Shown: in pieces, positions 1 through 50,000 of the stretch
Numbering within the stretch: position 1 is the stretch's first letter
How the letters are laid out: every line of letters starts with the position of its first letter
Origin: an uncultured delta proteobacterium
GTDB taxonomy: Bacteria; Desulfobacterota; Desulfovibrionia; Desulfovibrionales; Desulfovibrionaceae
Length of the DNA: 50,000 nt
Reading direction: 5' to 3'
Assembly (NCBI GenBank): GCA_903843965.1
Contig: CAIMRY010000010.1
Location: 1 to 50,000, forward strand
Notes under the pieces: model-generated
Seen by the model: the letters and a program-made list of their open reading frames with translations, nothing else
What the model was told of the DNA's origin: nothing
The model's database searches: none
Program-made: the position numbers and the translations under genes

Positions 1-2451
1 GGGACGCCCCACGTCGCTCGGGATCAGGTTGATGATCTTGGTGGCAAAGGGGGTGAAGCGCAGGATGTGCAGCCTGTGGTCCACAAAAACGGTGGCGATG
101 CCTGTGCCAGCCAGCAGATTGCTCATGTCGTTGTTGGCCTGGGACAGGTTCGCCACCTTGGCTTGCAGCTCGTTGTTGACCGTGGCCAGCTCCTCGTTGA
201 CGGATTGCAGCTCTTCCTTGGAGGTTTCCAGCTCCTCGTTCGTGGACTGCGCCTCCTCGTTCAGGGACTGCATTTCCTCGTTGGAGGATTTCAGCTCTTC
301 GTTGGAGGTCTCCAGCTCCTCGATCGTCGCCTGGAGGTATTCCTCCTTGGCCCGCAGCTCCTGTTTAAGTTCCTCGACACTACCTTCAGGGTCTGCACAC
401 AAGGCATGCGTTTCCCCACTGTCATCCGGTACGGCCAGGGTCTGGTTTTTGTCGAGCGCAAGCGCTTCCTCCAGGATGACCATGTACAGGGGCTCTTCAT
501 GGGCCTTGGCGGAACTGGACGCCACCAGGCAGATAGTCAGGTTGACCAGGGTGTAGTGCCCGTTGGTTTTGACGCGCAGGTTCGTGCAGAGCACTATCTC
601 CTTGGTCATCACAGCCTTGTGCAGGGCTATGGTCAATTCGTGCCGGAGTCCTTCGCGGGCCGTCTTTAGGATGTTGTTGATTCCAGCCTCTCCAGGCGCC
701 ATTTCAAGGTACATCCCTGTGCGTCCGTGGAGATAGAAGATGTCGCCTTTGCCGTTGACCAATGCGCCACAAGGCACGACCTGCTGCAAGAGGGTCTGCT
801 CGGCAAGTTCTTTAAGTGACCGTTTTGCAGGGAAGACCGTTTTCCCAGGGGACTGCGGCAACGCCACATTCATGGCGCTCACTGCTGGCAGAAACCGGCC
901 CAGGCCCGCGCGCTGCAAACTGTGTGGTTCCTCTTTGCGCTGGTACAGCTTGAACTTGCGGTCCACCACCCTAAACAGGTCAAGAGCCTCACCCACGTTC
1001 TCCGAGGTGCCCAGAAAGAGAAACCCGCCTAGGTTCAGCGCATAGCAGAACAGGGGCATGAGCTTCTTCTGCAAGTCCCCGCTCAAATAGATCATGAGGT
1101 TGCGGCAACTGATGAGGTCGAGCTTGGAAAAGGGCGGGTCCTTGATCATGCTGTGCTCGGAGAAGACCAGCATGTCGCGGATGCCCTTGTGGATGCGGTA
1201 TGCTTTGCCGCCAGGCTCAAGGGTGAAGAACCGCGTCAGCCGTTCTGGCGAGATGTCCGCCGCGATGCTGGCCGGATAGACCCCAGCCCTGGCCGTGGCA
1301 ATAGCCTGGCTGTCGATGTCAGAGGCGAAGACCTGCACGGTGAAGCTCTGCTTCAGGTGCTCCTGGCGCTCGGCCAGCAGGATGGCCAGGGAGTAAGCCT
1401 CCTCGCCAGTGGAGCAGCCTGCGGACCAGACACGGACCGTGTCGCTGGAGCGCTTGCCTGCAAAGAGCTTGGGGATGACCTCCTCCTCAAGCACGTGGAA
1501 GGCTTCCGGGTCGCGGAAGAAATTGGTCACGCCGATGAGCAGATCGCGGTAGAGCGCTTCCACCTCGGTCGGGGCCTGCTGCGCATACTTCACGTATTCG
1601 CCCATGCTTTTGAGCTGGTGCACGGCCATGCGCCGTTCGATGCGGCGATTGACGGTGCCCGCCTTATACTTTGAAAAGTCATTGCCGGTCTGGGCGCGCA
1701 GCAGGATGAAGAGCTTTTTCAGCGCGTTCTCGTTGTTCGCTTCCGGGACAGCGGTGGTTCCTGGGGGCCTCGTGTAGGCGCGCGAGGCATAGGCCATGAG
1801 CTGGGCGGCCATCTCGGCTGGCGGCAGCTCAAAGTCCACCAGCCCGGTACCCAGAGCGCTGCGGGGCATGCCGTCGTACTCGGTGGAGGCGGGGTTCTGG
1901 GCCATGACCATGCCGCCCCCGGCCTTGATGGCGCGCACACCGAGTGTGCCGTCACTGCCGGTGCCCGAGAGCACGATGCAGATGGCGCGCTCCTGCTGGT
2001 CCTGGGCGAGGGAGCGGAAGAAGAAGTCGATGGGCATGCGCTGGCCGCGCAAAGCAATGGGCTCCAGCAACTGCAGCGAGCCGTTCAAGAGGGCCATGTC
2101 ACGGCCTGGCGGAATGATGTAGGCGCAGTTGGGCTCGACCACCATGCCGTCCTCAACCTCGCTGACCTTCATGCGGGTGTAGCGTTGGATAAGGTCGGTG
2201 AGGATGCTCTTGTGGTCCGGGGCTAGGTGCTGCACCAGCACAAAGGCCATGCCCGGATCGTCGTCGGCGGGCATGCCAGAGAAGAAGGCCTCGAAGGCCG
2301 CAAGCCCGCCAGCCGAAGCGCCAATGCCAACAATGGGGAAGAGGGCCCGGCCTTCCGGCTGGTTGTGCTGGTCGCTGGAGACTTGTGCCGTATCGGGTGC
2401 GGTCAACGTAGAGGCGACAACCGCCTCAGCAGGCTTGGTGCTCTTCTTCAT
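1..2451 (-). CDS. CheB methylesterase - CheR methyltransferase - PAS fusion protein (5' part; continues past the left edge)
   Basis: Reading leftwards from an ATG at 2451, about 817 codons stay open to the window edge. The CheB-type methylesterase domain comes first, with no receiver in front. It has catalytic Ser46 (GIGASAGG), His75 (VQHLAPDH) and Asp167 (SGTGSDG). A CheR methyltransferase follows, with NFFRDPEAF, the SAM-binding WSAGCSTGEEAYS and LISCRNLMIYL. Next is a long coiled coil built of repeated SNEEL/TNEEL-like heptads, and a PAS-like domain (FVDHRLHILRFT) begins just before the edge. This is the usual order in CheB/CheR-PAS fusions, which often end in further PAS or histidine kinase domains. 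A GAAGGTGAACC ribosome binding sequence supports the start. The gene is separate from the che operon at 16.2-25.3 kb, so it probably serves another sensory pathway. The family call is firm; the C-terminal output is unknown. Confidence 0.93.
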   Translation of the reverse strand, partial: MKKSTKPAEAVVASTLTAPDTAQVSSDQHNQPEGRALFPIVGIGASAGGLAAFEAFFSGMPADDDPGMAFVLVQHLAPDHKSILTDLIQRYTRMKVSEVEDGMVVEPNCAYIIPPGRDMALLNGSLQLLEPIALRGQRMPIDFFFRSLAQDQQERAICIVLSGTGSDGTLGVRAIKAGGGMVMAQNPASTEYDGMPRSALGTGLVDFELPPAEMAAQLMAYASRAYTRPPGTTAVPEANNENALKKLFILLRAQTGNDFSKYKAGTVNRRIERRMAVHQLKSMGEYVKYAQQAPTEVEALYRDLLIGVTNFFRDPEAFHVLEEEVIPKLFAGKRSSDTVRVWSAGCSTGEEAYSLAILLAERQEHLKQSFTVQVFASDIDSQAIATARAGVYPASIAADISPERLTRFFTLEPGGKAYRIHKGIRDMLVFSEHSMIKDPPFSKLDLISCRNLMIYLSGDLQKKLMPLFCYALNLGGFLFLGTSENVGEALDLFRVVDRKFKLYQRKEEPHSLQRAGLGRFLPAVSAMNVALPQSPGKTVFPAKRSLKELAEQTLLQQVVPCGALVNGKGDIFYLHGRTGMYLEMAPGEAGINNILKTAREGLRHELTIALHKAVMTKEIVLCTNLRVKTNGHYTLVNLTICLVASSSAKAHEEPLYMVILEEALALDKNQTLAVPDDSGETHALCADPEGSVEELKQELRAKEEYLQATIEELETSNEELKSSNEEMQSLNEEAQSTNEELETSKEELQSVNEELATVNNELQAKVANLSQANNDMSNLLAGTGIATVFVDHRLHILRFTPFATKIINLIPSDVGRP

Positions 2452-2713
2452 GGTTCACCTTCGTCAAAGGGAGCACCCTCGTTGGTGCTCAACCTCCTGG
2501 CAGTTGTGGTATAGGCAGAGGCTGTAACTACACTGTCTCGGCTAATACTACGTACCTGTGTCCTGTGAAGATGTCGAGGGGCAGCAGGAAACGGGGAGAG
2601 TTAACAATGACGACGTGCTCATACTTTATCTACAGATTGAGTATTGACAATGTGGCAAATTCTTTGCTATCTATTGCTTGCCAGCGAAACACAAACACTT
2701 TCTGGGGGCAAGA
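2452..2713. other. Intergenic region between the CheB-CheR fusion and the island
   Basis: About 260 bases without a convincing gene. The right part is A+T-rich and holds the candidate promoter of the recombinase gene. The left island end probably lies in this stretch, because base composition changes here from the high G+C chromosome to the A+T-richer island. I looked for a copy of the tRNA-Met 3' end here and found none. Confidence 0.4.
2644..2673 (+). promoter_or_regulatory. Candidate promoter of the serine recombinase gene
   Basis: A perfect -35 consensus TTGACA (2644-2649) is followed after 18 bases by a weak -10-like TATCTA (2668-2673). The surroundings are A+T-rich and the gene starts 40 bases downstream. 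The -10 match is imperfect, so the call is tentative. Confidence 0.45.
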
Positions 2714-3391
2714 ATGAAGGCATTTGGCTACATCCGAGTGAGCGGCAAGGGCCAGATTGAAGGCGATGGTTTCCGCCGCCAGGAAGCCGAGATTGAAGCG
2801 TATGCCAAGGCCCACAGGATTGAGGTTGTTCACGTCTACCGGGAAGAGGGTATCTCTGGCACCGCCGATGAAGCCCACCGCCCAGCCTTCCAGGCAATGG
2901 TTGAGGCGATCCTGCGCAACGGCGTACGGACAATCATCGTTGAGGGCCTTGATCGTCTCGCCAGGGAATACCGGATTCAGGAGACATTGCTTGTCTACCT
3001 CGCCTCGAAGGGTATCGAACTTATTGCGGCACGTACAGGTGAGAACGTCACTGAGGCCGTCTTGGCTGATCCGATGAGAAAGGCCCTTGTGCAGATTCAG
3101 GGTGTGTTCGCTGAGCTAGAGAAGGGTTTGCTTGTGAAGAAGCTCCGGGTCGCCAGGGAGCAGAAGCGCGAAGTGACGGGCAAGTGTGAAGGTCGCAAGT
3201 CCGTCTCCGAAGCTGCCCCAGAAGTTCTCGCAGAGGTCCGCCGCCTTCGCCGCACGAAGCCTGGGCAGAAGCAACTGAGCTACGCCAAGATTGCCGAACG
3301 CCTCAACTCCGAAGGTCGGCTTAATCTCAACGGAAAGGCATTCACCGCCACGGGCATTCAGATGATGATCTTCAGGCTCAAGGCAAAGTAA
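2714..3391 (+). CDS. Serine site-specific recombinase (resolvase/invertase family)
   Basis: This 225-residue protein should cut and rejoin DNA at short sites through a 5'-phosphoserine link. Possible roles are resolving dimers or cointegrates of the element, or inverting a segment. The catalytic domain starts MKAFGYIRVS with nucleophile Ser10 and has the active-site D80-R81-x-x-R84 (GLDRLARE). A long helix follows, then a short C-terminal region with AKIAERLNSEGR, which fits a helix-turn-helix. The length suits a small resolvase, not a large serine integrase. I chose the ATG at 2714, behind a GGGGG ribosome binding sequence. An in-frame TTG at 2678 would add 12 unconvincing residues. Base composition matches the island. 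A hairpin terminator follows directly, so the gene is probably transcribed alone. Confidence 0.9.
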   Translation: MKAFGYIRVSGKGQIEGDGFRRQEAEIEAYAKAHRIEVVHVYREEGISGTADEAHRPAFQAMVEAILRNGVRTIIVEGLDRLAREYRIQETLLVYLASKGIELIAARTGENVTEAVLADPMRKALVQIQGVFAELEKGLLVKKLRVAREQKREVTGKCEGRKSVSEAAPEVLAEVRRLRRTKPGQKQLSYAKIAERLNSEGRLNLNGKAFTATGIQMMIFRLKAK

Positions 3392-3418
3392 GTCTGCACT
3401 GATTGCCTCTGACGTAGC

Positions 3419-3446
3419 AAAAGGCCGGAAGTTTCCGGCCTTTTTC
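3419..3446 (+). terminator. Rho-independent terminator of the serine recombinase gene
   Basis: A 12-bp perfect stem, AAAAGGCCGGAA with TTCCGGCCTTTT, encloses a 2-base loop and runs into a T-tract. It lies 28 bases after the recombinase stop. The A-rich left arm means it could also work on the other strand. Confidence 0.85.
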
Positions 3447-3617
3447 ATTATAAGTATGGCGGCTTGCTCTGACGCTAAAGCAACCACATAGGATAAGAAC
3501 TTACTGATCTTGTTCAGCTATTTAAGTTTCTTGCCTTGCTAGTTCCTTGGATTGTGGTACTGTGTCCGCTAGTTTTAAAACACTTTACCGGCTATGGCCG
3601 CCACAGGAGCAAAAGGC

Positions 3618-3773
3618 ATGAACTCTTCCACTCACAAGATTGAAGTTCACAGTTTGGACGTTCTGGGTAACGCTGAAATAGTGGAGACTGACATCAAGGG
3701 CGTTTACACTGAAGTAGCAACCGGAAAAGTCTTCATCGCTGGGCACGATGTCTGCCTAGTTGTGTCGCAATAG
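3618..3773 (+). CDS. Small hypothetical island protein, 51 residues
   Basis: The ORF runs from ATG at 3618 to TAG at 3771-3773 and begins MNSSTHKIEVHSLDVLGNAE. It has an AGGAGCAAAAGGC leader, almost the same as the AGGAGCAAAGTC leader of the ribbon-helix-helix gene downstream. That shared leader is the main reason to think it is translated. The product is hydrophilic, rich in beta-forming residues and lacks a signal peptide or membrane segment. I do not recognise a family. A strong perfect palindrome follows 12 bases after the stop. It could be a small regulator or an antitoxin-like protein, but nothing in the sequence shows this. Confidence 0.5.
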   Translation: MNSSTHKIEVHSLDVLGNAEIVETDIKGVYTEVATGKVFIAGHDVCLVVSQ

Positions 3774-3784
3774 TCGTACACGGA

Positions 3785-3816
3785 CTGACCCTAGCATCTA
3801 CAGATGCTAGGGTCAG
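3785..3816. repeat. 15-bp perfect inverted repeat with 2-base centre
   Basis: CTGACCCTAGCATCT and its exact complement are separated by AC. It lies 12 bases after the 51-residue ORF. No clear T-tract follows, so it is not a typical terminator. It could be a recombinase or repressor binding site, or a cruciform at an origin. Confidence 0.7.
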
Positions 3817-4158
3817 GTCTCGTTATAGACTAAATTTGGCTAAGTGAATTAGCAGGTTGTCAAGCACTCGCCCGCTAGTCTTAGTTAGAGTAGGGCCAGC
3901 GGGCTTTGAGTAAGGTCGCATATTTAAATCGTCTAGGGAGAGTAGGGTCTGCGGGCGAGGTTCAAAAAGTAGGCAGTTTCCGCGTATATAACATATGTGA
4001 AGGCAGAGAATCTCTGCCATAAATACTGCACGTCCATCGGCAGGACAGCATTGCCCATCGGGACCACCGTCAAATTACTTTCCAATCTCATTCCCATGAA
4101 CTGAGCAAACAATGTGATCCGCCCCAGGCTTGTACCAGCCAGGACGGGTCATTCCATT

Positions 4159-4164
4159 TATAAT
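4159..4164 (+). promoter_or_regulatory. Candidate -10 box of the ribbon-helix-helix gene
   Basis: A perfect TATAAT sits 28 bases before the ATG at 4192. No good -35 box lies at the right distance; TTGTAC at 4130-4135 is 23 bases away. The promoter may be weak or need an activator, or the gene may be under autoregulation. Confidence 0.35.
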
Positions 4165-4191
4165 CACCTTTTAACATACAGGAGCAAAGTC

Positions 4192-4530
4192 ATGGCTAGA
4201 AGGGGTTACACGGTTACGTACTACTTGAGCGCTGAGGGTGTCGAGTTTATTGATGCTCAAGCACTTAAGCTCGGCATTTCTAAAAGCAAGGCGATGCAAA
4301 TGTCCGTCGAACTTTGGAAATCCAGTGAAGATTATCTTCTCGAAAGCTTTGGAAAAGAAGTCCCGACCACTGTTGAACTGTTGTCCAGGATGATCGTTTC
4401 TGAGAAGGAAACAAACGCTAAACAGGCGTCCAGAAACGAGAGAGACGCCAACAGGCTTGAGCTTATTGCTCGTGCGGTTGCATCAAATATGGATTCCACC
4501 GAGAAAGCAACCAGCCATGCCCAGGCCTAA
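4192..4530 (+). CDS. Ribbon-helix-helix-like small DNA-binding protein
   Basis: This 112-residue protein begins MARRGYTVTYYLSAEGVEF and continues with LKLGISKSKAMQMSVELW. A short beta strand followed by two helices at the N-terminus is the pattern of Arc/CopG ribbon-helix-helix proteins. The rest is a charged, probably helical tail. In plasmid-type elements such proteins commonly control copy number or help a Rep or relaxase at the origin; that role is inferred here. The ATG at 4192 has a good AGGAG leader. A GTG 26 codons upstream has none. The stop overlaps the next gene by 14 bases, which suggests coupled translation. Confidence 0.6.
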   Translation: MARRGYTVTYYLSAEGVEFIDAQALKLGISKSKAMQMSVELWKSSEDYLLESFGKEVPTTVELLSRMIVSEKETNAKQASRNERDANRLELIARAVASNMDSTEKATSHAQA

Positions 4531-4843
4531 ACCTACGATCGAGACGTACACAGACCTGAAGAAAGCCCTCAGCAGGGTCTTTTACAAGGTCGAAGAGGGA
4601 AAGATAGACGCCAAGATCGGGAACGTATGCGGCTACATTGCACAGATTTTGGCTGGCGTGCTAGCTGGCGACAAAGACTCTTCCGGTCCTAAATTGCCCA
4701 CTCCGCTTGAAGTCTGGGTGCGCGGCATGAATGAATCCAGGGAAGCAAAAGGGTTGCCCAAGGATGAGGTAGGCGGGTCGCACCCCCTCCCTTGTGAACA
4801 CGCACCCCAGGAACCGACCATTAGCAATGGCGTAGCGAAGTAG
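4517..4843 (+). CDS. Hypothetical island protein, 108 residues
   Basis: The protein begins MPRPKPTIETYTDLKKALSR and contains KIDAKIGNVCGYIAQILAGV, an amphipathic alpha-helical stretch. The last 40 residues are polar and probably unstructured. The start lies inside the end of the ribbon-helix-helix gene, and a strong terminator follows, so the two genes form a short operon. I do not recognise a family. The pairing of a small DNA-binding protein with an overlapping second gene could suit copy control, a toxin-antitoxin pair or an origin-accessory pair. No toxin motif is visible. Confidence 0.55.
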   Translation: MPRPKPTIETYTDLKKALSRVFYKVEEGKIDAKIGNVCGYIAQILAGVLAGDKDSSGPKLPTPLEVWVRGMNESREAKGLPKDEVGGSHPLPCEHAPQEPTISNGVAK

Positions 4844-4867
4844 AACTACGCACGCCCCATATACAGC

Positions 4868-4910
4868 CACAAAAGCCCCGGTTGGACAGGTTCCAACCGG
4901 GGCTTTTGTG
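4868..4910. terminator. Strong, probably bidirectional terminator
   Basis: An 18-bp perfect stem, CACAAAAGCCCCGGTTGG and its complement, encloses a 7-base loop. The A-run at the left and T-run at the right make it suitable on both strands. It separates the ribbon-helix-helix operon from rep. Confidence 0.85.
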
Positions 4911-4984
4911 CGTCTGGTGCCTTGGAATAAGTACCTTGTTTCAAAAAGCATCCCCTCAACACACACGAATCACAGGACTTCATC

Positions 4985-6118
4985 ATGCCCAATCACTACC
5001 GGATTACGTTACGTCCTGGGCATATGAAGTGGAGTCCCGTCCCTGCCGTAGGCAGTCGTCTTGAGGACGAGGCGTCTTCGGCTCGTCCTCCCGCGCCGAA
5101 GGCGCGGCTCTTCCCTTCCGCACCAACTCCCGCATATCGCCGCCGCTTGAACTTGCTTGAGTTGCTGAGCGGACTCGCCATTGATGACGCCTTCCTTGTT
5201 ACCCTTTTGTGGGACAAGTCCAAGTATGCGGGCATACTCCCTACGCCAGAGGCCATTGGCAAGATGCGCAATCAGTTTAGCACGGAGTTTCGGCAAACCT
5301 TTCCGAAAGGGCATGGCATCTGGAAGCTTGAGCTTGAGGCAGACAGGAAGGGCGTTCACTTCCACATGATCCTCAATCCTTACGTGGCGCATCCTGACGA
5401 TGCCCAGGTGCTTGAGTTCACCGCATGGGCCAATCGCACCTGGGGCAGAATTGCCAACTCGAAGTGGGATCGTCTGGTCGAAGTTAAACGCGCCAAGCCA
5501 GCCGATCCTGGCTATTTGACACGTATGGACAAGAAGGCATCTGACGCTGCCCTTGTTAGCCACATGGGTAAAGGTCGGACCCACGGCAGGTTTGGCTGCA
5601 AGAACGCCCCAGAACGGCCTACAGAGTGTTTCATGGTTACTTCAGCACAGATGGAAGAGCTTCGCAAAGACATGATCCAAGAGACACGTGGTAAGGCGAG
5701 CTACAGGGGCGGCATTGCAAATCACAGGCATATCGCCAATCTTGAACGTGCCAACTTCGGTTGCCACTTCGGCGTAAGTCTTGAGTTGCACCAAAAGATC
5801 GAAGCAATCTCAAAAGCGCAGAACGTACAGCATGAAGAGGTCGCACAGGTGAAACAAGCGGATCATTCATCCCAGGATCAGTATGCCCAAGCCACTGCGT
5901 TTAGCGGCGCTCTAGGAACGTTCCGCAGGCGCAAGGCATACACTGGCATGGAAAGCTTAACGGAATGCCGTGGCGGTCCCTCTGGGGCAGTTCTATGGGC
6001 CTTTGCGTCCACTGGCAGAGGGCAGGGTTCGGCCCCTGCAAGTCAGCAACCCCACATGGGGGCCACTCACAATATGACCCCACCCTGGCACAGCGCCAAG
6101 CGGCTCAGAGGCCCTTGA
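4985..6118 (+). CDS. HUH-type rolling-circle replication protein (Rep)
   Basis: This 377-residue protein has the HUH metal-binding signature at His125-Phe-His127 (GVHFHMILN). It follows the conserved strand GIWKLELEADRKG. Downstream lie Tyr176 with lysines 182-183 (GYLTRMDKK) and a GKGRTHGRFG block, as in rolling-circle replication proteins of small plasmids and filamentous phages. The likely reaction is nicking one strand at the origin with a covalent tyrosine link. Residues 20-41 are encoded by a run of perfect hairpins and look like low-complexity inserted sequence. The C-terminal 80 residues are poorly structured. The ATG at 4985 has only a weak AGGA leader. The 3' end overlaps the convergent integrase gene by 14 bases. 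Family call is good from motifs; the exact start is less sure. Confidence 0.8.
   Translation: MPNHYRITLRPGHMKWSPVPAVGSRLEDEASSARPPAPKARLFPSAPTPAYRRRLNLLELLSGLAIDDAFLVTLLWDKSKYAGILPTPEAIGKMRNQFSTEFRQTFPKGHGIWKLELEADRKGVHFHMILNPYVAHPDDAQVLEFTAWANRTWGRIANSKWDRLVEVKRAKPADPGYLTRMDKKASDAALVSHMGKGRTHGRFGCKNAPERPTECFMVTSAQMEELRKDMIQETRGKASYRGGIANHRHIANLERANFGCHFGVSLELHQKIEAISKAQNVQHEEVAQVKQADHSSQDQYAQATAFSGALGTFRRRKAYTGMESLTECRGGPSGAVLWAFASTGRGQGSAPASQQPHMGATHNMTPPWHSAKRLRGP
5043..5107. repeat. Cluster of three adjacent perfect hairpins inside the rep reading frame
   Basis: The hairpins are CTGCC-GTA-GGCAG (5043-5055), GAGGACGAG with CTCGTCCTC around a 10-base loop (5063-5090), and CCGCGCC-GAA-GGCGCGG (5091-5107). 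An alternative hairpin TCGTC-TTGAG-GACGA (5056-5070) overlaps them. The block is much more G+C-rich than the island around it. It may be a mobile palindromic unit that entered rep in frame, or the origin that Rep nicks. Confidence 0.75.
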
Positions 6119-7841
6119 TGTAAGCGCTTTCCGCAAGGTGCCCCAGGTCAACGCCAAGATTGACCCTCAGGACAATTTCAGCGTACAGCATGTCAGGTGG
6201 TGTTTCGTGCTCATAGTGAGCAGCCATTCCTTCGGCTTCGTGCCCGATAAAGTCATCCATCAAGTTCTTTGGTAGTAGCGACCGCTTGCAAGCTGTCTTG
6301 AAGTTATGTCTGAATGAGTGGAACACTTTGCGTTCGTTCTTTCCCGTCTTCCTGACTCCAATACTCTTCAGGTAATCGCCAAACCAACGTGATAGTGCCG
6401 CAGCAGGTTCGTCCCGTATTTGCTTGAGAGTGTAGAATACGCGCGTTTCACCACTTGATTTTACGCGTTCGATAAACTTTGAGAACTTCAAGACATCAAT
6501 CAAGAACGGATGCAGTGGGACAATCCTTATGCTTGCTGCTGTCTTGACCCTTTTGGTTTCTTCTTCGTTGATGTCCAGAACCCATACACCACTCGGTAGT
6601 TGCCTTACGTCCTCTGTACGAAGCTGAGCTAATTCACCTGCGCGTGCCCCCGTGAAATGTCCCAGAAGAGGCATCCAGAAACGCCAAGGCATTTTCCCGG
6701 CTTTCTCGCTCATGTAGAGGTCCGAGTTGAAGAGTGTCATAAGCCCGTCCGCTGGAATAAGATCATAGCGCGACTCTCGGACGCTCTTGCGAACTCGAAC
6801 ACCTTTCTTGTCAGCATAATTCTGAGCGACATGCCCATGATTAACAGCCCAAGTAAGAAATGCACCTACTTTGCCTAAGCAATCACTGGCTGTCTTTTCA
6901 GAAACCCGCTCTTCGGCAGGAAACTCTATGACAAGAAGCTGTTGGATGCTTTTCTCCCGGAGATGCGCTTTCTTGCTTCTGTGGGCGGGGAGTCTCCGGC
7001 AACTCTCGCTGAATGTGCTCAAATGGACATGCCCAAGCTCTTGCGCTGGCATATCACCGACGATCTCCATAAAGAGCTTTAAGGCATCTCTATAGGCGAC
7101 CAAAGACCGAGGGGCGAGTGTTGGCTTACTGTGCTCCAGGTATGAGGCAACCAGCGAAGAAAGCTGCGGTCCACTTTGCTTGGGCTGGACCGCGACCGGC
7201 TCGGCTTTTTGGGGTGCCGCGTACATGTCCTGCATGTCGGCTATGTGCTTCGTTTCGCTGCCCTGGTCCCCTTCAGAGCGCGCCTGGAGGGCCTGGAAGT
7301 ACGGCAGGAGCCCCTTGGCAACTTCACGGCGCACAGCGGCGTACTCTGGTGTTCCTGCCACGGGAAGTTCAACATCCTTCATACTGCCGTCAAGGGCAAC
7401 TAAAGCAAGGGCAGTTTCGGTTGCGCCTTCAAGCTCTCGTAGCGGGCCTGCCTGGAATTGACCTCCCAGGATGTTCTTGAGCGTGGCGATCTCACTGCGG
7501 TAGTCCGTCCATCGGGAATCGGGCGAAGGGTGCGCACGGTCCTTTTCATCATCGGACAGCCAACGGGCCAACGTATACTGGACATAGGGCTTGATTTGGT
7601 CAGGAGTGAGCTTGCTCAAGTCGCCTCGCCTCGCTTGGTTGAATATCTGGGCAACCCCTAGGCCAACGCTGAGGGCCTTTTTGCGTGCTAATCTCAAGTC
7701 GCCGGTTCGCAGCGTAAGGTATATCTCCCGCTGCCCCAGAATGGGCTGGATTTTGACAGGCACATGCTGCCTAAACCAGTAGCGCCCGGCGTTCAAGCAA
7801 AGGTGTGATGCGGCGGTCCGCAACGTGCGCTTGCGGGGCAT
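6105..7841 (-). CDS. Tyrosine recombinase / phage-type integrase of the island
   Basis: This 578-residue protein should integrate and excise the island. The C-terminal catalytic domain shows Arg400 (TGARAGEL), His508-x-x-Arg511 (HSFRHNF), His534 (IGHEAEG) and nucleophile Tyr543 (HYEH). A SAM-like core-binding domain lies before it, near residues 230-350. The N-terminus (CLNAGRYWFRQHVP) resembles the short domain at the start of many long proteobacterial integrases. I chose the ATG at 7841, seven bases after AAGGGGG, over the adjacent GTG at 7844. The gene's 5' end lies 143 bases from tRNA-Met, a common arrangement for islands inserted by tRNA genes, but the tRNA's own terminator lies between them. 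The 3' end overlaps rep. Confidence 0.92.
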   Translation of the reverse strand: MPRKRTLRTAASHLCLNAGRYWFRQHVPVKIQPILGQREIYLTLRTGDLRLARKKALSVGLGVAQIFNQARRGDLSKLTPDQIKPYVQYTLARWLSDDEKDRAHPSPDSRWTDYRSEIATLKNILGGQFQAGPLRELEGATETALALVALDGSMKDVELPVAGTPEYAAVRREVAKGLLPYFQALQARSEGDQGSETKHIADMQDMYAAPQKAEPVAVQPKQSGPQLSSLVASYLEHSKPTLAPRSLVAYRDALKLFMEIVGDMPAQELGHVHLSTFSESCRRLPAHRSKKAHLREKSIQQLLVIEFPAEERVSEKTASDCLGKVGAFLTWAVNHGHVAQNYADKKGVRVRKSVRESRYDLIPADGLMTLFNSDLYMSEKAGKMPWRFWMPLLGHFTGARAGELAQLRTEDVRQLPSGVWVLDINEEETKRVKTAASIRIVPLHPFLIDVLKFSKFIERVKSSGETRVFYTLKQIRDEPAAALSRWFGDYLKSIGVRKTGKNERKVFHSFRHNFKTACKRSLLPKNLMDDFIGHEAEGMAAHYEHETPPDMLYAEIVLRVNLGVDLGHLAESAYIKGL

Positions 7842-7895
7842 CACCGTGCCCCCTTCAAGCGTAGCCCCAGAAGCCTAGCCGGGACCACTTTGGGG

Positions 7896-7910
7896 TACAA
7901 TGTTGGGGTC
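7896..7910. repeat. 15-base near-repeat, copy 1 (integrase side of tRNA-Met)
   Basis: TACAATGTTGGGGTC matches GACATTTTTGGGGTC at 8128-8142 in 12 of 15 positions, in the same orientation. A second TTGGGGT lies just before it (near 7890). Such repeats could be integrase arm-binding sites, but the match is short. Confidence 0.3.
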
Positions 7911-7940
7911 TTTTGCCGAAACAAGCCTTCTAGGGCTTTG

Positions 7941-7973
7941 AAAAAGGAAAACCCCCTGCCTGAGCAGGGGGTT
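7941..7973 (-). terminator. Terminator of tRNA-Met
   Basis: A 10-bp perfect stem (AACCCCCTGC with GCAGGGGGTT) encloses a 4-base loop just after the tRNA 3' end. On the minus strand it is followed by TTTTCCTTTTT. Confidence 0.85.
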
Positions 7974-7983
7974 AGGATACGCT

Positions 7984-8060
7984 TGGTAGCGAGGGAGGGA
8001 ATTGAACCCCCGACACTGCGGATATGAGCCGCATGCTCTGACCGACTGAGCTACCTCGCC
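7984..8060 (-). tRNA. tRNA-Met (anticodon CAU)
   Basis: The 77-base gene folds as a full cloverleaf, with the 3' CCA encoded. The 5' end is GGCGAGG and the anticodon loop is CTCATAT. The T arm contains GGTTCAATTCC. The acceptor stem ends with a G-U pair at position 1-72. The CAU anticodon fits elongator methionine; an isoleucine tRNA with modified C34 cannot be fully excluded, because that depends on TilS recognition. Confidence 0.93.
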
Positions 8061-8085
8061 ACACATTTCCCTCAACGGGAATGGC

Positions 8086-8114
8086 CTTATAGCCATTCTC
8101 CAAACGCTTGGCAA
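8086..8114 (-). promoter_or_regulatory. Promoter of tRNA-Met
   Basis: On the minus strand TTGCCA (8114-8109) and TATAAG (8091-8086) are separated by exactly 17 bases, and the tRNA begins 25 bases after the -10 box. A 7-bp inverted repeat (GAATGGC/GCCATTC, 8079-8098) overlaps the -10 region. Confidence 0.7.
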
Positions 8115-8127
8115 GGGGGTTTTGACC

Positions 8128-8142
8128 GACATTTTTGGGGTC
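8128..8142. repeat. 15-base near-repeat, copy 2 (upstream of tRNA-Met)
   Basis: GACATTTTTGGGGTC is the partner of the copy at 7896-7910. The two copies bracket the tRNA transcription unit about 230 bases apart. Confidence 0.3.
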
Positions 8143-8248
8143 CGTGATTCTTCCGCCGCCTGGACCGGAAACCTCTGCGTTGCCAGATGTGCCGGGCTGG
8201 TGTACGTTTTGCATGTCATCGCCTTGCGTTGGCATAAAAGGAGAGAAC

Positions 8249-8440
8249 ATGACAACCGTGATTCCTCAAAGCGAACTCACTAAACGCGCCATTGACTGGA
8301 TCTGCGAGCAGCAGGCCGCCCTGGACAATCCTGCCGCCCGGCGCACGGCCATTGAGAAGGCCGCCGTGCGCTTCAACCTGGGCCCCCTGGACGTGGAATT
8401 CCTTGAGCGCTTCTTCACTGGCGAAGCAGAAAACGGATAA
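8249..8440 (+). CDS. Small hypothetical protein before lptF, 63 residues
   Basis: The ORF begins MTTVIPQSELTKRAIDWICE after an AAAGGAGAG leader, so the start is well supported. The product is hydrophilic and looks fully alpha-helical, with no membrane segment or known motif. It ends five bases before lptF, which suggests co-transcription and perhaps coupled translation. Its base composition is that of the chromosome, not of the island. I know no function; a small regulator or adaptor of the downstream genes is only a guess. Confidence 0.7.
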   Translation: MTTVIPQSELTKRAIDWICEQQAALDNPAARRTAIEKAAVRFNLGPLDVEFLERFFTGEAENG

Positions 8441-8445
8441 CATCC

Positions 8446-9609
8446 TTGAAGATCGTTCACCGCCAAATATTCAAGGAACATCTTTCGCTGTTCCTGCTCA
8501 TCGGCTCATGCCTGCTGGGTCTGATCCTGGTGGGCCGCATGCTCCAATTGCGCGAGATGCTGCTCTCCCAGAACCTGGGCGTGTTTGATGTCCTGCGCCT
8601 GTTCTTCTACTTAAGCCCGGTGTTTCTGCTGCTGCTCACGCCCATCGCCTGCATGCTCAGCATCTTCCTCACCTTCCTGCGCATGAGCGCGGACCGTGAG
8701 CTCACCGCGCTCAAGGCCAGCGGCATGAGCCTGTACCAGCTGCTGCTCGCGCCCATCGCCTTCGGCACGCTGTGCACGCTCTTCAGCCTGTACATCGGCC
8801 TTTTTGGCCTGTCCTGGGGCATGGAGCACTTCAAGCACTCCCTGCTCGAATTCGCCCGGACCAAGACCAAGCTCTCGCTGCAGTCCGGCGTGTTCAACCA
8901 GGAATTCCCGGGGCTGACCATCTACGCGCAGAAGGTCAACCTGGAGACCGGCGACATCAGGTTCGTCTTTGTGCAGGACAAGTCCAACAAGGGCTTCACC
9001 ACCACGGTCGTCGCGCCCGAGGGCTCGGTGACCACGGATTCGGAAAAGGAGCAGATCAAGGTCGTGTTCCACAACGGCCGCATCTACCGGCGCGTGGGGG
9101 AGACTCTCGACATCTTGAACTTCGGAAGTTATGCTGTACGGTTGCCCTTGGGCAATATGCTGCAAAGCATGGGCTTTGAGCGCACCTCGCCCAAGGAGCT
9201 CTCCTTCGCCAAGCTGTTGGAGTACGATTCCGACCCGGAGCTGATGAAGGAGTTCGACCAGACGCGCCAGCTCAAGGTCAAGGTGGAGATCCAGAAGCGC
9301 CTGGCCCTGCCCCTGGCCTGTCTGGTTCTTGGCCTGTTCTCGGTGCCGGTGGCCTGCGTGTTCCACGCCTTCAAGCAGCAGCAGGGCATTGTTCTGGCGA
9401 TGGTGGTCTTTCTGGTCTATTATTCGCTGCTCTCCGTGGCCGAGAGCCTGGGGGAATCGCAGCTCGTTCCCCCATACATCGGCGTGTGGCTGCCCGACCT
9501 GCTGTTCCTGGGCGCTGGCCTCACGTTTCTGCGCCAGGCCGTGCGCGAGCGCGTGCCCTCCAGCGTGCTCTGGGCGCTGCAGAAGCTGAACGTCAGGAGC
9601 GCGGCATGA
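8446..9609 (+). CDS. lptF: Lipopolysaccharide export permease LptF
   Basis: This 387-residue protein belongs to the YjgP/YjgQ family. In the LptB2FG ABC transporter it extracts lipopolysaccharide from the inner membrane and passes it to the periplasmic bridge. Hydrophobic segments lie near residues 15-35, 50-80 and 100-125, and three more lie at the C-terminal end after residue 285. Between them is a periplasmic beta-rich domain (for example GLTIYAQKVN and EGSVTTDSE) typical of the family. The start is a TTG at 8446, chosen because MKIVHRQIFKEHL is the usual LptF N-terminus. The stop overlaps the lptG start by four bases (ATGA), so the pair is translationally coupled. Assignment to LptF, not LptG, rests on gene order and on the N-terminal pattern. 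Confidence 0.9.
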   Translation: MKIVHRQIFKEHLSLFLLIGSCLLGLILVGRMLQLREMLLSQNLGVFDVLRLFFYLSPVFLLLLTPIACMLSIFLTFLRMSADRELTALKASGMSLYQLLLAPIAFGTLCTLFSLYIGLFGLSWGMEHFKHSLLEFARTKTKLSLQSGVFNQEFPGLTIYAQKVNLETGDIRFVFVQDKSNKGFTTTVVAPEGSVTTDSEKEQIKVVFHNGRIYRRVGETLDILNFGSYAVRLPLGNMLQSMGFERTSPKELSFAKLLEYDSDPELMKEFDQTRQLKVKVEIQKRLALPLACLVLGLFSVPVACVFHAFKQQQGIVLAMVVFLVYYSLLSVAESLGESQLVPPYIGVWLPDLLFLGAGLTFLRQAVRERVPSSVLWALQKLNVRSAA

Positions 9610-10757
9610 GGCTGCCAGACTTGCGGCTGAGCGCCCTGTCGGCCTACGTGGTGCGTCAGAACATGTTCCTCATGGCCACCTGCCTGGGTGCGGGCACCTT
9701 CATCTACCTCTTGACCGACCTGTCCGACCGCCTGGAGCATTTTCTGGACGCGGGCCTGGGCGTGCGCCAGATCCTGATCTATTTTGCGGTGAAGACTCCG
9801 ATGATCTTCGCCCAGATCCTGCCGGCGGTGTTTCTGCTGGCCGTGGTCCTGCAGATCGGGCTCATGGTGCGCAGCCGCGAGATGATGGCCCTGCGCGCGG
9901 GCGGGGTGTCCATGCGCTGGTTTGTGCGCTTCTTTTTCATCTACGCCCTGGTCTGGAGCGCCGGGCAGCTGGTGTTTTCGCAGTTCATCGCCTCCTACGG
10001 CGAGCAGGAGGCCACCCGCATCTGGCGCGAAGAGGTGCGCAAGCGCCAGCTCGACAAGCACGTGCTGAAGAACCTCTGGTTCCGCGAGGGGCCGTACATC
10101 GTCCACGCGGGCGAGGCCCAGCCCACCCAGAGCCGCGTCAACGACGTGACGGTGTACGAGTTCGACCGCGACACCAACCGTCTTTCGCGCATCATGACGG
10201 CCAAGAAGGGCCTGGTGGACGAGCATGGCTGGGGCCTGCTCGATGTCTGGGAGATCGAGACCGCAGACTTCACGTCGCTGAAGCTGCTCTCGCACTTCAT
10301 TCCCCTGCGCCAGGACATGCGCGGTTTTTTGACCGAGGACAGCGGCGACAAGGCCGACCTGCCGTTGCAGGCCCTGGGCAAGATCATCGAGGATCTGCGC
10401 GAATCCGGGTCCAACGTGGAGCGCCTGCGCACGGCTTGGCACGGCAAGTGGGCCTATGCCGCGTCCATGCTGACCATGGCGCTTTTGGCCCTGGCCATGT
10501 GCACCTTCTTTGAAAATCTCTATGTGAATCTCGTGCTCAGCCTGCTCGTGATCTTCGGCTACTACGCCATCTACGTCATGGGCATCACCATGGGGCAGAA
10601 GGGGCTATTGCCGCCGGCCCTGGGGGCGTGGCTGGGCAATCTGCTCTTCGCCGGCGTGGCCCTGTCCCGGCTGGCCTGGATCTCGGTGCCTTGGCTGGGC
10701 GCCCGGGCGCACCGCCTGAGCGTGCGCCTGCAGTTGCTGTTCTCGGGGGAGGATTGA
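9606..10757 (+). CDS. lptG: Lipopolysaccharide export permease LptG
   Basis: This 383-residue second YjgP/YjgQ permease should pair with LptF in the inner-membrane LPS extractor. Membrane segments lie near residues 20-40, 60-85 and 100-125 and in the last 100 residues. The central periplasmic domain contains LWFREGPYIVHAGEA and YEFDRDTNRLSRI, a characteristic LptG stretch. The ATG at 9606 lies in the four-base overlap with lptF. An in-frame upstream ATG at 9486 lies inside lptF and would add only shadow sequence. The end faces engB on the other strand with 16 bases between them and no terminator. Confidence 0.92.
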   Translation: MRLPDLRLSALSAYVVRQNMFLMATCLGAGTFIYLLTDLSDRLEHFLDAGLGVRQILIYFAVKTPMIFAQILPAVFLLAVVLQIGLMVRSREMMALRAGGVSMRWFVRFFFIYALVWSAGQLVFSQFIASYGEQEATRIWREEVRKRQLDKHVLKNLWFREGPYIVHAGEAQPTQSRVNDVTVYEFDRDTNRLSRIMTAKKGLVDEHGWGLLDVWEIETADFTSLKLLSHFIPLRQDMRGFLTEDSGDKADLPLQALGKIIEDLRESGSNVERLRTAWHGKWAYAASMLTMALLALAMCTFFENLYVNLVLSLLVIFGYYAIYVMGITMGQKGLLPPALGAWLGNLLFAGVALSRLAWISVPWLGARAHRLSVRLQLLFSGED

Positions 10758-10773
10758 GGGACGGGCGTCTTGG

Positions 10774-11421
10774 CTAGCTGGCCGTGTTGGCCGGGTTGGC
10801 CAGGTCCGTGGGCTCGTCCGGGCGTTCAGTCTCCACGGGCGTCTGGGCGGCCAGGGCGTCCAGGGCCTTCCACAGGGTCTCCCGGCCCTGGCCGGTGACG
10901 CTGGAGAAGCAGATGGGCGTGGCCGCGCCGCCGAGCAGGTCGCGCCATTCACGCTGCCGGGCGGAGGCTTCGCGCTGATTCACCTTGTCGCATTTGGTCA
11001 GAACGGGCAGGATGCGGATGCCAGCATGCCGCAGCCAGGCCACCAGCTCCAGGTCGCTTTTTTGCGGCGGCACGCGCACGTCGATGAGCAGGGCCACGGC
11101 CTTGAGGCCGGAGTTTTTGGTCAGGAAGTGCTCGATGAGCTGGCCCCACTTGGCGCGTTCGGCCTGGGAGCGCCGCGCGTAGCCGTAGCCGGGCAGGTCC
11201 ACCAGGGTGTAGCCGCCGGGGTTGATCTGGAAGAAGTTGACGCTCTGGGTCTTGCCCGGGGTGGAGCTGGTTTTGGCCAAGCCCTTGCGCTGGGCCAGGC
11301 AGTTGATGAGCGAGCTCTTGCCCACATTGGAGCGCCCGGCCATGGCCACCTGGGGCTCGCCGGTCGGCGTGAGCTGTGAGAGTTCATAGGCTGTTTTGAC
11401 TAACTCGAACGTTCGATTCAT
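10774..11421 (-). CDS. engB: Ribosome biogenesis GTPase YsxC/EngB
   Basis: This 215-residue GTPase helps large ribosomal subunit assembly in the cytoplasm. G1 is GRSNVGKSS, G2 lies around STPGKTQSVNFF, G3 is DLPGYGYA and G4 is TKCDK, all as in the YihA/EngB family. The length fits the family, apart from about 20 acidic, proline-rich residues at the C-terminus (ERPDEPTDLANP). The ATG at 11421 has a strong GGGGGA leader. An upstream start at 11571 would add 50 residues not found in the family. It is transcribed divergently from aroQ. Confidence 0.95.
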   Translation of the reverse strand: MNRTFELVKTAYELSQLTPTGEPQVAMAGRSNVGKSSLINCLAQRKGLAKTSSTPGKTQSVNFFQINPGGYTLVDLPGYGYARRSQAERAKWGQLIEHFLTKNSGLKAVALLIDVRVPPQKSDLELVAWLRHAGIRILPVLTKCDKVNQREASARQREWRDLLGGAATPICFSSVTGQGRETLWKALDALAAQTPVETERPDEPTDLANPANTAS

Positions 11422-11521
11422 ATTCCCCCGGTTGCCGGGACAAAAGCCCGGCACGCAGTAGATGGTGGCTTTTTCGGCCCGCGTCAAGCGGGCATGCACC
11501 CCAAAACCCCAGGCGGCAGCC

Positions 11522-11983
11522 ATGAAGAACCGCAAGTATCTCATTTTAAACGGCCCCAACCTGGGCCACATCGGCGAACGCCAGCCCGAGATCTACGGCT
11601 CCCAGGGGCTGGACAGCCTGCCCGGCCTGCTCAAGGAGATCCTGGGCGAAAAGGCCGAGGGCATCGAGCTCTTGTTCCACCAGTCGAATTTCGAGGGCAA
11701 CCTCATCGACCGCCTGGAAAAGGCGAAACGCGAGGGCCTGGACGGCGTTGCCTTCAATGCCGGGGCGCTGACGCACACCAGCCTGGCCATCGCCGACTGC
11801 CTGGCCTGGATCGGCGTGCCCTGCGTCGAGGTGCACCTGTCGAACATCTTCGCCCGCACGGACGAGCCCCTGCGGCAGAAAAGCCTGATGGGGAAATCCT
11901 GCATCGGATGTGTTGCCGGTTTTGGCATTCTCGGGTATGCGTTGGCCGTCCTGGCTCTGGAGCAGCGGCACGCCCAGGGTTAG
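11522..11983 (+). CDS. aroQ: 3-dehydroquinate dehydratase, type II
   Basis: This 153-residue enzyme converts 3-dehydroquinate to 3-dehydroshikimate in the shikimate pathway. The N-terminal ILNGPNLGHIGERQPEIYG carries the family signature, with the catalytic Tyr in PEIYG. FHQSNFEGNLID, NAGALTHTS and EVHLSNIFAR are conserved active-site stretches, including His in EVHLSN. The size matches the small type II enzymes. The usual loop reads GHIGER where LGxRE is common, a mild variation. The ATG at 11522 follows AGGCGGCAGCC. The gene lies just before efp, and the two may be co-transcribed. Confidence 0.94.
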   Translation: MKNRKYLILNGPNLGHIGERQPEIYGSQGLDSLPGLLKEILGEKAEGIELLFHQSNFEGNLIDRLEKAKREGLDGVAFNAGALTHTSLAIADCLAWIGVPCVEVHLSNIFARTDEPLRQKSLMGKSCIGCVAGFGILGYALAVLALEQRHAQG

Positions 11984-12054
11984 GACAAAAAATAATGAGG
12001 CGCGGCAGCTGTTTGCACGTCTAGAGTGCCCGTCAAGTATGCACCGGAGGTTGA

Positions 12055-12618
12055 ATGTATTCCACGTCTGATTTCCGTCGCGGTCTGAAGATCGAGATGG
12101 ATGGCAAGCCTTACGAAATCGTCGAGTTCCAGCATGTGAAGCCCGGCAAGGGCGGCGCCTTTGTGCGCACCAAGCTCAAGCACATCCTCAATGGCCGCGT
12201 TGTGGACCAGACCTTCCGCTCCGGCGAAAAGGTCGACAAGCCCGACATCGCCATGCAGGATATGCAGTTCCTGTACAAGGAAGGCGCGGACTTCGTGTTC
12301 ATGGACATGGAGTCCTATGAGCAGAAGCACATACCGGCCGCCCAGGTGGGCGAGAAGGGCGGCTACGTCAAGGAGGGCGAGACCGTGAAGGTCATGCTCT
12401 ACAACGGCGAGCTCTTCGACATGGACCTGCCCGCGTCCGTGGTGCTGGAGATCATCGAGACCGAGCCCGGCGTGCAGGGCGACCGCGTGACCAACGCCAA
12501 CAAGCCCGCCAAGCTTGAGACCGGCATCATGGTCAACGTGCCGCTGTTCATCGCCCAGGGCGAGCGCATCAAGGTCGACACCCGCACCGGCGCGTACATC
12601 AGCCGCGACCGGGAATAG
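12055..12618 (+). CDS. efp: Elongation factor P
   Basis: This 187-residue three-domain OB/KOW protein binds between the P and E sites of stalled ribosomes and helps form peptide bonds at polyproline stretches. The domain I tip is [13 protein letters not shown], with Lys32 at the position modified in many bacteria. Domain II includes EKVDKPDI and the C-terminal domain includes [19 protein letters not shown], the EF-P signature. The start has a clear CCGGAGGTTGA leader. No lysine-modifying enzyme gene (EpmA, EpmB or EarP) is in this window. The polyproline-rich proteins nearby, such as CheA, are plausible clients. Confidence 0.97.
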
Positions 12619-12698
12619 CAGTGCAGGCATCCGGTCCGGGGCGCCGCAGCTCCGGGCCGGGCGCGTCCCAGGCCGCCGCGACGCCCCGTCGCAGGCGT

Positions 12699-14960
12699 AT
12701 GGCAGTGGAGGGTAGAGTCACGGACAGCATCAAGTTTCGCATGGAGATCAAGGGGCTGGTCTACCTTTTTCTGGCCGCCTTCCTGTTCTTGTGCATCTTT
12801 TCCTTCCATCCCAAAGATCCGACCTTCAGTCAGGCTGTGAGCGCCACCTGGAGCACCAGCAACATGGCTGGGACCGTGGGCTCATACACCGCCGGATTGC
12901 TGGTGGAGCTCTTCGGCGTTGGGGCCATTGCTTGGCCCTTGCTTCTGGCCTACCTCGCCCTCGCTCAGTTTTCAGACAAATTGACCCTGCGCGGATACCG
13001 CTGGGCCTGGATTTTGATCCTGGTTCTGTGCTGCATGGCCTGGGCCAGCATTCCTTGGAAACCGGCCGTAAGCCTGCCTCCGTCGCGCACCACCGGCGGG
13101 CTGCTCGGCAAATATCTGGCAGGCACGTCCTTGCGGCTCTTGAGCCCCTGGGGTTCGGTGCTGTTCTGGCTCTTCCTCACTGCGGCCTCGGTGCAGATGG
13201 CCTTTCAGGTCAGCTGGGCCACTCTGTTCAAGCGCCTGCAATCTTACGCCTACGACAAATGGTGCAAGTACCACGAGCGCATGCTGCGGCGGCGCGCGGC
13301 CGAGGCCAAGCCCGGCACGCCCGGCACGCCCGGCAAGCCCGGCGCGTCCGCCAGGCCCGCCCAGGCCGATAAATTCGAGGCCCCGGCCCAGGGCAAGGCG
13401 GAGCCCAAGCCCGCTGCCGAGCCCTTCTGCGCGGACGACGACCTGGTGCTCAAGCCCTTTGACGCGCCAATCCAGAAGAAGAAGGCCCCGGCCCAGGCGT
13501 TCCCGTCCACCCACGCCGACCTTCCGGGCACCGAACTTCTGCGCGTGGCCCCGCCGCAGCAGCCCAGCGCGGACCCGAAGGTCCTGCAGGCCAAGGCCCG
13601 GCAGCTCACGGCCTGCCTGGCGGACTTCAACATCCAGGGCGAGATACAGCAGGTGTTGCCCGGCCCCGTGGTCACCATGTTCGAGTTCAAGCCCGCGCCC
13701 GGCGTCAAGATCAGCACCATCGCCGCCCGCAACGACGACATCGCGCTGTCGCTCAAGGCCCTGGCCGTGCGCATCGAGGCGCCCATCCCCGGCAAGGACT
13801 CCATCGGCGTGGAGATTCCGAACGAGAAGCGCCAGACCGTGAGCCTGCGCGAGATCATCGAGTCCCCGGTGTTCGCCATGGCCCGCTCGCCCCTGGCCCT
13901 GGCCCTGGGCAAGGACATCCAGGGCGCGCCGCAGATAGCCGACCTGGCCACCATGCCGCACCTGCTGGTGGCGGGCGCAACCGGCGCGGGCAAGAGCGTG
14001 TGCCTGAACGGCTTTCTGGTCTCCATCCTGTTCAAGGCCACGCCTGAGCAGGTCAAGCTGCTTTTGATCGACCCCAAGCGCATCGAGCTGGCCATCTACT
14101 CCGACCTGCCGCACCTGGTGCACCCCGTGGTCACGGACATGGCGCTGGCCAAGAGCGCGCTGGAATGGGCCATGAGCGAGATGGACACGCGCTACGAGAC
14201 CTTGCAGCGCCTCGGCGTGCGCAACATCGAGGGCTACAACCAGAAGCTGGCCGAGATGGGCGACAAGCGGCCCGAGGAGCTGGCCGACCTGAGTCCCCTG
14301 CCGTACCTTGTCATCGTCATCGACGAGCTGGCCGACCTGATGATGACCTCGGCCAAGGACGTGGAGATCTGCATCGTGCGGCTGGCGCAGCTGGCGCGCG
14401 CGGCGGGCATCCACATGATCCTGGCCACCCAGCGCCCCAGCGTCGACGTGGTCACCGGCCTGATCAAGGCCAACTTTCCCACGCGCATCTCCTTCCAGGT
14501 CACCAGCCGCCACGACTCGCGCACCATCCTGGACACGGTGGGCGCGGAGCGGCTGCTGGGCAAGGGCGACATGCTCTACAAGTCCGGCGGGGCCAAGCTG
14601 CGGCGTCTGCACGGGGCCTATGTGGACGAGGCCGAGATCGAGGCCGTGGTGGCGCACTGGAAGGCGCGCCAGCCCCAGCAGTTCGAGCTGGACTTTGCCG
14701 AGTGGCGCAAGGAGGGCGAGGCCAGCGGCGCAGGCGGCGCACACGGCGGCGGCGAGGGCGGCACGGCCGACGACCCCATGTACGCCGAGGCCGTGGAGTT
14801 CGTCACCAGCCAGGGCCGGGCGTCCATCTCCCTCATTCAGCGCCGCTTCCGCATCGGCTTCAACCGCGCGGCCCGGTACATCGAGCAGATGGAGGCCGAC
14901 GGCCTGCTGGGCGCTGCCGACGGCAGCAAGCCCAGGGTGGTCATGCGGGGCCGCGAGTAA
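12699..14960 (+). CDS. ftsK: DNA translocase FtsK/SpoIIIE
   Basis: This protein of about 753 residues pumps DNA at the division septum and helps resolve chromosome dimers. About four membrane segments lie in residues 15-180. A linker rich in Pro, Ala and Lys (TPGTPGKPGASARPAQADK) follows, then the motor domain. Walker A is GATGAGKSV near residue 426 and Walker B is VIVIDELADL near 537. The C-terminal winged-helix gamma domain (about 693-753) has ISLIQRRFRIGFNRAARYIE and would read KOPS-like sites. The start is unsure: ATG at 12699 gives a plausible N-terminus, while GTG at 12621, three bases after efp, would add 26 low-complexity residues. Neither has a strong leader. A Xer recombinase, the usual partner, is encoded at 30724. 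Confidence 0.94.
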   Translation: MAVEGRVTDSIKFRMEIKGLVYLFLAAFLFLCIFSFHPKDPTFSQAVSATWSTSNMAGTVGSYTAGLLVELFGVGAIAWPLLLAYLALAQFSDKLTLRGYRWAWILILVLCCMAWASIPWKPAVSLPPSRTTGGLLGKYLAGTSLRLLSPWGSVLFWLFLTAASVQMAFQVSWATLFKRLQSYAYDKWCKYHERMLRRRAAEAKPGTPGTPGKPGASARPAQADKFEAPAQGKAEPKPAAEPFCADDDLVLKPFDAPIQKKKAPAQAFPSTHADLPGTELLRVAPPQQPSADPKVLQAKARQLTACLADFNIQGEIQQVLPGPVVTMFEFKPAPGVKISTIAARNDDIALSLKALAVRIEAPIPGKDSIGVEIPNEKRQTVSLREIIESPVFAMARSPLALALGKDIQGAPQIADLATMPHLLVAGATGAGKSVCLNGFLVSILFKATPEQVKLLLIDPKRIELAIYSDLPHLVHPVVTDMALAKSALEWAMSEMDTRYETLQRLGVRNIEGYNQKLAEMGDKRPEELADLSPLPYLVIVIDELADLMMTSAKDVEICIVRLAQLARAAGIHMILATQRPSVDVVTGLIKANFPTRISFQVTSRHDSRTILDTVGAERLLGKGDMLYKSGGAKLRRLHGAYVDEAEIEAVVAHWKARQPQQFELDFAEWRKEGEASGAGGAHGGGEGGTADDPMYAEAVEFVTSQGRASISLIQRRFRIGFNRAARYIEQMEADGLLGAADGSKPRVVMRGRE

Positions 14961-15008
14961 CATCCCGGCGGCAGGAGACGGACCGCGTCCGCTGCGGGTG
15001 GAGAGCGC

Positions 15009-15635
15009 GTGAACAGAGTCCTGCTGCTCCTGGAATTTTGCACCATTTTCGTCGCCGGGCCGGTGGTCGCGGCTGCGTTCCGGCAGCGTTTCGTCCTGGC
15101 GCTGCTGCTCTGGGCCGCAGCGCTGGCGTCCTGGCTTTTGACCCGGCGCGAGACCCCGCCGCAGCTGGCACCCGGAGCCTGGAGCCGGGAGCTGCGGGGC
15201 CTGGGCCTGCGCTTCGCCCTGCTTGGGCCGCTGCTGGCTCTGGCGACTTGGCTGCTATTCCCCGACCGTTTCCTGTCCCTGCCCCTGGAGCGCCCCTGGC
15301 TGTGGCTGGCGGTGCTGGCGCTGTACCCCCTGCTGTCGGTCTGGCCGCAGGAGGCGCTGTACCGGCGCTTCCTCCTTCTGCGCTACCAGCGGCTGTTCGG
15401 CTCCGGTGCGGGCTCTGTCCTGACCTCAGCCGCGGCCTTCGGCTTTGCGCACATCGTGTACGGCAACGCCCTTGCCGTGGGCCTGAGCGCGGCAGGGGGC
15501 CTGCTCTTTGCGGCCAGCTACCGCCGCCACCGCTCCCTGGCGTTGGTCTGCCTGGAGCACGCGCTGTATGGCTGCCTTGTGTTCACCATCGGCCTGGGGC
15601 GGTTTTTCTACACCGGAGCGGCCTGGCGGCCGTGA
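15009..15635 (+). CDS. CPBP-family intramembrane protease-like protein
   Basis: This 208-residue membrane protein has about six hydrophobic segments. It resembles CPBP (CAAX protease / bacteriocin-processing) proteins. The first motif reads QEALYRR at 114-120, so the first glutamate of the usual EExxxR is Gln114 while Glu115 and Arg119 are kept. The second motif is FGFAHIVYGN with His148, and a third segment has EHALYG with His184. Family members cleave prenylated or small peptides within the membrane, or act as immunity proteins; the substrate here is unknown. The GTG at 15009 follows a GGTGGAGAG leader. It may be read through from ftsK, which ends 48 bases upstream. Confidence 0.8.
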   Translation: MNRVLLLLEFCTIFVAGPVVAAAFRQRFVLALLLWAAALASWLLTRRETPPQLAPGAWSRELRGLGLRFALLGPLLALATWLLFPDRFLSLPLERPWLWLAVLALYPLLSVWPQEALYRRFLLLRYQRLFGSGAGSVLTSAAAFGFAHIVYGNALAVGLSAAGGLLFAASYRRHRSLALVCLEHALYGCLVFTIGLGRFFYTGAAWRP

Positions 15636-15924
15636 TTTCCACATGGGGCCAGGTCGACCGGGCTGCGCCGTGGTCGGCTGGAGCGGCGAGGCCCAGCGCG
15701 AGGCCTATGCCTGCAAGGAGGACCTGCCGACCGCAGCCTGCCCCCTGCTGGACGTGGATGTGCCTGCCCATGCCGAAGGCATCCCGCGCATCATGAATAA
15801 TTTCCTGTGCCTGCCGGTCGGGAGGTGTGGAGCCGTTTGCGGAGCAGGTTGCGGAGTCGGTGGCGGACCGGGCGCTGGTGAATCCGGCGGGGGAAGGCAG
15901 TCCCGTATGACCAGTTTGTATGAC
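15636..15924. other. Region without a clear gene between the CPBP gene and tRNA-Pro; possible decayed gene
   Basis: About 290 bases. A plus-strand reading frame from 15645 starts MGPGRPGCAVVGWSG and turns to glycine-rich shadow after CLPVG near 15825. From about 15830 another plus frame reads GGVEPFAEQVAESVADRALV and stops at the TGA near 15909. The switch suggests the remnant of a frameshifted gene, but I do not recognise a family and neither part has a good leader. Otherwise I see nothing here. Confidence 0.25.
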
Positions 15925-15964
15925 CAAAAGGAAAAGGCTCCGGGGCATAACGCCTCGGAGCCTA
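15925..15964 (-). terminator. Terminator of tRNA-Pro
   Basis: On the minus strand AGGCTCCGAGGC and GCCCCGGAGCCT form a 12-bp stem with one G-U pair around a 5-base loop. It is followed by TTTTCCTTTT. Confidence 0.85.
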
Positions 15965-15974
15965 AGACTTTTCC

Positions 15975-16051
15975 TGGTCGGGATGAGAGGATTTGAACCT
16001 CCGGTCTCCGCGTCCCGAACGCGGCGCTCTACCAGACTGAGCCACATCCCG
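15975..16051 (-). tRNA. tRNA-Pro (anticodon CGG)
   Basis: The 77-base cloverleaf begins CGGGATG and encodes its CCA end. The anticodon stem CCGCG/CGCGG encloses loop TTCGGGA, giving anticodon CGG. The first base C and its pairing G are typical of proline tRNAs. The T arm contains GGTTCAAATCC. Confidence 0.95.
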
Positions 16052-16064
16052 TTGTGAGAGGAGC

Positions 16065-16093
16065 CATTTAGCTGAATCCAAAACAAAAGGCAA
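16065..16093 (-). promoter_or_regulatory. Promoter of tRNA-Pro
   Basis: On the minus strand TTGCCT (16093-16088) and TAAATG (16070-16065) are exactly 17 bases apart. The tRNA begins 13 bases after the -10 box. The -35 is close to that of the tRNA-Met promoter (TTGCCA). Confidence 0.65.
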
Positions 16094-16186
16094 GCGGTCT
16101 GGGAAGGAATTATCCGGGCGGAGCCTTGGCCCAGGCCAGCTGGAAGAACCTTTGGCGTTGGACAACAACCAAGATTTATGAGAGCA

Positions 16187-16202
16187 TGGCATGCATTTAG
16201 CT
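16187..16202 (+). promoter_or_regulatory. Possible sigma-54 (-24/-12) promoter of the che operon
   Basis: TGGCATGCATTTAGCT has GG and GC separated by exactly ten bases, as sigma-54 promoters require, with one mismatch (TAGC for TTGC) at the -12 element. It lies 40 bases before the cheB GTG start. No convincing sigma-70 pair was seen here. An RpoN-dependent activator site was not identified. Confidence 0.4.
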
Positions 16203-16241
16203 TATTGTGCGGGTTGAGCGAGCCATTGAAAGGAGCGCTGT

Positions 16242-17339
16242 GTGATCAAGGTTGTTGTTGTCGACGATTCCGCCTTCATGCGCAAGGCCATCAGCACCAT
16301 GCTCTCCAAGGACCCGGAAATCGACGTTGTGGCCACGGCCCGCGACGGCGAGGAGGGGCTGGAGATGATCCGCAAGCACAACCCCGACGTGGTGACCATG
16401 GACATCGAGATGCCGCGCATGGACGGGCTCACCGCACTGCGGCACATCATGATGGAGATGCCCAGGCCCGTGCTCATGGTCAGCTCCCTGACCAACGAGG
16501 GCGCGGAGGCCACCCTGAAGGCGCTGGACCTGGGCGCCGTGGACTTCATCCCCAAGCAACTGTCCAAGGTGTCTCTCGATATCGTCAAGATCGAAGCAAA
16601 CCTCATCGCCAAGGTCAAGATCGTGGCCTCGCGCAAGATGATTCACTCCCGGGCCAGGCTTTCCGCGCCGGTCATGGCGCGCGCGCCCCTGTCCATCCCG
16701 ACACCGTCCACGAGCCCGGGCCTGTGCAGGACTGCGGCCACGCCGACCCAGCCCACCTGCTCGGTCAAGCGCGACGTGGTGGCCATCGGCGTATCCACGG
16801 GCGGCCCGCCTGCGGTGCAGAAGGTCCTGGCGGCCCTGCCCGCTGATTTTCCGGCCAGCATCGTCATCGCCCAGCACATGCCCCAGGCCTTCACCGGGCC
16901 CTTCGCCAAGCGCCTGGACGGCCTGTGCAAGGTCAGCGTCAAGGAGGCCGAGCCCGGCGACCGCTTGAAACCCGGCTGCGTCTTCATCGCCCCTGGCGGG
17001 CGGCACCTGGTGCTCAAGCAGATGATGAGCCGCGTCGAGCTCGAGATCGCGACGGAGCCTGCAAGCTCCCTGTACAAGCCCTCGGCCAACGTGCTCATCG
17101 GCTCCGCAGCCAATGCCGTGGGCAGGCGCGCCCTGGGCGTAATCTTGACCGGCATGGGCAATGACGGCATGGAAGGCATCCGCGCGCTGAAGCAAAAGGG
17201 CGGCCGCGCCCTGGCCCAGAGCGATGCGACCTGCGTCGTGTATGGAATGCCAAAGGCCATTGTTGATGCTGGACTTTCGGACGAAATAGTTGATATTGAT
17301 GACATGGCCCAGGCGATTATGAATAATTTGTATCTGTAA
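16242..17339 (+). CDS. cheB: Chemotaxis protein-glutamate methylesterase CheB
   Basis: This 365-residue protein removes methyl groups from receptors and deamidates glutamine side chains during adaptation. The receiver domain has the acidic pair in VVVVDDS and phospho-acceptor Asp54 (VTMDIEMPRMDG). A 45-residue linker rich in Ser, Thr and Pro follows. The methylesterase domain has Ser185 (GVSTGGP), His212 (AQHMPQAF) and Asp308 (TGMGNDG), a complete triad. The start is a GTG at 16242 behind an AGGAG leader. It is the first gene of a seven-gene chemosensory operon, preceded by a possible sigma-54 promoter. The linker is somewhat long but otherwise the architecture is standard. Confidence 0.96.
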   Translation: MIKVVVVDDSAFMRKAISTMLSKDPEIDVVATARDGEEGLEMIRKHNPDVVTMDIEMPRMDGLTALRHIMMEMPRPVLMVSSLTNEGAEATLKALDLGAVDFIPKQLSKVSLDIVKIEANLIAKVKIVASRKMIHSRARLSAPVMARAPLSIPTPSTSPGLCRTAATPTQPTCSVKRDVVAIGVSTGGPPAVQKVLAALPADFPASIVIAQHMPQAFTGPFAKRLDGLCKVSVKEAEPGDRLKPGCVFIAPGGRHLVLKQMMSRVELEIATEPASSLYKPSANVLIGSAANAVGRRALGVILTGMGNDGMEGIRALKQKGGRALAQSDATCVVYGMPKAIVDAGLSDEIVDIDDMAQAIMNNLYL

Positions 17340-17410
17340 AGGGCGCTACTGCTCCGGGTATTGGCCGGTGCGGCTGACGAGAGAGCAAGATTCTGGAGGG
17401 GCGCGAGCAA

Positions 17411-19339
17411 ATGACTGACTGCAAAGAAATCCTTTCGATGCTGACGAGTCCCGAGTCGGACGTGTTGCGCGAGGGGGCCTACCTGGCTGGGGAGGCTCAC
17501 TGCGAAGACGCTGTCCCGTTGCTTGTGGAGATGCTCAAGAGCAGCAATATCGGCGTGCAGGAGGCGGCCGACAACGCCCTGCGCATGATCGGGGGCAAGG
17601 AGGCCGTCAGCGCCGTCATACCGCTGCTGCAGTCCGAGGAGGCTCCTGTCCGCAACGGGGCCATGGACATCCTGCGCACCCTGGGCGGAAAGGAATTGCA
17701 GCTGCTCATTCCGATGCTCAAGGACGAGGACGTGGACCTGCGCATCTTCGCCAGCGACATCCTGGGCTCGGCGGACAACGTCATGGCCGTGGCCCCGCTG
17801 TGCGATGCCCTGCTCAAGGACCCCGAGGTCAACGTGCGCTACCAGGCGGCGGTGAGCCTGGGCTCCATCGGCCTGCCCGAAGCCGCCAAATGCCTGAACC
17901 AGGCCATGCGCGACGAGGAGTGGGTCCAGTATTCGGTCATCGAGGCCCTGGCCAAGATCGGCCACGCCAGCTCCATCGACGCCATGGTCAAGGCCATGAG
18001 CCATTCCTCCGAGCTGGTGGTCTCCATGATCATCGACGCCCTGGGCGCGATGGGCAACGTCAAGGCCGTGACCCTGCTGCTCAACCGCATGGAGAGCTCG
18101 CCCACGGCCTTGCGCAACAAGATCGTCAAGGCCATCGTGAACATCCTGGGCGCCAAGCTGGTGAACCTCCTGCCCAAGGCCGAACGCGAGAATTTCCGCG
18201 AGTATCTGCTGGTGGCCCTGGAGGACGAGGAGCTGGAGGTGCAGAACGCGGCCATCCTCGGCCTGGCGGCCATGGGCGGCGACGACGCCGCTGCCGGGAT
18301 CTTCTCCATCGCCAGCAAGCTCGACACGGACAAGGATCAGGACCGCCTGGAAAGCATTCTGGAGAGCCTGTCGCGCATGGGTCTGACCGAGGTGCTGCGC
18401 ACCGCGCTCAAGGGCGAGGACCAGGCCAAGGCCCTGATCGCTGTGGAGACCCTGTCGCGCGTGTCCGACCCCGAGGTCGAGGGGCTGCTCACCCAGTCCT
18501 TCTGGAAAAATCAGGTGGTTGTGCAGCGCAGCATCATCGCCGTGCTGGCGCGCATCGCCGGACCGGGCGCGGTGGATTTTTTCATGGACATCCTGGCCAG
18601 GCACGCCGACGGCAAGGTGCTCAAGTCCGCCGCCAGCTTCCTGGGGCAGAAGCTGCGCCACGCCCCGGCTGCCGACGCGCTCTTCGCCCTGCTGGACCAC
18701 CAGTACGACGATGTCAAGGAGACGGCGCTGGACGCCTGCGTGGCCATAGACGGCCCGGAAATGCAGGAGCGCTTCCAGCGGCTTTACCAGGGCATCGACC
18801 CGCTCAAGCGGCTCATGGCCGTGTACGCCCTGGGCAAGATGGACGCCGCCGGAAACATCGACATCCTCAAGGCCGCCCTGGAGGACGAAAGCCCGGAGAT
18901 ACGCAAGCATGCGCTGGAGGCCGTGGCCTCCCTGTGCCGCGATTCCGAGGTCTGGCTGGAGCTTCTGGTCTCGCGCCTGCTCGACGAGAACCGGGACGTG
19001 CGCCAGACCGTGGTCGAGATCATGGGCCAGTGCTTCTCTTCCGCCGCCATTCCGCACCTGCTGCACGCCCTGCACGACGACGACGACTGGGTCAAGGTGC
19101 GCACCCTGGAGGTCCTGGGCCAGCACAAGGTGCTGGAGGCCATCCCCGAGGTTGTGGGGCTGCTGGAGAATCCCAACAAGCTGGTGACCATACGCACCAT
19201 CGAATGTCTCGGGAGCATCGGCGGCACCTCGGCCTTCCGGGCGCTTCTGGCCGTTTCCGGCAGCGACGACTACGAGATCATGGAGGCTGCGGAAGCCGCC
19301 ATAGCCAAGATACAGGATGAGCCGGAGAGGGAGATATAG
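17411..19339 (+). CDS. HEAT-repeat protein of the chemosensory operon
   Basis: This 642-residue protein is almost entirely built of HEAT/PBS-lyase-type helical repeats of about 31 residues, for example VPLLVEMLKSSNIGVQEAAD and AVIPLLQSEEAPVRNGAMDI. There are roughly 18-20 repeats, with no catalytic motif, signal peptide or membrane segment. Acidic residues are abundant. Such solenoids usually bind other proteins. Lying between cheB and cheR, with its stop directly touching the cheR ATG, it is probably a scaffold or adaptor for the chemosensory array or the adaptation enzymes; that is inference. The ATG has a GGAGGGG leader. A long antisense ORF over this gene is a codon-bias shadow. Confidence 0.85.
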   Translation: MTDCKEILSMLTSPESDVLREGAYLAGEAHCEDAVPLLVEMLKSSNIGVQEAADNALRMIGGKEAVSAVIPLLQSEEAPVRNGAMDILRTLGGKELQLLIPMLKDEDVDLRIFASDILGSADNVMAVAPLCDALLKDPEVNVRYQAAVSLGSIGLPEAAKCLNQAMRDEEWVQYSVIEALAKIGHASSIDAMVKAMSHSSELVVSMIIDALGAMGNVKAVTLLLNRMESSPTALRNKIVKAIVNILGAKLVNLLPKAERENFREYLLVALEDEELEVQNAAILGLAAMGGDDAAAGIFSIASKLDTDKDQDRLESILESLSRMGLTEVLRTALKGEDQAKALIAVETLSRVSDPEVEGLLTQSFWKNQVVVQRSIIAVLARIAGPGAVDFFMDILARHADGKVLKSAASFLGQKLRHAPAADALFALLDHQYDDVKETALDACVAIDGPEMQERFQRLYQGIDPLKRLMAVYALGKMDAAGNIDILKAALEDESPEIRKHALEAVASLCRDSEVWLELLVSRLLDENRDVRQTVVEIMGQCFSSAAIPHLLHALHDDDDWVKVRTLEVLGQHKVLEAIPEVVGLLENPNKLVTIRTIECLGSIGGTSAFRALLAVSGSDDYEIMEAAEAAIAKIQDEPEREI

Positions 19340-20218
19340 ATGTCCGCTCTCTTCTCTTCATCGACGGCTGTGGGTGGCGAGCTGAAGATCAGCGACGCCG
19401 AGTTTGTGCAGTTGCGTGATTTCATCTACGCCCAGTGCGGCATCTACGTGGCGGACAACCGCAAGTACCTGCTGGAGAACCGCCTGGCCAACAGGCTGAA
19501 GCTGCTCAACCTGAAGAACTTTGGCGAATATTACCACTACCTGCAATACGACACGAACAAGAAGGCCGAGCTGTCCAAGCTCTTTGAGGTCATCACCACC
19601 AACGAGACGAGCTTTTACCGCAACCCGCCGCAGCTCAAGGTCTTTCAGGAAAACATCCTAGCCGAGGTCATCGGCGAGATGCGCAAGAAGGGCGACAAGC
19701 GCCTGCGCATCTGGTCTGCGGGCTGCTCCACGGGCGAGGAGCCATACACCCTGGCCATCATCGTGGCCGAGGTGCTCAAGGGCGAGCTGGCCAGCTGGGA
19801 CGTGCGCATCACCGCCAGCGACCTGTCGGAGCGGGTGCTTGAGGCTGCGCGCAAGGGCGTTTACAACGAATACACCATGCGCACCACGCCCAAGGAGCTT
19901 CTGCCGCGCTATTTCGACAAGGATGGCGAGAACTTCCGCATCAAGCCGGAGCTCAAGCGCCTGGTCTCCTTCGGCCAGCTGAACCTGTCCGACCGCGTGG
20001 CCCTGAAACGTGTGGAGCGCTCGCAGCTGGTGTTCTGCCGCAACGTCATCATCTACTTTGACGACGAGATGAAAAAAAAGGTCATCGGCGCCTTCTACGA
20101 CAATCTGCAGCCCGGCGGGTACATGCTCATCGGGCATTCGGAGTCCCTGCACAACATCACGCGCTCCTTCAAGCCCATCCACTATCCCGGGGCCATCATG
20201 TACAAGAAGGAGGCCTGA
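19340..20218 (+). CDS. cheR: Chemotaxis protein methyltransferase CheR
   Basis: This 292-residue enzyme methylates receptor glutamates using S-adenosylmethionine. The N-terminal helical domain spans roughly residues 15-85. The catalytic part has TTNETSFYRNPPQL, the SAM-binding RIWSAGCSTGEEPYTLA, ITASDLSERVLEAA, and the late motif VFCRNVIIYFDDE. Nothing is appended: there is no TPR or PAS domain. The ATG follows the stop of the HEAT gene without a gap and uses the GGAGAGGGAGATAT leader at its end. It should work against CheB of the same operon. Confidence 0.97.
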   Translation: MSALFSSSTAVGGELKISDAEFVQLRDFIYAQCGIYVADNRKYLLENRLANRLKLLNLKNFGEYYHYLQYDTNKKAELSKLFEVITTNETSFYRNPPQLKVFQENILAEVIGEMRKKGDKRLRIWSAGCSTGEEPYTLAIIVAEVLKGELASWDVRITASDLSERVLEAARKGVYNEYTMRTTPKELLPRYFDKDGENFRIKPELKRLVSFGQLNLSDRVALKRVERSQLVFCRNVIIYFDDEMKKKVIGAFYDNLQPGGYMLIGHSESLHNITRSFKPIHYPGAIMYKKEA

Positions 20219-20260
20219 TGCGGATGGGGATGGGCCAAGAGTCGGGAGCAGGGTAGGGCC

Positions 20261-21040
20261 TTGGGCGCCAGGGTCATCGCCATAGCGAACCAGAAGGGGG
20301 GCGTGGGAAAAACCACCACGGCCCTGACCCTTGGGGCGGCCCTGACGAGACTTGAAAAACGGGTGCTGGTCATGGACCTGGACCCCCACGCCAATGCCTC
20401 GGTGCATCTCTCCTTTTTTCCGGAGACGCTTCAGGCCACGGTATACGATCTTTTCCAGGAGGAGCCGGCAGGGCGCGAGATGTGGCAGAGCATCCTCAAG
20501 ACGGGCACGGGCGGCGGGTTCGACTTTGCGCCGGGCTCCATCAGGCTCTCCGAGCTTGAGGTGGACTTGAAGGAGCGCAAGAACAAGGGGCTGATCTTAA
20601 GCACGGCCCTGGACCAGATGCGCGAGCGCTACGACTATGTTCTGTTGGACTGCCCGCCCCATGTGGGCATCCTGTTGGTGAACGCGCTGGTGGCGGCGGA
20701 TTTGGTGCTCATCCCCATCCAGACGGATTTTTTGGCTCTGTACGGGATCAGGCTTCTGTTCGACACCATCAGGCTCTTGAACCGGGTGCTGCCCAGCAGC
20801 GTGCGCTACATGGCCCTGCCCACCATGTATGACCAGCGCACGGCGTCGTGTCGGCGCATCCTGCGCATCATGCGCGACAAGCTGGGCGACAAGGTGCTGG
20901 AGACGGTGATCCACTTTGACACGAAATTTCGCGAGTCCAGCTCAAGCGGCAAGGTGATCTTCGATGTGGACCCCAAGGCGCGCGGCGCCGTGGAATATCT
21001 GAACCTGGCAAGAGAGATTGAGCGCAATGAAAACGCCTGA
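20261..21040 (+). CDS. ParA/Soj-like P-loop ATPase of the chemosensory operon
   Basis: This 259-residue ATPase has the deviant Walker A KGGVGKTT near residues 12-19 (ANQKGGVGKTTTALTLG), Walker A' VLVMDLDPHAN and Walker B-like YDYVLLDCPPHVG. It is a MinD/ParA superfamily protein without the long N-terminal DNA-binding part of plasmid ParA. No parB partner is nearby. ParA-like proteins in chemosensory clusters, such as ParC of Vibrio, place arrays at cell poles or spread them along the cell; this is the likely role here by context. The start is a TTG at 20261 after GGGAGCAGGGTAGGG. No better ATG exists, because an upstream in-frame region is closed by TAG. Confidence 0.9.
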   Translation: MGARVIAIANQKGGVGKTTTALTLGAALTRLEKRVLVMDLDPHANASVHLSFFPETLQATVYDLFQEEPAGREMWQSILKTGTGGGFDFAPGSIRLSELEVDLKERKNKGLILSTALDQMRERYDYVLLDCPPHVGILLVNALVAADLVLIPIQTDFLALYGIRLLFDTIRLLNRVLPSSVRYMALPTMYDQRTASCRRILRIMRDKLGDKVLETVIHFDTKFRESSSSGKVIFDVDPKARGAVEYLNLAREIERNENA

Positions 21041-21710
21041 ACAATACTTCGTCGAAGACGTGCGGCTGCCCGACGTCACCGACCCCGGCCGCAGCCTGAC
21101 CAACGCCGAGGAGGCCTTTCTGCAAAAGTACCTGGGCGTGGACCGCGAGAAGGTCCTGGCCCAGGCCAAAAGGCACGACCCGCGCGGCGAGGACTCCCTG
21201 GCCGGGTTCTCCGACCGGGGCGACGCCCGGACAGAGGAGCATTCCGACAAGAACATGCGCAACCAGGCGAACATTCGTCTGGTGAGCTTCTCGCTCATGG
21301 GCCGGGAGTATGCCCTGCCCATCACGGTGATCCAGGAGGTCATCCGCTACGTCAAGCCCACCAAGCTGCCCGCCGCGCCGTACTTCATCGCCGGGATCAT
21401 CAACCTGCGCGGCCGCGTGACGCCGCTGGTGAGTCTGCGGCTGCTCATGGGCATCCCCGGCGAGCAGGAGGACCGCTTCATCGTCATCTGCCGCCACCGC
21501 GGCCTGCAGATCGGTCTGATGATCAATGCCGTGTCCACCATGTATCTCGCCTCCGGCGACGAACTGGAGTGGAACGTGGAGGGCAACGTCGGCGTGTCCG
21601 CGCACCTGCTCTTGGGTCTGTACAAAACCGGCGAACGCCTGATCAGCATCCTTTCTATCGATAATCTGGTCCACGGAGTACTCCAGGGGGGAGGTTCATC
21701 TCATGCCTAA
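21027..21710 (+). CDS. cheW: Chemotaxis coupling protein CheW
   Basis: This 227-residue protein links receptors to CheA. Residues 1-80 are a charged extension (MKTPEQYFVEDVRLPD) not found in short CheW proteins. The CheW domain begins at NIRLVSFSLMGREYALPIT and continues with VQ-like VIRYVKPTKLPAAP, IAGIINLRGRVTPLVSLR and LYKTGERLISILSIDN. The ATG at 21027 overlaps the parA-like stop by 14 bases; a TTG at 21018 is also possible. The 3' end overlaps cheY by 8 bases. The extension could bind another operon product such as the ParA-like protein; that is speculation. Confidence 0.94.
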   Translation: MKTPEQYFVEDVRLPDVTDPGRSLTNAEEAFLQKYLGVDREKVLAQAKRHDPRGEDSLAGFSDRGDARTEEHSDKNMRNQANIRLVSFSLMGREYALPITVIQEVIRYVKPTKLPAAPYFIAGIINLRGRVTPLVSLRLLMGIPGEQEDRFIVICRHRGLQIGLMINAVSTMYLASGDELEWNVEGNVGVSAHLLLGLYKTGERLISILSIDNLVHGVLQGGGSSHA

Positions 21711-22071
21711 ACATATTCTCATTGTGGACGATTCTAAGACTGTGCGGAATCTCGTGGCCTTCATCATGAAGAAGGAGGGCTTCCGGGTGACCACGGCCGA
21801 GGACGGCCTGGACGGATTGGAAAAACTCTACGCTGCGGATGCTGTCGACCTCATCGTCAGTGATGTGAACATGCCGCGCATGGACGGCTTCACCTTCATC
21901 AAGAATGTCCGGGAGCAGGAGGCCTACCGGGACATCCCGATCATCGTCCTGTCCACAGAGGGCCAGGACAAGGACATCCAGACCGGGCTGACCCTTGGCG
22001 CGAATCTGTACATGGTCAAACCGGCCCAGCCTGAGAAGATGGTCCGCAACGTGAAGATGCTCCTGGGCTGA
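21703..22071 (+). CDS. cheY: CheY-type single-domain response regulator
   Basis: This 122-residue receiver has the acidic pair in LIVDDS, phospho-acceptor Asp54 (LIVSDVNMPRMDG), the switch Ser in VLSTEGQ and Lys in YMVKPAQP. No output domain is attached, so it should act by binding a target such as the flagellar motor switch, or it may serve as a phosphate sink. The ATG lies within the end of cheW behind GGGGGAGG. The tight overlap suggests it is the regulator phosphorylated by the CheA encoded next. Confidence 0.95.
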   Translation: MPKHILIVDDSKTVRNLVAFIMKKEGFRVTTAEDGLDGLEKLYAADAVDLIVSDVNMPRMDGFTFIKNVREQEAYRDIPIIVLSTEGQDKDIQTGLTLGANLYMVKPAQPEKMVRNVKMLLG

Positions 22072-22147
22072 AGCCCGGAAGCGAACGCTCCGCCCCGGCA
22101 TTGCGCAGGCCTGCCGGGTGGACACATGAGAGCAGGCAGGTATCTCG

Positions 22148-25100
22148 ATGAGCCAAGACTACCTTGATCCAGAGATACTCTCTGACTTCTTCGTTGAAGC
22201 CAAAGAGCACCTTGAGACCATCGAGCCGAATCTTCTCCAGTTGGAGAAGAATCCGGAGAACCTCGGCCTTCTCAATGAAATTTTCCGGCCCATGCATTCC
22301 CTCAAGGGTGCGTCAGGCTTTCTTGGCCTGCACAAGATAAACGGCCTGGCCCACAAGGCCGAGAACATTCTCGATGAACTGCGCCAGGGCGCCATGGCCG
22401 TGAACCCGGTCATCATGGACGTCATCCTTTCCGCCACGGACGCGCTGCGGCAGATCGTGGACAACCTGGAAACCACAGGCCACGAAGGCGAGGTGGACAC
22501 TTCGTCGATCATCGTGCGCATCGAGAGCATCCTGGCGGGCGAACTTTCAGCCCCGGCCGCCCCGGTCGCCGCAGTGAAGGCCTCTGCGGGCAAGGCCCCG
22601 GAGACGACCGCAGAGCTGACCTTGGAGTCGACGGATGGCCCGGCCGAGTCCCCGGCCGTTGAGGAGCCTCTGGAACCTGAGGAGCCTGAACTGATGGACG
22701 AGCCCGCTCCCCAGGTTGTCGCAGGCCCCCTGAACATCCGCTGGCAGAGCGTCCAACTGGAGCCCAGCCCGGACTTCGACCCCACGCCCTATGTGCTGAC
22801 TACCGTGGGCGAGGGCCACCTGACCGATTTTTTGGAGGAGTCGCGCGACCTCGTGGGCAGCCTGAACGTGGGGCTGCTGGAGTTGGAGAAGAACCCCGAC
22901 GGCGGCGGCGAGCTGGTCAACGACATCTTCCGCTATTTCCACAACATCAAGGGCAACAGCGGCATCATCGGGTACAAGGAGCTCAACGCCCTGACCCATG
23001 AGGCCGAGACCCTGTTGAACCGCGTGCGCAAGGGCGAGATGCGCACCAGCCGGGCCGTCATCGACCTGCTGCTGGCCGTGGTGGACCTGATCGAGGAGCT
23101 TCTGGGCCGCATCGAGGTCGATGGCATGAAGGCCACGCCCAAGGACATCTCGGTCATGGCCGCCGTGCTCCAGGCCACCACAGAGGCCGGAGAGCTGGCC
23201 GTGCCGGAGCAGTACCGGGCCATGATCGCGCCCGAATCCGAGCCCGTCCCCGCAGTCGATGCCGCGCCGGTGGCCGCGTCCGGCGATGTCCTGGACGAGG
23301 CGCTGGCGGAAGCCCCTCTCGACGCCCCGGTCGAAGCGGATGGGCTGGCGCCGGGCGCTGTCGAGGCCGGGGCCGAAGAAGTCATCCCCGAATTCCTGGC
23401 GCCGACCCCTGCGGCCAACAGCTTCGACGCCGAGGACGTGGAGATTTTTGAGCAGACTGTGCTGCACCAGCTCAAGGGCCTGGAGATCGCCCTGAACATG
23501 CTGCGCGAGGACGCCTCCCAGCGCGACATCATCGACGGGGTCTACCGCAGCCTGACGACCTTGCAGAATTCCAGCGGCTACATGGGGTTGAGCGAGATCA
23601 AGAGCTATTCCGAGCGCACGGCCGGGCTGGTGGACCAGGCCCGCAAATCCGACCTCGGCTTTGACCTCATGCTGGACATCCTGGCCCAGGAGATCTCCAT
23701 CCTTGAGGACATGATCCTCAAGGCCCTGGCCGACATCAAGGGCGTGGACCTGGAGTCTCTGGCGCACCTGAGGACGGTCTTCGCCGCGCCTGCCGTCGCC
23801 AAGCCAGAACCCAAGCCTGAACCCAAGCCCGAACCGAAGCCCGAGCCTGCACCGAAGCCAGCAGCCAAGCCCGAACCGAAGCCCGAGCCTGCACCGAAGC
23901 CAGCACCCAAGCCCGAACCGAAGCCCGAGCCTGCACCGAAGCCAGCACCCAAGCCCGAACCGAAGCCCGAGCCCAAGCCTGCGCCGCTGGCCACCGCGAA
24001 GCCTGCCGCGCCGGTCGCCGCCAAGCCTGCCGCGCCCGCTGCCGCGTCGGCCACCGCCGCCCAGGCCGCCTTCGAGGCCGGGCAGGGCCAGCAGAAGGGC
24101 GCCACCACCATCCGCGTGGACCACGAGAAGCTTGACCACCTGATGAACCTCATCGGCGAGCTGATCATAAACCGCAACCGCTATTCCATGATCGCCCGCG
24201 CCCTGGTCGAGGGCCTGGAGGACGTGACCGACGTCGCCCAGCAGCTCACCGAGACCACGTACGCCATGGCCCGCATCTCCGACGACCTCCAGGACACCAT
24301 CATGAAGGTGCGCATGGTGCCGGTGCACACGGTGTTCTCACGCTTCCCGCGCCTGGTGCGCGACCTTTCGCGCAAGAGCGGCAAGCAGGTGGAGCTCATC
24401 ACCGAGGGCGAAGAGACCGAACTGGACAAGAGCGTGGGCGAGGAGATCGGCGATCCGCTGGTGCACCTCATCCGCAATTCCCTGGACCACGGCCTGGAGC
24501 CGGAGGACGAGCGCATCGCCGCAGGCAAGAACCCCAAGGGGCATGTCTGGCTGCGCGCCTACCACAAGGGCAATTCCGTGGCCATCGAGGTCGAGGACGA
24601 CGGACGCGGCATCGACCCGGAAAAGATGCGCCAGGTGGGCGTCAAGAAGGGCCTGTGCACCCCGGAGGAGGCCAAGCTGCTGGACGACCGCCAGGCCGTG
24701 GACCTGATCTTCGCCCCTGGCTTCTCCTCGGCCGAGAAGATCACCGACGTGTCCGGCCGCGGCGTGGGCATGGACGTGGTCAAGACCAACATCAAGAACC
24801 TGAAGGGCAGCATCCAGATCAACACCGAGGTCGGGCGCGGCACGCGCTTCACCCTGACCCTGCCGCTGACGCTGGCCATCATCGACGCCCTCATGGTCCG
24901 GGTGGGCAAGGGCACCTACGCCATCCCGCTGGACGCCGTGAGCGAGACCACCAAGATCGAGGTCGAGCGCCTAAGCGAGGTCAACCACCGCAAGGCCCTG
25001 ACCCTGCGCGGCGAGGTCCTGGGCATCATCGAGCTCTCGGAGCTCATGGGCCTGCCGGGCAACCCGGACAAGCGGGAGATATTGCCCGTGGTCATCATCC

Positions 25101-25315
25101 ACGACAACGAGCGCAGGCTCGGCATCGTGGTGGACAAGCTCCTGGAGCGCCAGGAGATCGTCATCAAGCCCCTGGGCCAGTACCTGAACACCTTCGAGAT
25201 CAACGGCATCTCCGGCGCCACCATCATGGGCGACGGCTCGGTGGTGCTCATCCTCGACCCGCACGAGGTCTACCGCCTGGCCACGGCCACCACCAAGCAG
25301 ACCGGGCACGACTAG
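22148..25315 (+). CDS. cheA: Chemotaxis histidine kinase CheA with three Hpt-like domains
   Basis: This 1055-residue kinase is much longer than the usual 650-700. Hpt1 has His50 ([12 protein letters not shown]) and Hpt2 has His265 ([12 protein letters not shown]). A third Hpt-like domain around 425-535 has Thr470 where His belongs ([12 protein letters not shown]), so it cannot carry the phosphoryl group. A flexible linker of PKPEP repeats covers about 552-613. The dimerisation helices start near 652, then the HATPase ([33 protein letters not shown]) and a CheW-like P5 domain. No receiver is fused. The ATG follows GCAGGTATCTCG. The gene closes the operon and ends at a terminator. Function is sure; the role of the extra Hpt domains is not. 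Confidence 0.96.
23825..23986 (+). repeat. 42-bp tandem repeat in cheA encoding the Pro/Lys/Glu linker
   Basis: Three nearly identical 42-bp units (23825-23866, 23867-23908, 23909-23950) encode [14 protein letters not shown] or one-residue variants, followed by a partial fourth. The unit is a multiple of three, so copy number can change without breaking the frame. The linker separates the Hpt part from the kinase core. Confidence 0.9.
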
Positions 25316-25343
25316 CTCCCGCAAGACAGGCCGGAACGCAATG

Positions 25344-25372
25344 GGGCAGCCTTCGGGCTGTCCTTTTGTTTT
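25344..25372 (+). terminator. Terminator of the che operon
   Basis: GGGCAGCC and GGCTGTCC form an 8-bp stem with one G-U pair and a stable TTCG loop, followed by TTTTGTTTT. It lies 28 bases after the cheA stop. Confidence 0.85.
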
Positions 25373-25380
25373 GGCCGGGG

Positions 25381-26349
25381 CTACCCGGCGTAGAAGCGCA
25401 GGAGCGCTGCGGAGAGCGCCGCTGTCAGGCCCAGCCAGACCAGGGTCAGGCTGCAGTGCAACAGTCCGGGGCTGGAGCAGGGGCGCTTGCTGCGGGCCAG
25501 GGTGACCCACAGGGCGCAGGCCCCCAGGATGCACACGCCGCAGGCGATGAGCAGGGTCCTGACAGCCAGGGAGTCTTCCGGCGCGTTCGGCAGGTTGGTG
25601 AGCCGACCCCAGAGGGCGGGCATGAAGGACAGGGCCAGCAGACCGGAGCGCAGGGACGACCGTGCGGCCAGGCGCATGGCGTGGGCAAAGGCGTCGCGGC
25701 CAAAGGGCTCGCGGTCGCGCCGGAGCAGCAGGTATTCCAGACTCCAGGCCCCGGCGCACATGGCCGAGGCCAGGGCGCTGGCCAGCACTGCGGCGAAGAG
25801 CAGCGGCGCAGTGGACGAGAGCACCGACTGGATGAGCGGCGCAAGCGTGATGCCGCCCTGGGAGGTGGCGCCAAGCACGGCCTGGGCCTGCGCGGCCAGG
25901 TCGCGCAGCAGGGACAGGGTGAGCCAGAGGATGACCACCGACAGGATGGACAGGGCTGCGGCCGGGGGCAGGGAGTTCAAGGGCAGGGAGCGGTAGGTCC
26001 CGCGCGACAGGCGCAGGACCGCCAGGGAAACGCAGAAGGCGGCGATGGCCACGGCCAGCAGGGCCGGAACCAGCGGCGCGGCCAGCAGCCAGTCGCGCAG
26101 CCAGGGCAGGCGGTACAGGGCCAGGCCGATGATTGCGGCCAGAACCGCGCAGGTCAGCAGGGCGCAGGTCAGGGCCATGCGCAGCAGCCTCCGGGCATAG
26201 GCCTCGGGGTGCTGGGTGCCGCGCACCTGGCCCACCGTCAGGCAGATGGCCGCCAGAAGAGGCGCGCCCAGGGCCGCCAGTCCGAAGAACAGGAAAAAGG
26301 CCGGGGCGGCCAGGGCGGCTGTGATGCGCAAGAGCTCGGCTACGGGCAT
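25381..26349 (-). CDS. Hypothetical multi-spanning membrane protein
   Basis: This 322-residue protein is very hydrophobic, with about eight predicted membrane helices. Examples are AALAAPAFFLFFGLAALGAP at the N-terminus and LTLVWLGLTAALSAALLRF at the C-terminus. The loops are short and Arg-rich (RGTQHPEAYARRLLRM). I recognise no catalytic or transport motif. The ATG at 26349 has a GAGGT leader; an upstream start at 26409 would add 20 residues including three cysteines and is less likely. It is convergent with cheA and divergent from the CpoB-like gene. A lone membrane gene like this could be a small-molecule exporter or a respiratory subunit, but nothing shows which. Confidence 0.75.
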   Translation of the reverse strand: MPVAELLRITAALAAPAFFLFFGLAALGAPLLAAICLTVGQVRGTQHPEAYARRLLRMALTCALLTCAVLAAIIGLALYRLPWLRDWLLAAPLVPALLAVAIAAFCVSLAVLRLSRGTYRSLPLNSLPPAAALSILSVVILWLTLSLLRDLAAQAQAVLGATSQGGITLAPLIQSVLSSTAPLLFAAVLASALASAMCAGAWSLEYLLLRRDREPFGRDAFAHAMRLAARSSLRSGLLALSFMPALWGRLTNLPNAPEDSLAVRTLLIACGVCILGACALWVTLARSKRPCSSPGLLHCSLTLVWLGLTAALSAALLRFYAG

Positions 26350-26369
26350 GCTGACCTCGATTGGAATGG

Positions 26370-26392
26370 ATGCTGTGCATATTTTGCAGCAT
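26370..26392. promoter_or_regulatory. Inverted repeat in the divergent promoter region
   Basis: ATGCTG and CAGCAT flank an 11-base A+T-rich centre between the divergent membrane-protein gene and the CpoB-like gene. It may be a repressor or activator site. The arms are short, so the call is weak. Confidence 0.25.
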
Positions 26393-26489
26393 TTTCCACA
26401 CGCATGCAAGCCGCGTGGTTCCGGCAGCAGTTGGAGATTCTTGCCAAAAGGGTTTCTCTGGCCTAAGGAGTGCTGAACAGGAGAGGTGC

Positions 26490-27290
26490 ATGCGATACAA
26501 AGCTCTGATCGTGCCCGTGCTTGCGCTGTGCCTTTGCGGCTGCGCAGGCAAGATGGACGCCAAGCGCGGACTGAGCGAGGAATGGCGTTTGCGCAGCCTG
26601 GAGGAGAACTTCCTCAACTTCAAGGAGGGGCAACGGGAGCAGGAGGAGCGTGGCCGCGACCAGCAGCGCAAGCTCGCGGAGCGCATGAAGGCCGTGGAGG
26701 ACTCCGTGCAGCGGCTGCAGGAGCAGCTTGGCGCTGGCGGCGTGGTCATGCCGCAGAAGCATGCCCAGGCCCCGGCCCCGGTTGCGGCTCCGGCCCCGGC
26801 TCCGGCAGAGGCCAACGCCCAGCCGGACGCGCCCCAGGCCGAAAACGCCGAAAGCCCGGCCTCGCCCGCCCAGGCCGAACGCAAGGCTGCCCAGGCTAAG
26901 GGCGGTTCAGCCGCCACCGGCTCCGCCCTGTATGCCGAGGGCATGCGCCAGGTCACCGCCGAGCACGCGGAAGAGGGCCGCAAGACCTTGCAGGAGTTCC
27001 TCTCCGCCGATTCCGGCAGCGTGCTCGTGCCCAACGCCCTGTACTGGATCGGCGAGAGCTACTACGTGGAGAAGGATTATCCCCAGGCCATCCTGTCCTT
27101 CAAGGAAGTGACCAGGCGCTATCCCAAGCACAACAAGGCTGCGGCGTCCCTGCTCAAGATCGGCATGTCCTACGCCATGATGGGCGAGAAGGACAACGCC
27201 TCCCTCTACCTGCGCGCCCTGTTGCAGGACTTTCCAAAATCCGAACCCGCGCCTGTGGCGCGCAAGAAGCTCGCGGAGTTGGGGCGTTGA
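26490..27290 (+). CDS. CpoB/YbgF-like periplasmic lipoprotein with coiled coil and TPR repeats
   Basis: This 266-residue protein has a lipoprotein signal ending in LCGC, with acylated Cys18. A charged coiled coil spans about residues 30-80 (EENFLNFKEGQREQEERG). A Pro/Ala-rich linker follows. The C-terminal half (about 145-266) has TPR-like repeats: ALYAEGMRQVTAEHAEEG, NALYWIGESYYVEKDYPQAI and SLLKIGMSYAMMGEKDNAS. That is the plan of CpoB/YbgF, which links the Tol-Pal system with cell-wall synthesis during division. Tol-Pal genes are not adjacent, so the role is inferred from domains. The ATG has an AGGAGAGG leader. dprA follows 49 bases later. Confidence 0.85.
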   Translation: MRYKALIVPVLALCLCGCAGKMDAKRGLSEEWRLRSLEENFLNFKEGQREQEERGRDQQRKLAERMKAVEDSVQRLQEQLGAGGVVMPQKHAQAPAPVAAPAPAPAEANAQPDAPQAENAESPASPAQAERKAAQAKGGSAATGSALYAEGMRQVTAEHAEEGRKTLQEFLSADSGSVLVPNALYWIGESYYVEKDYPQAILSFKEVTRRYPKHNKAAASLLKIGMSYAMMGEKDNASLYLRALLQDFPKSEPAPVARKKLAELGR

Positions 27291-27339
27291 GCCCGGAGGC
27301 TTTGCCCGGGCCGCCGCAGGTGCAGGCATTGGTGCATCC

Positions 27340-28545
27340 ATGAGCCTGGACGCCGCCAAAGAATTCTTCTCCTGCCTGGCCCTGCGGCACACGCCGGGCC
27401 TGGGTCCGCGTTCGTGGAAGAGCGTGCTCTCCGGGTATGAGAGCGCCTACGAGGCCGTGGCCGACGCGCGCAGTTGGTCTGGCCGCAAGCTTTTGCCCAG
27501 GAACCGCGTGGAGGTCTTCCTGGCCGAGCCCTGGCGTCCCGGGGCCGAGGCCGAATACCGGGCCGCCCGCTCCTTCGGGGCCCAAGTCATCACCTGGTTC
27601 GACCCCAGGTACCCGAAACTCCTGCGGGAGATTCCAGACCCGCCCGCCCTTTTGTACGTCCTGGGCGACGTGAGCCTGCTGCGCAACCCCTCCGTGGCCG
27701 TGGTGGGCGCGCGCGAATGCACGCTGCTCGGCCTGCAGTCCGTGGAGCGCATCAGCTCCGATCTGTCGCGCTTCGGCATCACCGTGGTCTCCGGGCTGGC
27801 TGCGGGCATCGACCGCCAGGCGCACCTGGCCGGCCTGTCCGGCGTCGGCGCGTCCATCGCCGTGCTCGGGGCCGGGCTCGACGTGCACTACCCGCCGGAG
27901 AACGAGGACGTGCGCCAGGCCCTGGAGCAGCGCGGGCTGGTGGTCAGCGAGTTCGGACCCGGCACAAGGCCCGAGGCGCGCAATTTCCCCTACCGCAACC
28001 GCATCATCAGCGGCCTGTCCCTGGGCGTGCTGGTGGGCGAGGCCGCTGCCCGCTCCGGCAGCCTCATCACGGCGCGGCTGGCCACGGAGCAGGGCCGCGA
28101 GGTCTTCGCCCTGCCCGGACCGCTGGGCCAGCCGACCTTTGTCGGCTGCCACCGGCTCATCAAACAGGGCGCGGCCCTGGTTGAAAGCGCCGAGGACATC
28201 GTGCGCGCCCTGCGCTACCAGTTCAGCGCGGAACTGGCGCGCGTGCCCAAAATCCTGCCCGTGCAGGCCCAGCCCGCCCAGGCCCGGCCTGCGGCCGCCA
28301 CAGCGTACCCCAGGCCGCCCGCGCAGGCTGCGCCTGCGGCCGCCGCGCCGAAAGAGCAGCCCGCGAACCTGACGGACGACGAGCGGACGCTGCTCTCCGG
28401 CCTGACCCAGGAGGGCAAGGTGCATATCGACGTGCTGATCCAGGCCCTGGGCTGGGAGAGCCACGTGGTCAGCCGCAGGCTGCTCGTGCTGGAGATGCAG
28501 GGGCTTGTCCGCCAGTGGCCGGGCATGTACTATAGCCTGACATGA
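27340..28545 (+). CDS. dprA: DNA-processing protein DprA (Smf)
   Basis: This 401-residue protein protects incoming single-stranded DNA and loads RecA during transformation and recombination. An N-terminal helical (SAM-like) domain with HTPGLGPRSW is followed by the Rossmann-like core: VAVVGARECT, VSGLAAGIDRQAHLAGL, VLGAGLDVHYPPEN, RNRIISGLSLGVLV and ARSGSLITARLATEQGREVF. A Pro/Ala-rich linker leads to a winged-helix C-terminal domain (about 335-401). The usual GCG is GAG here. The ATG at 27340 lies behind GGTGCAGGC. No other competence genes are in the window. Confidence 0.95.
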   Translation: MSLDAAKEFFSCLALRHTPGLGPRSWKSVLSGYESAYEAVADARSWSGRKLLPRNRVEVFLAEPWRPGAEAEYRAARSFGAQVITWFDPRYPKLLREIPDPPALLYVLGDVSLLRNPSVAVVGARECTLLGLQSVERISSDLSRFGITVVSGLAAGIDRQAHLAGLSGVGASIAVLGAGLDVHYPPENEDVRQALEQRGLVVSEFGPGTRPEARNFPYRNRIISGLSLGVLVGEAAARSGSLITARLATEQGREVFALPGPLGQPTFVGCHRLIKQGAALVESAEDIVRALRYQFSAELARVPKILPVQAQPAQARPAAATAYPRPPAQAAPAAAAPKEQPANLTDDERTLLSGLTQEGKVHIDVLIQALGWESHVVSRRLLVLEMQGLVRQWPGMYYSLT

Positions 28546-28579
28546 CGATTTCAGCACCACGCCCAGTTCAGGAGCAGCC

Positions 28580-28906
28580 ATGCAGAACATCCCCCTCAGC
28601 CTCGCCCAGCCGGGCATGAAGCTGGCCAAGGCCATCACCAAGGCCAACGGCATGCCCATCGTCGGCGTCGGCATCGAACTGACCGAGACGCTCATCGACA
28701 GGCTCGACAGCATGGGCATCGACACGGTCTCCATCGTGGGCGACGCCGTTTCCGCCAGCCAGAACCCGTCCGAACGCGTGCAGCGGCTGGACCACCTATT
28801 CCGCCGCCTGGAGGGCGACCCGAACATGGTCAAGGTCAAGGCCCACCTGCGCGAATACTTCACCATCAAGGCCGCAGCCGACGCCGCGAAACAGGGCAAG
28901 GGCTAG
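28580..28906 (+). CDS. Small conserved-looking protein before the HDOD gene, 108 residues
   Basis: The N-terminus (LSLAQPGMKLAKAITKANGM) and VGVGIELTETLIDRLDSMGI form a short beta-rich domain like the one found before HD-GYP domains in cyclic-di-GMP phosphodiesterases. The C-terminal half is helical. The gene begins with GGAGCAGCC before ATG, 34 bases after dprA, and ends two bases before the HDOD gene. It therefore probably works with HDOD and GGDEF. No catalytic motif is visible. It could be a detached regulatory domain. Confidence 0.7.
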   Translation: MQNIPLSLAQPGMKLAKAITKANGMPIVGVGIELTETLIDRLDSMGIDTVSIVGDAVSASQNPSERVQRLDHLFRRLEGDPNMVKVKAHLREYFTIKAAADAAKQGKG

Positions 28907-28908
28907 CC

Positions 28909-29787
28909 ATGGAAGAGGACCTCAAGACCGTCGCCAAGGGCAAGATCCTGTCCATCCGCGACCTGCCCACCCTGCCCAGGGTTTTGGACGAGGTCTCGCG
29001 GCTGGTCGAGAACCCGAACACCACCATCGAGGCCATCGCCAAGGTCATCTCGCGCGACCAAGTGCTCTCGGCCAAGGTGCTCAAGATGGTCAACTCGCCG
29101 GTGTACGGCTTTCCGGGCCGCATCAGCTCCATCCAGCACGCCCTTGTGCTCCTGGGCATCAACGTCATCCGGGGCGTGATCATCTCCACCTCGGTCTTCG
29201 ACATCATGGCCAAGGCCATGGAGGGCCTGTGGGAGCACAGCGTGGGCTGCGCCCTGGCCACGGGGCTCATCGCGCGCAAGGCGAAGCTCAAGGAGCCCGA
29301 GGAGTTCAGCGTCTGCGGGCTGCTGCACGACCTGGGCAAGGTCGTGGCCGCCGTGCAGCTGCCGGAGCTGCACAAGGCCGTGGGCGAGACCGTGCGCAGC
29401 CAGGACCTGCGCTGGCTGGAGGCCGAAAAGGCCGTGCTGGGCTTCGGCCACGACCGCATCAACGCCTGGCTGGCCACCCACTGGCACCTGCCCCCGACCA
29501 TCAAGGAGGCCATGGCCTTGCACCACTACCCGGAGCGCGCCCAGTTCTACCCGCAGCACGCCGCCGCCGTGCACCTGGGCGATTTCATCGTCCGCATCTT
29601 CGAGCATGGCTCCGGCGGCGACGACCAGGCCGTGCCCCTGTCGCCGCTGGCGCTGAAGATCCTGAACCTCAAGCTGACGGACCTGGACAGCGTGCTCGAC
29701 GGCTTTGCGCAGGACCTGGCCGAGATTTCCTGCGTCGACTTCACGCCCGAGGAACTCTCGCCGTCCAGCGGCAAGGCCTGCAACTGA
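28909..29787 (+). CDS. HDOD-domain signalling protein
   Basis: This 292-residue protein is an HDOD domain from about residue 15 to 215 with a helical C-terminal end. Typical stretches are LPTLPRVLDEVSRLVENPNT, VLSAKVLKMVNSPVYGFPGR, ISSIQHALVLLGINVIRGV and LLHDLGKVVAAVQ. HDOD proteins are related to HD hydrolases but usually do not cut nucleotides; they act in signal transduction. Here an HD pair (LLHDLGK) is kept. The gene lies between the 108-residue protein and the GGDEF gene with 2- and 11-base gaps, so the three likely form one operon linked to cyclic-di-GMP control. Confidence 0.92.
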   Translation: MEEDLKTVAKGKILSIRDLPTLPRVLDEVSRLVENPNTTIEAIAKVISRDQVLSAKVLKMVNSPVYGFPGRISSIQHALVLLGINVIRGVIISTSVFDIMAKAMEGLWEHSVGCALATGLIARKAKLKEPEEFSVCGLLHDLGKVVAAVQLPELHKAVGETVRSQDLRWLEAEKAVLGFGHDRINAWLATHWHLPPTIKEAMALHHYPERAQFYPQHAAAVHLGDFIVRIFEHGSGGDDQAVPLSPLALKILNLKLTDLDSVLDGFAQDLAEISCVDFTPEELSPSSGKACN

Positions 29788-29798
29788 GGGAGCGCGCC

Positions 29799-30749
29799 GT
29801 GGCCAACAGCCTCTTTTCCCGCCAGCAGCACGGCATCCTGCTTTCCCCGGACCCGGAGCTGGCGGCGCTTTTCCGCAGCCTCTGGGCCTCATCCGAGCTG
29901 GAGTGGCTGGTCATCGGCCAGGGCCGCCGGGCCATGGAGATCATCTTCAACGAGCCCCCGGACATCCTGGTGGTGGACAACCGCCTGGAGGACATCAAGA
30001 GCGCCGAGGTGGCGGGCATCGTCAAAAGCGAGAACGTGTACCGCCAGCTCCCGGTGATCCTGTGCCTGGATGCAGGCGACCTGGACCAGCCCTGGAACTG
30101 GAACGAGATCGAGGCCGACGACTTTTTGGTTCGGCCCTTCCTGCCCACCCAGGCGCGGGAGCGCGTGCACCTGACCCTGTGCCGCGCCACGCGCTCCATG
30201 GACGCCAACCCGCTGACCAAGCTGCCCGGAAACACCTCCATCATCAGCCGCATCCAGGACTTGATCGACCGCAAGGACGACTTCGCCCTGGCCTACTGCG
30301 ACCTGGACTACTTCAAGTCCTTCAACGACCGCTACGGCTTCTCCCGCGGGGACGAGGTGCTCATGATGACCGCGCGGGTCATCGTCAACACCATCCGCAG
30401 CTTCACCGGCATCCGCACCTTTGTGGGCCATGTGGGCGGCGACGACTTCGTGTTCATCGTCCCCGCCGACATCGCCGAAACGGCCTGCCAGCGCGTTGTG
30501 GAGGCCTTTGACGGCATCGTGCCGCACTTCTACGACGAGGACGACCGCGAGCGCGAGGGCATCGTCTCCACCGACCGCCAGGGCGAGGTGCGCTCCTTTC
30601 CGCTCATGGCGCTGTCCATCGCCGTGGTCTTCAATACCGGCGGGCGGCTCAAGCACTATGGCGAGGCCTCGGCCATCGCCATGGGGCTGAAGAAGAAGGC
30701 CAAGGAAAACTCCAAGAGCTGCTATGTCCTCGACCGGCGCGCCCCGTAA
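29799..30749 (+). CDS. Diguanylate cyclase with degenerate receiver domain
   Basis: This 316-residue protein should make cyclic-di-GMP from two GTP. The N-terminal 120 residues look like a response-regulator receiver with Asp60 (ILVVDN). The acidic pair is replaced by SPDPE, and the conserved Lys of KPF is Arg112 (VRPF). This suggests phosphorylation-independent control. The GGDEF domain begins at NPLTKLPGNTSII and has CDLDYFKSFNDRYGFSRGDE and the active-site GGDDF (213-217), a functional variant. The GTG at 29799 has a TGAGGGAG leader; longer starts would run into the HDOD gene. The 3' end overlaps the Xer gene by 26 bases. Confidence 0.92.
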   Translation: MANSLFSRQQHGILLSPDPELAALFRSLWASSELEWLVIGQGRRAMEIIFNEPPDILVVDNRLEDIKSAEVAGIVKSENVYRQLPVILCLDAGDLDQPWNWNEIEADDFLVRPFLPTQARERVHLTLCRATRSMDANPLTKLPGNTSIISRIQDLIDRKDDFALAYCDLDYFKSFNDRYGFSRGDEVLMMTARVIVNTIRSFTGIRTFVGHVGGDDFVFIVPADIAETACQRVVEAFDGIVPHFYDEDDREREGIVSTDRQGEVRSFPLMALSIAVVFNTGGRLKHYGEASAIAMGLKKKAKENSKSCYVLDRRAP

Positions 30750-31818
30750 CGGCCCAGGCGGTCCGGGCGCGGCCCTGCCGGAAATCTGCCAGGGCTTTCT
30801 CGGCTATCTGGAGGTCGAGCGCGGCTATTCCCCGGCCACGGTGCGCGCCTACGCGGCCGACCTGGACCAGTTCGAGGCCTTCCTTGCGCGCCGTTCGCGC
30901 AGTCTGAAGGATTTTGAGACAATCTCGCGCGAGGACGCCACGGCCTTTCTGGCCGAACTGCACCGCCTGCGCCTGAAAAAGTCGAGCATGGCGCGCAAGC
31001 TTTCGAGCCTGCGCTCCTTGTTTAGCTACCTCTTGAAGAACCAGCTGCTGCACAAGAACCCGCTCACCGGCCTGCGCAACCCCCGGCAGGAGCAGCGCCA
31101 GCCGCGCGCGCTCAATGTCGACCAGGCCGTGGCCGTGATGGAGGGCCAGGCACCGCCCGGAGCCCAGGGCCTGCGCGACTTGGCCCTGGCCGAGGTGCTC
31201 TACGGCTCCGGTCTGCGCGTCACCGAGGCCCTGTCCTTGAGCGTGGACGACGTGCGCACGGACCGGGGCTTTGTGCGCGTGCGCGGCAAGGGCAACAAGG
31301 AGCGCCTGGCCCCCTTGAGCGAGGCCGCCAAGGAACGCCTGGTGGAGTACCTGGCCCTGCGCCAGGAACTCGTCGCTGATCCAGGGCAGGGCCAGGCGGA
31401 GGAGGCCCTGTTCCTGGGCGCGCGCGGCGGGCGGCTGACCCGGCGCGAGGCCCAGCGCATCGTGGCCCGGCTGGCGGCTGGCGCGGGCATCGGCCAAAAC
31501 GTGCACCCGCACACCCTGCGCCACAGCTTCGCCACGCACCTGCTCCAGGCCGGGGCCGACCTGCGCAGCGTGCAGGAGATGCTTGGCCATTCGCGGCTTT
31601 CGACCACGGAGCGCTACACGCATCTGGACCTGCGGCACATCATGGAGGTCTATGACAGGGCCCACCCCCACGCCGGAGATGCCGGACAAAAGCCTGCCGG
31701 GCCTGTCCCGCAGGACACGCCGAGCCCGCCAGAGCCGTCCGGCCAGTCGGAGCAGTCGAATCAGCCGGGACAGTCGGGCTCCCTGTCCGTGACGCCCAAG
31801 AAGCCAGGCCGGGACTGA
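30724..31818 (+). CDS. xerC: Xer-type tyrosine recombinase
   Basis: This 364-residue recombinase probably resolves chromosome dimers at a dif-like site with FtsK. The core-binding domain spans about 20-115. Catalytic residues are Arg165 (GSGLRVTE), Lys189 (RGKGNKERLAPL), His263 and Arg266 (HTLRHSFATHL), His289 (LGHS) and Tyr298 (RYTHLD). Residues after about 312 form a Pro/Ser/Gln-rich tail of roughly 50 residues (PSPPEPSGQSEQSNQPGQSG) absent from typical 300-residue Xer proteins. The ATG lies inside the end of the GGDEF gene. XerC rather than XerD is chosen by similarity of pattern, but a single-Xer system cannot be excluded. Confidence 0.88.
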   Translation: MSSTGAPRNGPGGPGAALPEICQGFLGYLEVERGYSPATVRAYAADLDQFEAFLARRSRSLKDFETISREDATAFLAELHRLRLKKSSMARKLSSLRSLFSYLLKNQLLHKNPLTGLRNPRQEQRQPRALNVDQAVAVMEGQAPPGAQGLRDLALAEVLYGSGLRVTEALSLSVDDVRTDRGFVRVRGKGNKERLAPLSEAAKERLVEYLALRQELVADPGQGQAEEALFLGARGGRLTRREAQRIVARLAAGAGIGQNVHPHTLRHSFATHLLQAGADLRSVQEMLGHSRLSTTERYTHLDLRHIMEVYDRAHPHAGDAGQKPAGPVPQDTPSPPEPSGQSEQSNQPGQSGSLSVTPKKPGRD

Positions 31819-31861
31819 CCGGATCAGGATTCTCTGAACCAGGATTGAGCAGGACAGCGTT

Positions 31862-31891
31862 GATTGGGACAGGACCGATTGGGACAAGACT
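31862..31891. repeat. Short tandem repeat after the Xer gene
   Basis: GATTGGGACAGGACC is followed directly by GATTGGGACAAGACT, matching in 13 of 15 positions. It lies between the Xer gene and the DUF523 gene. It may be a relic of slippage. Confidence 0.6.
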
Positions 31892-31912
31892 GACGGAAGA
31901 GAGGGAGCGCGG

Positions 31913-32353
31913 ATGCCCATTTCGTGCGAGCCGGATGAGCAGGTCCTGGTGAGCGCCTGCCTGGCTGGCCAGCGCTGCCGCTACGACGGCCAGGCCTCGC
32001 CGCACCCGGAGGTCCTGCGTCTGGTGGAGCTGGGCCGGGCCGTGCCGGTGTGCCCGGAGCTGCTGGGCGGCTTGGGCGTCCCGCGCGAGCCGGTGGAGCT
32101 GCGCTGTGGGCGCGCCCTGTGCCGATCCGGCGCGGACGTGACCGAGGCCTTTGAGACCGGGGCGCAGCTGGCTCTTGCCTTGGCCCGGGCCAGGGGCTGC
32201 CGCCAAGCCGTGCTCAAGGCGCGCTCGCCGTCCTGTGGGGTGGGGCGCATCTACGACGGCAGCTTCAGCCAGCGGCTTGTGCCGGGCGACGGCGTGCTTG
32301 CGGCGCTGTGCAAGGCCCACGGCATCGCGGTCAAAAGCGAGGAGGAGCTTTAG
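31913..32353 (+). CDS. DUF523 family protein
   Basis: This 146-residue protein has the family's conserved cysteines: SACLAGQRCRYDG near the N-terminus, VCPELLGGL, and KARSPSCGVG later. These could bind a metal or iron-sulfur cluster; the family has no settled function. The ATG at 31913 has a GGGAGCGCGG leader. A terminator follows, so it ends the transcription unit that contains the signalling genes and Xer, if these are joined. It is cytoplasmic, with no signal peptide. Confidence 0.88.
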   Translation: MPISCEPDEQVLVSACLAGQRCRYDGQASPHPEVLRLVELGRAVPVCPELLGGLGVPREPVELRCGRALCRSGADVTEAFETGAQLALALARARGCRQAVLKARSPSCGVGRIYDGSFSQRLVPGDGVLAALCKAHGIAVKSEEEL

Positions 32354-32383
32354 CGCAGCGGAACCAGGCCCGCTGCGGCAACG

Positions 32384-32422
32384 CAGAACGGCGCGCCCAG
32401 GCAGGACGCGCCGTTCTGTTTT
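32384..32422 (+). terminator. Terminator after the DUF523 gene
   Basis: CAGAACGGCGCG and CGCGCCGTTCTG form a 12-bp perfect stem around an 11-base loop and run into TTTT. No A-run precedes it, so it serves the plus strand only. Confidence 0.85.
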
Positions 32423-32454
32423 GCTGAATCAGCCCGCAGGGGCTCCAGAAGGGC

Positions 32455-32964
32455 TTAGACCTCGAAGCGGCGGATGCTGATGATGGAGATGGGGTCCTGG
32501 GGCACGTCGCCGTGGCCCATGTAGTTCTTGGTGCGCACGGTGCTCATCTTGGTGGCCACGTCCTGGCCCTCGGTGACCTTGCCGAACACGGCGTAGCCGT
32601 AGCCCTGCGGGTTCGGCGCGGTGAAGTTCAAAAAGTCGTTGTCCTTCACGTTGACGAAGAACTGGCTGGTGGCGCTGTGCGGGTCCGTGGTGCGGGCCAT
32701 GGCCAGGGTGAAGGCCAGGTTGGGCAGATCGGCGCTGGCCTCGTTCTTGACGGGGGCCTTGTTCTTCTTCTCGCGCATCATCATGTCCATGCCGCCGCCC
32801 TGGATCATGAAGTTCTTGATGACGCGGTGGAAGATCAGCCCGTCGTAGAATTCCTCGTCCACGTAGGCGAGGAAGTTGGCCACGGTTTCCGGGGTCTTGT
32901 CGGCGTAAAGTTCCACGAGCATTTCACCCATGGAGGTCACGATGAGCACGTTGGGATTGGACAT
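32455..32964 (-). CDS. Peptidyl-prolyl cis-trans isomerase, cyclophilin type
   Basis: This 169-residue cyclophilin has the family core FHRVIKNFMIQGG, TSQFFVNVKDNDFLNF and YAVFGKVTEGQDV, including the catalytic Arg in FHRV. There is no signal peptide, so it acts in the cytoplasm like PpiB. A lysine-rich insert (MREKKNKAPVKNEA) lies after GGGMD. The ATG has an AAGGAGAAAGA leader. It is the first of several minus-strand genes but its link to the next, 54 bases upstream, is weak. Confidence 0.95.
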   Translation of the reverse strand: MSNPNVLIVTSMGEMLVELYADKTPETVANFLAYVDEEFYDGLIFHRVIKNFMIQGGGMDMMMREKKNKAPVKNEASADLPNLAFTLAMARTTDPHSATSQFFVNVKDNDFLNFTAPNPQGYGYAVFGKVTEGQDVATKMSTVRTKNYMGHGDVPQDPISIISIRRFEV

Positions 32965-33018
32965 TCTTTCTCCTTAGGTCCGCCGGGCGAGGGAGGCCGC
33001 CCGCGCGGTGTGTGGTCG

Positions 33019-34152
33019 CTATTTCCCGGCGAGCAGGGCCTTTTTCCGGACCCAGAACTCGTCGAATTCCTTGATGAGCTCGGCGATGAGCTCCTTCACG
33101 CTGACAATCTTGTTCACCCGCCAGACATTGGCGCCGCAGAAGGCGAAGCCGTGCTTCAAAATGCCTTTCTTCGCGCTCACCAGGGCCTGGGAGATGCAGT
33201 AGGGGGCGTTGACCACGTCGCAGGTCTTGACGCAGTGAAACGGGCACTTGAAGGGCTTCTTGCGGCCCTCGCGCACGGACTTGATGAAGTCGTTCAGGAT
33301 GGCGCGGCCGGGCATGCCCACCGGGCTCTTGATCACCGTGACGTCTTCCTTGTGCGCGGCGATGAAGGCCTGTTTGAAGGCGATGTTGGCGTCGCACTCG
33401 TGGGTGGCCACGAAGCGGGTGCCCATCTGCACGCCGGAAGCGCCCAGCTCCAGGTATTTGGCGATGTCCGCGCCGGTGTAGATGCCGCCTGCGGCGATGA
33501 CCGGGATACGGCGGCCCAGCTGGGCCTCGAAAGGCTTCACGGCGTCCACGACCTCGGGCAGGATCTTTTCCAGGGCGAACGCGGGATCGTCCAGCTCCTC
33601 GGGCTTGAAGCCCAGGTGGCCGCCGGCCATGGGGCCTTCGACCACGAAGCCGTCGGGCAGGTAGTCGTACTTGGCCAGCCACTTCTTGCACAGCACGGCC
33701 GCGGCGCGGCCAGAGGAGACGATGGGCACGAGCTTGGTGCGCACCTTGGCGCGCAGCTCCTCGGTCAGATCCTCCTTGAGGTACTTGGGCAGGTCCAGGG
33801 GCAGCCCAGCCCCGGAGAAGATGACGTCCACCCCTTCGCGGATGGAGGTCTTGACCAGGTCGGCGAAGTTGGTCAGGGCGACCATGATGTTCACGCCGAG
33901 CAGGCCCTGGGTCATCTTTTCCTTGGCCTTGCGTATCTCCTCGCGCAGGGCGCGGATGTTGGCCTCGGTGGGGTTCTGGGCCACGTCCGGCTGATCCATG
34001 CCGATCATGGCCGCAGCGATGACGCCGACTCCGCCTTCGTTGGCCACGGCAGAGGCCAGGCCCGAAAGGGAGATGCCGACGCCCATGCCTCCCTGGACAA
34101 TGGGAATCTGCGCGACAAGGTCGCCAAAGTGCAGTTCAGGTAGTTTCATCAT
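33019..34152 (-). CDS. Nitronate monooxygenase family flavoprotein
   Basis: This 377-residue TIM-barrel protein belongs to the nitronate monooxygenase (2-nitropropane dioxygenase) family, which binds FMN. Matching stretches are IPIVQGGMGVGISLS, MAGGHLGFKPEE with the catalytic-type His, VIAAGGIYTGADIAKYLELG and GVQMGTRFVATHEC. The C-terminal part has several cysteines (FKCPFHCVKTCD, PYCISQAL), which is unusual for the plain enzyme and may bind a metal or cluster. Many family members have other roles, such as enoyl reductases, so the substrate is open. The ATG at 34152 has a GAGGA leader; ATG at 34149 is equally possible. Confidence 0.88.
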   Translation of the reverse strand: MMKLPELHFGDLVAQIPIVQGGMGVGISLSGLASAVANEGGVGVIAAAMIGMDQPDVAQNPTEANIRALREEIRKAKEKMTQGLLGVNIMVALTNFADLVKTSIREGVDVIFSGAGLPLDLPKYLKEDLTEELRAKVRTKLVPIVSSGRAAAVLCKKWLAKYDYLPDGFVVEGPMAGGHLGFKPEELDDPAFALEKILPEVVDAVKPFEAQLGRRIPVIAAGGIYTGADIAKYLELGASGVQMGTRFVATHECDANIAFKQAFIAAHKEDVTVIKSPVGMPGRAILNDFIKSVREGRKKPFKCPFHCVKTCDVVNAPYCISQALVSAKKGILKHGFAFCGANVWRVNKIVSVKELIAELIKEFDEFWVRKKALLAGK

Positions 34153-34231
34153 CGTCGTGGTCCTCACTTGTGTTGGGGGCCTTGTTCCGTGTTTTTCGAT
34201 TCTTGTCAAGGAGTCATGAAGCGGCACGGCT

Positions 34232-35452
34232 CTAGAGCTTCACGAGCCTGGGGATGACATATTTGTCCAGGAGCATGCCGGAGAAGAACAGCGAGCTGGT
34301 GAACGCGGGCGAGATGGAGTTGAGCACATGCACGCTTGACTCCGTGCCTTCTATGACAAAGTCCATTACCAGTTCGTTCTTCTTTACGTCAACCAGCTGG
34401 GGCCGGATGCCCGCCTTGGGCGTGTTCTCGATGTCTTCCGGGGCCAGCTGCTTCACGAGTTTGCGCGCGTCGTTGAAAAAGTACGTGAAGGAGTACTTGC
34501 GCGGCTCCTCCAGGGCGACCTCGCGGAATTTTTTGTTGCGCAGGAACAGCAGGGCGTCGCGCAGGAGGATCGACGGAGCCTCGGAATCGATGCCGGAGAA
34601 GATGCCGTAGTTCTCCCGGCCCAGGGCCGGGATGGCCGTGGGGCCCAGGTACACGCCGCCGTGCACCCCGCGGGTGAAGTGCACGCCCAGAAACGGATTC
34701 TTGATGTTCGGCACCGGGTAGATGCTGCCCCGGATGGTGTGGGCCTTCTCGGGTTTGAGCTTCTTGTAGATGCCTTTGAAGGGGATGAGCTGGTAGTTTT
34801 TCCCCAGCCCGAAGGCGTGGGCCACCACGTCGCCGTAGGCCCCGGCGGCGTTGAGGAAGAACGCGCAGGAGATGTCGCCCGTGGTCGTCCGCACGCGCAG
34901 GCGCTGGCCTTCTGGCTTGCCCAGGCCCAGAAAGCGCGCGCCGAAGAGCAGGCGCACCTTGCCGGAGTCCAAAAGCTCCTGCTGGATGCTTTTCAAGATG
35001 GCCTTGGGGTCCACCACGGCGGTGTAGTGCGAGAACAGGGCCTGCCCGGCGCTCTTGGCGTTGGGCTCGATCTCGGCCAGTTGGGCGTCGTCGATGAGGT
35101 CCACCTTGGCCCCGTTCTGGGTGGCGCGGGCGTAAAGCTCGCGCAGGGTGGGCAGCTCGGATTCGTCGCGCGCCACGATGACCTTGCCGGTTTTCAGCAG
35201 GGGCAGGCCGCGCTCTTCGCAGTACTGCTTCATGCGCAGGTTGCCCTGCAGGCAGGACTGGGCGCGCAGGCTGCCCGGGGCGTAGTAGATGCCCGCGTGG
35301 AGCACGCCGCTGTTGCGGCCGGAGGCGTGGCGGCCGGCCTCCGGCTCCTTGTCGATGATCAGGATGTCGTCATATCCTGCGGCCACCAAGTCGCGGGCCA
35401 CGGTGAGGCCGACGATGCCCGCACCGCAAATGAGGATGCTTGCTGTGATCAT
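34232..35452 (-). CDS. lhgO: L-2-hydroxyglutarate oxidase family FAD enzyme
   Basis: This 406-residue flavoprotein of the DAO family begins with the FAD-binding ILICGAGIVGLTVARDL. GRHASGRNSGVLHAGIYY is the characteristic LhgO stretch, where His is close to the flavin. Further matches are VVDPKAILKSI, GVHFTRGVHGGVYLGPTA and the C-terminal NSISPAFTSSLFFSGML. In other bacteria it oxidises L-2-hydroxyglutarate to 2-oxoglutarate and passes electrons to quinones. The length fits. The DUF296-like pseudogene lies 17 bases upstream, and the nitronate monooxygenase gene 80 bases downstream. Confidence 0.93.
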   Translation of the reverse strand: MITASILICGAGIVGLTVARDLVAAGYDDILIIDKEPEAGRHASGRNSGVLHAGIYYAPGSLRAQSCLQGNLRMKQYCEERGLPLLKTGKVIVARDESELPTLRELYARATQNGAKVDLIDDAQLAEIEPNAKSAGQALFSHYTAVVDPKAILKSIQQELLDSGKVRLLFGARFLGLGKPEGQRLRVRTTTGDISCAFFLNAAGAYGDVVAHAFGLGKNYQLIPFKGIYKKLKPEKAHTIRGSIYPVPNIKNPFLGVHFTRGVHGGVYLGPTAIPALGRENYGIFSGIDSEAPSILLRDALLFLRNKKFREVALEEPRKYSFTYFFNDARKLVKQLAPEDIENTPKAGIRPQLVDVKKNELVMDFVIEGTESSVHVLNSISPAFTSSLFFSGMLLDKYVIPRLVKL

Positions 35453-35469
35453 GCACCTGTCCTAATGTG

Positions 35470-35926
35470 TTAAGAATCGGAGAGAAGCTCGAAGCCGGTG
35501 GCGGGGTCGCGCCTGCGCGTCATCTCCAGGCCCAGGAGTTCTATAACCACGAATCCGCCGATGGTCCAGACGTTGATGCTCTTGGAGTCGTCGCCCGGAC
35601 GGATGCAGCCCACCCGCGCCTCCTCGCCACGGCCAAAGGCCCGTGCATGTGCAGCCGGGGCGCGCCTGCCGCGTCCGGGAACAGGGTGCCCACAGCAGCC
35701 ACCTCCTGGGCCCCGGCCAGGGCCGTGAGCACGGCCTTGGTCGGCATGGCGGCGCCGTCGATGGGCCCGGTGACGATGGCCGCGCCGTCCACCCCGCCCA
35801 CCAGGGCGCAGTAGCCCTAAGCACGCCGCGCTCGGCCGCGAAGGCCTCGCTGCAGTCCGGCAGCCGCTCGCCGTGCTCCAGGCGCAGCACGAACACGCAC
35901 CCGATGGTCCCTCCAGAAATCTTCAT
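35470..35926 (-). pseudogene. DUF296/PPC-domain (AF0104-type) gene with two frameshifts
   Basis: Three successive minus-strand frames give one coherent protein. The first reads MKISGGTIGCVFVLRLEHGE and on to ERGVL. The second continues YCALVGGVDGAAIVTGPIDG and on to LHMHG. The third reads FGRGEEARVGCIRPGDD to TGFELLSDS and stops. The breaks lie near 35813-35820 and 35640-35642, each at a GGG run and each consistent with the loss of one base. Adding two bases gives exactly 153 codons, the usual size for this small domain. The start has a GGAG leader. It could be a real decayed gene or two sequencing errors. DUF296/PPC proteins form trimers; some bind DNA in plants, and the bacterial role is unclear. 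Confidence 0.75.
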
Positions 35927-35958
35927 GATTTTTCTCCACATTGTCTTGTCGTGAATCA

Positions 35959-38900
35959 TCAGCCGCAGCACGGCCCCTGGTAGTCGCACCAGTCGCAGTG
36001 CCTGCCGCTGCGGGCCGGGAATTCCGTGGCGGCCAGCAGGTGCGCGAGCAGAAAGCCCACCAGGGCCGGAACGCGCTGCTGGATGACGATTCCGCGCTCC
36101 TCCGGTCCGACATGATCTGGCCCGACCTGATTGTGTCCCTCCCCATCCGGGAAGAACGGGCGCTCGGCCCCGTCGCTCTTCAGCGCCACCCAGGCGGCGT
36201 TGACCGGCCGCCACTCCTTGCTGGCGGCCAGCAGGTGCAGGTACAGCGGCAGCTGCACGTCCAGGCCCCGCTCGGCCAGCTCGGCCAGCAGGGCGGCGGC
36301 GTCCTTCGTGCCCGGCGCGCAGGCGTCCAGCCGCGCGAACAGCTCCGCATCCAGCCAGGCCTCGCTGCCCCCGTCCTTCACCGTGCCGGTCTTGTAGTCG
36401 AGCACCACGTGTCCTGCAACGCCTGCGCCGTCGTCACGGGTGTCGATCCGGTCGATCTGCCCGTGCAGGCGGATGGTCAGGCCCGCCGTGCAGAGCTGCG
36501 TCTCCACGCGGTGCTCCAGCGCGGCCACGGTGGTGGCCGGGGTGGCCAGCAGGAAGCGGCGCAGACGCTCCCGCGCGGCGGCAAGCAGGGCCACGCGCCC
36601 GTCGTAGGGCAGGTTCAGGGCCTCGGCCTCCAGGGCCAGGGCCGCTTCCAGCTGGGCGAAGAGCGCCTTTTCGTCGAGCCGCTGCGGCGTGAGGGGTAGG
36701 CCGAGCAGGGGGGTGAAGAAGTCGCGCAGCACGCGGTGCACCATGTCGCCGAACAGGGCGCGGTCGCCGTCCTCGGCCACCTCCTGCATGGGCCGCAGGC
36801 GCAGCACATGGCGATGGAAGGCCTTCTTGGGGCAGGCCAGCCAGTCCTCCAGGGCCGAGGGGGTCACGCCCTTGTCGCGCAGCATATCAACCAGCCGCTG
36901 GCGGAGGACCGGGGTCACGCGGATGGCCGGGCGGCACGGCAAAATGGCCGCCACCGGGAAGCTCACAGCCTTCAGGGGCGCGTCGGCCACGCTTTCGGGC
37001 TGGGCCTTGACCAGCCTGCCCGTGGCCCGCTCCAGCTCCCAGAGCAGCTGCTCCACGTAGCGGCTGCGCACGCTCTTGCCCTCCAGCGCGCCGGGCCGCA
37101 CGCCCGCCTGGTAGAGCACGCAGACCTCCTCCGCGCCCATGAGCAGCCGGTAGAAGTTGTGTGCGGCCACGTTGTCGCGTTCGCGCGCGCCGGGCAGGCC
37201 CAGGGCCAGGCGCAGGGGGTCGGGCAGCAGCGGGTCCGGGGCGCTGGCGCCGGGCAGGTTCTCCTCGGTGGCGTCCAGGATGAACAGCCCCCGGAAGCGC
37301 AAGAGGCGCGTCTCCAGCATGCCCAGCACCTGCATGCCCGCCAGCGGCTCGGGCTCGAAGGATACGCGCTCGGCCTCCAGCAAATGCCGCAGGATGAGGA
37401 AGAGCAGGCCCTGGTCGTACTTTTCGTCGGCCAGGATGCTGCCGGTGAGCTCCGGCACCACGGACTGCCAGAGGCGCAGCAGGCACTCGGCGTCGATGAG
37501 CAGGTGCTGCCAGGCCTCCCCGCCGCGACGGCGCAGCAGGTCGCACAGCCCGGCTACGGCCTGGCCTGTCTGGCGCAGGGTGGTCAGGTTCGCAAAGCGC
37601 GTGAAGCAGGCGTCGAGCACCTCCTGGTGCAGGGCGCGCAGCTCCTCTTCCGTAACGCTTGTCTCGTCCGGGTCATAGGCCAGGGCCCACTCAAAAGGCG
37701 ATTGCAGGGCGCTGGATGAGCGGATGTGGCGCTCCCAGGACTGGTAGGCGCTTTTGAGCGGGGTCTCGCCGCCTGCGCGCAGCATGCGCAAGAGCGGTTG
37801 GCGGGCCAGGGCGATGAGGTCGCGCCAGAGGTAGCGGCCCGTTCCATTGATCTGCTCCTGGGGCGCGCGGTTCTCGTGCAGCACGAGGATGCACTCCAGC
37901 AGCTGGGCCAGGGCCGAGCGCATGAGCGGGTAGCCCATGCTGATGTTGACCTCGTCGGGCGGCAGGTGGTGCATCACCGGGATCAGCGCGCCGGGGTCGG
38001 GCAGGACGATGGCCGTGGACTGCGTGTCTTTGAGCTGGGCCAGCTCGCGCTCCAGGGCGCAGAGCTGGGAGTGCAGGTCAAAGCCCTCGTAGAAGCGGCG
38101 GATCTGGGGTTTCGGCTCTGCTGGGGGCTCGACCTCCAGCACGGCCCTGGCGCGCCAGGAGCGCAGGATTTTTGCGTGCTCCCGCGCGGGCCAGGCGACC
38201 TCGCCCTCCTGTCCGGGCCGGGCCAGGGCCGGGTCCGAATGCCAGAGCACGAGCGCGCCGGAGCGTTCCCAGAGCCTGCGCAGCACGGCCTCCTCGGTGG
38301 GAGCCAGGGCATGGAACCCGGCAAAGACCAGGCGCTCGCCGGAGAGTTTCGCCTCGATCTCGTCCAGCCGGGTGGACAGCCACAGGGCGTCCAGGCCGGA
38401 GGTGGTCCACCCGCGCTCCTGCATCCCGGCCCTGTAGGCCGCGTCGATACGGCCCAGGTGGCCCAGCAGGGCCTCGGCCCAGGGCAGCACCGCGCCCTCC
38501 AGGTGGCCCAGGTCCTGCGGGGTGATGGCGTGGCGTGAGAGTTCTTCCAGCAGCGATGCCAGCCGGGCGCCCCAGGGGAAAAAGGCCCGGGCCGTGTCGT
38601 CGAGTGTGGCGAAGGGGCCAGCAGACTGGCCGTCCGTAAGGCCCAGTCCGCGCACCACGCCGTGCAGCAGGCCGATGCGGTCGAGCTTTCCGGCGCGGCG
38701 GGGCGGGTGTTGGCACAAGTCCTGGCGCAGTCCGCGCAGGAATTCATCAAGCGCCTGCATGCGCGGCAGGAGCACGGGCCGGGGCAGGTCGGCCCTGGCG
38801 GCAAGGGCGGCGCGCAGGTGCCGGGCCGGGCGGTTGTGCGGAAAGACGAGCCGCGTGCGCGAAAGATCCAGGCTGGCTGCCTCGGCCACCAGGCGGTCGG

Positions 38901-38967
38901 CCAGGGCAAGGATGAAGTCCGCGCTCCAGGGCACGACATGAACGGTGTTGGGGCGCACGGGATTCAT
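35959..38967 (-). CDS. addB: AddB-like recombination nuclease/helicase subunit
   Basis: This 1002-residue protein is the likely partner of the AddA-like helicase encoded just upstream. The N-terminus (RLVFPHNRPARHLRAAL) is typical of alpha/delta-proteobacterial AddB, with no intact GKT motif. The middle has helicase-like but degenerate segments. The C-terminal PD-(D/E)xK nuclease has GHVVLDYKTGTVKDGG and DVQLPLYLHLL. Cysteines in WLACPKKAF and the final CDWCDYQGPCCG fit the iron-sulfur staple of AddB-type nucleases. Its start overlaps the addA stop by four bases. The pair should process double-strand breaks for RecA. The gene name follows domain pattern, since these proteins diverge greatly. 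Confidence 0.87.
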   Translation of the reverse strand: MNPVRPNTVHVVPWSADFILALADRLVAEAASLDLSRTRLVFPHNRPARHLRAALAARADLPRPVLLPRMQALDEFLRGLRQDLCQHPPRRAGKLDRIGLLHGVVRGLGLTDGQSAGPFATLDDTARAFFPWGARLASLLEELSRHAITPQDLGHLEGAVLPWAEALLGHLGRIDAAYRAGMQERGWTTSGLDALWLSTRLDEIEAKLSGERLVFAGFHALAPTEEAVLRRLWERSGALVLWHSDPALARPGQEGEVAWPAREHAKILRSWRARAVLEVEPPAEPKPQIRRFYEGFDLHSQLCALERELAQLKDTQSTAIVLPDPGALIPVMHHLPPDEVNISMGYPLMRSALAQLLECILVLHENRAPQEQINGTGRYLWRDLIALARQPLLRMLRAGGETPLKSAYQSWERHIRSSSALQSPFEWALAYDPDETSVTEEELRALHQEVLDACFTRFANLTTLRQTGQAVAGLCDLLRRRGGEAWQHLLIDAECLLRLWQSVVPELTGSILADEKYDQGLLFLILRHLLEAERVSFEPEPLAGMQVLGMLETRLLRFRGLFILDATEENLPGASAPDPLLPDPLRLALGLPGARERDNVAAHNFYRLLMGAEEVCVLYQAGVRPGALEGKSVRSRYVEQLLWELERATGRLVKAQPESVADAPLKAVSFPVAAILPCRPAIRVTPVLRQRLVDMLRDKGVTPSALEDWLACPKKAFHRHVLRLRPMQEVAEDGDRALFGDMVHRVLRDFFTPLLGLPLTPQRLDEKALFAQLEAALALEAEALNLPYDGRVALLAAARERLRRFLLATPATTVAALEHRVETQLCTAGLTIRLHGQIDRIDTRDDGAGVAGHVVLDYKTGTVKDGGSEAWLDAELFARLDACAPGTKDAAALLAELAERGLDVQLPLYLHLLAASKEWRPVNAAWVALKSDGAERPFFPDGEGHNQVGPDHVGPEERGIVIQQRVPALVGFLLAHLLAATEFPARSGRHCDWCDYQGPCCG

Positions 38968-41900
38968 GGCCGGACCTCTTTCTGCGTTGCGCTCTCAGCC
39001 TTCATGTCCACAGGCTCCAGCACCCGGCGGTCCAGGTACACCAGCATACCGCGTGGGGGCAGGCCCTGGGCCTGGGGCAGCTGGCGCGCCAGGGCCAGGT
39101 AGGCCCGGAGCTGGCGGGCGTGCTCCGGCTTGGCCTGGCCGGTCTTGAACTCCAGCACCACCGGGCCCTGCGGGGTGAAGCGCAGCAGGTCCGGCCTTTG
39201 GAACGCGCCGTCCTCGGCCAGGATGGTCAGCTCGCCGGTGCCCTGGCCCAGGTGCGGCCTGGCCTCCGGCCGGGAGAGCAGCCAGCGCAGCATGTCCGCC
39301 ACCTCGCGCGCCAGGGTCCGGCGGTCTGCATCGGCCAGGGCGCGCAGCTCCGGGAATTCCTCCAGGGCCAGGGCGGCGGCGCGGTCGGCGTTGGCCCCGT
39401 CGTCCCCATCGTCTTGACCCGGCGCATCCGGGCTCCGCAGCAGCTCCACGGCCTTGTGCGCCACCTTGCCGCGCGCCCGACCGTCAAAGGTGGCGTCCTC
39501 CACTTTGTTGCGGAACACGCGCAGGCGCGGCAGCCAGGCCTGGAACTCCGGGGTTGCCGCCAGCGGCTTGATCTCGGTCTGTGCGGCTGGCTCGTCCTGT
39601 GCGGCTGGCTCGTCCTGTGCGGCTGGCTCGTCCTGTGCGGAGGGCTCGTCCTGTGCGGAGAACTCAGGCGGCAGGGTGCTGGCCGGGGCCCGGCCCAGGG
39701 TCAGCCCGGCCTCCTCCGCCGGAATGCCCAGCAGCAGCTTGAGGATGGCCGGGATCGGCCCGGCGTTGCCGCGCCCGCCAGCGCCGGGCATGCCAGCGCC
39801 GGGCACGAAAACGTACAGCTCCTCCTCGGCGCGGGTCCAAGCCACGTAGAGCAGGTTCAGCTGCTCCAGCAGCAGCGCGGCGTTGCGCTGGTGATAGGGC
39901 CGCCCCAGGGCCTTGGTCAGCCGGGTCAGCACGCGGTGGCCGTGCAGCGTGACGGGCCGGTACTCGGCCATGCGCCCGGCGGACCAGTTGTGCAGCGGGA
40001 TGATGGTCACCGGGAACTGCAGGCCCTTGGATTTGTGGATGGTCAGGATGCGGATGGCGTCCGCCGCCTCGGGCAGGGGGACCTTCTCCTCCGCGCCCGC
40101 CTCGGCCCAGTATTCCAGGAACCGGGCCAGCGAGCCCAGGCCCCTGCTTTCGGCCAGGTGGATGACCTCCAGGAAGCGGCGCACGTAGAGCTCGGCCTTG
40201 GGGTGCCGCTTCAGCACCTGGAAGGTGGCCAGCGCGGCCTGGGCCAGGTCGTAGGGCCGCATGAGCGCGGCGCGCTTCATGAACGGGGCGATGAGCCGGG
40301 CGTGGACCTGCGGGAAGTCCGCGCGGAAGCGGGAGAGCAGGCCGGGCCTCTGGTCGGCTGCGGCCCAGTCGAGCACGGCGGCCAGGTCGAGCCCACTCTC
40401 GGGCAAAAACAGCTCGCCCCCGCTGACGAGCTCGAAGAAGGCTGTGTCGTCCGCCGGACAGTCCAGCACGCGCAACAGCGCGGTGAGCTGGCGCACCAGC
40501 GGGTGCCGGGAGAGCAGCAGGCTGTTCTCGGTGATGATGGGCAGGCCCTCGGCCACCAGGCGTTCGCAGACCAGGTCCGCGTGCTTGCCCGTGCGCACCA
40601 GCACGGCGATGTCGCTTAAGGGGCGGCGCGGCAGCAGCTCCTGGCGCAGGGTCTCAACCAGCGCGTCCATGCTCTGGGTCTCGATGTCTGCGGCCTTGCC
40701 CAGGGGCAGCAGGCGCACCTGCACCAATCCTGGCTCGCGGCCTGGCTCGCGGCCCGATTTGTGTGCCGGGTCGTGCGCCGGGTCGCCTGGTTTGAGCGGC
40801 GGGACCAGCTGGGCAGAGCCCGCGAAGGCCGCGCGCAGGTCGCGGAAAAAGCCGTCAGAAACGTCCAGCGGCGCGCCGGGCAGGTGTGCCCCGGCGATGG
40901 CGCGCACGGTGTCCGGGTCGTCCAGCGCGCCAAAGACGCGGTTGTTGAAGGCCACGATCTCCGGCGCGCTGCGCCAGTTGTACGGCAGGCTGTCGCGCCG
41001 CACGCCTCCGGCCATGGCGTTCAGCTCCGGGTCCGCCGCCACCTCGTCGAAGAGCCGGGCCTCGCCGCCGCGCCAGCCGTAGATGGCCTGCTTCACGTCG
41101 CCCACGCAGAACAGGCTGCCGCCCTTGGCCAGGCATTCCGAGGCCAGGGGCAGGGTGGCGCTCCACTGGTCGCGGCTGGTGTCCTGGAACTCGTCCACCA
41201 GCAGGTGGTGCAGGCGGTCGCCCAACCGGCAGAAGGCATCGGGCACGCCCTTGCCTTCGTCCAGCAGGGCGCAGACCTTGCCCGCAAGTTCAGAGCCGAA
41301 CAGGAAACCCTGCTCGCGCTGGAGCGTCTCCAGCTCGGCCAGCAGCAGCTGGCCGATGGCCGCGCAGGGGGCCAGGGCATAGGCCGGGGCCAGCACGGCC
41401 TGGTCATGCACGTACTCGGCGCTGGCCGCGCAAAAGGCCGCAAAGAGCGCCTGGGCCGCGTCCGTGCGCCTGCCCTTGCTCTTGGCCAAGAGGCAGTCGT
41501 CCAGGTCGTTCTTGGTCAGATAGGCCGAGTCCGGCAGGCCGTCGAAAAGCCTGGCCTCCTCGCAGCGGGCCAGCAGCTTGGCGAAGTGCGCGTTCGTTGC
41601 CAGGCCCTCGGCCTCGATGCCGTCGGCCAGGGCCTGCGCGGCCTGCTGCATTCCGGCGTACGACATGGCGAGCAGGTCGGCCAGGCGGATCTGGTCCGTG
41701 GTCAGGTCTCCGGGCTGGCCGCGCAGCAGGCTGGCCATGTCCAGCAGGCGCTGGCGCAGGGTGTCCTGAAGCCAGAAGCCGTCCTTGTTCTCGTGCTCGA
41801 TGAGCGTGCGCACGGCCTGGGCGTACAGCGCCTCGGCCTCTATTTCCCCCTCATCGCCGTTTGCGCCGCCCTGTTCGCAGCGGGCCAGGAAGCGCTCCAG

Positions 41901-42374
41901 CAGGGCCTGCATGGCCGGGCCTTCGTCGAACACGGTCTCGAAGTCCGGGCGCATGCCCAGGTCCAGGGCGAAGAGCCGCACAAGCAGGTTCAGCAGGCTG
42001 TCGATGGTGCGGATGCCCAGGTGCTGGGCGTGGCGCAGGATGTCTGTGAGCAGGGCCTCGGCCCGTGCCGGGGACATCTGCTCGCCCTCGGTGTCGTCCT
42101 CAGAACTGTCCGCCGCCTCGGGCAGGTCAAGCGCCCGGCGTTTGAGGGCCAGGAGCACGCGCTCCTTCATCTCCGCCGCTGCCTTGTTGGTGAAGGTCAC
42201 GGCCAGTATTTCCGGCCAGGAATAGCCGAAGGGCCGCTCCGGCGCGCCCGCGCAGGCGAAGCCGCCGTTGTCGGGGTCCGCGCCGGTCAAAAGCTTCAGA
42301 AAACGCCGGGTCAGGGCAAAGGTCTTGCCCGAACCGGCCGAGGCCTTGACCTGCCGGAACGGAACAGTGGTCAT
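38964..42374 (-). CDS. addA: AddA-like UvrD/Rep helicase-nuclease
   Basis: This 1136-residue superfamily 1 helicase has Walker A at residues 11-18 (ASAGSGKT), LAVTFTNKAAAEMKERV, Walker B LVDEFQDTSRDQW, YNWRSAPEIVAFNN, and the late motif IRILTIHKSKGLQFPVTI. The C-terminus has a RecB-like nuclease domain with PVVLEFKTGQAKPEHA. Between them is a repeated stretch SAQDEPAAQDEP encoded by an 18-bp tandem repeat. It should unwind DNA ends together with AddB. The start overlaps the EamA gene stop by four bases, so the minus-strand genes from EamA to addB are coupled. Confidence 0.93.
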   Translation of the reverse strand: MTTVPFRQVKASAGSGKTFALTRRFLKLLTGADPDNGGFACAGAPERPFGYSWPEILAVTFTNKAAAEMKERVLLALKRRALDLPEAADSSEDDTEGEQMSPARAEALLTDILRHAQHLGIRTIDSLLNLLVRLFALDLGMRPDFETVFDEGPAMQALLERFLARCEQGGANGDEGEIEAEALYAQAVRTLIEHENKDGFWLQDTLRQRLLDMASLLRGQPGDLTTDQIRLADLLAMSYAGMQQAAQALADGIEAEGLATNAHFAKLLARCEEARLFDGLPDSAYLTKNDLDDCLLAKSKGRRTDAAQALFAAFCAASAEYVHDQAVLAPAYALAPCAAIGQLLLAELETLQREQGFLFGSELAGKVCALLDEGKGVPDAFCRLGDRLHHLLVDEFQDTSRDQWSATLPLASECLAKGGSLFCVGDVKQAIYGWRGGEARLFDEVAADPELNAMAGGVRRDSLPYNWRSAPEIVAFNNRVFGALDDPDTVRAIAGAHLPGAPLDVSDGFFRDLRAAFAGSAQLVPPLKPGDPAHDPAHKSGREPGREPGLVQVRLLPLGKAADIETQSMDALVETLRQELLPRRPLSDIAVLVRTGKHADLVCERLVAEGLPIITENSLLLSRHPLVRQLTALLRVLDCPADDTAFFELVSGGELFLPESGLDLAAVLDWAAADQRPGLLSRFRADFPQVHARLIAPFMKRAALMRPYDLAQAALATFQVLKRHPKAELYVRRFLEVIHLAESRGLGSLARFLEYWAEAGAEEKVPLPEAADAIRILTIHKSKGLQFPVTIIPLHNWSAGRMAEYRPVTLHGHRVLTRLTKALGRPYHQRNAALLLEQLNLLYVAWTRAEEELYVFVPGAGMPGAGGRGNAGPIPAILKLLLGIPAEEAGLTLGRAPASTLPPEFSAQDEPSAQDEPAAQDEPAAQDEPAAQTEIKPLAATPEFQAWLPRLRVFRNKVEDATFDGRARGKVAHKAVELLRSPDAPGQDDGDDGANADRAAALALEEFPELRALADADRRTLAREVADMLRWLLSRPEARPHLGQGTGELTILAEDGAFQRPDLLRFTPQGPVVLEFKTGQAKPEHARQLRAYLALARQLPQAQGLPPRGMLVYLDRRVLEPVDMKAESATQKEVRP
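39579..39668 (-). repeat. 18-bp tandem repeat inside addA
   Basis: The plus-strand unit CTGTGCGGCTGGCTCGTC occurs three times exactly (39579-39632), then once with two changes and once more diverged. On the coding strand it gives the six-residue unit AQDEPA. It lies between the helicase and nuclease parts and keeps the frame at any copy number. Confidence 0.85.
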
Positions 42375-43303
42375 GCGCTGGCCTCGATGCTGGGTTCTGA
42401 TGCCGGTTCCGCTTCGGCTGCCGCGACCTTGCCCGGCGCGCCCAGGATGGTGCAGGCCACGGCCCCCAGGATCAGCGCGCTGCCGATGTACCCGGTGAGG
42501 TCGAAGCGCTCATTCCACCAGACATAGGCCAGGGCGGCGGCCAGAACCGGCTCCAGCGAGGCCACAATGGCCGTGCGTGTGGCCGAAAGGATGCGCAGGC
42601 CCGCATAGTACACGCTGTACGCGCCGTAGGTGGTGGTCAGGCCCAGGGCGGCCAGGGTCAGCCAGGCCTGCCAGGACTTGTGCCCGAAGGGGCCGCCGGG
42701 AAGAAAGGGCAGCAGGCACAGGCAGCCCACGGGCAGGGCGTAGAGGAACAGGGTCGGCGTGGCGTAGCGGCCCAGGTAGCGTTTGCCGAAGATGTAGTAC
42801 GTGGCGTAGCTTAAGCCTGACAACAGCCCCAGCAGGATGCCCGGCAGGTTCACCGCGCCCAGGCCCTGGCCGCTCAACAGCGACGACCCGAGGCTGACGC
42901 AGGCCACCCCGGCCAGCGTCATGCACAGGGCCAGGATTTTGCTCCCGGTCATGGACTCGCCCAGCATGAGCCAGGCCAGCAGCGCCACCCAGGCCGGGGC
43001 CGTGTACAAGAGCACCGAGGCCAGGGCCGCGCCCACGTAGTGGATGGACAGGATGTACGCGCCGAAGAGCGTGGCCACGCCGAACACGCCAAAGGCCGCC
43101 ACTGCCGGGGCATCGCGCGGCTTAAGCTTCCAGGTGCGCGTGGCCAGGGCGTGCGCGGCGAACAGCGACCAGCCCAGGGCCGAGCGCCAGAAGGCGGCCT
43201 CCAGCGGGGTCACGCCGTAAGCGATGGCCTGCTTGGACAGCGGGCCGATGAGCGCCCAGAGCGCGGCGGCGCACAGGACAAAGAGGGTGCCGCGAACCTG
43301 CAT
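42371..43303 (-). CDS. EamA/DMT-family permease
   Basis: This 310-residue inner-membrane protein has about ten hydrophobic helices arranged as two EamA repeats. The first includes AALWALIGPLSKQAIAYG and LLYTAPAWVALLAWLMLGES, and the second includes ATRTAIVASLEPVLAAALAY. The C-terminus is Ala/Glu-rich and cytoplasmic (AAAEAEPASEPSIEASA). Members export amino acids, sugars or other metabolites, or move nucleotide sugars. The gene starts 7 bases after the ornithine-cyclodeaminase-family gene and its stop overlaps the addA start. The pairing with an amino-acid enzyme makes amino-acid export plausible, but this is inference. Confidence 0.9.
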   Translation of the reverse strand: MQVRGTLFVLCAAALWALIGPLSKQAIAYGVTPLEAAFWRSALGWSLFAAHALATRTWKLKPRDAPAVAAFGVFGVATLFGAYILSIHYVGAALASVLLYTAPAWVALLAWLMLGESMTGSKILALCMTLAGVACVSLGSSLLSGQGLGAVNLPGILLGLLSGLSYATYYIFGKRYLGRYATPTLFLYALPVGCLCLLPFLPGGPFGHKSWQAWLTLAALGLTTTYGAYSVYYAGLRILSATRTAIVASLEPVLAAALAYVWWNERFDLTGYIGSALILGAVACTILGAPGKVAAAEAEPASEPSIEASA

Positions 43304-43310
43304 GGGGCCC

Positions 43311-44315
43311 CTAGAGCTGCACCCAGGTGCCGACCTTGCGCTCCAGCGCTTTCTGGTAGATCAGATGCCCGGTCATGACGTCGTCCAGCGCGATGCCCAT
43401 GAGCACTGCCGAGCGGCGGCCCGTGCGCACCCCGGCCTTTTTCCCGGCGCAGATCTCGCCCAGGTCCGAGTGCAGCCCGGCCTTGCCCGGGTAGCCGTTC
43501 TGGAAATACACGCCGTGCTCCTGGGTCCACAGGTACTGCCCGGCGTTGTCTGTGGTGAAGCTGGCGGCGGCGCTCATGGTCTCGGCGTCAAAGGCCGAGT
43601 CGTAGTCCACGGCGATGGCCAGGCAGTCGGGCTTGAGCCACTGGTCCTGGACAAAACGCTGGGGCTTTTCCACAATGGGCGAGCAGGTGATGACCACGTC
43701 CGCCCCCCCATTGTCGCCACCGGCCACACAGTCTTTGGGCGCGGCGCAGTCGATGAACTTTGCGCCGGGCAGCAGGGGCTGCATTTCGGCCTGGTAGCGG
43801 GCGCTCTGTCCGGCGATGGGGTCGAACATGCGCACCTCGGAGATCTTCGGGAAGACCTCGATCATGGCCCGCAGGTTCATGCGGCCCTGCACGCCCAGGC
43901 CGAGGATGGCCACGCTTTTGGTGCTCGGATTGCCGAAGTGCCGGGCGTATACGCCCGAGGCCGCGCCCGTGCGCCAGGCCGTGATCCAGCCCGCGTCCAT
44001 CACCGCGCGCACCAGGCCGGTCTCCGGGTCGAGCAGGCACCAGATGCCGGAGATGTACGGCAGGCCCTTCTTCTGGTTCGGCGGATAGCCGGACACGACC
44101 TTCACGCCCGCCAGGTCCAGGTCGCCGCCGACGTAGCAGGGCATGGAGTGGTTGAAGCAGTCCTTGCGCGTGTGGATGCCGATCTTGGCGGGCATCTCGA
44201 TTTCGCCGCAGCCCTGGGCCACGAAGCCGCGCTCCACCTCGTCCATGATTTCCAGCATGGTGATGCCGAGGGAGTCGATATCTGCCTGGGAGAGCCAGAG
44301 TACGTCGAAGGACAT
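43311..44315 (-). CDS. Ornithine cyclodeaminase / mu-crystallin family protein
   Basis: This 334-residue protein has the two-domain fold of ornithine cyclodeaminase, alanine dehydrogenase and ketimine reductases. It has VKVVSGYPPNQKKGLP with substrate-binding Lys, DAGWITAWRTGAASGVYA, and the NAD(P)-binding VAILGLGVQGRMNLRAM. ADVVITCSPIVEKP and HSDLGEICAGKKAGV are also family-typical. The exact reaction cannot be read from the sequence: the candidates are ornithine to proline, pyrroline-2-carboxylate reduction, or reductive amination. The EamA gene follows at once, suggesting a shared function. Confidence 0.9.
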   Translation of the reverse strand: MSFDVLWLSQADIDSLGITMLEIMDEVERGFVAQGCGEIEMPAKIGIHTRKDCFNHSMPCYVGGDLDLAGVKVVSGYPPNQKKGLPYISGIWCLLDPETGLVRAVMDAGWITAWRTGAASGVYARHFGNPSTKSVAILGLGVQGRMNLRAMIEVFPKISEVRMFDPIAGQSARYQAEMQPLLPGAKFIDCAAPKDCVAGGDNGGADVVITCSPIVEKPQRFVQDQWLKPDCLAIAVDYDSAFDAETMSAAASFTTDNAGQYLWTQEHGVYFQNGYPGKAGLHSDLGEICAGKKAGVRTGRRSAVLMGIALDDVMTGHLIYQKALERKVGTWVQL

Positions 44316-44423
44316 GGGCTTTGAGCTCCTGATTTTGAGGGGTTGCGGGGAACAAACTTGTAGGCTGTTTTGGCCTCCGCGTCAAAAGCGGATGCCCGCA
44401 CGGGCGCCTGCGCCGTCCCCGCG

Positions 44424-44477
44424 CCTGTTGCCCATCGGGCGCGCACAGGACCTGTTGCCCATCGGGCGTGCACAGGA
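44424..44477. repeat. 27-bp tandem duplication before the pseudouridine synthase gene
   Basis: The unit CCTGTTGCCCATCGGGCG plus CGCACAGGA occurs twice in direct succession, with one difference (C/T). The pair ends 11 bases before the ATG at 44489, so it lies in the leader or promoter of that gene and between it and the divergent ornithine-cyclodeaminase-family gene. Confidence 0.85.
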
Positions 44478-44488
44478 TAGGATGCGGG

Positions 44489-45361
44489 ATGGAACACAAC
44501 GAAAATCACGTTTCGGCTCAGAGCGCACAGGTGGATGCGGCCAGGCACGGCCAGCGGTTGGACAAGGCCCTGGAGCAGCTGCTGCCCGAGGCTGGCCTGC
44601 GCCTGCGGCGGCGGCTCATCGAGCTGGGCCGGGTGCTGGTGCAGGGCCGACCGGCCGCGCCGGGGCTCAAGGTGCAGGAGGGCTGGCGCATTGAGCTTTT
44701 GCCCGACGAAACGCCGCCCGCGCCCAAGATCAAGATCCCCATCGTCAAGCGCACCATGAGCTTTGCGGCGCTGCTCAAGCCCGCCGGGATGCACAGCTCG
44801 GCCATTGCCGGGATGAGCGAGCCCTGCGTGGAGGCGTTTCTGCCGGGGCTGTTCCCGGATTCCCAGCCCGTGCTGCTGAACCGCCTGGACAACCTCACCT
44901 CCGGCCTGCTGCTGGTGGCGCTCAAGCCCCAGGCGCAGAAAGACTTTGCGATCATGGACGCCATGAAGGTGACTAAGGAATACGTGGCCATCGTGGTGGG
45001 GCGGCTGGACGAGGCGTTGGAGCTGCGGCGCTGCCTGGACAGCGATGACCGCAGGCGCACGCGCGTGCTGCCCAAGCTCGACCCGGAGCGGCGCAACTGG
45101 ACCTTCGTCTGGCCCGTGGAGGAGCTGCCCGGCGGCCCGCTGGGCACATTGACCAAGGTCCGCGTGCAGATTTACGCCGGGGCCAGGCACCAGATCCGCG
45201 CGCACCTGGCGGCGGCCATGCTGCCCATCCTGGGCGATCCGCTCTATGGCGAGGGCAATGCCGAGGCTTCTCGGCTGTACCTGCACCACCGGCGCCTGGC
45301 GTTTCCACGCTTCGAGGCCGAAGCGCCCGAGAACTGGGCCCTGCCGGTGCCTTTGGACTAA
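44489..45361 (+). CDS. RluA-family RNA pseudouridine synthase
   Basis: This 290-residue enzyme converts uridine to pseudouridine in ribosomal or transfer RNA. An S4-like RNA-binding segment near residues 20-70 (GQRLDKALEQLLPEAGLR) precedes the catalytic domain. Catalytic Asp134 lies in NRLDNLTSGLLL. Further family stretches are VTKEYVAIVVGRL, ARHQIRAHLAAAMLPILGDP and LYLHHRRLAFP. RluA, RluC and RluD types cannot be told apart here. The usual GLxVHP region is LKPAGMHSSA. I chose the ATG at 44489; a start at 44468 would add seven residues inside the second repeat unit. It is convergent with ftsY. Confidence 0.9.
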   Translation: MEHNENHVSAQSAQVDAARHGQRLDKALEQLLPEAGLRLRRRLIELGRVLVQGRPAAPGLKVQEGWRIELLPDETPPAPKIKIPIVKRTMSFAALLKPAGMHSSAIAGMSEPCVEAFLPGLFPDSQPVLLNRLDNLTSGLLLVALKPQAQKDFAIMDAMKVTKEYVAIVVGRLDEALELRRCLDSDDRRRTRVLPKLDPERRNWTFVWPVEELPGGPLGTLTKVRVQIYAGARHQIRAHLAAAMLPILGDPLYGEGNAEASRLYLHHRRLAFPRFEAEAPENWALPVPLD

Positions 45362-45381
45362 TCGTCTAATCGTCTAATCGT
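45358..45381. repeat. 8-bp triple repeat at the meeting point of two convergent genes
   Basis: CTAATCGT occurs three times in a row. The first copy supplies the TAA stop of the pseudouridine synthase gene and the third supplies the TAG stop of ftsY on the other strand. Because 8 is not a multiple of three, slippage would move one stop relative to the other gene without harm to either. Confidence 0.85.
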
Positions 45382-46750
45382 CGAGCAGGGCCTTGGCGAA
45401 GTCCTCGCCCACGAAGGGCCGCAGGTCCTCCATCCGCTCGCCCAGGCCGATAAAGCTGATGGGCAGCTTGTGGGTGATGGCCACCGAGACCATGACCCCG
45501 CCCTTGGCCGTGCCGTCGAGCTTGGTCAGCACGATCTCGTCCACGCCCACGGCCTCGTGGAACAGCTTGGTCTGCGAGAGCGCGTTCTGGCCCGTGGTGG
45601 CGTCGATGACCAGCACGGTGCGGTGCGGCGCGCCAGGGTGCTTCTTGTCCAGCACGCGCTTGATCTTGCGCAGCTCTTCCATGAGATTCACTTTGGTGTG
45701 CAGGCGCCCGGCGGTGTCCAGCAGCACCAGGTCAAAACCCTCGCGCTGGGCCATGTCCACGGCCTCGAAGGCCACGGCGGCGGGGTCGGACCCCTCGGCC
45801 TTGGAGAAGATGCCCGCGCCCACGCGCCCGGCCCAGATCTCCAGCTGGCCGATGGCCGCCGCGCGGAAGGTGTCGCCCGCGGCGATGAGCACTTTGCGGC
45901 CTTGCAGGCGCGCGCGGTAGGCCAGCTTGGCGATGGTGGTGGTTTTGCCCACCCCGTTCACGCCGACCATCATGACCACCTCTGGCGCTGCCGCCACCTT
46001 GGGCTTTTTCGGCAGGGGGAAGATGCCCTCCAGCTCGCTGCCCAGCACCTCGCGGAAGCGCGCGGCCTCGGTGACGCCCATGCTGCGGGCGCGCGTCTTG
46101 AGGTTGCTGATCAGCTTCTGCGTGGCCTCGGAGCCCATGTCGGCCATGATGAAGATCTCTTCCAGCCCGTCCCAGAAGGCGGCGTCCAGGCCGCCCGTGC
46201 GGCCGAACAGCGCGCCCAGGCCAGCGGAGAAGCGCTCCCTGGTCTTGGCCAGGCCCTGGGTGAGTTTTTGGAAGATGCTGGTGCGCTCCTCCTGCTCCTG
46301 CTCCAGGTCCAGGGCCAGGATGAGGCGGTAGCGCAGCTCGGAGCGCAGGTCCTCGGGCTTTTGCAGGTTCATGGCCTGGGCCCAGGCCGCGAATTCCGCG
46401 ATGAAGGCCTCGGCCTCGGGGCCGGGAACGTCGAGCGTGGCGAACAGGAAGCGCAGGCGGGCCCACAGCTGCGGGCCGGGGCTGGCGATGTCGGTCAGCA
46501 GGACGGCCAGCCAGTCCGAAATCTTGGCGCGGCCAGCGGACAGGGCGGCGGCGAGGCTGTCGCGCCAGGCCTGGGAGGGCTCTGTCGGGGCGGTGTCGCT
46601 GAGGTCAGTCATTTGCACGACAGGCGTCTGCGCGCCAGGAGTTTGAGCGCCGACAGGCTGCTGCGCCAGCTCCTGCGGCTGGCCGCCGGAAGGCATTGCA
46701 GTGGCTGCATCGCTGCCCAAGAGCTTCTTGACCGTGCTGAACAATCCCAT
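45374..46750 (-). CDS. ftsY: Signal recognition particle receptor FtsY
   Basis: This 458-residue GTPase docks ribosome-SRP complexes at the membrane. The N-terminal ~150 residues form an acidic, Gln/Pro-rich A region followed by a helical segment. The N domain contains GLAKTRERFSAGLGALFG. The G domain has MMVGVNGVGKTTTIAKLAY, AAGDTFRAAAIGQLEIWA, VLLDTAGRLHTKVNLMEEL, LTKLDGTAKGGVMV and the closing ISFIGLGERMEDLRPF, a complete SRP-receptor set. The ATG at 46750 has an AGGAGAGCGC leader. It is divergent from asnS. Confidence 0.97.
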   Translation of the reverse strand: MGLFSTVKKLLGSDAATAMPSGGQPQELAQQPVGAQTPGAQTPVVQMTDLSDTAPTEPSQAWRDSLAAALSAGRAKISDWLAVLLTDIASPGPQLWARLRFLFATLDVPGPEAEAFIAEFAAWAQAMNLQKPEDLRSELRYRLILALDLEQEQEERTSIFQKLTQGLAKTRERFSAGLGALFGRTGGLDAAFWDGLEEIFIMADMGSEATQKLISNLKTRARSMGVTEAARFREVLGSELEGIFPLPKKPKVAAAPEVVMMVGVNGVGKTTTIAKLAYRARLQGRKVLIAAGDTFRAAAIGQLEIWAGRVGAGIFSKAEGSDPAAVAFEAVDMAQREGFDLVLLDTAGRLHTKVNLMEELRKIKRVLDKKHPGAPHRTVLVIDATTGQNALSQTKLFHEAVGVDEIVLTKLDGTAKGGVMVSVAITHKLPISFIGLGERMEDLRPFVGEDFAKALLDD

Positions 46751-46814
46751 GCGCTCTCCTCGTGCTTACTGTGTGGCGGCGTTCTACCCCAGGACCGCTG
46801 GCGGCGCAACTCTG

Positions 46815-46843
46815 TTGAAATCCCGACGGATCGGCACTAGAAG
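46815..46843 (+). promoter_or_regulatory. Candidate asnS promoter
   Basis: TTGAAA (46815-46820) and TAGAAG (46838-46843) are 17 bases apart. The -10 box lies 22 bases before the asnS ATG, leaving a very short leader that includes an AGAAGGGGG ribosome binding sequence. The -10 match is moderate. Confidence 0.35.
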
Positions 46844-46865
46844 GAGGAGACAGAAGGGGGCGCAC

Positions 46866-48266
46866 ATGCAGCGGACACGGGTCAAGGACATCATTTCGAG
46901 CGAACAGGGCGGACCGAACGAGCTGAATGGAAAGGTCCTGCTCAAGGGCTGGGTGCGCACCCGGCGCGACGCCAAGGGCTTCTCCTTCATGGAGGTCAAC
47001 GACGGCTCCTGCCTGGCCAATGTGCAGGTGCTGGTGGACCACACCCCGGAGCTGCTGCCGCTTTTGGAGCGCCTGAACACTGGCGCGGCCTGCGCGGTCA
47101 CGGGCGAGCTTGTGGCCTCCCCTGCCGCCGGGCAGAAGTGGGAGGTGCGCGCCAGCGCCCTCACGGTCTACGGCGAGGCCGACCCCGAGACCTATCCGCT
47201 ACAGAAGAAGCGCCATTCCGACGAGTTCCTGCGCACCATCGCCCACCTGCGCCCGCGCACCAACAAGTACGGGGCCATGCTGCGCGTGCGTTCGGAAATG
47301 GCCCTGGCCGTGCATGCCTTCTTCCAGGCGCGCGGCTTTGCGCACATCCACGCGCCCATCCTCACCGGCTCGGACTGCGAGGGCGCGGGCGAGATGTTCC
47401 GCGTGAGCAACCTGGAGGCCAGCGAGGCGGCGGCATTGTCCCTGGTGGACCGCGAAGCGGCTGAGTTCTTTGGCCGTGCGGCCAACCTCACCGTGTCCGG
47501 CCAGTTGGAGGCCGAGATGCTGGCCCTGGCGCTGGGCGATGTCTACACCTTTGGCCCCACCTTCCGGGCCGAGAACTCCAACACCCCCAAGCATGCCGCC
47601 GAGTTCTGGATGGTCGAGCCGGAGATGGCCTTCGCCGACCTGGCCCAGGACATGGACCTGGCCGAGGCCCTGATCTGCGGGCTTGTACGCCACGCGCTGA
47701 CTCACTGCGCCGAGGACCTGGCCCTGTTCGGCGCGTTCGTGGACAAGACGCTTATGGCTACGCTGACCGGCATCATGGACCAGCCCTTTGTGCGCCTGCC
47801 CCATGCCGAGGCCATCCGCGTGCTCCAGGCCTCGGGCAGAAGCTTCGAGTTCCCGGTGTTTGCTGGCTCGGACCTGCAGACCGAGCACGAGCGCTTTTTG
47901 TGCGAAGAGCACTTCAAACGCCCGGTCATCGTGTATGACTACCCCAAGGAAATCAAGGCCTTCTACATGCGGCTCAATGACGATCAGGCCACGGTGGCGG
48001 CCATGGATCTCCTGGTGCCGCGCATCGGCGAACTGGTGGGCGGCAGCCAGCGCGAGGAGCGCCTGGACGTGCTCTTGGCGCGCATGGCCGAGGCGGGCCT
48101 GCCGACGGAGCCGTACTGGTGGTACCTGGACTCCCGGCGCTACGGCAGCGCGCCGCACGCGGGCTTTGGCCTGGGGTTCGAGCGGCTGCTGATGCTGGTC
48201 ACGGGCATCGCCAACATCCGTGATGTCATTCCCTTCCCGCGCACCCCGCGCAACCTGGAGTTCTAG
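46866..48266 (+). CDS. asnS: Asparaginyl-tRNA synthetase
   Basis: This 466-residue class IIb synthetase charges tRNA-Asn. The N-terminal OB-fold anticodon domain has VLLKGWVRTRRDAKGFSFMEVND. Motif 2 is FRAENSNTPKHAAEFWMVEPE-like and motif 3 is GFGLGFERLLMLVTG. The AsnRS-specific stretch HLRPRTNKYGAMLRVRS is present and separates it from AspRS. The presence of AsnRS suggests direct charging, without relying only on the GatCAB route. The ATG at 46866 lies behind AGAAGGGGG. A hairpin terminator follows the gene. Confidence 0.97.
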   Translation: MQRTRVKDIISSEQGGPNELNGKVLLKGWVRTRRDAKGFSFMEVNDGSCLANVQVLVDHTPELLPLLERLNTGAACAVTGELVASPAAGQKWEVRASALTVYGEADPETYPLQKKRHSDEFLRTIAHLRPRTNKYGAMLRVRSEMALAVHAFFQARGFAHIHAPILTGSDCEGAGEMFRVSNLEASEAAALSLVDREAAEFFGRAANLTVSGQLEAEMLALALGDVYTFGPTFRAENSNTPKHAAEFWMVEPEMAFADLAQDMDLAEALICGLVRHALTHCAEDLALFGAFVDKTLMATLTGIMDQPFVRLPHAEAIRVLQASGRSFEFPVFAGSDLQTEHERFLCEEHFKRPVIVYDYPKEIKAFYMRLNDDQATVAAMDLLVPRIGELVGGSQREERLDVLLARMAEAGLPTEPYWWYLDSRRYGSAPHAGFGLGFERLLMLVTGIANIRDVIPFPRTPRNLEF

Positions 48267-48270
48267 CGAC

Positions 48271-48314
48271 AGGGGCGCCCCACCCGGCATGCAGGCGGAG
48301 CGCCCTTCTTTTTT
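48271..48314 (+). terminator. Terminator of asnS
   Basis: AGGGGCGC and GCGCCCTT form an 8-bp stem with one G-U pair around a long loop, followed by CTTTTTT. Confidence 0.7.
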
Positions 48315-48317
48315 GCG

Positions 48318-49214
48318 TTATTTAAGCGGGATGTGGATGTCCGTCAAGAGCTGCTCCGGCGGGGTGGTGTCCGGGTTGTTGCGGTAGACCTCGAAGGTCT
48401 GGCCGCCCCGGAACTCGCGCCCGCTCTGCGGCAGCCACTGGCCCATGATGGCCTTGTAGGTGTCCTCCAGCTTGTCGTACGGCCCCTTGTGGCTGCAAAC
48501 CGCGTACTCGCCGCCGGGCAGGATGTCGGCCTCTACCGGCGGCTCCGCCGCAACGTCCACGGAGACGGTTATGGCCGCGTCGTAGCGGATTTTCTCGGGC
48601 GCGGTGACGCTCGGGTCGTCGTGCCCGATGCCGATGAACCGGGTGGACTGCGTGAAGAGCCCACGGGGCGCGGCCCAGCCGCAGAGGATCTTCCAGGCCC
48701 TCTCGGCAGACTTGTTGTAGGGCCCTGTCTGGCGGACCTTGATGATTTTCTGCTCCGGCAGGGTGTCGATGCGCACGTTCATGATCGCTGCTCCTGTCTC
48801 GTCAAAGAGGAATTCCACAAGCTCGCCCGGGCCGTAGTGCACGCCGGAGGGCGCGGGCAGGAACTGGCAGCGCCTGCCCTGTTCCCGGCACTCGCTGGGC
48901 GAGAGTCCATAGGTCTTGCGGAAGACGCGGCTGAAGGCCTCCAGCGAATCATACCCGGCTGCGAGCCCGATGTCCGTCACGGACAGCCGCGACTGGGTCA
49001 GCTGCACCTGGGCCCGTTCCAGGCGGATGCGCCGCAGGTGGTCCATGATGGTTTCGCCGAGCATGCCCTTGAACACCCGGTGGAAATGCGACACCGAGAA
49101 GTGCGTCAGGCCCGCCAGGAGCTCCAGGTCCAGGGGGTCATCCAGGTGATTCTGGATGTGGTTCATGACGCGCAGCATGCGCGCGGCGTAGGTGTTTCTG
49201 GTGTCGAGTTTCAT
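48318..49214 (-). CDS. AraC-family regulator with GyrI-like effector domain
   Basis: This 298-residue regulator has two AraC-type helix-turn-helix units at about residues 10-110 (LAGLTHFSVSHFHRVFKG, and IGLAAGYDSLEAFSRVFRK followed by GLSPSECRE). The C-terminal GyrI-like domain (about 140-298) is known to bind small amphipathic compounds, as in Rob or BmrR-type regulators. It includes IDTLPEQKIIKVRQTGPYN and GGEYAVCSHKGPYDKLEDTY. It probably responds to a toxic organic molecule. The gene is followed on the same strand side by the AlkD-like gene 61 bases upstream, which may be a target or simply a neighbour. Confidence 0.92.
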   Translation of the reverse strand: MKLDTRNTYAARMLRVMNHIQNHLDDPLDLELLAGLTHFSVSHFHRVFKGMLGETIMDHLRRIRLERAQVQLTQSRLSVTDIGLAAGYDSLEAFSRVFRKTYGLSPSECREQGRRCQFLPAPSGVHYGPGELVEFLFDETGAAIMNVRIDTLPEQKIIKVRQTGPYNKSAERAWKILCGWAAPRGLFTQSTRFIGIGHDDPSVTAPEKIRYDAAITVSVDVAAEPPVEADILPGGEYAVCSHKGPYDKLEDTYKAIMGQWLPQSGREFRGGQTFEVYRNNPDTTPPEQLLTDIHIPLK

Positions 49215-49275
49215 GGGTGCGTCTTCCGGGACAGGCTATAGCAGGGAGCAGGGCCGTCCCGCTTGATCAAAACTC

Positions 49276-50000
49276 TCATTTTTCAGGCCGCTGCAGGGCC
49301 TGCCTGCGCCAGTTCTGCGGCAGGAACTCGATGGCGTAGCGCAGGGCCACACGGGGCATGCGGCCGCGCCGGGGCAGCAGGAACTCCAGCACCTCGCGCG
49401 GCCAGGCCCGGGAGGCCTCCTTGAGCAGCCAGCCGTAGCCCTTGCGCACCAAGTCGTCCTCGTCCTCAAGCAGCATGTCGGCCACGCGGAACACGTGGTG
49501 CAGGTACAGGCCGTGCCGGGCCGGCAGCACGCAGCTGACCGCCCCGGCCCGCCGCAGCCAGCGGTTGGGGCTGGTCAGCCAGGGCACGGTGCGTTCGATG
49601 GCCTCCGGGTACAGGGACAGCAGGCCGCCCACGCAATGGCTGGAGAGGTCGTCGCAGTGGGCCCAGTTGTCCACGCGCGTGGCCAGCCAGCGCTCAAAGG
49701 TGTCGAAGGCGGGCAGGCCGAGGCCGGGCAGGGCGCGCGCGCACCATTTGCAGGCCACGCTGGCCTCCTCGAACACGCCGGAGTCCCAGAGCTGGTCGCA
49801 CAGGGCCAGGAGTTCGTCCGGGCCCAGGGTCTTGGCCGCGCGCCAGTGCCGGGTGATGATGGCGCTCAAGTCGCGCGAGCGCACGCCCAGAGGCCGGATG
49901 GCCTCCTTGAAGAAGGCGCGGGAGCCTTCGCGGTGCGCCGGGTCGGCCATTTCGAGCAGGTCAGCCCGCAGGGCGCGCAGCAGTGTGCTGGTGTCGGACA
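49276..50000 (-). CDS. AlkD-like DNA alkylation repair protein (start codon one base beyond the right edge)
   Basis: This HEAT-like helical repeat protein of about 241 residues belongs to the AlkC/AlkD glycosylase family, which removes bulky or charged alkylated bases. Family stretches are GSRAFFKEAIRPLGVRS, VDNWAHCDDLSSHCVG with the Trp/Asp pair, and RRAGAVSCVLPARHG. DLVRKGYGWLLKEASR is also typical. Reading upstream of the internal ATG at 49950, the frame continues SDTSTLLRALRADLLE, typical of the family's true N-terminus. The last two bases in the window give NTG, so the start codon is completed by position 50001. The internal ATG would remove conserved residues. Confidence 0.9.
   Translation of the reverse strand, partial: SDTSTLLRALRADLLEMADPAHREGSRAFFKEAIRPLGVRSRDLSAIITRHWRAAKTLGPDELLALCDQLWDSGVFEEASVACKWCARALPGLGLPAFDTFERWLATRVDNWAHCDDLSSHCVGGLLSLYPEAIERTVPWLTSPNRWLRRAGAVSCVLPARHGLYLHHVFRVADMLLEDEDDLVRKGYGWLLKEASRAWPREVLEFLLPRRGRMPRVALRYAIEFLPQNWRRQALQRPEK

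Follow-up and report, generated by a model that had tools for sequence, protein, structure and literature searches.

The A+T-richer block at 2640-7983 of the window, by which we mean the whole 50,000-nucleotide stretch of Desulfovibrionaceae DNA analysed here, is quite probably the core of a small helper-dependent integrative element without transfer functions of its own. It is a small piece of mobile DNA beside a tRNA gene, probably able to excise and insert itself and to copy as a circle, and it belongs to a family scattered among sulfate-reducing bacteria, some members of which carry anti-virus defence genes. Within the block, which adjoins the 3′ end of a tRNA-Met, three small ORFs accompany a serine recombinase, an HUH Rep and a DUF6538 tyrosine integrase. 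The features of this region, with the evidence for each, are as follows:

1..2452, minus strand: CheB/CheR-type gene (identified by eye), truncated at the contig start; may be cargo (G029 comparison)
2632..2640, unstranded: presumed core edge, where homology to the CheB flank of the nearest relative, G029, ends (sequence comparison)
2714..3391, plus strand: small serine recombinase (resolvase/invertase type), 225 aa, YIRVS motif (Pfam, PHROG)
3594..3773, plus strand: 59-aa ORF of no family (open frame list; no profile match)
3774..4191, unstranded: mostly non-coding stretch, candidate origin or recombination site (repeat/palindrome scans)
4192..4530, plus strand: 112-aa protein (weak match to PHROG 3887, transcriptional regulator, E 0.022)
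4517..4843, plus strand: 108-aa protein of no family (no match above curated cut-off in PHROGs, NCBIfam or Pfam)
4868..4910, unstranded: 19-bp perfect hairpin with 5-nt loop, ahead of Rep (sequence scan)
4985..6118, plus strand: HUH rolling-circle Rep, 377 aa, HFH at 125-127, motif III Tyr177 (alignments A1, A3)
6105..7844, minus strand: tyrosine recombinase (integrase), 579 aa, DUF6538 N-terminal domain (Pfam, PHROG)
7950..7973, minus strand: intrinsic terminator directly after tRNA-Met (terminator scan)
7984..8060, minus strand: tRNA-Met (CAT), presumed integration target (ARAGORN, Rfam)

GC content is 0.533 at 2640-7983, compared with 0.611 at 1-2452 and 0.666 at 8061-50000. Composition, open reading frames and profile matches agree on the block that the earlier note had described, A+T-richer and holding a resolvase-type serine recombinase, an HUH Rep, a tyrosine integrase and three small proteins. 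All three enzymes are full-length and retain their catalytic motifs. The serine recombinase matches the resolvase catalytic domain (Pfam Resolvase, 3.2e-27) and PHROGs 95 and 125, while the integrase matches DUF6538 (5.6e-12) and Phage_integrase (2.4e-9) in Pfam and the PHROG integrase family (1.6e-25), and carries the GxRxxE and HxxR motifs. The same note had seen no capsid, transfer or partition genes, and profile scans bear this out: six window proteins searched against PHROGs and NCBIfam, and seven against Pfam, gave no match to transfer or partition genes and no convincing match to capsid genes. Rep has one weak PHROG match, to the internal virion protein phrog_308 (E 0.02), which we read as chance. 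An IS607-type transposon was considered and rejected; with a score of 36.6, the serine recombinase falls short of the cut-off (110), and the seven proteins searched against Pfam include no TnpB-type match.

Between the serine recombinase and Rep, the 112-aa protein looks ribbon-helix-helix-like by eye and has no relative among the loci scanned. The non-coding stretch at 3774-4191 contains a 15-bp perfect palindrome (3785-3816) with a 2-nt spacer and no T run, as well as 23-nt repeats at 3882 and 3934. The palindrome is the sole candidate res site near the serine recombinase gene; it is absent from the nine other elements scanned, and the role of the stretch as an origin or recombination site is thus a guess. 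No res or origin motif is conserved across the elements compared. The hairpin at 4868-4910 is probably a terminator ahead of Rep, although the terminator scan did not call it.

The Rep assignment draws mainly on alignments. The window Rep alone reaches E 0.0064 against Pfam REP_ORF2-G2P (17.2 bits, below the curated 27.8), and all nine members of alignment A1 match this family at E<=0.1, the best at 3e-10. Across the 26 aligned Reps, the first His of the HUH motif is retained in 23 and the second in every one; the motif III Tyr, Tyr177 in the window, is kept in 23. PHROG families for replication initiation protein and rolling circle initiation match six and three of the 26, respectively, and neither matches the window Rep at 0.01. 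Fold searches are weak, since confidence is low in each of the two structure models (mean pLDDT 39 for the window Rep and 52 for that of L161). The best PDB match of the L161 model is the AAV Rep origin-binding domain (E 0.012; none at E<=0.001), with IS608, IS200 and a REP-associated transposase lower down among many unrelated proteins.

The tRNA-Met, which was absent from the feature set of the earlier note and is added here, presents its 3′ end (7984) to the integrase and the element, so that a tyrosine integrase lies beside a tRNA as in tRNA-targeted genomic islands. The terminator scan found three sites such as the one directly after this tRNA, where shuffled sequence gave 6.4 on average. 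The corresponding tRNA has a similar stem after it in 7 of 11 genus loci and a different stem in the other four (L069, L070, L071, L073). At locus L015, the corresponding tRNA-Met is occupied by a related, att-closed element, which sits on the same lptF/lptG/engB side (gene names by eye) as in the window.

The earlier note had proposed looking for the same gene set elsewhere, and a class-wide Rep search gave 27 matches in 26 of 348 genomes. We used 26 of these, leaving out G192, a short weak match with no Rep ORF. A serine recombinase lies near Rep in 9 of the 26 loci (L016, whose contig ends 160 bp past Rep, being counted as unknown), at distances of 48-1593 bp; the product of the random-placement fractions over the nine loci is 7e-13, which is approximate given the non-independence of the loci. 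Many of the relatives' sequence stretches end before the far end of the element, and six of the nine linked loci are closed by direct repeats (L012, L015, L017, L143, L144, L147). Each of these six elements, 5,123-11,470 bp long, contains a Rep, a serine recombinase and a tyrosine integrase. Their direct repeats consist of exact matches 17-42 bp long (in L015, adjoining stretches of 42 and 27), and one repeat copy lies at a called tRNA in five of the six, no tRNA being called in L017. Of 11 repeat-bounded elements, all except L015 have a lower GC content than the DNA around them.

Because all three kinds of enzyme occur together in the repeat-closed relatives, we read the block as one mobile unit; it is not a chance pile-up of genes. 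The same observation rules out Rep and integrase as two unrelated insertions. The window enzymes diverge strongly from those of the relatives: maximum identity between the window and its relatives is 31% for Rep, 32% for the integrase and 43% for the serine recombinase, in a comparison of ten loci in which the L015 integrase is represented by its C-terminal piece, L158 has no integrase and L069 no Rep. Integrases have been exchanged between elements. Beyond the class, a search of 395 genomes of the phylum matched five, namely the window, G068 (same family), G637 (another family, 5.1e-40, on a contig that stops just past Rep) and two borderline cases (~1e-3). Searches reaching close relatives found none in viral_contigs (five Rep queries) or in phage or plasmid records (two Rep queries each), and in genome_contigs the Rep search gave two loci, corresponding to L160 and L161.

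Defence-type cargo lies inside two of the six closed elements: L017 carries a cytosine methylase, Vsr and HNH, and L147 a cytosine methylase and a GajB-like helicase. Beside the core at loci where the element ends are not located, we find type II restriction-modification (L158), Cas7/Cas8c/Cas3 (L149) and a RES domain (L016). These assignments come from hand-chosen proteins, 20 searched against Pfam (16 matched at 0.01, one of these below its cut-off) and 10 against PADLOC (7 matched). The family also illustrates one way for restriction genes, and perhaps those of CRISPR-Cas, to move in Desulfovibrionaceae.

From this gene content we infer the following mechanism. First, the tyrosine integrase would recombine the element with the tRNA-Met 3′ end, and back out again. 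Second, the HUH Rep would nick the excised circle and start rolling-circle replication. Third, the serine recombinase would probably resolve multimers arising from rolling-circle copying, tandem integration or homologous recombination. Finally, because no transfer or virion genes are recognised, the element would need a helper to move it, either a phage or a conjugative element compatible with its nicked origin. Spare room in the relatives would hold cargo, sometimes defence genes. The earlier note had suggested an element that integrates, excises and replicates as a rolling circle; the repeat-closed relatives support the single mobile unit in this proposal, while excision, the circle and its replication are what its enzymes would be expected to bring about.

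Two alternatives are special cases of this helper-dependent element and differ in the helper. A phage satellite like PICMI or I55, which a helper phage would both induce and package and in which Rep would make concatemers for packaging, is a reasonable if tentative possibility. Its size range of 5-11 kb, tRNA target, lack of recognised capsid genes and defence cargo in some relatives would all fit, and the Rep with the highest identity to that of the window (L010) lies near portal and terminase genes. The hits of a low-confidence fold search also include ORF2/G2P proteins from tailed-phage records (E 0.075 and 0.14). In the portions of the literature consulted, PICMI115, of 6,110 bp, was observed as a concatemer (PMC10803314), and a jumbo phage mobilises I55, which encodes an inovirus Gp2-like protein as well as a tyrosine integrase and restriction-modification (PMC12595487). 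On the other hand, the window proteins scanned give no AlpA, primase, packaging or capsid-remodelling match, a resolvase would be expected to counteract concatemers, and viral_contigs, again within reach of close relatives, hold no relative of Rep.

A decayed remnant, in which an old element can no longer move after losing the outer end and the neighbouring CheB gene has nothing to do with it, we consider unlikely. No second att copy of the tRNA-Met 3′ end is found in the window or, at <=2 mismatches, elsewhere in the assembly, the L015 integrase is split into two open frames, and three relatives have a degenerate Rep, all of which would fit decay. The three window enzymes, however, are full-length with catalytic motifs, and the missing end coincides with the contig start. 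The contig starts inside the CheB-like gene, the rest of which is not found in the assembly; a gene ~90% identical in G029 is part of an island that also carries an integrase and a primase-like gene, and the window copy may be cargo of the element. One search gave no tmRNA match in the genome of the window, and a second gave 10 matches, all below the family cut-off and read as tRNAs, which mean little because its control also matches in archaea. The outer end is thus not visible, given a contig that starts inside a gene without its remainder and the absent tmRNA; since that gene is possible cargo, a gap may contain the far end, and the missing left end may be an assembly gap insofar as the tmRNA is truly absent. 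A closed left end at 2632 was rejected: although this is where homology to G029 ends, the site carries no repeat.

HUH chemistry is common to Reps and relaxases. A mobilizable element, in which Rep doubles as relaxase and a resident conjugative system carries the circle, would exploit this, and MOBT relaxases are related to Rep_trans proteins in the source text consulted; we nevertheless judge it distinctly unlikely, as no relaxase, coupling or mating gene is matched among the window proteins scanned and Rep belongs to the ORF2/G2P family. Doubtful to a greater degree is a reading that starts from the degenerate Reps, in which the serine recombinase and Rep would be a two-gene module that recurs and may have arisen by more than one assembly. 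Three of nine linked Reps (the sister pair L147/L149 and L158) lack both the first His and the Tyr, compared with none of 16 unlinked ones. The three proteins have lost the nicking chemistry yet are still full-length, and may therefore serve as DNA-binding partners directing or regulating the serine recombinase. If so, a replication initiator became a recombination factor, and the window, with both enzymes intact, would represent the starting state; the degenerate Reps thus pose a testable question of exaptation. Finally, a filamentous-phage (inovirus) remnant that kept a G2P-type Rep and gained recombinases is highly improbable, since the REP_ORF2-G2P family and the PHROG replication matches of the other Reps are accompanied by no coat or Zot-type match among the window and relatives' cargo proteins scanned.

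Many genomic islands have no visible means of movement. For the helper-dependent element that we favour, the smallest repeat-bounded member, of 5.1 kb, could define the minimal parts of such an island: one enzyme for cutting in and out, one for copying and probably one for resolving. Close to hand, the element at tmRNA in the sister genome G029 (L069) resembles the window in its integrase, DUF6538-type by homology, and in having two divergent small serine recombinases, but a helicase/primase-like replication gene replaces the HUH Rep. Of the systems described elsewhere, the SGI1 family is much larger and has a different replication protein. In the text consulted (PMC12217951), it is likewise an integrating island with a multicopy circle, plasmid-like replication and a serine (Tn3-like) resolvase, whose restoration removes multimers; its target is trmE and its mobilisation depends on IncA/IncC plasmids, whereas the window element adjoins tRNA-Met. 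PICMI satellites of Vibrionaceae, as described in the text consulted (PMC10803314), also combine a size of about 6 kb with a minimal excision and replication set, rolling-circle-like concatemers and protection against other phages. They sit by fis and use AlpA, primase and iolg, whereas the window element lies at tRNA-Met with no AlpA or primase match, and that text mentions neither an HUH Rep nor a serine recombinase. I55-type islands of Pseudomonas, according to the parts consulted (PMC12595487), resemble the window family in lacking recognised transfer genes, in having direct repeats at a stable-RNA gene, in encoding an inovirus Gp2-like protein besides a tyrosine integrase, and in carrying defence cargo that includes restriction-modification. 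They target tmRNA rather than tRNA-Met, frequently carry AlpA (not matched in the window), YqaJ and RadC, are larger (the shared region alone is ~18 kb), and are described in a main text without the words resolvase or serine. The earlier note held that the set matches no standard class; the gene set is indeed unusual, but, by analogy with SGI1 and I55, its logic is not without precedent.

The A+T-richer block of the earlier note stands out by composition, with a GC of 0.53 against 0.61-0.67 in the flanks, and ORF calls and family scans confirm the gene set claimed for it. From the left, the order is serine recombinase, three small ORFs, HUH Rep and a large tyrosine integrase of 579 aa that is convergent with Rep and has its start facing the tRNA-Met gene. 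Catalytic motifs are kept in all three enzymes, and no recognised defence gene is present in the core. A perfect 15-bp palindrome with a 2-nt spacer and without a T run lies between the first two small ORFs (3785-3816).

Relatives were sought with the window Rep as query. A family-level search gave matches in 9/199 genomes and a profile search of the class gave 27 matches in 26/348 genomes, all belonging to one family (the window is counted in both searches); the surroundings of 26 Rep loci were fetched and used. A profile scan of ORFs places a serine recombinase near Rep in nine of these 26 loci (the window, L012, L015, L017, L143, L144, L147, L149 and L158) and nowhere else in them. The random-placement product for this closeness, 7e-13, assumes independent loci, which these are not. 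L016 is set apart from the counts since its contig ends just past Rep; the other 16 loci contain no serine recombinase within the fetched stretch. A tyrosine-integrase match, mostly of about 350 aa, is present in the fetched stretch of 14 of these 16, and is absent or marginal only in L010 and L157. The Rep most similar to that of the window, at about 29-31% identity, is that of L010 (G164:C57, 10030-16267); it adjoins a tRNA-Ala, with portal and terminase genes nearby and no integrase in view.

Element boundaries were defined by exact direct repeats of at least 17 bp that flank Rep. In 10/26 loci, the window not among them, one member of the pair lies at a called tRNA gene; in L017 a pair of 24 bp flanks Rep where no tRNA was called. 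Six of the nine serine-recombinase loci are thus repeat-bounded, spanning 5,123 to 11,470 bp:

L012, direct repeats, at tRNA-Phe
L015, direct repeats, at tRNA-Met
L017, direct repeats of 24 bp, no tRNA called
L143, direct repeats, at tRNA-SeC
L144, direct repeats, at tRNA-SeC
L147, direct repeats, at tRNA-Thr

All six have a tyrosine integrase inside, so the combination with Rep and serine recombinase does recur elsewhere in the family, as the earlier note had proposed to look for. The integrase of L015 is split into two open frames; L147 has a smaller one of another type, located at the end opposite its tRNA. GC is lower inside than outside in 10 of 11 bounded elements measured, the exception being L015. 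This same L015 occupies the tRNA-Met corresponding to the window's, on the same lptF, lptG, engB side (gene names by eye), and is the strongest single line of evidence that the window's set is a mobile unit aimed at that tRNA-Met. Between Rep and the serine recombinase of L017 lie three 111-bp direct repeats spaced at 216-217 bp (8363-8906).

As for the window's own ends, on the right the integrase has an intact tRNA-Met next to it, consistent with an att site at the 3' end of this tRNA. On the left, no copy of the tRNA-Met end was found in the window, nor, allowing at most 2 mismatches, in the assembly (46 contigs, 3.56 Mb; the window is 50,000 bases of contig C10). The nearest relative, G029, matches at 90% as far as base 2632 and no further. 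Left of 2632 a CheB/CheR-type gene (named by eye) runs off the contig start, and its remainder was not found elsewhere in the assembly. Because the same gene lies in G029 on a stretch that lacks a collinear match in the window's genome and has its own integrase and primase-like gene, it looks accessory; in the window's genome it may belong, as cargo, to an element longer than the block. Repeats with a 21-base period inside this gene (117-368) probably encode a coiled coil, and matches to it in genomes G182 and G175 likewise meet a contig end within the gene. A tmRNA directly follows the tRNA-Met in three near relatives and is matched in 11/15 genus genomes searched, with no match anywhere in the window's assembly; the missing copy is probably an assembly gap, perhaps left of base 1.

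Cargo was surveyed in L016 and in the eight serine-recombinase loci other than the window, by scanning 20 selected proteins. Among the bounded elements, L017 carries cytosine methylase, Vsr, HNH, HEPN and ankyrin proteins, and L147 a cytosine methylase and a UvrD/PD-DExK protein; PADLOC reports methylases and a GajB-like helicase on these two. DUF4238 (L012), DUF3825 (L143), and DUF6731 with an acetolactate decarboxylase (L144) are not obviously defence, and two scanned proteins of L015 had no match. Where the ends are not placed, core-adjoining genes encode a NotI-like restriction enzyme and methylase in L158 (type II enzymes by PADLOC), Cas7 in L149 (PADLOC adds Cas8c and Cas3) and a RES-domain protein in L016. 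In L149/L164 (G334:C1, about 1.466-1.478 Mb), the serine recombinase and degenerate Rep adjoin Cas8c, Cas7 and Cas3, with a repeat array (CRISPR-like by eye) and a large integrase nearby, possibly a CRISPR-Cas system riding on such an element whose ends are not placed.

The window's enzymes are highly diverged from their relatives. In pairwise comparison the window Rep is 21-27% identical to eight others (31% to L010 in a separate alignment), its integrase 24-32% and its serine recombinase 27-43%, nearest to L158 of the same genus. L149 shares 67-71% integrase identity with L143 and L144 but only 28-29% Rep identity; integrases have therefore been exchanged between elements. On the Rep tree, where long branches make positions unsure, seven serine-recombinase Reps and L016 form one group (support 92/84, just under the tree's star), with the window and L158 outside it on weak support. 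The serine-recombinase label changes four times as drawn, at least two changes being forced by well-supported branches. More than one origin of the linkage is thus likely, the alternative being that it arose once and would then have been lost repeatedly. All 26 aligned Reps retain H127, whereas 23 retain H125 and Tyr177; these two residues are lost in L147 (9377-10294), L149 (9090-10052) and L158 (2456-3568), which stay full-length and all have a serine recombinase. Since the L147 and L149 Reps are sisters, there were about two independent losses, too few for a firm link to the serine recombinase.

Taken as a helper-dependent integrative element, the block would integrate and excise at tRNA-Met by its tyrosine integrase, the best-supported step and one we consider very probable. 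Rep, judging from its motifs, would probably copy the element as a rolling circle. Resolving multimers is the most economical role for the serine recombinase, by analogy with SGI1, and has perhaps an even chance; in SGI1, a resolvase that was restored clears multimers (PMC12217951). Because recognised transfer genes are absent, a helper would transfer the element; a satellite and a mobilizable element are two rival versions of how it would travel.

At the tmRNA gene of G029 lies another element (L069, G029:C12, 1938-9279). Its large integrase is related, and it has two serine recombinases that are similar and divergent; where the HUH Rep would be expected it carries a helicase/primase-like gene, so that relative to the window element the replication module is swapped. 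No description of this gene combination in Desulfovibrionaceae was found in the open-licence literature searched; the kind itself is already known, namely islands that depend on a helper, sit at tRNA or tmRNA genes and carry defence genes (compare SGI1, PMC12217951; PICMI, PMC10803314; I55 islands, PMC12595487).
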